Shown: positions 1 through 33,636, counted from the stretch's first letter. The stretch: 33,636 nucleotides of DNA from an uncultured Verrucomicrobiales bacterium (GCA_903898185.1 CAIUEN010000083.1:1-33636), one strand, 5' to 3'. Numbers and translations are program-made. The notes: generated from the sequence alone by a model not told the origin.

Positions 1-177
1 GTTGCGGTGCCTCTGGCTCCGCAGGGAGTCGAAAACTTCGTGCGCAGGCAGATCAGCGTTTTTCCCCTTCCTTGCTCAAAATGAGAATTGCTGGGAAATA
101 TCTGATCTGCCTGCGCGGGTGGTTTCCAATTCTCTACGGAGCCAGAGGCACCGTAACTGGCAGGCCGGAGGCCTGCC
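1..177. repeat. Left-truncated MITE-like element plus inverted partial copy
   Basis: Positions 1-93 match the right part of the complete element at 2646-2778, ending in the same GAGAATTGCTG terminus. Positions 102-157 are an imperfect reverse complement of 2-57, so the two halves can form a long hairpin. Directly after is a perfect hairpin GGCAGGCC-GGA-GGCCTGCC (159-177). The next bases (about 184-207) share roughly 24 nt with 6302-6325. The short reading frames across this segment are repeat sequence, not genes. Confidence 0.75.
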
Positions 178-261
178 CCACATGGTTACTTTCCTGTCAC
201 ACACCTGGCGATAAGCGGGATTACCGCAAAGGCTGTAACAGAAATCCAACTGATAAATCAG

Positions 262-1080
262 ATGCCCATTTTTTATGATACTCACGCGCATTTGGACGAC
301 GCGGACTTTGCGTCCGACCTGCCGCAGGTGATCGAACGCGCTGGCGCGGCGGGCATTGCCACGTTGATCTCCGTTGGAACCGACCATGAAACCAGTGCCG
401 CCGCCGTTCGAATTGCCGGGCAATATGATAACATCTTTGCCGTCGTCGGTTGGCATCCCAATGATGCTCACAAAGCTCCCGAGGATGTCCGCCTGGAGTT
501 GCAGGATCTCGCCCTGAACCCCAAGGTGGTGGCAATCGGCGAGATGGGACTGGACTATTACCGACTGCCCAAAGTGACTTCAGACGCCATCGGAGCCGAG
601 GTGGAGCAAATCAAACAGATCCAGGCTCGCGTCTTTCGTCAGCAACTCGAACTGGCCGCCGAACTGGGGCTTAACTGCGTCGTTCACCAGCGTGGGGATT
701 GTTTCAATGACATCCTCGAGTTGATGCGCCCTTTCGCGGACAAAATACGCGCTGTTTTCCATTGTTTCTCCGAAGGCCCCGACGCGCTGGCCCGTGTTCT
801 GGAGATGGGGTTTTTCGTCAGCTTCACCGGAATCATCACATTCCGAACCGCCGACATCATGCGCGCCTCGCTGGCTGCGGTGCCGATGAACCGATTCATG
901 TTGGAGACCGATTGCCCCTATCTGGCCCCCGAACCTCACCGGGGCAAGCGTTGCGAGCCTGCTTACCTCGCCGAAACCGCAAGAATGGCCGCCAAAGTGA
1001 AGAACTGCTCGATCGAAGACCTCAGTGCCACCACCTGCGCCACAGCACAGGAGTTTTTCAAGAAATTAAATGCCTCTTGA
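262..1080 (+). CDS. tatD: TatD family metal-dependent hydrolase/DNase
   Basis: The 272-residue protein has the TatD-type TIM-barrel metallohydrolase layout. An N-terminal H-x-H metal motif (DTHAHLDD, about residues 6-13) is followed by GEMGLDYY (about 92-99), a VVHQR histidine, AVFHCFSEG, and a C-terminal LETDCPYLAPEPHRGKR segment carrying the last metal-binding Asp. Length is normal for the family (about 255-270). Characterised members are Mg-dependent 3'-5' exonucleases or DNases in the cytoplasm; the substrate here cannot be told from sequence. The ATG at 262 puts the metal motif where expected, although no Shine-Dalgarno is visible. It stands alone between repeats and is convergent with the GuaB3-like gene. 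Confidence 0.93.
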   Translation: MPIFYDTHAHLDDADFASDLPQVIERAGAAGIATLISVGTDHETSAAAVRIAGQYDNIFAVVGWHPNDAHKAPEDVRLELQDLALNPKVVAIGEMGLDYYRLPKVTSDAIGAEVEQIKQIQARVFRQQLELAAELGLNCVVHQRGDCFNDILELMRPFADKIRAVFHCFSEGPDALARVLEMGFFVSFTGIITFRTADIMRASLAAVPMNRFMLETDCPYLAPEPHRGKRCEPAYLAETARMAAKVKNCSIEDLSATTCATAQEFFKKLNAS

Positions 1081-1276
1081 CAGGGGAAGGCTCACACGAA
1101 GACACAAAGGCACGAAGAGGCAGGGAAGGAACTCTCTTTTTTCCAGACTGTTTAATAAACACAAACTGCTGAGTAGCAAGAAATCCATTAGTTGCGTTTC
1201 TTAAACAGACTGGTTTGCCAAACCCAATCCTCTTTGTGCCTTTGTGTCTTTGTGTCTTTGTGTGAGCCTTCCCCTG
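1081..1276. repeat. Inverted repeat with 8-bp tandem units
   Basis: The left arm (1081-1120, beginning CAGGGGAAGGCTCACACGAA) is complementary to the right arm (1229-1276, ending GAGCCTTCCCCTG). The right arm holds a tandem array of an 8-bp unit (TTTGTGCC, TTTGTGTC, TTTGTGTC, TTTGTGTG), one unit more than the left arm. A third partial copy lies at 8280-8308. The arms begin immediately after the tatD stop codon. No gene is recognised in the region. Confidence 0.75.
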
Positions 1277-1289
1277 TTTGGCAGTTATG

Positions 1290-1353
1290 CTTTGAATGGG
1301 CATCAATGTTATTTCTTGCGCCAAGAACAATGAACGATCTTACCCGTTTACAG
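1290..1353 (+). repeat. 65-bp palindromic repeat unit, copy 1
   Basis: This stretch matches 7790-7854 (same strand) and 13369-13433 (opposite strand). All copies start near CTTTGAA, contain TTGCGCC or its equivalent, and end with GATCTTACCCGTTTACAG or a close variant. The two ends are themselves an imperfect inverted repeat built on ACGGGTAAGA. This copy is solitary, whereas the other two form ends of larger elements. Confidence 0.7.
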
Positions 1354-1357
1354 GAGA

Positions 1358-2536
1358 TTATCGTGTTCCCATTCCTACGCTCTGGACGGTTTGAAAGAGT
1401 TTGCCTTCGGTCTTGATGCTGGGGGCGATAATGATTTCGGTCTCTTGAAACTCGCGAATCGAAGCCGCGCCGACATTGCCCATGCATGTGGTGATCGCGC
1501 CAACGAGGTTTTGCGATCCATCATCGACATCGGCCGGACCGTAGAGAATCTGTTTGAGCGAACCGGTGACGCCCACTTTGATGCGGGTGCCGCGGGGCAG
1601 GTTCGCATGAGGAGTGGCCATGCCCCAGTGATTGCCCTTGCCTGGGGCTTCCTTGGCGCGGGCGAAGGCGCTGCCAACCATCACAGCGTCCGAGCCGCAG
1701 GCCAACGCCTTGCAGACATCGCCGCCTTTGCTCATGCCGCCGTCCGTTATAATCGGCACATAGCGGCTGGTCTGTTTGAAGTAGTGGTCGCGAGCGGCGG
1801 CACAGTCAACGGTCGCAGTGACCTGCGGCACGCCCAAACCGAGCACACCGCGACTGGTGCAGGCAGCGCCCGGACCAACGCCAATCAACACGCCGGCCAC
1901 GCCGCATCCCATGAGTTGGTAGGTCACATCGTGGGTCACCGCGTTGCCAACGAGCACAGGCATCGACATCCGCTTGCAGAAATCGGCCAACTCCAGCGAC
2001 TTGTATTCGGTCGAGATATGGCGGACGGTTGAGACAGTGGATTGCACCACAAAAATGTCAGCGCCAGCTTCCTGGGCGATGGCGCCAAATCGCTCCGCCT
2101 TCTGAGGTATTGAACTGACGGCCGCCAACACACCGGCTTTCTTAAGTTCGATAATGCGCTTGGCAATCAATTCCTCTTTGATCGGTTCGAGGTATGCCTT
2201 TTGAATGAGGACAGTGACCTCATCCTTGCCGGCCTTGACGATGGTTTCGAGAACTTCAGTCGGGTTTTCGTAGCGGGTTTGAATGCCTTCAAGGTTGATC
2301 ACGCCCAAGCCGCCGAGTTTGCCCATCTCGATGCAGAACCGCACGTCGGTCACCCCGTCCATCGCGCTGGCGATGATGGGAATCTTCAAGTTGAAGAAAC
2401 TGCCGTCCTTGCGGGGAATCTTGAAGGTTGTATCAACTTCGTTGGGGTTGATGGTGACTTCACCGGGCACCAGCGCGATTTCATCGAAACCGTAGGTGAC
2501 GCGAGCTTTTCTATTACGTCCGATCCACATTCCCAT
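1358..2536 (-). CDS. guaB3: GuaB3-type IMP dehydrogenase-related protein
   Basis: The 392-residue protein is an IMPDH/GMP-reductase-superfamily TIM barrel without the CBS pair of canonical IMPDH, as in the GuaB3 group. Visible motifs are IIASAMDGVTD (about 55-64), the catalytic loop GVGPGAACTSR with its Cys at about 226, GVPQ, and the IITDGGMSKGGDVCKALACGSDAVMVGSAFA phosphate-binding region (about 262 onward, quoted here in short: ITDGGMSKGG). The C-terminus ends GMGTR. Canonical IMPDH oxidises IMP to XMP in guanylate synthesis; the exact reaction of this paralogue is uncertain. Two ATGs lie at the start (2536 and 2530). It is monocistronic, flanked by repeats, and no terminator is obvious. 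Confidence 0.85.
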   Translation of the reverse strand: MGMWIGRNRKARVTYGFDEIALVPGEVTINPNEVDTTFKIPRKDGSFFNLKIPIIASAMDGVTDVRFCIEMGKLGGLGVINLEGIQTRYENPTEVLETIVKAGKDEVTVLIQKAYLEPIKEELIAKRIIELKKAGVLAAVSSIPQKAERFGAIAQEAGADIFVVQSTVSTVRHISTEYKSLELADFCKRMSMPVLVGNAVTHDVTYQLMGCGVAGVLIGVGPGAACTSRGVLGLGVPQVTATVDCAAARDHYFKQTSRYVPIITDGGMSKGGDVCKALACGSDAVMVGSAFARAKEAPGKGNHWGMATPHANLPRGTRIKVGVTGSLKQILYGPADVDDGSQNLVGAITTCMGNVGAASIREFQETEIIIAPSIKTEGKLFQTVQSVGMGTR

Positions 2537-2645
2537 AGGCTGTTCTTTTCTTAAAAAGTTTGAGGTTCAGGTTCAAAGTCTTGAAACGACTTGCGCCCAG
2601 TCTGTGCCAAGGGCCGCAAAAAAGCAACTCACACGCACAACTCGA

Positions 2646-2778
2646 CAGCAATTCTCATTATGTAGGGTAGGCATCTGGCCTGCCAGTTGCGGTGCCTCTG
2701 GCTCCGCCGGGAGTCGAAAACTCCGTACGCGCGCAGATCAGCGTTTTTCCACTTCCTTGCTCATAATAAGAATTGCTG
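2646..2778. mobile_element. MITE-like element with about 17-bp terminal inverted repeats
   Basis: The left end CAGCAATTCTCATTATG (2646-2662) and right end CATAATAAGAATTGCTG (2762-2778) are near-perfect inverted repeats bounding 133 bp without a coding frame. A second, left-truncated copy occupies positions 1-93. Isolated ends occur at 18827-18843 and, degenerate, at 23625-23641. No flanking target duplication was convincing by eye. Confidence 0.7.
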
Positions 2779-2795
2779 ACAACTCTAACTCCGGT

Positions 2796-3020
2796 TCAAA
2801 ACTTTATCGCTTCGTTCGGAGTTCCACACTGTGAGCAGCGCGAGCGGTCAACGTCCGCGTCATCCGTGTAGAGAGTTCCGCACCGTTCACATCGAAAGAT
2901 GCGATCCGGGCTCCGCGCGGAGCGAAATCGCCGACTGCGAAGTTCGGAATATATGGCGAGTACCGAAAGCCCCGCAAGCAAAGAAAGCAGATAAGCGAAA
3001 ATGAGTGTGTCAGCGGACAT
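2796..3020 (-). CDS. Small membrane-anchored zinc-ribbon protein
   Basis: The 74-residue protein has one predicted transmembrane helix near the N-terminus (about residues 5-24, TLIFAYLLSLLAGLSVLAIY), a basic Arg-rich linker, and a C-terminal four-cysteine zinc ribbon (CERCGTLYTDD...CSQCG). I do not recognise a named family. Its start overlaps the end of the TonB-like gene by 11 bp, so it is probably the last gene of the ExbB-ExbD-TonB-like operon and translationally coupled to it. A cytoplasmic metal-binding knob on a membrane anchor is inferred from the basic residues after the helix; its role is unknown. Confidence 0.7.
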   Translation of the reverse strand: MSADTLIFAYLLSLLAGLSVLAIYSELRSRRFRSARSPDRIFRCERCGTLYTDDADVDRSRCSQCGTPNEAIKF

Positions 3021-3828
3021 GGGTTGATGCTTTGGGGGTAAAAGCAGCGTCAGGCAGGGCGGTTTGCCACTCGATAATCAGGTTTCCCCAAGTCATTCTA
3101 GGAACTGCGTCGGCGGGTAATGCCATTGGGGTGAAATGCATCAAGCGGGCCACGCGAAGCGCCTCGGCATCCGCAGCCTCCAAGCCGGAGCGCGGATCCC
3201 GCAGGCGCACGGACACCACCTCGCCGTCATTGTCAGCCGCCATTTCGACGATGGATCTGCCCACCAGCGGCAACGTCAAGTCAGCCGGCGGCGGCCAGCA
3301 ACGGAGGTTTTCGGGCAATTCCGTCTTGCGCAACAGCAGATCGCCGGTCAGACGCGCAACCGATTGCGTTCGCGCCGAAGAGTTCGGACGAAGAAGTGGA
3401 ACCTGCTCAATTTTAGGTCCCGCCAGAATGCCTGGCTGCAACGGCGGCTTCAGCCGTGCCACTGACGAATCGGAAAGTGTCCCAAGCCGCGCCAGGTCCA
3501 TTGCGAGCCAGCGCGCCGGACTGTCGCGATCCGGCAGCGAATAGGTCAGCGGGGGTATTCGCAGCCACGCCGGCCCGGAAAAACTGTGCAGGCTGGCTGA
3601 GGAAAAAAGCGTTGGGTCCAAGGCAAAAAATGATTTGGCCAACTGCCGGGAAGTCACCGGCGTGGTTACCATGTGAATGTTTGGACGTGGTCTGTGCGGA
3701 CGAGCGGAGTCGCTGTGGTATTCGGAAAACGCAAAAATCATCGCCAATTGCGCCAGGAAAAACCCGCAGATGACCAGCCACCATTGACGGCTGCTCCATG
3801 TGAATTGTTCTGGCGGGCGGCCATTCAT
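3010..3828 (-). CDS. TonB-like protein, single N-terminal TM and TonB-C-like domain
   Basis: The 272-residue protein has a cytoplasmic start, one transmembrane helix (about residues 14-31, WWLVICGFFLAQLAMIFAF) and a long periplasmic part. The last about 75 residues resemble the TonB C-terminal fold: a DNDGEVVSVRLRDPRSG strand-turn, a helix with DAEALRVARLMHFTP, and a final strand GNLIIEW. The Pro/Lys-rich spacer typical of E. coli TonB is absent. It lies 13 bp after the ExbD-like gene in the same operon, which supports an energy-transducer role linking the inner-membrane complex to outer-membrane or cell-wall partners. The similarity is by pattern only and the N-terminal 190 residues are unassigned. 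Confidence 0.6.
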   Translation of the reverse strand: MNGRPPEQFTWSSRQWWLVICGFFLAQLAMIFAFSEYHSDSARPHRPRPNIHMVTTPVTSRQLAKSFFALDPTLFSSASLHSFSGPAWLRIPPLTYSLPDRDSPARWLAMDLARLGTLSDSSVARLKPPLQPGILAGPKIEQVPLLRPNSSARTQSVARLTGDLLLRKTELPENLRCWPPPADLTLPLVGRSIVEMAADNDGEVVSVRLRDPRSGLEAADAEALRVARLMHFTPMALPADAVPRMTWGNLIIEWQTALPDAAFTPKASTHVR

Positions 3829-3841
3829 TGGTTTGGTCTCG

Positions 3842-4489
3842 TCAACGATTGGTACGCATTGAGAATGTCCCAGGGCGGGTCGATAGGATCACCTCGCGAA
3901 TCCCGACCTCGCTGGCGAGCGAGGCGAGGCGGACGATTGTCTCTTCGCTGACCCCCTTGTCGGCCAGCAGCACCAATGTCAGGTGTTTGGCGTTGCCCGC
4001 CTCCGCCTTCTGGCGGTCGAGCAATTGCGCGCTCAATTCCGCCTTGGTCAGGAGCTGGTTTTCGTAAAAGAACTGGTCGCGCGGGTTGACCGCCACCAGC
4101 GCCACTGGATTGGTCGTCCCGAGCATTCCTTCGGCAATCGGCGGCTCGATCAGAAGCATGTCACGAATCTGATTTCGCACGCGCGAAGACGCCCCTGGTT
4201 CGCTCCCCAGCCGTGCCGGCTGGCCCACAGGAATGCCGCCCAAATCCTGGCGAAGTTGCTGGAGATCGGCTTCTTCCGGCTTATAGGTCTTGCCTGCGAA
4301 TTGGATCAGATTCGAGCGCGTCACAGTAATATCCACGCCAGCAGCGTTGCTGCCAACTTGCACCAGGACGCCTGGAGTATATAAAAGCGATCCCAGGAGG
4401 ACGAAGATCACCAGCAAGAACAAGACTCCAGCCACCGGGGCTGGGTCAAGTTGGCCGCGAAAAATTTTGGCGTGACGCGGGAATCTCAT
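3842..4489 (-). CDS. ExbD/TolR-like biopolymer transport protein (atypical)
   Basis: The 215-residue protein has a short basic cytoplasmic tail, one transmembrane helix (about residues 18-37) and a periplasmic domain of about 175 residues, the ExbD/TolR layout. Aligning the helix with the family motif T-P-x-x-D-V puts Gly21 (A-P-V-A-G-V) where the family has the membrane Asp needed for proton coupling in E. coli ExbD (Asp25). The DNA reads GGA there. An Asp at residue 15 lies outside the expected place. The periplasmic domain is longer than usual and carries a second ExbD-like segment (about 150-210, LTLVLLADKGVSEETIVRLA). The start overlaps the ExbB-like stop as ATGA, showing translational coupling. 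Confidence 0.75.
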   Translation of the reverse strand: MRFPRHAKIFRGQLDPAPVAGVLFLLVIFVLLGSLLYTPGVLVQVGSNAAGVDITVTRSNLIQFAGKTYKPEEADLQQLRQDLGGIPVGQPARLGSEPGASSRVRNQIRDMLLIEPPIAEGMLGTTNPVALVAVNPRDQFFYENQLLTKAELSAQLLDRQKAEAGNAKHLTLVLLADKGVSEETIVRLASLASEVGIREVILSTRPGTFSMRTNR

Positions 4490-5106
4490 GCCGTGCGTGT
4501 CGGTTCAGTCACCAGATTCAATACCTCGGTAGAGACCTGTTCCATGTCCAGAACGATTGCATTCACGCGGCCCACCAGATAGTTGTAGCCTGCGTAACTT
4601 GGGATCGAAACCGCCAAGCCAGCCGCCGTGCAGATCAAAGCCTGCCAAATGCCACCCGAAAGCTGCCCGACATGCGCAGCCAAGCCTGCGTCCTGAATGG
4701 CTTGAAACACTTTGATAAAACCCATCACCGTGCCCAGCAGTCCCATCAATGGAGCGATTTGGGCAATTGTCGCCAGCATATTGAGCTTGGTTTCGAGTCT
4801 GGGAACTTCCAGAGAACCGGCGTCTTCGAGCGCTTCGCGCACGCCATCGCGACCGCGATCCCGGTTGAGGATGGCGATCTTGACCAGACGCGCGACAGGG
4901 CCGGGAGTGGCGTCGCAAATGGCCAGCGCCTCCAGCACGTTATCGCGCTTAAGCACATTTCGCACACCGTTAAGAAACTCGGTCGAATTGATCTGCTCGC
5001 GGTGGTACTGAAGCAACCGCTCCATAAACACCGCCAGCGCAACTGCGCTGGTTGCCAGGATCAGCAACATCATCGGCCCACCGTCCGCAATAAAACGAGG
5101 CAACAT
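4486..5106 (-). CDS. ExbB/TolQ/MotA-like channel protein (atypical)
   Basis: The 206-residue protein has three predicted helices: about residues 8-30, 108-137 (IAPLMGLLGTVMGFIKVF) and 148-178 (GGIWQALICTAAGLAVSIP). GLLGTVxG and the second-helix Thr (Thr126), and the third-helix Thr (Thr160), are kept. The third-helix position occupied by Glu in E. coli ExbB (Glu176, in I-A-E-A-L) is Gln155 here (codon CAG). ExbB pentamers surround ExbD in the inner membrane and couple ion flow to TonB or TolA. This gene heads the operon; the about 400 bp upstream hold a hairpin and a dispersed repeat. Which ion, if any, it conducts is unclear given the missing acidic residues. Confidence 0.8.
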   Translation of the reverse strand: MLPRFIADGGPMMLLILATSAVALAVFMERLLQYHREQINSTEFLNGVRNVLKRDNVLEALAICDATPGPVARLVKIAILNRDRGRDGVREALEDAGSLEVPRLETKLNMLATIAQIAPLMGLLGTVMGFIKVFQAIQDAGLAAHVGQLSGGIWQALICTAAGLAVSIPSYAGYNYLVGRVNAIVLDMEQVSTEVLNLVTEPTRTA

Positions 5107-5162
5107 GCCAGCGGTTATATGCGCCAGAGCAAAAGGATAAAAGTATAAAATAGATTTATGGT

Positions 5163-5198
5163 CTTATGAGGGCACATGACTCCCATTGCTCTCATAAG
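5163..5198. repeat. Hairpin in the exbB-hpt intergenic region
   Basis: CTTATGAG (5163-5170) and CTCATAAG (5191-5198) form a perfect 8-bp stem with further GC pairing inside. It lies between two divergent genes and has no T-tract, so it could be a regulatory palindrome rather than a terminator. Apart from this, the repeat at 5252-5311 and the mini-ORF at 5477, I see nothing in 5107-5511. Confidence 0.5.
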
Positions 5199-5251
5199 CC
5201 CCATTTGACAGTTCCTCAGCCCAGCGCCCGGCATTGAGCATCGTTTTTTCA

Positions 5252-5311
5252 CGTAGCATAGGCATCCTTGCCTGTGCCCCTCTTTCCGGCGAGCGTCAGC
5301 GAGACGCTGAC
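5252..5311 (+). repeat. Dispersed GTAGCATAGGCATCC repeat, copy 1
   Basis: The element reads CGTAGCATAGGCATCCTTGC, then a C/T-rich spacer, then GGCGAGCGTCAGCGAGACGC. Related copies lie at 10240-10297 and 15193-15251 (reverse orientation), 26167-26226, and twice in tandem at 28934-29148. All sit between genes. Confidence 0.8.
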
Positions 5312-5476
5312 TTATTCCGGCGACCTTAACAGTTGCGTTTTTTCTTTGCCCACACGCTTCAGTCCGCTATCCCTATTACAGTAAGTCGCAAGTTCGTGAG
5401 CGATGAATTGGTAGATTTTACTGGGTAAAAGAAGCGTCAATCCGACTCACGAATTTACGAATTACGGTACTAGTTT

Positions 5477-5509
5477 ATGGACAATCCAAACATTCCAAGC
5501 GCGCTTTAG
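5477..5509 (+). promoter_or_regulatory. Candidate 10-codon leader ORF before hpt
   Basis: ATG at 5477 opens a frame coding MDNPNIPSAL and stops with TAG at 5507-5509, two bases before the TTG start of hpt. The frame is shifted relative to hpt in the same sense as the mini-ORF before infC. No Shine-Dalgarno is visible for either start. Terminating ribosomes could reinitiate on hpt. This is inference; a short chance ORF is possible. Confidence 0.3.
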
Positions 5510-5511
5510 AA

Positions 5512-6102
5512 TTGAAAACGCCCCACCTCAAACCCGGTCCGCCGCCGCCTGCCCGATGGCGCAAGGAAATCGAAAGCGTTCTTGTGAACTCGGAGCGGCT
5601 GGCCTGTCGAGTTCGGCAGCTTTCTCGCGCCATTCAACGGGATTTCGCGGGCAAGGACTTGGCAGTGGTGTCCGTTCTCAATGGCACCGTCTTTTTCCTG
5701 CCAGACCTCATCCGGCATGTCTCGCTGCCGCTGCGTTTGGATTTCATCGGGATTTCCAGTTACGGATCAAGCGCTCAGTCAGGCAACTTGGTGATGACCA
5801 AGGACCTGCGGCTGGATATCCGGGGACGCGACGTTTTGGTGGTGGACGACATCCTCGACACTGGACGCACGCTCAGCCGGATTCTCGAACGGCTGCGCGG
5901 AAGCGGCGCGCTCACGGTCAAAACCTGTGTGCTCCTGAACAAACCGGAGCGGCGCACGGTGAACGTGCAAGCCGATTATGTCGGATTCACCATTCCCGAC
6001 TGTTTTGTAGTCGGCTACGGACTGGATTACGCCGAATGCTTCCGCAATCTGCCCTTTATTGGGGTGCTTCGGAAGGAAGTTTATGCAGGACACTTCCAGT
6101 AG
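5512..6102 (+). CDS. hpt: Hypoxanthine phosphoribosyltransferase
   Basis: The 196-residue protein is a type I phosphoribosyltransferase of purine salvage. It joins hypoxanthine (or guanine) to PRPP to give IMP (or GMP) in the cytoplasm. The PRPP-binding motif VLVVDDILDTGRTL lies at about residues 110-123. The N-terminal hood sequence IESVLVNSERLACRVRQLSRAI and the SVLNGTVFFLPDLIRHV segment match HPRT rather than other PRTases, and the C-terminal DCFVVGYGLDYAECFRNLP is characteristic. The TTG at 5512 is the only suitable start: the frame has no ATG before the conserved N-terminus. A stop-coupled mini-ORF lies just upstream. Length is slightly above the usual 175-185 because of a Pro-rich N-terminal tail. 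Confidence 0.93.
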   Translation: MKTPHLKPGPPPPARWRKEIESVLVNSERLACRVRQLSRAIQRDFAGKDLAVVSVLNGTVFFLPDLIRHVSLPLRLDFIGISSYGSSAQSGNLVMTKDLRLDIRGRDVLVVDDILDTGRTLSRILERLRGSGALTVKTCVLLNKPERRTVNVQADYVGFTIPDCFVVGYGLDYAECFRNLPFIGVLRKEVYAGHFQ

Positions 6103-6214
6103 TTCAGGGTGGTCTATCATATCAAGTCGGATATAATACATTCCATGTCAGACACCAGACCCAATCCGAAATGGCCAACCTTCCCACTCCAGAAGTCAGC
6201 GGCTTCCTTGCCTG

Positions 6215-6272
6215 TAGCCGGTGGTATCGCTTCGCTCAACCACCGGCTGCAGTCTTTCATGCCTCCGGCATG
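6215..6272 (+). repeat. Palindromic repeat pair between hpt and the porin gene
   Basis: AGCCGGTGG (6216-6224) pairs with CCACCGGCT (6240-6248), followed by a second perfect hairpin CATGCC-TCC-GGCATG (6258-6272). The rest of 6103-6350 shows no gene; a segment at 6302-6325 is shared with 184-207. Confidence 0.65.
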
Positions 6273-6351
6273 AGGTTTCGTCTGCATAAAATCGAAAGTC
6301 CGGTTACTTTCCGGTCACACACCCGCCAGATTCGATTCGTGAAAAAAATAA

Positions 6352-6380
6352 TTGTCAGCCATGAATGTTTCTCCTATTGT
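6352..6380 (+). promoter_or_regulatory. Candidate sigma-70-type promoter of the porin gene
   Basis: TTGTCA (6352-6357) and TATTGT (6375-6380) are separated by exactly 17 bp and match the -35 and -10 consensus at 5/6 and 4/6 positions. The A/T-rich stretch GAAAAAAATAATT just upstream could act as an UP element. Transcription would begin near 6387, immediately before two hairpins. Confidence 0.55.
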
Positions 6381-6391
6381 CGCGAACCAAT

Positions 6392-6431
6392 GCACCGTTT
6401 TGGTGCGCCCTGCCAGACTGGTTTGGCAGGG
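6392..6431 (+). promoter_or_regulatory. Two tandem hairpins in the porin 5' leader
   Basis: GCACC-GTTTT-GGTGC (6392-6406) is followed after one base by CCCTGCCA-8 nt-TGGCAGGG (6408-6431). Placed just after the inferred transcription start and about 40 nt before the ribosome site, they may stabilise the mRNA or regulate it. No T-tract follows, so they are not a typical terminator. Confidence 0.5.
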
Positions 6432-6479
6432 AAAACGCATAAAAACGAAAAACAAGTAAACATCCTCTGGAGGAACCTA

Positions 6480-7721
6480 ATGAAAATGAATAAATGGACA
6501 GTAACGCTGGCAAGCTTCGGGTTGGTTAGCCTTGCTTCCGCACAAGTAGAACAACCCAAATTGGTCTCGTTGGGGACCGCGCTCTCGGCCACCACAATCA
6601 GTGGTTACGTCGATACCTCGGCTCAATGGGACCTCGGCACCGGCAACAACAATGTTGCCCCGTTTGCTTTCAATAAAGGCAAACAGGATGGATTCAACCT
6701 CAATTCAGCCGATGTTAACATTTCCAAGGCCATTGATCCCTCGGTACCTTGGTCGGCTGGTTACACTGTTGATCTGCTATTTGGCCCTGATGCTGGTGCT
6801 GTGACTGGCAACACCGCCAACGGTCTTAATGAAAGCCTGCGCCAAGCCTATGTCGATCTGAGCTTTCCGGTTGGCAATTATCCTGACCTGAAGGTTGGCC
6901 GTTTCGACCAACTTCTCGGCTTTGAATCGATCGACAGTTATAAGAACCCCAACTTCACCCGTTCCTATGGCTTTACCTTGGAACCGACCGAAAACACCGG
7001 TGCCCTGTTGCACTATAAGTTCACCGATTCAATCGACCTGAACGCCGGCATCGCGAATACTGTGACCACTGGCCAAATCAATGCCCGTGGCACTGGAGGT
7101 CTTGCAGCTCGCGCTGAAAGCCACAAGGCTTACCTCGGACTGCTCACTCTGACTGCCCCGAAGGATTGGGGATTCCTGGCTGAAGACGCGGTTGTCGTAG
7201 GTGTCAGTCACGGTCCCGGTGTTAGCTCTGGTAACCAAGCCGAAGACAAGACACATCTGTACGCCGGTGCAAATCTGAATACCCCACTCAAGGATTTGAC
7301 CTTTGGTGTCGCCTATGACGCCGTGTTTAATACCGACGCATTAAACCCTGACCCGACGCTTCCGGCAAGCCAAGCTTACACGAACTATGGCTATTCGACT
7401 GCAATCGCCGGCTATATTTCCTATAAGGTTAGCGAAAAGCTGCGCACCAGCGTCCGTGCTGAGTATGCCCACGGTAAGGTATTGGGTGTGCTCAATGGTG
7501 GCTGGGACACTACTACCGGAACCAATCCTCAAGCCAACTTCGACAAGGTTTTCGCTTTGACCGGCACGGTCACGTATGACCTCTGGGCCAATGTGCTGAC
7601 CCGTTTGGAAGTCCGTTGGGACCACGCGACCGGTTTGTCCAAGCCCTTCGGCGACGGCACCGTTGTTCCTGGGAAGGAGAATTCCGTCTTGGTTGCTGCC
7701 AACATGGTTTACAAGTTCTAA
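6480..7721 (+). CDS. Outer-membrane beta-barrel porin
   Basis: The 413-residue protein has a signal peptide (MKMNKWTVTLASFGLVSLASA, cleavage likely after residue 21), then alternating amphipathic strands rich in Tyr, Gly and Asn, with DLKVGRFDQLLGFESID and a Thr/Asn-rich loop pattern as in OmpL-like or alginate-type porins. It ends in Tyr-Lys-Phe, the terminal aromatic signature recognised by the Bam machinery. The start at 6480 is supported by GGAGGAA at 6469-6475 and by the signal peptide; the open frame continues far upstream only as a shadow over hpt. Strong promoter, leader structure and terminator suggest high expression as a monocistronic unit. Substrate specificity cannot be read. Confidence 0.85.
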   Translation: MKMNKWTVTLASFGLVSLASAQVEQPKLVSLGTALSATTISGYVDTSAQWDLGTGNNNVAPFAFNKGKQDGFNLNSADVNISKAIDPSVPWSAGYTVDLLFGPDAGAVTGNTANGLNESLRQAYVDLSFPVGNYPDLKVGRFDQLLGFESIDSYKNPNFTRSYGFTLEPTENTGALLHYKFTDSIDLNAGIANTVTTGQINARGTGGLAARAESHKAYLGLLTLTAPKDWGFLAEDAVVVGVSHGPGVSSGNQAEDKTHLYAGANLNTPLKDLTFGVAYDAVFNTDALNPDPTLPASQAYTNYGYSTAIAGYISYKVSEKLRTSVRAEYAHGKVLGVLNGGWDTTTGTNPQANFDKVFALTGTVTYDLWANVLTRLEVRWDHATGLSKPFGDGTVVPGKENSVLVAANMVYKF

Positions 7722-7740
7722 TCTGATTTAGAATCCACAA

Positions 7741-7770
7741 CCCCTTCTGGATTCCGGAAGGGGTTTTTTT
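7741..7770 (+). terminator. Rho-independent terminator of the porin gene
   Basis: CCCCTTC (7741-7747) pairs with GAAGGGG (7757-7763), with TGGATTCCG as loop and further possible pairing inside, followed by seven T residues. It lies 19 bp after the porin stop codon. Confidence 0.9.
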
Positions 7771-7789
7771 GTGCCCAGCAGCAGTGCAA

Positions 7790-8105
7790 ACTTTGAACGG
7801 GTAAGAATGGTAATTCTTGCGCCGAGAACACGGAACGATCTTACCCGTTTACAGAATAGAGTTATGAACGTAAACACCTTTCCATCTAATCTGCGAAAAT
7901 CTGTGCAATCTGCGGACAACCCTCTGTGAAATCTAAACTTGTCGCGAAAACCTTTGAGGACTTGCCGGAAAGACGGCATGTTGGTGCTGGTCGATACCAA
8001 CGACAACATTATTACCAAACTCCCAACCGTGATTGGAGAGTAATCCGCAGATGACACAGATTAACGCAGATGAAGAACAAGGCATTTATACTTTGAACGG
8101 GTAAG
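7790..8105. mobile_element. MITE-like element, copy A, with central passenger
   Basis: The element starts ACTTTGAACGGGTAAGAATG and ends with the half-site ACTTTGAACGGGTAAG at 8090-8105. Internally the left part (about 7880-7925, ATCTGCGAAAATCTGTGCAA) and the right part (8043-8072, ATCCGCAGATGACACAGATT) form a palindrome shared with copy B at 13218-13433. Copy A has about 110 extra bases (roughly 7925-8033) exactly at the palindrome centre. The insert contains a short frame (ATG 7978, stop 8041-8043, MLVLVDTNDNIITKLPTVIG) that looks like the tail of a lost gene; I cannot name it. Confidence 0.65.
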
Positions 8106-8121
8106 TTTCTCGCAAACGCCT

Positions 8122-8238
8122 CCTACTTCATGATTGGATATTCCTTGTTCGATATTGGATATTCTCCGGAAAAAGAACCACGGAAAACAGGAAAAGAATG
8201 TCCAATATCCAACAAGGAATGTCCAATCATGAAGTAGG
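8122..8238. repeat. Long imperfect inverted repeat, about 46-bp arms
   Basis: The left arm begins CCTACTTCATGATTGGATAT and the right arm ends TCCAATCATGAAGTAGG; the about 46-bp arms differ at only a few positions. Within each arm the word TTGGATATTC or its variant occurs twice. It is non-coding. Confidence 0.8.
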
Positions 8239-8279
8239 GAAGCGCGCCACCCGCAAGTCCGGTTACAGCCTCTGCCAAA

Positions 8280-8308
8280 CAGGGGAAGGCTCGCACGAAG
8301 ACACAAAG
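8280..8308 (+). repeat. Partial copy of the 1081-1276 repeat arm
   Basis: CAGGGGAAGGCTCGCACGAA followed by GACACAAAG matches the left arm at 1081-1110 with one or two differences. It is a single arm without a partner nearby. Confidence 0.65.
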
Positions 8309-8346
8309 CGGGAAGGTGCCCAAACCCCAGCGCCATAGGCGCAATT

Positions 8347-8508
8347 CATACCAGCCTGGGGCATCGCCCCAGGAACATGGGCCAAACTTGGTCAAGCGCT
8401 GAAAGCGCGACTCATTCCCCGTCTCATGATTCGCGCCTTCAGCGCTAGTGAGGTTTTTCGGAGGCTTGCATCCTGGGGCGGCGCTTTCGCTTGCCCCAGG
8501 CTGGTATG
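8347..8508. repeat. Nested palindromic element upstream of prfC
   Basis: Ends CATACCAGCC (8347-8356) and GGCTGGTATG (8499-8508) are perfect inverted repeats. Inside, CCTGGGGC/GCCCCAGG motifs and the pair AGCGCTGAAAGCGCGACTCA and ATGATTCGCGCCTTCAGCGC are also inverted. Together with the preceding elements, this fills almost all of 7790-8508 with repeats. Confidence 0.75.
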
Positions 8509-8610
8509 GCCGACGCCGTTGGCGTCATTCTGGTCGGCCATCTCCAACAGCACCCCGTTCCGCGTAATAACCTTGTGTGGAGACGCTGGTCTGCTAACTT
8601 GCGCGACTCT

Positions 8611-10209
8611 GTGGATATTGCAAAGGAAATTCAGAAACGCCGCACGTTCGCGATCATCTCGCATCCGGACGCCGGCAAGACAACGCTGACCGAAAAGCTC
8701 CTGCTTTACGGCGGCGCAGTGCAGTTGGCGGGGTCGGTGACCGCGCGCAAGAATCAACGCGCGACCACGTCAGACTGGATGGAACTGGAGCGCAAGCGCG
8801 GGATTTCGATCAGTTCCACTGTGCTGCAATTCGATTACGACGGCTACCGGATTAACCTGCTCGATACCCCCGGCCACAAGGATTTTTCCGAAGACACCTA
8901 CCGGGTGCTCACGGCGGTGGACTCGGTGGTGATGGTGATCGACTCCGGAAAAGGCATCGAGTCGCAAACGCGAAAACTCTTCGAGGTTTGCGCCCAACGC
9001 GGGGTTCCAATTTTCACGTTCATGAACAAGTGCGACCGGCCCATGCGCGAACCGCTGGCGCTGCTGGATGAACTGGAAGGGGCGCTGGGGATTGGCGCGT
9101 TCCCGGTCAACTGGCCCATCGGCAATGGGTTCGACTTTCAAGGCGTCTATGACCGCCAATCGAAACAGGTCAGCCTGTTCGAGCGCACGGTGGGTGGACA
9201 ATTTCGCTCTCCGGTGTCCGTAGGAGGTCTGTCGGATCCGATCATTCGCGACCGTTTGGACGAAGCAACCTTCCTCAAAGTCAGCGAAGAACTGGAGATG
9301 CTCGACCTGGCAGGCGAGAACTTTGACCAGGAATCAGTTCTGGCCGGGAAGACAACGCCTGTTTTCTTTGGCAGCGGCGTCAACAATTTCGGAGTTCAAC
9401 TTTTGCTGGATGGTTTTCTAAAGCATTCGCCGCCACCCAAGCCGCGCGTGATGGCGGGCACTCCCATTTCGCCGGAAAATCCTGCGTTCTCAGGGTTCAT
9501 TTTCAAGATTCAGGCCAACATGGACCCGAAGCACCGCGACCGCATCGCGTTTTTGCGCGTCTGTTCGGGAAAATTCGAGCGCGATATGACGGTCTTCCAC
9601 CCGCGTGTTGATCGGAAAGTCCGTCTATCCAGTTCGCACAAGTTGTTTGGAAACGAGCGCGAAACGGTGGACGAAGCCTACCCGGGCGACATCATTGGGC
9701 TGGTCGGCCATGCGGATTTTGGGATTGGAGATACGCTGACGGATGACCCCAGTATTCTCTACAAGGAAATCCCGCGGTTCACACCCGAGGCGTTCGCCTA
9801 CCTGCATAATCCCAACACGGCCAAGTACAAGCAATTTCGCCAGGGTCTGGATCAACTGCTGCAGGAGGGCGTCATCCAGGTTCTGCACCTGCGCGATTCG
9901 GCCACCAAAGTGCCGCTGCTGGCTGCCGTCGGACCTCTGCAATTCGAGGTCGTCCAATTCAGGCTGGAAAGCGAATACGGAGCAGTTTCGCGCCTGGAAG
10001 CCGCGCCGTGGACAGTCGTCCGCTGGTTGCCGCCGGAATTCATGGAGCCTGAGTTGGACGCGCTCTCGTTGCCCACCGGCTCACGGATTGCGTTTGATAT
10101 GGGGCGGAATCCGGTTGTTTTATTTGCCACAGATTGGTCTGCCAATTACTTCATGGAAAGCAACCCAAAGGTGACACTCTCGAAGCTGCCTGTCAAAGCT
10201 CAGGAATGA
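8611..10209 (+). CDS. prfC: Peptide chain release factor 3
   Basis: The 532-residue GTPase has G1 SHPDAGKTTL, the switch region KRGISISS, G3 LDTPGHKDFSEDTYR and G4 NKCDRP, followed by the beta-barrel domain II and the RF3-specific C-terminal domain (VLHLRDSATKVPLLAAVGPLQFEVV). RF3 releases RF1/RF2 from the ribosome after peptide release using GTP. The GTG at 8611 is chosen because it gives VDIAKEIQKRRTFAIISHPDAG, close to the E. coli N-terminus (529 residues total); the TTG at 8599 is a possible alternative. The longer open frame from 8491 runs into a palindromic repeat and is not used. It is followed by a dispersed repeat and then gatB. Confidence 0.95.
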   Translation: MDIAKEIQKRRTFAIISHPDAGKTTLTEKLLLYGGAVQLAGSVTARKNQRATTSDWMELERKRGISISSTVLQFDYDGYRINLLDTPGHKDFSEDTYRVLTAVDSVVMVIDSGKGIESQTRKLFEVCAQRGVPIFTFMNKCDRPMREPLALLDELEGALGIGAFPVNWPIGNGFDFQGVYDRQSKQVSLFERTVGGQFRSPVSVGGLSDPIIRDRLDEATFLKVSEELEMLDLAGENFDQESVLAGKTTPVFFGSGVNNFGVQLLLDGFLKHSPPPKPRVMAGTPISPENPAFSGFIFKIQANMDPKHRDRIAFLRVCSGKFERDMTVFHPRVDRKVRLSSSHKLFGNERETVDEAYPGDIIGLVGHADFGIGDTLTDDPSILYKEIPRFTPEAFAYLHNPNTAKYKQFRQGLDQLLQEGVIQVLHLRDSATKVPLLAAVGPLQFEVVQFRLESEYGAVSRLEAAPWTVVRWLPPEFMEPELDALSLPTGSRIAFDMGRNPVVLFATDWSANYFMESNPKVTLSKLPVKAQE

Positions 10210-10239
10210 AACAGTCTGGTAAGTTTTCGGAGGGAGAGA

Positions 10240-10297
10240 TTAGCGTCTCGCTGACTCTCGACGGAGAGAGGGGCACAGGCAAGGATGCCTATGCTAC
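10240..10297 (-). repeat. Dispersed GTAGCATAGGCATCC repeat, copy 2 (reverse)
   Basis: The sequence is TTAGCGTCTCGCTGAC, then a purine-rich spacer, then GGGCACAGGCAAGGATGCCT and ATGCTAC, the reverse complement of the 5252-5311 element. It sits between prfC and gatB. Confidence 0.8.
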
Positions 10298-10349
10298 CCG
10301 AATCTGAAGTATTGAGATCGCCAAACGCGCGAAGTATGCTCTGAGGCGC

Positions 10350-11777
10350 ATGGACTACGAACCTGTCATCGGGCTGGAAACACACGTCCAGCTTAAAACG
10401 AAATCGAAAATGTGGTGTGGCTGCGCCAATGAATTCGGCGCGCCTCCCAACACCAATGTCTGCCCTGTTTGCCTGGGGTTGCCGGGCGCTCTGCCAGTTG
10501 CCAACGAAGAAGCTCTGCGACTGACCGTGCTCACCGGTCTGCTGCTCCATTGCGAAATCACACCTTACGCCAAGTTCGACCGCAAGAACTACTTCTATCC
10601 GGACATGCCCAAGAACTACCAGATTACCCAATACGATAAACCCTCAACGCGCGCCGGTTATCTGGAGTTTGAATTCGACGGAGGCATTCGGCGCGTCCAT
10701 ATCAACCGGGCGCACCTTGAAGAGGATGTCGGCAAGAGTTTCCATTTCGACCGCTCTAGTGGCGTGGATTTCAACCGCGCCGGCGTTCCGCTGTTGGAGA
10801 TTGTGACCGAACCCGATATCGCCAGCTCGGAAATGGCCTGCAGCTATCTCAATGCGCTCAAGGAAGTTCTCATCTACGGCGGCATCAGCGATGCCGACAT
10901 GGAAAAGGGGATGGTTCGATGCGACGTGAACGTGAGTATCCGGCTCAAAGGCACCACTGAACTGGGCAGGAAAATTGAGATCAAGAACATGAATAGCTTC
11001 AGCGGCGTTCGCCACGCTCTGGAGTATGAAATCCCGCGTCAGATCGAGGTTCTCTCCAAAGGTGGCAAACTGGTGCAGGAGACGCGCCGCTGGGATGACG
11101 GCGGCGGCATCACCGAAACCATGCGCTCCAAAGAGATGGCCCATGATTACCGCTATTTTCCAGAACCGGACCTCATGCCGTTCGTTCCCACTGCGCAGTG
11201 GCTGGCTGAGGTAGCCGCCCGCGTAGTCGAACTGCCCATGGCCAAAAAGCAGCGGTTTATTCGCGAATATCAACTGCCTGCGTCCGACGCTCAGACGTTT
11301 GTCTGGGACGTTCCATTGGGCAACTACTTCGAGGCCATCGCCAAGAAATCGCAAAATCCAAAAGCCATCGCCAATTGGGTCATCAATAACTTGCGCGCCA
11401 AGTTGACCGAAACCCAGACCACGCTGGCGGAACTCAAGTTCAAGCCGGAGAAAATTCTTGAACTGATCGCGCTGGTCGAGAGCAAGAAGATCAGCACAAG
11501 CATTGCGCAAACGGTTTTTGCCGAAATGTTTGCAACAGGCGATGCTCCCGCCCAAATCGTGGAAAAGAAGGGCTTGGCCCAAGTCAGCGACACCGGTTCA
11601 ATCGAGATATTCTGTGACGAAGTCATTGCCGCCAATCAAAAGAGCGCCGACGATTTCCGCGCCGGCAAGGCAGCCGCGTTGAATTTTCTCAAAGGCCAGG
11701 TCATGAAACTGAGCAAGGGCAAGGCAAACCCAAACGTGGTTGGAGAAATTCTGGAAAAGAAGCTGAGGCTGTCATAA
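10350..11777 (+). CDS. gatB: Asp-tRNA(Asn)/Glu-tRNA(Gln) amidotransferase subunit B
   Basis: The 475-residue protein matches GatB over its length. It opens YEPVIGLETHVQLKTKSKMW, then a zinc-binding cysteine set (CGCANEFG...CPVCLGLPGALPVAN), KNYFYPDMPKNYQITQY, EDVGKSFH, DFNRAGVPLLEIVTEPD and HDYRYFPEPDL. The C-terminal about 110 residues form the YqeY-like tail that contacts tRNA. GatB is the kinase subunit of GatCAB, which converts misacylated Glu-tRNA(Gln) or Asp-tRNA(Asn) to the correct amidated form. gatA and gatC are not in this window, so the complex is encoded at split loci. The ATG at 10350 gives a standard N-terminus. Confidence 0.96.
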   Translation: MDYEPVIGLETHVQLKTKSKMWCGCANEFGAPPNTNVCPVCLGLPGALPVANEEALRLTVLTGLLLHCEITPYAKFDRKNYFYPDMPKNYQITQYDKPSTRAGYLEFEFDGGIRRVHINRAHLEEDVGKSFHFDRSSGVDFNRAGVPLLEIVTEPDIASSEMACSYLNALKEVLIYGGISDADMEKGMVRCDVNVSIRLKGTTELGRKIEIKNMNSFSGVRHALEYEIPRQIEVLSKGGKLVQETRRWDDGGGITETMRSKEMAHDYRYFPEPDLMPFVPTAQWLAEVAARVVELPMAKKQRFIREYQLPASDAQTFVWDVPLGNYFEAIAKKSQNPKAIANWVINNLRAKLTETQTTLAELKFKPEKILELIALVESKKISTSIAQTVFAEMFATGDAPAQIVEKKGLAQVSDTGSIEIFCDEVIAANQKSADDFRAGKAAALNFLKGQVMKLSKGKANPNVVGEILEKKLRLS

Positions 11778-11782
11778 ACGTA

Positions 11783-11804
11783 GAACAGGCATCCTTGCCT
11801 GTTC
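11783..11804. terminator. Perfect 9-bp hairpin between convergent gatB and REC gene
   Basis: GAACAGGCA-TCCT-TGCCTGTTC forms a 9-bp stem with a 4-nt loop directly after gatB. There is no T-tract, so termination is possible but unproven. The sequence is related to the GAACAGGCGAGGACGCCTGT repeat found elsewhere in the window. Confidence 0.45.
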
Positions 11805-11875
11805 AAACGGTGGTATCGCAGCCTAAAAAAGGCACACCCCAAGCAGGCTGGAAGCGCTGCTCTACACCTTCATTC

Positions 11876-13075
11876 TCAAAGGTTCGCTTGGGCGATTCTG
11901 CGCTTGAGCACAGACATCAAAGCTTGGAGGGCTAATTCCAGAAAGGCAAAGGATTTGCCGATAAAACCATCCCCGCCGCTTAGACGGGCACGCACCCGAG
12001 TGTCAAAATCTGCCCCGCCGCTCACAAAGAGCACCGGTGTATAACGGTGGGTGGGCAGCGCTCGCAGCTTGGCGCAAAGTTCGTAACCGTTCAGATGAGG
12101 CATCTGCACGTCCAGTATGATCAAATCATAGTTCTTTTCGGCTGCCATTTTATTTGCCGCCAATGGGTCTTCAACACCCTCCGACAGAAGACTGGTATTA
12201 TCGAGTTGGTAGCAAACGGAGCGCAGCGAAACAGCTTCGTCGTCCACCACTAGCACCCGAACCGGCGCGGATCGCAAAAGCCCGAGATCAGCTTTCTTGT
12301 TCAGTAGTTCCGCCATAAAGTCAATCGCATGCGTCAAAGTCCTCGTTGTTGAAGAAGTCAACAGCGATGGGTTCTTGTGCATTTTCAGCAAAACCGGTTC
12401 AAGCACGGCGCTCATCCGGGCGATATCCTCCAAGTCGAGAAGATCGGCCTTTTCGGTGATGCTGTGAACGTCACGATGAAGATCCAGCAACAATGCCTGG
12501 CGATCTTCGTTTGTGGAACTTCTTAGGAGTCGATGAACCAAATCGCGGAGCGCGTGTATAGCGAACGGAACGCTATCGAAGAACGCGCACAACATTTCTG
12601 CCTGGAATTTCTCATCACGCTCCATCCGAGCTGCTGCGGAAAGGGCCGGAAGTTGTTCAGTTGTCTGGAGAGTGCTCGGCGGCGTTGAAAGCATCTTCGG
12701 CGACAAGGCCAGATGCAAAGCTTCGATTACTTGAAGGGGAGAGGAATCCGCTTTGTTGAAGAATTGAGTCGCTCCCGCATCCGTCGTCGCTTCCATCACG
12801 TCCGGAAGGTAGGCGCTGGTATAAACGATGATGGGAGTCTTCTGAAATTGTTTTTGCGCCCGAATCTTTTTCAAGATCTCCAAACCCTCCATTTGGGGGA
12901 GCATCCAATTCAGCAAGATTGCATCGGGAAGCGTTTCATGAGTTCGGCAGAATCCCGTCTGACCATCGCCTGCGACTTCCACTTCAAAACCATCTTTGTT
13001 CAAACGATTCCGATAAATAGTGGCTATAACGGGATCATCCTCGATAATTAAAATTTTCTTCATATATTTTTTCAT
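11876..13075 (-). CDS. REC-Hpt-REC response regulator; first receiver lacks phospho-Asp
   Basis: The 399-residue protein has two receiver domains around a helical Hpt-like segment. Receiver 1 (about residues 6-125) has the acidic cluster IIEDD, Thr/Ser in VYTSAY and Lys108, but the phospho-acceptor position is Asn56 (LLNWMLP, codon AAT). Receiver 2 (about 272-395) is complete: VVDDE, Asp322 in LDVQMP, VSGG and Lys374. The middle (about 155-260) has LHRDVHSITEKADLLDLEDI, like a divergent Hpt helix with His204 as candidate phospho-His. There is no DNA-binding or enzymatic output domain, so it may act as a phosphorelay hub. No kinase gene is adjacent. Alternative start: ATG at 13063. Confidence 0.85.
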   Translation of the reverse strand: MKKYMKKILIIEDDPVIATIYRNRLNKDGFEVEVAGDGQTGFCRTHETLPDAILLNWMLPQMEGLEILKKIRAQKQFQKTPIIVYTSAYLPDVMEATTDAGATQFFNKADSSPLQVIEALHLALSPKMLSTPPSTLQTTEQLPALSAAARMERDEKFQAEMLCAFFDSVPFAIHALRDLVHRLLRSSTNEDRQALLLDLHRDVHSITEKADLLDLEDIARMSAVLEPVLLKMHKNPSLLTSSTTRTLTHAIDFMAELLNKKADLGLLRSAPVRVLVVDDEAVSLRSVCYQLDNTSLLSEGVEDPLAANKMAAEKNYDLIILDVQMPHLNGYELCAKLRALPTHRYTPVLFVSGGADFDTRVRARLSGGDGFIGKSFAFLELALQALMSVLKRRIAQANL

Positions 13076-13217
13076 CTTGGAAACACCAATATTTCTCAGT
13101 GCTCACACTCAACGATAATAGTTTTACACCTCCGTTGGGCCTGCGTATATCTAGCTGTGGGACATGTCAGTACACTTTTGAGCCATCGCCAGTCAGGCAC
13201 AGCGGCCACGATCTGAG

Positions 13218-13433
13218 ACTTTGAACGGGTAAGAATGTTACTCTTTAGAATTATGAACATAATACCTTTCCATCTGATCTGCGAAAATCTGTGCAATCTG
13301 CGGACAATCCTCTATTGGAGACAATCCGCAGATGACGCAGATTTACACAGATTAAAAAGAAGAATTATACTTTGAACGGATAAGATCATTCCTTGTTTGT
13401 GGCGCAAAAGTAACATTCTTACCCGTTCAAAGT
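13218..13433. mobile_element. MITE-like element, copy B, perfect 24-bp terminal inverted repeats
   Basis: Positions 13218-13241 (beginning ACTTTGAACGGGTAAGAATG) are the exact reverse complement of 13410-13433. Between them is a palindrome with ATCTGCGAAAATCTGTGCAA on the left and ATCCGCAGATGACGCAGATT on the right, meeting at TCCTCTATTGGAGA. A 65-bp unit at 13369-13433 matches 1290-1353 and 7790-7854 in reverse. No coding frame is seen. The rest of 13076-13533 has no recognisable gene. Confidence 0.8.
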
Positions 13434-13533
13434 TTACAATGTCTGATGCCTTCGTTCTGAAAACCAGATAACTCTCCCATTGCCAGATTGATTTTGTCTT
13501 TCACGCCCGGCATATCTGCATCATTGTACACCC

Positions 13534-15180
13534 ATGTCAGGATTGATTGCCATTGTGGGAAGGCCGAATGTGGGAAAGTCGGCGTTGTTTAACCGGATCG
13601 TAGGAAAGCGCATTGCCATTGTGCATGACGAGCCCGGGGTGACGCGCGACCGTATCAGTGTCGAGGCGGAATGGCACGGGGTGCCCTTTACGCTGGTGGA
13701 CACCGGCGGGATCGGACTGGTGCGCCGCGAGAAGGCGCTGGATGTCATCACGCAGGCGGCCCGTGAGCAGGTGGAATTAGCCATTGAGACCGCCCATGCC
13801 ATCATCCTGGTTACCAATGTGCAGGAAGGGATCGTCCCGCTGGACCGCGAAGTGGCCGAGATGCTCCATGCTTCCGGCAAGCCGGTATTGGTGGCCGTTA
13901 ATAAAGTTGATACCGACAAGGCCGAGGACGGCTTGACCGAATTCTCGGAACTTGGCTTTGAGAAGGTTTTCCCGGTCAGCGCTATCCACCAACGCGGAAT
14001 CGATGACCTGATGGACGCCGCAATGCCATCTTTGCCTGTTGAATCCGCAGAGGCCAAGGCGGCTGGCGAACCGAGCGGTCCGCCCCCGCTCAAACTGGCC
14101 ATCGTGGGCCGCCCGAACGTCGGCAAATCGTCAATCATCAATGCATTGACCCACTCTGAGCGTGTCATTGTCACGCCGATTGCCGGAACCACTCGGGACT
14201 CGGTCGATGTGCCGTTCGAGGTTGTAACCGAAGGGGTGAGTCAGCAATACATCCTGATCGACACCGCCGGAGTTCGCCAAGAGCGTCGCATCGACAATTC
14301 CGTGGAATTTTATAGCGTCAAGCGTACGGAAGATTCCATCGCCCGCAGCGACATTGTGATCTTTGTGCTCGACGCTGAGGCGGGGGTTACATCGCAGGAC
14401 AAAAAAGTCGCCGCAAAAATCATCGACGAACGCAAGGCGTGTGTGATTGTCGTCAATAAATGGGACCTGATTGAGGCCAAGGGATTGGAGGAAGGCCAGC
14501 AAATAGAGTTCAAGCGGCGAGAGAGCAAGAAACGCGATGATACCGAGAAACGGCTGGCGACGCTCGCAGAATTCGGCGGATGGGTTCAGAAAGAGCTTTT
14601 CTTCATGGACTATTCCCCTGTGATGTTCACTTCGGCCAAGACAGGCTTTCACCTGGATCGCCTGCTGGAGTCGATACGCTATGTGGCGGCACAGTTGCAG
14701 CAACAGATTCCAACCTCGCTGCTCAATCGCACGTTGCGCGATGCGGTCACAAAGCGTCAACCGATCAGCGCGGCCGGTCACCGGCTCAAATTCTTTTACG
14801 CCACGCAGGTAAGGCAGGCCCCGCCGACGTTTCTTCTCTTTGTCAATCGCGACGAACTGTTTTCAGAGCCATACAAGAAGTATCTGGCCGGTGAAATGCG
14901 GAGCGCGTTTGGATATGAAGGCTGCCCGATTGTCCTGGTTGCCAAACCGCGTCCCAAGACTGTGGAATCGGTGCGCAGGCACAAAGACGCCCCCGGGGCC
15001 AGCGCCGGCAGAGGCCCTCGACATGACAAAGGAATCCGGGGAGTCCGCGGCGCCAGGGTTGGCAAAGGTGGCAAGAGCGCCACAGGTGGCAGAGTTAATA
15101 CACCAGCCAGAGGCGGCAAAGGACGGCCCTCGCGCCCCGGCCCTCGAGGAACTTCCGTTGCAAAACGTCGCGCCAAATAA
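13534..15180 (+). CDS. der: Ribosome-assembly GTPase Der (EngA) with long basic tail
   Basis: The 548-residue protein has two tandem GTPase domains and a KH-like domain. Domain 1 shows GRPNVGKS (residues 9-16), DTGG and NKVD; domain 2 shows GRPNVGKS (about 191-198), DTAG and NKWD. The KH domain follows (about 370-470, ending YEGCPIVLVAKPRPK). Der binds GTP and helps mature the 50S subunit. Beyond the usual end (about 490 residues) is a Gly/Arg/Lys-rich tail of about 55 residues (KGIRGVRGARVGKGGKSATG) likely to contact rRNA. Domain 2 is also extended by a charged insert EFKRRESKKRDDTEKR. The ATG at 13534 gives the standard MSGLIAIVGRP start. Confidence 0.96.
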   Translation: MSGLIAIVGRPNVGKSALFNRIVGKRIAIVHDEPGVTRDRISVEAEWHGVPFTLVDTGGIGLVRREKALDVITQAAREQVELAIETAHAIILVTNVQEGIVPLDREVAEMLHASGKPVLVAVNKVDTDKAEDGLTEFSELGFEKVFPVSAIHQRGIDDLMDAAMPSLPVESAEAKAAGEPSGPPPLKLAIVGRPNVGKSSIINALTHSERVIVTPIAGTTRDSVDVPFEVVTEGVSQQYILIDTAGVRQERRIDNSVEFYSVKRTEDSIARSDIVIFVLDAEAGVTSQDKKVAAKIIDERKACVIVVNKWDLIEAKGLEEGQQIEFKRRESKKRDDTEKRLATLAEFGGWVQKELFFMDYSPVMFTSAKTGFHLDRLLESIRYVAAQLQQQIPTSLLNRTLRDAVTKRQPISAAGHRLKFFYATQVRQAPPTFLLFVNRDELFSEPYKKYLAGEMRSAFGYEGCPIVLVAKPRPKTVESVRRHKDAPGASAGRGPRHDKGIRGVRGARVGKGGKSATGGRVNTPARGGKGRPSRPGPRGTSVAKRRAK

Positions 15181-15192
15181 TCATGCAGGAAT

Positions 15193-15251
15193 ATTAGCGG
15201 CTTGCTGACGCTCGCCGGAGAGAGGGGCACAGGCAAGGATGCCTATGCTAC
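15193..15251 (-). repeat. Dispersed GTAGCATAGGCATCC repeat, copy 3 (reverse)
   Basis: The sequence runs ATTAGCGGCTTGCTGACGCT, then CGCCGGAGAGAGG, then GGCACAGGCAAGGATGCCTA and TGCTAC. It separates the convergent der and lipid-kinase-like genes. Confidence 0.8.
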
Positions 15252-15265
15252 CAGTTATCTTCATC

Positions 15266-16174
15266 CTACGGCACAATCACGCGGAGGGCCTTGGGCAATA
15301 TGGAAATCCTGGCCGGCAATTCACCCGCGTTTTCGCCGTCCAGTTCCAGGCAAACACGAGAGGCGCTGGTCAAAGTAAACTCAGAAGCCTGAAGCAGGAT
15401 GCCAGCAGCGAAGCGATGCGGGCGCGCGCCCAGCATGCCCAAGCCGACCAGGAAGATCCGGGCCAGGCTCGCTGTTGGAAAAACACACGCGTCGAGCAAC
15501 CCATCGCGCAAATCGGCCCGTGGAAAAAAATGAAACGCGCCACCATAGTAGCGCCCGTTGCCCAGCAAAACCAACTCGCCGACGATGGAGGCGCCACCTG
15601 TTATTGTAATGGCCGGGTGTTTCTCAATGTAAGCTTTCACCCCAGCGATCAGATAGGCTAATGGACCGACCTGTTTCTTAAGTCTCAAACTCACCAACTC
15701 CACGGCACGGGAGTCCAGACCCGCCCCGCCCAACTGAATGAAATAGCGGCGTTCGGTTTTGCCATCCACAGTGAGATCACACGCAGGGAGGTCAATACGC
15801 GACTCGCGCCCCCGCTGGAGTACCTCAATCGCGTCATCAAGACGCAGAGGCATTCCCAACTCTCGCGCGAAAACATTGACGGTTCCCATCGGCAGAACGC
15901 CCAACCGGGCGCGTTCGAGTCCGCCGGAGGCGTCGGCGATTCCATTGAGCGCTTCATTGACAGTGCCGTCACCGCCAGCGGCTATGATGGTTTCGAAACC
16001 GTCACCCACAGCTTGACACGCCAGTCTCCGAGCGTCGCCGGGGCCGGTGGTTGCCAGCAAATGGCAGGATGAAGAAAATGCGTCAAGATGCAGCCGCAAA
16101 AGCCTGGCTTTTCCGCCTTTGGCAGAAGGGTTAAAGATAAGACAGCTCAATGTCGTGGTTTTGCGCCGGTCCAT
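15266..16174 (-). CDS. Diacylglycerol/lipid kinase family protein (YegS/BmrU-like)
   Basis: The 302-residue protein has the DAGK catalytic fold: an N-terminal LIFNPSAKGGKA motif (about 12-23), the nucleotide-binding GGDGTVNEALNGIA motif (about 67-80), LPMGTVNVFARELGMP (about 93-108), and a C-terminal beta-sandwich domain. Family members phosphorylate diacylglycerol, sphingosine-like lipids or phosphatidylglycerol with ATP at the membrane. The substrate cannot be told. The ATG at 16174 is preferred over a TTG 11 codons earlier. It is convergent with der and has its own transcription unit. Confidence 0.88.
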   Translation of the reverse strand: MDRRKTTTLSCLIFNPSAKGGKARLLRLHLDAFSSSCHLLATTGPGDARRLACQAVGDGFETIIAAGGDGTVNEALNGIADASGGLERARLGVLPMGTVNVFARELGMPLRLDDAIEVLQRGRESRIDLPACDLTVDGKTERRYFIQLGGAGLDSRAVELVSLRLKKQVGPLAYLIAGVKAYIEKHPAITITGGASIVGELVLLGNGRYYGGAFHFFPRADLRDGLLDACVFPTASLARIFLVGLGMLGARPHRFAAGILLQASEFTLTSASRVCLELDGENAGELPARISILPKALRVIVP

Positions 16175-16291
16175 TGATTCGAAACTGTCTAAACGGGAAT
16201 GTCGCAAGTTAGTGAATTGGAAGATTCAAAATTACCCGCATTTTGACCATTTTACGCCGATTCACTGGTAATTCTTAAAGTTCCAACTCCC

Positions 16292-17353
16292 TTAAAACAA
16301 TGTCGAGGCGGCCCCAATCGCCACGTTCAGTTGAGAGCCCACGGCGGGCAGTTCCTCCGTCTGCTGCGGCGAAAGCGTCACTTCAAGCCCGCCAGTTGCG
16401 GTCCATGATTTACAGGGAATCATCAATTCGCTCTGAAGATTCTGGATGAAATACTCCGAAGCCGCCGCGCCGCCCGACAGAAGCACCTGCCCCACTGGCA
16501 AATCCTGGTGGTGTTCGAAGAAATCGATCGACGCCCGCAAATCGCGCCCAAGCGGCCCGAGCACAGGCAGCAGGTGGGCTTCGACTTCCGCCGGCATGCC
16601 GATTTTGATGCCTTCAGCCTCGGCATAGCTGATGCCCATCGACTCGGCAAGACTCGCTGTAATGTCGCCTCCTCCAATTTCCACAACACGGCTCAGGCAA
16701 AGCTCGCCTGCGGCGATGATGCTGACGGTCGAAGTTTTGAACCCCAAGTCAATCAGCGCGACCGCATCTTTGAACGGCGGCAGCAACTCAAAGGCGTTGG
16801 ATGGCCCCAAGAGCCCGAGAGTGATTTGATCTGGAATCAGACCGGCCACTTTTATGGCCGCTTCAAGATCGGCCAGCACTTGGCGTTGAACGCCACCAAC
16901 CCAAACCTTGTACTTGGCTGGAGGAGGAACCTTGGTGCCTTCCGGGCCGCCTGTCATACTGCGTGGCGGAACGATGAAGCAGTCAAAAACGTAGTCCTTC
17001 AAATCCTGCTGGAGGTAAGTTTTGGCGTTAAACTTGAGCATCTGGCGTATCTCTTCGGCTGGCAGAAGCGGCAGCTCGATGGTTCGCAGGATGGCGTCAT
17101 GCGACCCAATGGAAACCGTCACTTGGCGAAGTTTGGTATCCATCGCCTGCACAATATGGCGAAAGTGTTCGGCCAACAACTCGACCGAAACCGCCTTTTC
17201 CGAAATCGGCGCGTCAAGAACCACATAACGAGTCAGCTTATACTTCTCGTCCACACGTTCCAAGAACACGGCCTTGCTATGGCGGCTGCCCAGATCAATC
17301 GCAATGATCTGATCGCGTTTCTTGGCCTTTGGCGTAAAAAACGGAAACGTCAT
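16292..17353 (-). CDS. pilM: PilM-like actin-fold protein
   Basis: The 353-residue protein has the actin/FtsA-like ATPase fold of PilM: phosphate-1 motif AIDLGSRHSKAVFLE (about residues 18-32), SVSIGSHDAILRTIELPLLP, phosphate-2 AVALIDLGFKTSTVSII (about 203-219), GGGDIT, and adenosine motif VLLSGGAA (about 293-300). In type IV pili and type II secretion, PilM binds the PilN tail on the cytoplasmic side. No pilN, pilO, pilP or pilQ is adjacent, so this is an orphan copy or the pilus genes are dispersed. ATG 17353 is chosen because it begins just before the basic KAKKRDQ segment; the longer frame uses TTG at 17389. Confidence 0.87.
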   Translation of the reverse strand: MTFPFFTPKAKKRDQIIAIDLGSRHSKAVFLERVDEKYKLTRYVVLDAPISEKAVSVELLAEHFRHIVQAMDTKLRQVTVSIGSHDAILRTIELPLLPAEEIRQMLKFNAKTYLQQDLKDYVFDCFIVPPRSMTGGPEGTKVPPPAKYKVWVGGVQRQVLADLEAAIKVAGLIPDQITLGLLGPSNAFELLPPFKDAVALIDLGFKTSTVSIIAAGELCLSRVVEIGGGDITASLAESMGISYAEAEGIKIGMPAEVEAHLLPVLGPLGRDLRASIDFFEHHQDLPVGQVLLSGGAAASEYFIQNLQSELMIPCKSWTATGGLEVTLSPQQTEELPAVGSQLNVAIGAASTLF

Positions 17354-17516
17354 TCCTCTTTTGTAGCATTTCCCGCACCCCAATTGCAAGAAACCGGTCT
17401 AATTAAGTGCAGTGGGAAAGTTTGCTGGTTTTCAGTTTTCAGTTTTCAGCGGGAAGATTCAGTGGTGAAATGAGTTGCGGGTTGAGATGCCCATACTGAA
17501 AATAAGTAAATTTTTG

Positions 17517-18296
17517 ATGAACACTTCTGAACAACCGAACGCAAAATTGCCGATTACGGCGTTTTTGTTGGTGGATGCCCTGTTTGTGGGGCTGGCGATA
17601 CTCATTTTCTGGACAGCTCATCGTCCGTTGCTGCTTTGGGAAGCCGTTTTTTTGTCTGCATGCGCAGGTCTGGCTGCCTGGAGCATGATTTACCCGGTGT
17701 TGCGCCGCCATGCCGATTCCCAAGCCGCAAGCCAAACCAGCGCCCTCGTCAACAGCGTTGCCCAAATCAACCGCCTTGATGAAGTTGCATCCCAGATAGC
17801 GGGTGCCACCACCCAATGGCAGTCCGTTCAAGGCTATGCCACAAGAATTTCGGAAGTTTCAAAGGAACTGCTCCAATCCATGGGCCTTGAAGTCAAAAAC
17901 TTCTCCGAAATGCTCCAGAAAGCCAGCGACGCCGAAAAGGCGCACCTGCGTCTGGAGGTCGATAAGCTGCGCCGGGCTGAAATGGAATGGCTCCAGGCGC
18001 TGACGCGTATCATGGACCATGTTTACGCCCTCTACTTTGCGGCTGCGCGTTCGGGGCAGCCTAATTTGGCCGATCAGATCGGGCAGTTTCAGGAAGCCTG
18101 CCGCGACGCTGTCCGGCGCGTCGGGTTGCTGCCAATTATTGTGACGCCAGGCGACAAGTTCGATGCCCAGATCCACCAGTTGGTGGATGAAAACACGACA
18201 GCCCCGGAAAATGCGGTTGTCGAAAACACCCTGGTTACTGGATTCAGCTACCAAGGCCAACTTATCCGCAGGGTAGTGGTCAGTTTGCGTTCGTGA
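17517..18296 (+). CDS. Membrane-anchored GrpE-like protein
   Basis: The 259-residue protein has two predicted N-terminal helices (about residues 13-34, ITAFLLVDALFVGLAILIFW, and 37-62), a long helical coiled-coil region (about 80-165), and a C-terminal domain resembling the GrpE beta domain: GLLPIIVTPGDKFDAQIHQLV, then ENTLVTGFSYQGQLIRRVVV. In GrpE this is the DnaK-contacting wing and the helices dimerise. A transmembrane anchor is not part of normal GrpE. It may be a membrane-localised DnaK partner, but the N-terminal half is not diagnostic. ATG 17517 is preferred to the TTG at 17475. The stop codon lies inside the first unit of a tandem repeat. Confidence 0.55.
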   Translation: MNTSEQPNAKLPITAFLLVDALFVGLAILIFWTAHRPLLLWEAVFLSACAGLAAWSMIYPVLRRHADSQAASQTSALVNSVAQINRLDEVASQIAGATTQWQSVQGYATRISEVSKELLQSMGLEVKNFSEMLQKASDAEKAHLRLEVDKLRRAEMEWLQALTRIMDHVYALYFAAARSGQPNLADQIGQFQEACRDAVRRVGLLPIIVTPGDKFDAQIHQLVDENTTAPENAVVENTLVTGFSYQGQLIRRVVVSLRS

Positions 18297-18416
18297 ATGG
18301 TTGAATCGTGAATGGTTGAATCGTGAATGGTTGAATCGTGAATGGTTGAATCGCGCTTCAACGCTTTAACGATTTAACCATTCAACGATTCAACGATTCA
18401 ACGATTCAACGACTCA
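18293..18416. repeat. 15-bp tandem array followed by inverted array
   Basis: Four perfect copies of GTGAATGGTTGAATC (18293-18352) are followed by reverse-oriented units based on AACGATTCAACGATTCAACG (about 18357-18416). The halves can fold on each other. The stop codon of the GrpE-like gene is within the first unit. Confidence 0.9.
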
Positions 18417-18468
18417 CCGATGCTTCTTGCAACTCCACAATCTCGTTGCATTATTACATCCGCCTTAT

Positions 18469-18780
18469 ATGCCGACATACGAGTATACTTGTTCGAAATG
18501 TGGTCACGCGTTTGATGTGTATCAGTCCATCACCGAAGATGCCCTGAGTGTTTGCCCCAAGGAAGTTTGTCCTCGCAAGACTTGGGGTAAGGGCAAGATC
18601 AAGCGCGCCATTGGCGCCGGGGCGGGATTTATTTTCAAAGGCAGCGGTTTCTACAGCACCGATTATCGGAGTGAAAACTACAAAGCCTCCGCGAAAAAAG
18701 ATGTGCCCACCGCAGCTCCGGTTAAAAGCGAAGCCAAGAGCGAAACCGAACCTGCGGATAAGCCCTCGGCAAAGACTTAA
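18469..18780 (+). CDS. FmdB-family zinc-ribbon protein
   Basis: The 103-residue protein begins MPTYEYTCSKCGHAFDVYQS, the hallmark of FmdB/CxxC_CxxC_SSSS small regulatory proteins, and continues with a second Cys pair (CPKEVCPRKTWGKG) and GAGAGFIFKGSGFYSTDYR. The tail (about 70-103) is low-complexity, charged and Ala/Lys/Glu-rich. The family is widespread; proposed roles are regulatory but mostly untested. The start at 18469 is fixed by the family's MPTYEY beginning; the frame extends upstream without similarity. Confidence 0.9.
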   Translation: MPTYEYTCSKCGHAFDVYQSITEDALSVCPKEVCPRKTWGKGKIKRAIGAGAGFIFKGSGFYSTDYRSENYKASAKKDVPTAAPVKSEAKSETEPADKPSAKT

Positions 18781-18826
18781 AGAATTCTATTTCTGCCAAT
18801 CCCGAAACCGCTATGTGGCATTTTCC

Positions 18827-18850
18827 CAGCAATTCTCATTATGTGGGGTA
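18827..18850. repeat. Isolated end of the CAGCAATTCTCATTATG element
   Basis: CAGCAATTCTCATTATGTGG matches the left terminus of the 2646-2778 element for about 20 bases. The ATG at 18841-18843, a possible start of the next gene, lies inside it. No matching right end is nearby. Confidence 0.65.
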
Positions 18851-20259
18851 CCATTGCCCGATCCAACCGGGGCATGATCCTTGCCGTTAGCATTGGGTTG
18901 GCTGTTGCGGCGCAAGCTTCAGCGGAGCCTCTACTCAATACTGCCATCAGAAGCCACACCGGGCAGTTTACGGTGCAGTCCGTCCGCCGACAATATGTCA
19001 AACCCAACGGGCAACCTTTCCGCGCATCAATGGCTGGCGGGTGGGCTTTCATGGTCATGCCTCCCTCAACGCCACATGCGGACGAAGCAGCGCAAAAGAT
19101 TGACCCCGGACTGCTGGTGGCCTCTTGCGAGCGAATCAAAGAAGCAATCCTCCGGGAATTAAGCCTTCCAGATCGCTGGCGAGACCAGGTTGATCTCAAT
19201 CTCAACTCATCCCTTGCCGAGGATGCCGATCCGGCGCTCCGCATCGTCCCCGCGCCGATGGGATTTCGGTATGAACTGGACATGCCCGCGTCCATGAGGC
19301 CTCGTCATTTGTCGAGGGCGATTGTCAGCGTGACGCTTCTTGAAATGGCCAACCGTAGCGCAACGAGTGAACCAACAGAGATCCCCTTCTGGCTGGTGGA
19401 GGGAATGATGGCCCAAGTTCAGGCAAACGATTCCACCCTGCTGCTGCGCCCCAACCTCACCACGGTCAGCACAATGCTTCTGGAATACCAAAAAAAGCCG
19501 CTGTTGCTTCTGCTCTCAAGCCGGAGATTGATTCAAGACCCCCGGCTCATTGCGCAATTGCGGCGACTGGGTTCGCGGACGCCACTGACGTTTCACGAGT
19601 TGAGCTGGCCCACCAAGGAGCAGATCGTCGGCAGCGACGAGGAGTTTTACCAAGCATGCGCCCACCTGTTTCTTTATGAATTGCTACAGATGAATGACGG
19701 GCGGATTTCCTTGTGCCGCTTTCTCGAACTGCTTCCGAGTCATTTAAACTGGCAGATCAGTTTCCTTGAGGCTTACCCAGCCCGGTTTGCTCAACTGCGC
19801 GATGTGGAGAAGTGGTGGGGATTGGCGCTTATACAGGGGGCTGGTTATAACGCGGTGCGCTGGTCGGTCGAGGAGAGCGGACGCCGTTTTCATGAGACCC
19901 TGGAGATTCCAACCTTGGTGCGTTCGACCAGCGCAGAGATGCCGGATACGGGCAAAGCTACGCTTCAGGAAGTTATCCTGCGGTGGGATGCCGCAAATCA
20001 GAGGGTCATGCTGCAAAGAGCCCACTCTGATCTGGTAACTTTGCGGTCGAGATTGGCCCCTGAGTTTCTGCCGCTGGCGGATCGCTATTGTCGCGTGATT
20101 GAAGGTTTCCTGAGGGAAAACTCTCCCAACGCACTGGCGTGGATGAGAGTGGACAGCGCACCTCGACAGTCGCGCGAAGCCGCCGCCCGGCAATTAACGC
20201 AAGCTGACAAGCAATTGAATGAAATGCGAACACGCCTTGCGGCAGGCAATTCCAAGTAG
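18841..20259 (+). CDS. Secreted protein resembling an inactive gluzincin (MA) peptidase
   Basis: The 472-residue product has a signal-peptide-like start: positive ARSNRG, a hydrophobic stretch ILAVSIGLAVAAQASA, cleavage probably after about residue 28. A central segment (RAIVSVTLLEMANRSA...EIPFWLVEGMMAQV) lines up with the helix pair of MA-clan peptidases, where H-E-x-x-H is followed by WLxEG. Here the HExxH is missing (VSVTLLEM) while the downstream WLVEG is kept. The C-terminal 100 residues are helical. I infer a secreted pseudo-enzyme or envelope protein; function is unknown. Two starts are possible: 18841 (inside a repeat end, no Shine-Dalgarno) and ATG 18874. Confidence 0.6.
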   Translation: MWGTIARSNRGMILAVSIGLAVAAQASAEPLLNTAIRSHTGQFTVQSVRRQYVKPNGQPFRASMAGGWAFMVMPPSTPHADEAAQKIDPGLLVASCERIKEAILRELSLPDRWRDQVDLNLNSSLAEDADPALRIVPAPMGFRYELDMPASMRPRHLSRAIVSVTLLEMANRSATSEPTEIPFWLVEGMMAQVQANDSTLLLRPNLTTVSTMLLEYQKKPLLLLLSSRRLIQDPRLIAQLRRLGSRTPLTFHELSWPTKEQIVGSDEEFYQACAHLFLYELLQMNDGRISLCRFLELLPSHLNWQISFLEAYPARFAQLRDVEKWWGLALIQGAGYNAVRWSVEESGRRFHETLEIPTLVRSTSAEMPDTGKATLQEVILRWDAANQRVMLQRAHSDLVTLRSRLAPEFLPLADRYCRVIEGFLRENSPNALAWMRVDSAPRQSREAAARQLTQADKQLNEMRTRLAAGNSK

Positions 20260-20671
20260 GCATGGGGGTTTTCTTCCGCGTGTTCCGCGTATTCTGCGGT
20301 TCATTCGCAGTTTTTGGATTTTAAATCTCAAATCTCGAATCTCGAATCTGAAGTTTTACCAAAACTCTCATTCCAAGTGGTAACATTCGACTAAAGTCGA
20401 GTGTTACTGAAAAAGGCGATTATCAGCATGAACTATTTTTCCTCAATTCAACACCCTACGACCGTCCCGTTTCCCGCTTCAAGCTATTGGAAGCAAAGTA
20501 AACACAATTTGCCATTGCTATTACAAAGAACTATGTCATTATAAGCACAGGTTAGATTGATTGTTCGATTTCTAGCGGTGGCATTCCTCCAGATGAACGC
20601 GGTTCTGTGATTTGAAGCCGCGGGAATTTGGGTAAGCCATGCATCGGCAGTGGGTCTAACCAAGAATCAAC
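20260..20671. other. Intergenic region with a perfect-stem hairpin
   Basis: No gene is recognised. The hairpin at 20380-20407 reads GTAACA-T-TCGACT, loop AA, then AGTCGA-G-TGTTAC. A short direct array of CTCGAAT/CTCAAAT lies at about 20324-20350, and GCG-rich words at 20268-20300 (CCGCGTGTTCCGCGTATTCTG) resemble other dispersed repeats in the window. Confidence 0.6.
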
Positions 20672-20917
20672 ATGAGTGAACAAGCTGTTATTCAGACCAA
20701 TAAGCGAACACCACCCCCTGCATTCGTCGCGTTTCAGACCGGCCAGGTCTGGGCGCTTAAGGATTCCGATATCCACATCTCGGAAGTGGGCAAAACGCTG
20801 GTTTTCTACAAGCACATAAAAAAGACGCTCAAACGAGCGCCCGTTTCCTTGGCAGCCAAGCCGGTTCTTGAAAAGTACCTGCGCGATAACTTGGCCGTGT
20901 TGGTTCAAGCACAGTAA
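20672..20917 (+). CDS. Small hypothetical protein
   Basis: The 81-residue protein has a compact predicted alpha/beta pattern: AFQTGQVWALKDSDIHISEVGKTLVFYKHIKK, then a helix with KPVLEKYLRDNLAVLVQ. It is basic, without signal peptide, membrane segment or cysteine. I do not recognise a family. It lies 80 bp upstream of infC on the same strand and could be co-transcribed with it. Coding is supported by its well-formed protein composition and a stop soon before the infC leader; the antisense frame is a shadow. Confidence 0.6.
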   Translation: MSEQAVIQTNKRTPPPAFVAFQTGQVWALKDSDIHISEVGKTLVFYKHIKKTLKRAPVSLAAKPVLEKYLRDNLAVLVQAQ

Positions 20918-20968
20918 TTTTGAAGATGACAAAACAGAACCTTTTTTCAGACCCTTCAGTAGTCCCGC

Positions 20969-21001
20969 ATGAATAACCCCCAACCTGTGAGGGCTCATTG
21001 A
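20969..21001 (+). promoter_or_regulatory. Candidate 10-codon leader ORF overlapping infC start
   Basis: ATG 20969 opens a frame coding MNNPQPVRAH and stops with TGA at 20999-21001, overlapping the infC TTG start (20998-21000). The infC Shine-Dalgarno GAGGG (20989-20993) lies inside this frame, so translation of the leader would affect infC initiation. It resembles the mini-ORF before hpt in length, first residues and relative frame. Confidence 0.4.
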
Positions 21002-21657
21002 GTCGCCCGTTTACGCGCTCCTATCAATCCCGCGAGCCCTTGCATCGGCGCAACGGCAAGATTCGCGCCCGCGAGGTTAGGGTTATTGGTGATGAGAAGC
21101 AACAATTGGGGGTTATGACCCTCAATGAAGCTTTGCGTCTGGCCCAGGCCAAAGGCATGGATTTGATCGAGGTTGCGCCCACCGCCACCCCTCCCGTCTG
21201 CCGAATTGCCGACTATGGCAAATTTCTCTACGAGGAATCCAAGCGAAACAAAGATTCCCACGCCCGCCAATCGGCCACCAAAATGAAAGAGCTCCAGATC
21301 TCTGCGACCATTGATCCGCACGATTTGGAGGTGAAGCTCAGCCATGCCATCGAGTTCCTTTGCGATGAAATGCAGGTTCGGGTCAAGCTGCGCTTTCGAG
21401 GACGGCAGAAGGCGCACAAGGAGATCGGCTTTGAAATCATCAACAAATTCGTCAAAGGCGCCGCCGCTTATGGCCAGGCTGATGCGCCACCCAAGATGTT
21501 GGGCGACCGCGACCTGAATGTCACCTTGACGCCACTGCCTCGCAACAAACGGGCCAAGAACCCGAATGAAGGCCAGGCCCCTCGAACTGTGGCCGCTGGC
21601 ACGGCTCCCGCTGCCGATGATAAGCCCATTGCTGACAACCTGATAGAAAAACATTAA
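20998..21657 (+). CDS. infC: Translation initiation factor IF-3
   Basis: The 219-residue protein has the IF3-N domain (RRNGKIRAREVRVIGDEKQQLGVMTLNEALRLAQAKGMDLIEVAP, residues about 17-61, shown by GKIRAREVRVIG) and IF3-C domain (MKELQISATIDPHDLEVKLS onward, RVKLRFRGRQ). IF-3 keeps 30S subunits free and checks start-codon choice. The start is TTG at 20998 with GAGGG five bases before; a TAA at 20974 blocks any earlier start and the first ATG is inside the domain. Non-AUG starts are common for infC, which allows autoregulation in enterics. A 35-residue Ala/Pro-rich tail extends beyond the usual end. rpmI and rplT, the usual partners, do not follow. Confidence 0.95.
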   Translation: MSRPFTRSYQSREPLHRRNGKIRAREVRVIGDEKQQLGVMTLNEALRLAQAKGMDLIEVAPTATPPVCRIADYGKFLYEESKRNKDSHARQSATKMKELQISATIDPHDLEVKLSHAIEFLCDEMQVRVKLRFRGRQKAHKEIGFEIINKFVKGAAAYGQADAPPKMLGDRDLNVTLTPLPRNKRAKNPNEGQAPRTVAAGTAPAADDKPIADNLIEKH

Positions 21658-21821
21658 TTTTACAGTTTTTTAGCTTTTCTTGTTTGGCCGTCCGCGCTAA
21701 ATTTCTTCCATGCCTCGGTTTATCGACGGGGGTCCGGGCCCGTTGTCCAACGAGGACGCAGGCTGCGCGACATTAGTTGTTTTCTGTCGCGACTTTCCCT
21801 TGCAGGGGAACGCTTGTACTT

Positions 21822-23303
21822 ATGTTTCAACCAAGAATTATTCAGGGCGGAATGGGCGTGGCTGTGTCCGGTTGGTCGTTGGCGCGCGCTGTTTCGCGCA
21901 TGGGCCAGCTTGGGGTGGTTTCAGGAACCGCCTTGGCGGTGGTTCTCGCCCGGCGTCTCCAACTTGGCGACTCCGGCGGCGAACTTCGTCGTGCGCTGGC
22001 GCATTTTCCTGTTGCGAACGTGGCCGACAGAGTGCTTGCGGAGTTTTTTGTTCCTGGTGGCAAGCCCGCCACAACGCCATTCAAGCTCTCGGCAATGCCC
22101 AGACTGAAATCGCGGACATCAATGGTGGAGTTGACCGTTGTCGCCAATTTTGTGGAAGTCTTCCTGGCTAAGGAAGGCCATGACGGCTTGGTGGGGATCA
22201 ATTATCTCGAAAAAGTCCAACTCCCAACCCTCCCTTCGCTCTTCGGCGCGATGCTGGCCGGGGTCGATTATGTCCTGATGGGCGCGGGCATTCCCCGAGC
22301 GATTCCCGGCGCTCTTGATCTTCTGTCCCGGGGCGAGGCAGTCCACCTGCGCATCGACGTGGAAGGCGCCCTCCCGGGCGAGGAGCACTTTTCGACCTTT
22401 GACCCGCGATGCTTTTGCGGTGGTGCGGCGCCTGCTCTCAAGCGGCCTCAATTTTTGGGCATCGTCGCGTCCGCCACTCTGGCCATTGCTCTGGCGAAGA
22501 AATCCTCTGGAAGTGTTGAAGGTTTTATTGTTGAAGGCCCCACTGCCGGTGGCCACAACGCACCGCCGCGCGGCCCGCTCCAGCTCAGTCCCGCCGGTGA
22601 ACCGATCTATGGTTCGCGCGATGTGCCGGAGATCGAAAAAATCCGTGCCTTGGGATTGCCTTTCTGGCTTGCCGGCTCCTTTGGACGGCCTGGAAAACTC
22701 GACGAAGCTCTTTCCATGGGAGCGGTCGGTGTGCAGGTGGGTACCGCCTTCGCATTTTGCGAAGAATCCGGTGTTTCTCCAGAACTCAAGCGGCAGGCCA
22801 TTGAACTCAGCCGCCTTGGCCAGGCCCGCGTTTTCACCGATCCGCTGGCTTCACCCACGGGATTTCCATTCAAAACTGCGCAAATGCCCCACACGCTCTC
22901 CGATCCGGAGGGTTACGCGGCTCGCACTCGGATCTGCGATCTGGGTTACTTGCGCCACCTCTACCGGAAAGAGAATGGCGCGGTCGGCTACCGCTGTCCC
23001 AGCGAACCAATTGAGGATTACTTGCGCAAAGGTGGCGCCTTGGAACAGACCGTTGGGCGCAAATGCGTATGCAACGGCTTGCCCGCCACGGTCGGCATGG
23101 GTCAAGTGCGCGCCGATTCCGGCGATGAACTGCCTCTTGTGACTGCTGGTGATGACTTGGCAAACTTGGCTCAGTTTGTAGCGCCAGGCCGCGATACATA
23201 TTCCGCCGCCGATGTTTTGCGCATCTTGGAACAGCCAGTGGATTCGCCGATTGCCGGAGGATGCGCCTGCCAAGTGTCCAGGATAGGCATAATTCCGCCT
23301 TGA
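21822..23303 (+). CDS. Nitronate monooxygenase/2-nitropropane dioxygenase-family flavoprotein
   Basis: The 493-residue protein has the FMN-binding TIM barrel of the NMO/NPD family: IIQGGMGVAVSGWSLARAVS at the N-terminus (about 5-24), VDYVLMGAGIPR, then FIVEGPTAGGHNAPPRG (about 240-256) with the family His region, LPFWLAGSFGRP, and GAVGVQVGTAFAFCEES. It is longer than simple NMOs (about 320-350) and its C-terminus has a Cys-containing segment (GRKCVCNGLPATVGMGQVR) and GGCACQV, which recalls PfaD-like enoyl-reductase relatives. No fatty-acid or polyketide genes are near. The ATG 21822 is chosen because the family motif begins four residues later; the frame starts earlier at 21777. Confidence 0.82.
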   Translation: MFQPRIIQGGMGVAVSGWSLARAVSRMGQLGVVSGTALAVVLARRLQLGDSGGELRRALAHFPVANVADRVLAEFFVPGGKPATTPFKLSAMPRLKSRTSMVELTVVANFVEVFLAKEGHDGLVGINYLEKVQLPTLPSLFGAMLAGVDYVLMGAGIPRAIPGALDLLSRGEAVHLRIDVEGALPGEEHFSTFDPRCFCGGAAPALKRPQFLGIVASATLAIALAKKSSGSVEGFIVEGPTAGGHNAPPRGPLQLSPAGEPIYGSRDVPEIEKIRALGLPFWLAGSFGRPGKLDEALSMGAVGVQVGTAFAFCEESGVSPELKRQAIELSRLGQARVFTDPLASPTGFPFKTAQMPHTLSDPEGYAARTRICDLGYLRHLYRKENGAVGYRCPSEPIEDYLRKGGALEQTVGRKCVCNGLPATVGMGQVRADSGDELPLVTAGDDLANLAQFVAPGRDTYSAADVLRILEQPVDSPIAGGCACQVSRIGIIPP

Positions 23304-23334
23304 ACTTGGTTTGCTTCCGCACTACGCTTTTTCT

Positions 23335-23588
23335 ATGAAGTATCCAGTGATTCTCATCAAGTCGGAGGAGGAAATTGCGATTTCCTGCCCCGCTCTGCCA
23401 GGCTGCTGGAGCGAAGGTCAGACGGAGGGAGGGAGAGGCAATGGTCAACATTCGCGAGGCAATACAGCTTTGGCTCGAAGTCGCGAACGAGGATGCTCGT
23501 TGCCAATCCGATTAACGCCATAACCATGGGAGGCATTGCCAGAACAGCAGGACTGACACCCGAGCAGTTTCGAGACCTTCTGTCGTAA
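23335..23588 (+). pseudogene. Frameshifted HicB-like antitoxin relic
   Basis: ATG 23335 starts MKYPVILIKSEEEIAISCPA and LPGCWSEGQTE, typical of HicB-type antitoxins. The family sequence then continues in a different frame (MVNIREAIQLWLEVANEDAR from 23441) and a third frame (ITMGGIARTAGLTPEQFRDL, ending TAA 23586-23588). Two +1 shifts are therefore needed, the first in the run GGAGGGAGGGAGAG. No HicA toxin is adjacent. It is most likely a decayed orphan; sequencing error is a less likely cause for two shifts. Confidence 0.7.
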
Positions 23589-23624
23589 TTTTGGGATTGC
23601 TTCAAACGGTTCACCGCACCAACG

Positions 23625-23641
23625 CAGCAATTCTCATCATT
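23625..23641. repeat. Degenerate end of the CAGCAATTCTCATTATG element
   Basis: CAGCAATTCTCATCATT matches the 17-bp terminus at 2646 with two differences. Beyond it (23642-23723) is GC-rich repeat-like sequence (CCGCGCTCTCCGCGCCTCCG) with no gene. Confidence 0.5.
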
Positions 23642-23723
23642 TTGGCAGGCGGCAAGAATAAGCAGTACTCAGCGCAAAATTTCCACCTCCGCGCTCTCCG
23701 CGCCTCCGCGTGACTAATGCAAC

Positions 23724-26147
23724 CTATCTCGCATCCACGGCATACGCCTCATAAATCGCCAACCGCCTGTTTTGCGCGCCAGGCGCAACCGCTGATCCGT
23801 TGACTGTATTCAACAGCTCAATCCTTGCCGTGTGCGGACCATAATTGTCGCTCAATTTGCTCGCAAGGTTCTTGGGCCAGAGCTGCAGAGTGCGGACAAA
23901 CGCGCTGACCGGCACATTCCAGTAGCTGTCAAAGGCGCTGTAAACCGGATCGCCGTCCAGCCAGACGGAAACTTTGCCGGAGGCAGTGCCGCAGTGGATA
24001 TAGAGAACCAACCCGCTTCCTGTGAACGGGATTACCAGCGTTGCGTTTCCGACATCGTCGCTGTAATGCCAATTGCGACTTGAGTCTTTCTGGGATGCTT
24101 CCAGACCCCATGTACCGCCAAACTGCATCTGATTCCATGGAACCACGCATCCATCGAATGTATAGGCAATGGCGGCTTCGATATTGACCGCCTTGTCGGT
24201 CGGGCAAAGCCTGAATCCCCAATTGGGAAACAGGCTCCAGTTTGTGCCCCAAGTGGGCCCATAGCCAAAATCAACAGCGTTCATTTCGGCGATCGAAAGA
24301 ATGGAGAGCAAGCCGCCCCAGGATTGATTCGGAACGGCAACGGATTTTCCCCAGCCTCCTCCAGAAACGAAGTTGCTCAGCGTTGCCGTGTTGGTGGCGC
24401 TGAAAAACAGATCGACAGCCAGCGCTCGCGAAAAGTTATACATCAAATTGCTTCCAGGCCCGACGCTGTAGGAGGCATTCGTAATCGGCAGGTTCGCCAG
24501 GTTCGGCCCCAGCGAAGCCGACGATGCCGCGGCGCCCCTTGCGGATAGCGCTGTTCCCGCCGAGGCTGTCAATTCAATCTCGGCGCAGTTTGGAAAACAG
24601 TTGGACTGAGCGTTGAGCAACAAGCGCGTCTGCGGGACGACCGGATATTCCGTCGCCTGCGGCACAGAGAAGAGCGACTTGATTGCTCCAGCAGTGGCAA
24701 TGTGCCCGGCATTATTCTGGTGAACCCCGTCCGCGTAGGTCGCGCCGGTAAAATTCCCCAACGCATCGGCGTTCAGTTCCGCGATCCGCGAAAACGTGTC
24801 AATAAATTCACAGCCCTGCCAATCCGCAATGACCCTGTATTTGTCAAACTGGACATTTTGGATGCTGGCAAAATCGGCGCGGTAATATCCATTCCACAAG
24901 ATCACCTCGACGTCTCGTTTTCGAAGCCGATGAATGGCGCTCTCCAAGTAGCCAAGCTCTTCCTGTGAATTGGTTGCGCTATTGGCTCCAAAGCAGATGA
25001 TGGCCAAGTCCGGCCGCTGGCGAATGATCGGGAATTCCGCCACTCCGCTTGCGGGCGATACGTTCTCGGTGTCAATGTAATGGTTCTTTGAGATGGCCCA
25101 GTAAGGGAAATCGACGTTGGCGCGAACCGGACTGCTGACGGTGTTTCCCAAACAAGCCAAACCCCACTTTGCGAGCTGGCCGCCGACACCCATGTTTTGG
25201 ACGGTAATGCTGGTTTTTCCGAGGCTGACCGCCTGATTTGTCATGGACGGCGAAAGCAACAAACTGACCCAGTTGCTGCCGCCGGTTGACCCGCTTCCGG
25301 CTGTGGTTGAATCTCCCAGGCACAGGACGCGTACCGGTTGGCCTGCCAACAGTTTGGCTCGCGTTCTGGAAATGCGAGATGCGGGCACGTCGAAACTGAC
25401 CGGCTGGCTGATGTTCAGAACAGAATTGGTTGAGGTCACAATGCTCCCCAGGCAAACGCTTCCTCTGTCAATCGCCCGCCGCCACGCGTGATATGAGAAA
25501 TCCTGGAGATCAAGCGTGATAAGGTTCGTGGCCGACCAGGCAATCCTCACCGAACCCGCCGGGATAATCTGGGAACTCCCGTCCGCAAACGTGAGTGCGC
25601 CAGCGGCAATGGTGGCGGTCTGGCCGTTCACGGTAATCGCAAAGCGTCCTTTGAAATCTCGCGCCACGACGTCTCCCAAGGCGGTGATCGCGGTCGAATT
25701 GGTGCTGATACTGACGATTCTGAAACTGCCACCCAGACCGCCGGGGAAGCTGTTCGTTGAGCATTGGGCCAGCGGCGTGGGATTCTGCCACGCATATAGC
25801 CGCACAACGCCATTGGCGACCGTTGTCCAGTAATCGGCGCCCACTTCGGTGGAGTTCATGGCATATTCGTATGCGTGTCCGGTCACATTGCTGTAAGCGC
25901 CCAGCGCGCCGCTGTTCGAGCAATAAGCAATCGTGAGCAGACTGGTATCGTAATTGGTAACGGATCGCGGCGCGCAAAAGGTCGCGTTGGTTGCCCGTCC
26001 CTCAGACGCGATCAGAACAGGAGCCGTTGCCCAGAAATTGGCGGGAGCCAGGACGTTTCCGTTGGTTCCGATCATCAGTGGAATGGTGCTCTGAGCCAAG
26101 GTGGCCAGAGTTATTGTTTGGGTCAGGATCAAAGATAGGAATTTCAT
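23724..26147 (-). CDS. Large secreted SGNH/GDSL hydrolase at end of phage-derived cassette
   Basis: The 807-residue protein begins with a signal-like segment (MKFLSLILTQTITLATLAQS). A beta-rich N-terminal part (about 25-260) precedes an SGNH domain: block I VLCLGDSTTAGSGSTGG with Ser280, block II Gly in NMGVGGQ (about 321), block III CFGANSATN with Asn389, block V YADGVHQNNAGH with Asp473 and His476. All four catalytic blocks are intact. The C-terminal about 300 residues are beta-rich and may bind carbohydrate. It is the last gene of the minus-strand cassette, separated from the connector gene by a dispersed repeat. It could be a tail-fibre-like esterase or an unrelated host enzyme. ATG 26147 is chosen for the signal sequence. 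Confidence 0.75.
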   Translation of the reverse strand: MKFLSLILTQTITLATLAQSTIPLMIGTNGNVLAPANFWATAPVLIASEGRATNATFCAPRSVTNYDTSLLTIAYCSNSGALGAYSNVTGHAYEYAMNSTEVGADYWTTVANGVVRLYAWQNPTPLAQCSTNSFPGGLGGSFRIVSISTNSTAITALGDVVARDFKGRFAITVNGQTATIAAGALTFADGSSQIIPAGSVRIAWSATNLITLDLQDFSYHAWRRAIDRGSVCLGSIVTSTNSVLNISQPVSFDVPASRISRTRAKLLAGQPVRVLCLGDSTTAGSGSTGGSNWVSLLLSPSMTNQAVSLGKTSITVQNMGVGGQLAKWGLACLGNTVSSPVRANVDFPYWAISKNHYIDTENVSPASGVAEFPIIRQRPDLAIICFGANSATNSQEELGYLESAIHRLRKRDVEVILWNGYYRADFASIQNVQFDKYRVIADWQGCEFIDTFSRIAELNADALGNFTGATYADGVHQNNAGHIATAGAIKSLFSVPQATEYPVVPQTRLLLNAQSNCFPNCAEIELTASAGTALSARGAAASSASLGPNLANLPITNASYSVGPGSNLMYNFSRALAVDLFFSATNTATLSNFVSGGGWGKSVAVPNQSWGGLLSILSIAEMNAVDFGYGPTWGTNWSLFPNWGFRLCPTDKAVNIEAAIAYTFDGCVVPWNQMQFGGTWGLEASQKDSSRNWHYSDDVGNATLVIPFTGSGLVLYIHCGTASGKVSVWLDGDPVYSAFDSYWNVPVSAFVRTLQLWPKNLASKLSDNYGPHTARIELLNTVNGSAVAPGAQNRRLAIYEAYAVDAR

Positions 26148-26166
26148 ATTATGTTTTGATTGTTCA

Positions 26167-26226
26167 TGTAGCATAGGCATCCCTGCCTGTGCCTCTCCCA
26201 CCGGCGAGCGTCAGCGAGCCGCTAAC
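26167..26226 (+). repeat. Dispersed GTAGCATAGGCATCC repeat, copy 4
   Basis: TGTAGCATAGGCATCCCTGC is followed by a C/T-rich spacer and GGCGAGCGTCAGCGAGCCGC, matching 5252-5311. It lies between the connector and hydrolase genes. Confidence 0.8.
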
Positions 26227-26257
26227 TTCGCCCTTTTACGCAAACGGTTACAATTGT

Positions 26258-26830
26258 TCACTGAAATCTTACATGACGCCGCAGCGTGCTTTGAACGGAG
26301 GGGAGCAATTCTTGTTGCGCATAAGCGGTGGTCAGACTGCCATCGGTCACGCTCAACAAGCCCAGTTTGGTTCGGTTCAGATACCAGCAAGCCAACTGCT
26401 CCACACAGGCTTCCTGAATGTCTTCGGGAAGAGGCGTCTGTCCCGGTTTGATTTCGTCGCCGGGCAGAACATATCCGCCCGTGTAAATAACACGCGCCCA
26501 TTGACGGCACGTCCCGAGCCGCAAGGACAGCGATATCACACACGCGCGCCGCACCCAATAATCCGGCGGCAGTGCGATCTCCTGCCAGCCAGTGGCCTCG
26601 TTGTCCTTGATCTCGAATCGTGACACGGTCTCGATCGGGTAGCTGCCTGTGACGATTTCCACGGCATCGGCGCCGAACTCTTCGCACGTATCGACCTGTC
26701 GTCCAAGGCTTCGGTTGCAGAAACGCTCAAACCGGGCGCTGATGGCGTCGATCATGCGGTTCAGCATTGCATCGTCGGCAGTGCCGGTGATTGCAAGTCG
26801 GGCTTTTACTATTGATAGTTGTGTTAGCAT
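26258..26830 (-). CDS. Phage head-tail connector protein (gp6-like)
   Basis: The 190-residue protein has the pattern of HK97 gp6/Gp15-type head-completion proteins: an N-terminal helix TQLSIVKARLAITGTADDAM, helix LNRMIDAISARFERFCNR, a central beta region with DYWVRRA and RVIYTGGYVLPGD, and a late helix PEDIQEACVEQLACWYLNRT. Such proteins sit under the portal in the capsid vertex. It is two genes downstream of the capsid gene in head-gene order, which supports the call. Start ATG 26830 gives a natural N-terminus. Confidence 0.75.
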   Translation of the reverse strand: MLTQLSIVKARLAITGTADDAMLNRMIDAISARFERFCNRSLGRQVDTCEEFGADAVEIVTGSYPIETVSRFEIKDNEATGWQEIALPPDYWVRRACVISLSLRLGTCRQWARVIYTGGYVLPGDEIKPGQTPLPEDIQEACVEQLACWYLNRTKLGLLSVTDGSLTTAYAQQELLPSVQSTLRRHVRFQ

Positions 26831-26886
26831 ATTTCGTAGAGCAGTGCTTCCAGCCTGCTCAGCCTCTTATTCAGTTCTGCCAACCT

Positions 26887-26911
26887 GAACAGGCGAGGAC
26901 GCCTGTTCTAC
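26887..26911. repeat. GAACAGGCGAGGACGCCTGT palindromic repeat
   Basis: GAACAGGCG-AGGA-CGCCTGTTC is a near-perfect palindrome, also found inside each tandem unit at 28934-29148 and in variant form at 11783. Its right edge contributes the stop codon of the small gene at 26908-27081. Confidence 0.8.
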
Positions 26912-27081
26912 CTTGGTTTCCCGGAATCGGATAAATACAGCACCGGGACGCCGTTGACGCTCTTGCATTCCACGGTGTAATACAGGGCGTCGGTTTGATT
27001 TCGGATTTCGATGCGCTCCACGCGCACAGTACGCAGTTTGCGTGGCTTGCTGTTGCGCCGGATATGAACATTGAGAGACAT
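26908..27081 (-). CDS. Small basic hypothetical protein in phage-derived cassette
   Basis: The 57-residue protein begins MSLNVHIRRNSKPRKLRTVR and ends VNGVPVLYLSDSGKPR. It is basic at the N-terminus and beta-strand-like after (IEIRNQTDALYYTVECKSV). I recognise no family. It is placed tightly after the 27093 gene (11 bp) in the same direction, where phage head operons carry small accessory proteins. The alternative longer frame on this strand (26871-27071) has poor composition. The stop codon lies in a chromosomal repeat, so the original end may have been changed by repeat insertion. Confidence 0.55.
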   Translation of the reverse strand: MSLNVHIRRNSKPRKLRTVRVERIEIRNQTDALYYTVECKSVNGVPVLYLSDSGKPR

Positions 27082-27092
27082 GGGATTTGTTT

Positions 27093-27425
27093 CTATTGAT
27101 AGAAGCTTAGCGTCACAATCGTGTCTTCCGGCGACACCAGGTGCAACTGGGCGATGTCATGAACATCCCATTGCGCGGGATTCAGCTCTGGGGCTGTGCC
27201 GTCGGTGATGTCCGTGACAGGCAAGACCGCTGTGGCGTCGGGCCGAAGGTAAAAATCACCGTCGCCGGAAAAGATGCAGACTGTGGCTCCTTGCGGAACG
27301 TCAGCGATGGTCTCGACCCCGCCCGCAAGGGCGATGGCATTGATGCAAGTCGGCTTGGACCGCGCGTACACCAAGTCCGCGTTATCTCCCGACCTGTAGC
27401 AAAATCGGTTCATTATGAATGGCAT
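27093..27425 (-). CDS. Hypothetical protein downstream of capsid gene
   Basis: The 110-residue protein is mostly predicted beta strands (ATVCIFSGDGDFYLRPDATAVLP, EDTIVTLSFY), without signal or membrane segment. I do not recognise the family. Its place directly after the major capsid gene (54 bp) and before the connector matches the position of decoration or stabilisation proteins in many HK97-like phages, but this is positional inference only. ATG 27425 or 27413 could start it. Confidence 0.6.
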   Translation of the reverse strand: MPFIMNRFCYRSGDNADLVYARSKPTCINAIALAGGVETIADVPQGATVCIFSGDGDFYLRPDATAVLPVTDITDGTAPELNPAQWDVHDIAQLHLVSPEDTIVTLSFYQ

Positions 27426-27479
27426 AAAAGTTTGGTGAAAAGAACGGGCGATCCGGTACCGCCCGTTCGTAATGGCGAA

Positions 27480-28880
27480 TTAGCTGGCCGCCAACTGCAA
27501 TGCCGACATGGCGTCACTGGCCATCAACGCGATGGTGAAACGCTCCAGCGCCCGGACTGCCAGTTCGTCCGTGGCGAAGAAGACCTCGCGCGAGGTCTCG
27601 ACAGTGACGCTGGCGCGCTCGCCCAGGTACCAATAGCTGAGGTCGCCGAACGATCCCTGCGCCTGGCTGGCGTGCGCGAGGTTGTCAAACACAGGCAGCA
27701 CGCCGACCCATCGCACCGGGAAACCCTCGAAGCTCGCCTGGCCGTTGGGCCCGACCACAAACGGGCAGTAGCTGGCGGTGTTGAACGAGCGCAGGAGGGC
27801 CTCCATCGTCGGATGGAAGTAATAGGCGCTGTTGAACAGAGCCGCCGGGTTGACCTTCGAGCGCATGGAGCGCAGGTCGGCAATCGTGATGTCGCCCGGC
27901 TTGGTCTTGCCGGTGGCCAATTGCGCCACCAAACTGTTGTCAATGGCCGTCTGCCCGACGCCTTTGAGGCTGTTGAATGCGCTGGTGCCATCAGCGGTGA
28001 AGAGGACTGAGTCTTCCCATCGCGCCGTCTCCCGCGCAATGTATCGCGCCAGAAACTGGCCCAGCGGAACGATGGTGTCGGCGTCGATTTCGGACGGAAT
28101 CCGGACGATGCCTCCGGCCTTTTGCGGGTTGAACGTGACGAAGCTCAACTGCGGCGATTTTTCGGGAATGGAACCGCTCTGGTTGATGAACCCGAAGCTC
28201 GGGCTGGTCTTGAGCGTTGGCAGCTTGACAACGCCCGCGCCCAGCGGATAGACCGTCGCGTATTGGCGGGCCTGGCCGTAGCGCCAGATCAATTCGACCA
28301 ATTGCGCCGAATACTGCGTGGGCAGGGGAATATCCGTGCTGGTGAGGGCTGACTTGGATTCGATTCCGACGATCGACCGGCATTCGCCGATGAGCGATTC
28401 CCGCTGCATCCCCTTGATGTGATTGAGACCGCCGATGGTGTCCGCGCCGCAGATCACCACTGCCGCGATATACCGGGCGCAGTCATCGCTCACCGCCTGG
28501 TGCGCCATCCGGCTTGCGGTCGGAGTCAACCCAGTTTTGCGGATTTGGTTCAACTGCTTTTGCGCTTCGGCGAAATCCGCCGCCAATCCCTTGTGTGATT
28601 CGCCCAGCGACTTGAGCTCCTGCGAGGCCGACTGGTAATCGCCCACCAGTTGTTTGTTTGCCGACTGAATCTGCTGGAGCAACGACTTCATTTCGTCCAG
28701 CGGAATGACGGCTGGGGCATTGGCCAGAGCCAGGCCGCCAGCGACCCCTTTCCACGTTCCCAGCGCAACCAGGCTTGCCCAGAGGCTGCCGATTGCATCG
28801 AGAGTTCCAAACGCGAACGCCAGCGCGGCAACGCACAGCGCGCCGCCCAGCAACAGATATACGGATTGATTTGATTTCAT
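27480..28880 (-). CDS. HK97-fold major capsid protein with hydrophobic N-terminus
   Basis: The 466-residue protein has the order of HK97-type capsid precursors. A helical, coiled-coil-prone region (about 60-110, LLQQIQSANKQLVGDYQSAS) resembles the delta/scaffold domain, followed by the shell domain with ALTSTDIPLPTQYSAQLVEL, FVTFNPQKAGGIVRIPSEI, LGQFLARYIARETARWED and the C-terminal A-domain ending ALERFTIALMASDAMSALQL. Unusually, residues 7-50 are strongly hydrophobic (YLLLGGALCVAALAFAFGTL) and predicted to span a membrane. Start ATG 28880 has AAAGGA upstream; an earlier frame to 28943 lacks support. The prohead protease gene lies immediately upstream. Confidence 0.85.
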   Translation of the reverse strand: MKSNQSVYLLLGGALCVAALAFAFGTLDAIGSLWASLVALGTWKGVAGGLALANAPAVIPLDEMKSLLQQIQSANKQLVGDYQSASQELKSLGESHKGLAADFAEAQKQLNQIRKTGLTPTASRMAHQAVSDDCARYIAAVVICGADTIGGLNHIKGMQRESLIGECRSIVGIESKSALTSTDIPLPTQYSAQLVELIWRYGQARQYATVYPLGAGVVKLPTLKTSPSFGFINQSGSIPEKSPQLSFVTFNPQKAGGIVRIPSEIDADTIVPLGQFLARYIARETARWEDSVLFTADGTSAFNSLKGVGQTAIDNSLVAQLATGKTKPGDITIADLRSMRSKVNPAALFNSAYYFHPTMEALLRSFNTASYCPFVVGPNGQASFEGFPVRWVGVLPVFDNLAHASQAQGSFGDLSYWYLGERASVTVETSREVFFATDELAVRALERFTIALMASDAMSALQLAAS

Positions 28881-28933
28881 GACTGATTTTTCCTTTGTGT
28901 TTTGTGCGGGCATTTCGCCCGCGATTTTTTTTA

Positions 28934-29148
28934 CGTAGCACACGCATCCCTGCCTGTGCCCCTTTCCCCGGCGAGCGTCAGCGAGACGCTAACTAACCTC
29001 TCCTGCCCCCGGAACAGGCGAGGACGCCTGTTCTACTCTGCGCGTAGCACGGGCATCCCTGCCTGTGCCCTTTCCCCGGCGAGCGTCAGCGAGACGCTAA
29101 CTAACCTCCCCTGCCCCCGGAACAGGCGAGGACGCCTGTTCTACTCTG
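28934..29148 (+). repeat. Tandem pair of a 106-107-bp composite repeat
   Basis: Units 28934-29040 and 29043-29148 each contain CGTAGCA...GGCATCCCTGCCTG, GGCGAGCGTCAGCGAGACGC, and at their end the palindrome GAACAGGCGAGGACGCCTGT and TCTACTCTG. They differ at a few positions. They separate the prohead protease stop codon from the capsid gene. Confidence 0.9.
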
Positions 29149-29152
29149 AAGA

Positions 29153-29869
29153 TCACGCCCGGCGACAAATCGCCGCGACCTCTCTCATTAACTGCATCAA
29201 TTGAGCGTCTGAGCTGGGGTCTGCAGAATGGTTCTGCAAATTCGGATTGGAGACTGGAGAGGAAAGCGAATGCCCTTCGGCCAGCCCTCGGAGCACCTCC
29301 AACAATTCCTTGAGTTCGCTTTTCCCCACCGCGCCCGCCTTGATCGCGCATTCCAGCGCGTTCGGGTTTGCGGGGATGGCGACGGCGGAGGTTTCCAGAA
29401 GTTCCTGTTTCAAGTACCTGCGTTCGAAGCTCGTATGGCCGTTGCCGTTCTCCCACTCCAACGGGATAAACCCGACCGACACCGCGTTGAGAAAACCGCT
29501 GCGATACATCGAGTAGGCGATTCGCGCCAGGGGATTGGCCTCGACCGCAAAGCAAACGCGCTGGAACAACTGGTTGCCGCGAACCTCGGTCGCGGTGGCG
29601 CGTCCAATGGTTCTGAGAATGGTCGAATAATTGTGGGAATCCTGAAAAACCGGATTGCGCGCATATCGGTCAAGCTTCCAGCCTGAGGCGCAAATGATCT
29701 CGTTGTAGCGGTCGAGGGTTTCATCTGAACTGATGAAATCGACCACAGGCTCGCCAGCAACATCGGCGGGGACGCTGGTAATGACCTGCAATCCACCTCG
29801 CAATCCCATCTCCCCGGCTTGCAGCCCAACCAACCGCCCCGCGAACTCATTTTCCAATCGTGTTCTCAT
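29153..29869 (-). CDS. HK97-family prohead protease
   Basis: The 238-residue protein matches the U35/HK97 gp4-type prohead protease: VVDFISSDETLDRYNEIICASGWKLDRYARNPVFQDSHNYS with the catalytic His79 (in QDSHNYS), VCFAVEANPLARIAYSMYRSG, then LNAVSVGFIPLEWE with nucleophile Ser131, and LKQELLETSAVAIPANPNA. These serine proteases remove the capsid delta domain during head maturation. It has a good ribosome site (AAGGAA) before the ATG. No portal or terminase gene lies upstream within the window. Confidence 0.88.
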   Translation of the reverse strand: MRTRLENEFAGRLVGLQAGEMGLRGGLQVITSVPADVAGEPVVDFISSDETLDRYNEIICASGWKLDRYARNPVFQDSHNYSTILRTIGRATATEVRGNQLFQRVCFAVEANPLARIAYSMYRSGFLNAVSVGFIPLEWENGNGHTSFERRYLKQELLETSAVAIPANPNALECAIKAGAVGKSELKELLEVLRGLAEGHSLSSPVSNPNLQNHSADPSSDAQLMQLMREVAAICRRA

Positions 29870-30050
29870 TGACTGTTTCCTTCACCTCGCCGGGTTCATC
29901 CCGTTGAGTGAGGACAGTCTGGAGAAAACGTCAGACAATGGCGTGAATGCCAGTCGCGCCAGTCACGCTATTCGCAAGAAACTGAGGTTTGGTGAAATCT
30001 CAGATCAAGAACTGCCGATGGAACCGCCGAACACGAGGCTCACACAAATC

Positions 30051-30125
30051 ACCGCAAAGGCGCAGAGTAAGATGAAACATAATGCATGGCTTCCTTCTCT
30101 CCGCGCCTCTGCGCCTCTGCGGTTT
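30051..30125. repeat. GCGCAGAG-type inverted repeat
   Basis: ACCGCAAAGGCGCAGAG (30051-30067) is complementary to the right arm CTCTGCGCCTCTGCGGTTT (about 30107-30125), which repeats CGCCTCTG twice. The stretch 29870-30145 holds no recognised gene. Confidence 0.7.
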
Positions 30126-30145
30126 AATGGTTCCAAAAAGTGGGC

Positions 30146-33100
30146 TTATTTCTCCAATGCTTCCTTGAGCGCCTCGAACCGCTTGTCCAGATCACTCACG
30201 CGGGCTCGGGCCGCATCCAGATCGCCGGATTCGCCGGCTTGCTCCATCGCCCAAGCGACGGCACGCAAGGCTTCGGCTCCTACCGTGGCGCTGGCGCCTT
30301 TGATCTTGTGGGCTTGCTGTTCGACAAGGTGGGTATCGCCTGCCGCCAGATGATTTTTCAACTGCGTGATTTGGCCGGGCATATCCCCCAAGAATCCATC
30401 CAGAACCGTCCGAGCCAAGTCCGCGTCATCCTCCATTCGATTCATGAATGCCGCGCGGTCGAAGACTACGAGTTCCTTTTCATCATTGGGGTTGGCGGCT
30501 CTTTCTTCCGGTTCGCTGATCACCGCATGTTCCTCTTCGCCTTTTGGTTTGAGCCACTTTTCCAAAACCGCAATTAAAGCCGGTCGTTCGATTGGCTTGG
30601 TGAGATAATCGTTCATGCCCGCCTGTGCGCATTTCTCGCGGTCGCCTTGCATGGCATTGGCCGTCATGGCAACTATGCTTACCTGGTGGTTGAGAACATG
30701 CGATTGCGGATTGCGAATGGCCCTTGTGGCCTCAAGACCATCCATCTCTGGCATTTGCACGTCCATCAGCACCAAGTCGTAAGGCAACGTTTCGAGGGCT
30801 TTGACAGCCTCGACGCCATTGGCAGCCACATCGACTTTAAGCCCCAGTTTCTTGAGAATGCCCACCGCCACTTGCTGATTGGTGATATTATCCTCGGCGA
30901 GCAGAATGCGCAGATGACTGAAACTTTCCCCAAAGGAGACATCGGGCGTCGATTTCATTTGGGATGGGGCGATTTCTTTGCCACTAATGACGGCCGCCAG
31001 CACATCAAATAATTCCTGTCGCCGAACGGGTTGGGACAGCGTGGCGCTAAAGCCGATTTCTTTGAACTCTTGATCGTCACCCATTTGACCGATGGATGCG
31101 GACATCACCAATCGTGTATTCTCAATGCCAGAACACTTGCGAATGGCGCGGCCCAGCGATTTGCCATCCATGCCGAGCATCTGCATCCCCAGAATGGCAA
31201 GTGTGAAAGGTTGCTGCGGGACTTGGGCTTGAGTCAGCGCCCTCAGGGCGGACGGACCATCGACGGCTTCAACGGGGTACATGCCCCAAGACGAAAGCAA
31301 GGTCATAAGAACCTCCCGATTGACGGGATGGGCATCAACAATCAAGACTCGCACTCCGCCCAGATCGGCCAACTCTGGCGCTGCCGCTGGTTCGCGCAAG
31401 GGCTGCTTTGCCAGAAGCGCCGTAAACCAGAATTCCGAGCCCTTGCCGACCTCGCTGTTGATTCCGATCTCGCCGCCCATCAACTCGGTCAGTTGCTTGG
31501 AAATCGCCAGGCCCAACCCTGTGCCGCCGTAGTTGCGCGTCGTCGAGGCATCGACTTGCGAGAATTTTCCAAACAGCCGTCCGATCTTGTCCTCAGGAAT
31601 GCCAATCCCAGTGTCCTGCACGGCAAACCGCAGTCGAACATCGGTGGGTGTTTCCGAGATTACACTTACCCTGACGACAACCTCGCCGTGGGCCGTGAAC
31701 TTGATGGCGTTGCCGGTCAAGTTGATAAGAATCTGCCTCAAACGCCCCGGATCGCCTTGAAGAGCTGAAGGAACCTCCGGTGCCACCACGCATCCCAATG
31801 CCAGTCCTTTCTGGTGAGCACGCAGCGCCATCATCCCGGCGAAATCATCCAGAAAGCTGTGCAGGCCAAAGTTCAAGGTTTCCAGTTCGAGTTTCCCAGC
31901 CTCGATTTTGGAAAAATCGAGGATGTCATTGATCAGGGAAAGCAGGGCTTCACCGCTGGCGCTGGCGGTCTGGGCGTAGTGGCGCTGATCCCCAGTCAGG
32001 TTTGTATCCAGCAACAAACCAACCATGCCCAGAACTCCGTTGAGCGGCGTGCGGATTTCATGGCTCATGTTGGCCAGAAACTCACTCTTGGCCGCATTAG
32101 CCAACTCGGCACGAGCGGTCTCTTGTTCGAGGCGGTGGTTGAGGTCGATGAGTTTTTCCTCCGCCAGCTTTCGCCCTGTGATGTCACGGAATGTCCACAT
32201 TCTCCCGTAGTATTTCCCATTCCCGCCCCATACAGGCGCAGAATATCTGTCCAGAACCGTTCCGCTGTTCAATTCGATCTCATCCTGGCTGATCTCATTG
32301 CGGTGCTTATAGAGGTATTGAACTTTCTCAGGAAATTCATCGGGGCGTAGGGTTAAGTTTACAACATGTTTTAACAGCAGGGCCTGATCTGCATTCTCCA
32401 CAATATGCTGGGGAACATAAAACATCTTCACGAACCGCTGGTTCATAAGGACGCGTTTATGATTCTCGTCGATCACCAAAACCCCTTCGATGGACGCGTT
32501 TGTCTGAGCCTCAAGCAAAGCTGTCTTTTCTTGCAACTGGTTCTCCACTCGCTTCTGTTCGGTGATATCCCAGTTGGTGCCGACCATGTGCGTGGGTTGA
32601 CCGGAAGCGTCACGTCGCACGATCGCCAGAGCGCGCATGTAGTGGGTGCTTCCATCCGGCCAGAGCACGCGAAACTCGGTGTCGAACTTCTTTTCGCCCC
32701 GCAACGCCAGTTGGATCTCTTGGTCGCCTCGCTGACGATCATCCGGATGGACACCCGCCAGCCAAGCCTCGTAAGCGCTGCCAAACTCATCCCGTGTTAT
32801 GCCATAGTGGCGAAACATCTGTTCGTCCCAGACGAGCTTGTTGTTGAGCACGTCATAGTCCCAGATGCCCACAGCGCCCGCGCAAGTGGCCAGCGTCAGG
32901 CGCTCGCTCAGTTGGCGCGAAATTTCCTCCGCCCGCTTGCGCTCTGAAAAATCCACGAAGCAAGTCAGTAATCTTTCCCGGCCATACCATTGGATGCGTT
33001 TCGTTTTTACAAAAATGGCCAAGCGGCTGCCATCGGCCAACAGCATCTCCTGCTCCGAATCGTGCAGATCGCACGAAGAATAACAATTACTCGCTCTGCT

Positions 33101-33636
33101 ATCGGGACATACAAAAAGAGATCGGCACCGTTGCCCCTCAATGTTATCCAGAGCGCCGCCAAACATCGTGGCGACATGATTATTCGCCCGCTCGATGATC
33201 CGCGATATCGGGTCTATAATGACCACCCCGGCTGGAAGATTGTCCATCAGTGTGCGTTGCATGGCTTCGCTTTCCCGCAGTTCGCGGGTACGGTCCATAA
33301 CCATCCGCTCCAGTTGCTCACGCCGCCGATGGAGAAGACCGATCGTGATTGCGAGCGCGATGGTGGCCACCAATCCACTCAGACCGACCAGCCAGCCAGC
33401 CCGCACTGGGTGCAGGCGCATAAACTCAGGGCCTGCGTAGGCTGTCACGGAAAAAACCTTGTCGAAGGCCAGAGCGATGCGCGTCAGGGAAGGCTCTGTG
33501 AGCTTTGGGCGATCTGCCAGCCAGGAAGCAGCCAGTGATTCGGACGTTCCATCCTTGCGCAGCAGCGTCAGTTCCATAAGCACCGAGTTGTTCGGCATTG
33601 CGCTGCGCAACAGGCTTTCCAACCGCAACACGGCCA
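30146..33636 (-). CDS. Hybrid sensor histidine kinase (CHASE-TM-PAS x3-HisKA-HATPase-REC-REC-Hpt), 5' part outside window
   Basis: At least 1161 residues are present and the frame is open at the window edge, so the N-terminus is missing (numbering from 33631). Visible in order are the end of a periplasmic CHASE-like sensor, a transmembrane helix (about 80-100), a PAS domain with a Cys set ([13 protein letters not shown]), two more PAS/PAC domains (about 245-360, 370-490), HisKA with [10 protein letters not shown] (His524), HATPase with NAIKFT, DTGIGIP and GGTGLGLAI, receiver 1 (about 760-880), receiver 2 (about 905-1025, Asp957, [15 protein letters not shown]) and Hpt (His1108, [11 protein letters not shown]). 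Receiver 1 has Gly815 at the phospho-Asp position (ILGMQML) and Gln instead of the usual Lys (SQPVRR). It probably signals by His524-Asp957-His1108 relay to an unlinked regulator. Confidence 0.92.

Follow-up and report, generated by a model that had tools for sequence, protein, structure and literature searches.

Known domesticated phage structures are either tails (tailocins) or whole particles, the gene transfer agents (GTAs). Endogenisation, frequently at multiple loci, is part of the definition of a GTA, and inheritance is mostly vertical; in BhGTA, the terL gene lies outside the main cluster (PMC9662315). Further GTA features set out there are caudovirion-like particles, a cargo of mostly random host DNA, a genome that cannot itself be packaged in full, and DNA delivery to other cells. 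No GTA or domesticated head from Verrucomicrobiota could be found in the literature searched, and PMC12946183 makes no mention of the phylum. The genes described here resemble those of RcGTA, BaGTA and BhGTA in encoding an HK97 capsid, an S78 protease, a portal and TerL, in their spread over several loci and, in one genus (g16), in their vertical inheritance. They differ in that no tail gene was found, in being dispersed gene by gene as small blocks, in having a Verrucomicrobiota Mu-like/HK97 siphophage as putative parent, and in being known here from genes alone. Encapsulins share the HK97 fold and are among the PDB matches of the capsid model, but they form a self-sufficient shell with a cargo gene and have no need of protease, portal or terminase, whereas here all three are kept with their catalytic residues and no such make-up was found.

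The window, i.e. the whole stretch of DNA analysed, is the complete 33.6-kb contig C83 of a draft genome of 535 contigs (95.6% complete). We propose, with moderate confidence, that the head-gene cassette in it is one locus of a host-domesticated, tail-less, multi-locus head-and-packaging system, most likely giving a GTA-like particle. If true, such a head-only set, unlinked and under selection, would represent a novel result of domestication, and a GTA candidate in this phylum that is testable in a closed genome.

The head-gene cassette and its surroundings

As the earlier note had described, genes for a protease, a capsid, two small proteins, a connector and an SGNH hydrolase follow each other in head order on the minus strand, and all frames read from the window sequence are intact (Table 1). 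The catalytic His and Ser motifs of the protease are conserved in a motif alignment (NPVFQDSHNYS and NAVSVGFIP). The 110-aa protein has relatives in the viral contigs L096 and L122, where they are encoded 3' of the capsid gene, indicating that it is a phage head-region gene; by this position, a role as head accessory or decoration protein can be suggested. Membership of the SGNH protein in the cassette is unproven, since no relative of it was found in the IMG/VR contigs or loci searched with it, and it may be an ordinary host enzyme. Related cassettes carry a different secreted protein between capsid and connector. The SGNH protein was also considered as a phage tail fibre, but the PHROG matches are weak and cover the hydrolase domain only, and viral relatives are lacking.

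Table 1. Features of the window (contig C83) and of related loci mentioned in the text.
Feature	Position	Strand	Description
Adjacent short tandem arrays	18291-18420		15-bp and 8-bp units, partly mutually complementary
Host nitronate monooxygenase-type gene, downstream boundary	21777..23303	+	PF03060/PF00478
Secreted SGNH/GDSL hydrolase	23724..26201	-	825 aa, likely start 26147; PF13472 E 2e-9
gp6-like head-tail connector/adaptor	26258..26830	-	190 aa; PF05135 E 5e-8, phrog_442 E 1e-20
57-aa ORF between 110-aa ORF and connector	26908..27081	-	read from sequence
110-aa protein	27093..27425	-	iterative HMM search
HK97-fold major capsid protein	27480..28880	-	466 aa; PF05065 E 4e-26; orthologues intact
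Signal-anchor-like capsid N-terminus	28700-28880	-	also in L106, L116, L132, L148, L177
REP-like dispersed repeat, two copies between protease and capsid	28927..29148		further copies at ~26884-26911 and 26160-26234
S78 prohead protease	29153..29869	-	238 aa; PF04586 E 5e-6, phrog_80/617
Host hybrid sensor kinase, upstream boundary	30146..33631	-	PAS/HisKA/HATPase/Response_reg/Hpt; stop at 30146
Five tandem paralogous lipoprotein-like genes	L062 (G004:C445) 289-4298	opposite	YNGRTLSEWL motif; between TerL end and portal
Signal-peptide gene, capsid-connector interval	L281:10734-11684, L016:8264-9205, L174:8614-9465, L079:8983-11037		in phages and head-only sets

The host flanks claimed before, a sensor kinase upstream and host genes downstream, were confirmed by a domain scan of the window proteins. 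The rest of the contig encodes housekeeping functions (GatB, EngA, IF-3, PilM, TatD and others), and a scan of the 22 window proteins yielded no further phage genes among the families listed. The capsid block ends at a host gene where related phages carry the portal. The repeats between the cassette genes belong to a genome-wide family (49 matches); being dispersed in this way they are not a phage feature, and an interpretation as phage ends was ruled out. Two adjacent tandem arrays were also observed elsewhere in the window (Table 1).

Unlinked packaging genes and head-only sets

The portal and terminase, reported as missing in the earlier note, are indeed absent from the locus, but both could be identified at unlinked positions in the same genome. 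The single portal gene (496 aa) is located on contig C208 beside hemA/hemC-type genes, and the single TerL gene on contig C395 together with a TerS-like gene, TerS being called here and elsewhere by position and distant HMM similarity. Two further small genes on contig C395, of membrane or coiled-coil type, are similar to proteins of phage lysis regions. The three loci lie on separate draft contigs. Those of TerL and portal end within ~180 bp of the genes, and the two could be chromosomal neighbours; an exact end overlap between C395 and C208 is absent.

The division of the genes over the chromosome differs between lineages. The blocks are TerS-TerL, portal and protease-capsid-connector in the genome of the window, TerL, portal and protease-capsid-connector in G016 and G101, and TerL-portal-connector and protease-capsid in G139 and G180. 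G072 has TerL-portal, with connector-capsid-protease a few kb away on the opposite strand, while G005 has one new order, capsid-connector-portal-TerL, with a host gene between capsid and connector. The head genes are contiguous in G121, G199 and G191. Gene order varies between genera, and the flanks differ in G121 and G199. Such complementary partitions of single-copy genes are not expected from random decay, and contiguous, two-block and three-block sets would, if the proposed reading is true, represent a natural series of phage module disassembly while functional. As a separate observation, lipoprotein-like genes are found in tandem near the portal in L062 (Table 1), and a gene similar to this family follows TerL in L068.

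The capsid is present, with open frames, in 24 of the 245 genomes of the same order; the majority of the genomes compared are drafts. Five of these contain full siphophages, with a portal fused to Mu-F and a gp10-like tail gene, and are exactly the genomes with portal frames of 725-980 aa; the gp10-like gene is absent in the other 19. The 16 remaining genomes with a portal encode one of ~400-580 aa, with neither Mu-F fusion nor gp10, the 710-codon frame of G016 containing, as judged from its orthologue, a portal of 406 aa. Stops flagged inside the portals of G004 and G101 proved to be the natural stop, as these frames (458 and 406 aa) end just inside the alignment; the portals of G013 and G121 resemble them in frame length, and their stops are probably natural too. 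Most genomes lacking the tail gene have a single capsid, protease, portal, connector and TerL, and portal and TerL are both present in eight of the nine head-only genomes with a completeness of 90% or more and a contamination of 5% or less. Host genes directly flank the head-only sets, such as leuS, a GFO/IDH oxidoreductase and a response regulator, and dnaN in G050.

In the capsid tree, a head-only group of 19 sequences forms a supported clade (100/96), although some of its members from viral contigs lie next to further phage genes. The capsid of the window joins those of two same-family genomes (100/100), with the full phages L079 and L080 alongside, implying that the head-only state arose more than once. 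Head-only capsids at more than one place in the tree would also fit decaying prophages, i.e. a family siphophage that was inserted and then broken by repeats and rearrangement, with head genes by chance still intact. Full family siphophages do exist (L079, L106, L158), some fragments of capsid and of TerL are found, and the capsid is split from the connector by a host gene in G005; moreover, several capsid matches among the 245 genomes are short fragments, showing that some copies do decay. Against this explanation stand the single complementary copies at unlinked loci, as well as the retention of head and packaging genes without a tail. The latter is the opposite of the usual decay pattern, in which the tail (fibre) and integrase genes of ordinary incomplete prophages persist while portal and terminase are preferentially lost (PMC7744054).

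Inheritance, selection and the search for a tail

G101 is a closed, single-contig genome from the same genus (g16) as G016, but from a different species. In both, protease-capsid-secreted protein-connector, portal and TerL occupy three loci, each of them syntenic with host genes, which bears out the idea of conserved boundaries in related genomes. Synteny of three unlinked loci in two species indicates that they are vertically inherited, as is probably also the case in G004 and G005. In G101 the portal is 36 kb, and TerL ~0.6 Mb, from the capsid cassette, which would make a single packaged piece implausible.

This arrangement also bears on the possibility of a capsid-forming satellite (cf-PICI), which would make its own heads and borrow tails from helper phages. 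cf-PICIs carry TerS, TerL, portal, protease, capsid and connector and no tail, which is the same gene set, and in the viral contigs L185-L187 the cassette is coupled to a replication module. However, no integrase, regulator or replication gene lies near the chromosomal cassettes, their positions are fixed and their host flanks syntenic in two species, and genes at unlinked loci could not be packaged together as a single element. Nothing was found to mark them as a mobile unit, and we consider this explanation very improbable.

Selection was estimated as dN/dS (NG86, with 95% intervals from codon bootstrap). Between G101 and G016 it amounts to 0.10 (0.07-0.14) for the capsid, 0.08 (0.06-0.12) for the portal, 0.13 (0.09-0.16) for TerL, 0.11 (0.06-0.16) for the connector and 0.22 (0.13-0.32) for the protease, while the secreted protein between capsid and connector has 0.15 and the host controls RecJ and IMPDH have 0.18 and 0.016, respectively. 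The selection anticipated for capsid and protease is therefore found, and extends to portal, connector and terminase; at a dS of 0.7-1.15, none of these head genes contains a stop codon. In same-family genomes the values are 0.14 for the capsid and 0.17 for the connector (G004 versus G005), and the capsid of the window compared with that of G004 has 0.17. From these we infer a similar behaviour of the lineage to which the window belongs, selection in it being carried over from the same-family genomes. For the TerL paralogues of G024, three copies set among different host genes, the values are 0.07-0.10. These amplified, near-complete copies (contigs C314, C153 and C487, L067-L069) share ~89% DNA identity, with homology that stops near the gene ends and a shared downstream repeat of ~115 bp; fragments of TerL occur on C548 and C106 of the same genome.

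Syntenic, stop-free orthologues at this divergence, with a dN/dS of ~0.1, speak against decay. In the parts searched, the relatives show neither tail, lysis, replication or integration genes of a prophage nor relaxed selection, and the same would apply by extension to the window's own lineage. A decaying prophage is rejected for genus g16 (G016/G101), and overall we regard this explanation as quite unlikely. The earlier suggestion of a domesticated rather than a decaying element is thus upheld by conserved boundaries and purifying selection in relatives, and reaches the genome of the window through its same-family genomes.

The tail-tube protein of a sister phage is absent from the genome of the window (G000) and from G004, G005, G013, G016 and G024; a search in 58 relatives gave matches in G011 and G050 only. 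A set of 247 tail-side proteins, taken from 47 loci, found no tail relatives in 1.64 Mb (35%) of the G101 genome; four host proteins, large and secreted, gave weak fibre-type matches. In a control, a relative encoded in a different phage locus was detected for 203 of these 247 queries, and the G101 head genes were recovered by the HMMs. In ~76 kb around the three G101 loci, the first 25 of 41 PHROG families, those listed, belong to head, portal, protease, terminase and host functions, with no tail family among them. Absence of a tail is thus defined by similarity to the phages' own family, and a diverged tail elsewhere is possible.

A complete GTA with tail genes at some other place, diverged beyond the reach of these searches, would agree with the frequent spread of GTA genomes over several loci (PMC9662315), with the retained connector, and with an extra tail-completion-like gene beside the connector in the cassettes of G024 and L122. 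We nevertheless consider it unlikely, as the gp10-like gene and the sister tail tube are absent, 35% of G101 contains no tail relatives, and the portal of the tail-less forms has lost its Mu-F domain.

The proposed tail-less system has two features of GTAs, namely caudoviricete-derived proteins (capsid, protease, portal, TerL and connector) and full endogenisation over multiple loci (three unlinked loci in G101, separate contigs in the genome of the window). Judged from its genes, the head-and-packaging set probably packages DNA like a GTA. Domestication would have preserved TerS-TerL, portal and protease-capsid-connector, but not the genes for replication and integration nor, as far as the searches reach, those for a tail; the blocks would then have drifted apart in the chromosome, still single-copy, complementary and under purifying selection. 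The capsid precursor would assemble on the portal and be matured by the protease, TerL would pump DNA into the head, and the connector would close a tail-less or short-necked head, giving a cell-made, GTA-like (viriform) particle. Of the two roles considered earlier, a GTA-like particle or a protein shell, the retained portal and intact terminase favour the former, DNA-packaging role over a bare shell; an encapsulin-like shell was ruled out by the same retention of portal and TerL. Portal, catalytic TerL, protease and connector are what a DNA-filled head needs, suggesting in our view that the cell makes DNA-packaging heads. We class the set as GTA-like and not as a GTA proper.

Alternatively, the host could keep head proteins that poison or divert particle assembly by related phages infecting it. 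Such phages do infect members of this order, and interference by capsid and terminase is a known theme of satellites (PMC12409344), but all catalytic residues of protease and TerL and the whole gene set are kept, beyond the needs of a decoy, and such anti-phage interference appears very unlikely. Returning to a packaging role, a tentative wider reading, to which we give somewhat less than an even chance, is that several lineages of the order independently domesticated a DNA-filled siphophage head, scattered and tail-less, with DNA released or delivered by a non-tail route.

The phage parent and the head proteins

TerL of the window's genome is 57-59% identical to that of the Mu-like transposable phages B3, Mwe-Yong1, StopSmel and Aussie, whereas the best INPHARED matches of capsid (25%) and portal (~25%) lie in other phages. 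Relatives of capsid and portal are numerous in IMG/VR and in Verrucomicrobiota genomes, and the best reading is that the parent was a Mu-like/HK97-type siphophage of Verrucomicrobiota. Complete phages of the family encode TerL, portal, protease, capsid and connector, then the gp10-like gene, and some also a tail tube and tape measure; in L106, the portal carries a fused Phage_Mu_F domain (783 aa). Uncultivated Verrucomicrobiota siphophages such as L079, L106 and L158 (IMG/VR) share with the domesticated sets homologous TerL, portal, protease, capsid and connector genes in the same relative order, and some also the 110-aa protein, but have a portal-MuF fusion, gp10-like gene, tail tube and tape measure that the domesticated sets lack. 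The TerL of G016 and G101 is of a second type, also used by full family phages (52-53% identity), and its ATPase and nuclease residues, like those of the first type and the His and Ser motifs of the protease, are intact. The elements L185-L187 (IMG/VR, 18-24 kb) couple a head-only portal-protease-capsid-connector set to a replication module, a DUF4055 protein and a TerL of a second type; they are possibly satellites or hybrid phages.

At its N-terminus the capsid bears a hydrophobic segment, and a long, delta/scaffold-like helix is predicted ahead of the core. The best PDB matches of its AF2 model (mean pLDDT 70.8) are the RcGTA capsid and siphophage capsids, the RcGTA capsid being the top match (E 2e-13), tied with a siphophage. 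A signal-peptide gene between capsid and connector occurs in phages and in head-only sets (Table 1). Furthermore, ~53 of the 116 capsid precursors of the family start with a basic and hydrophobic, signal-anchor-like segment before the scaffold-like region, seen in full phages and head-only sets alike, which may tether prohead assembly to the membrane.
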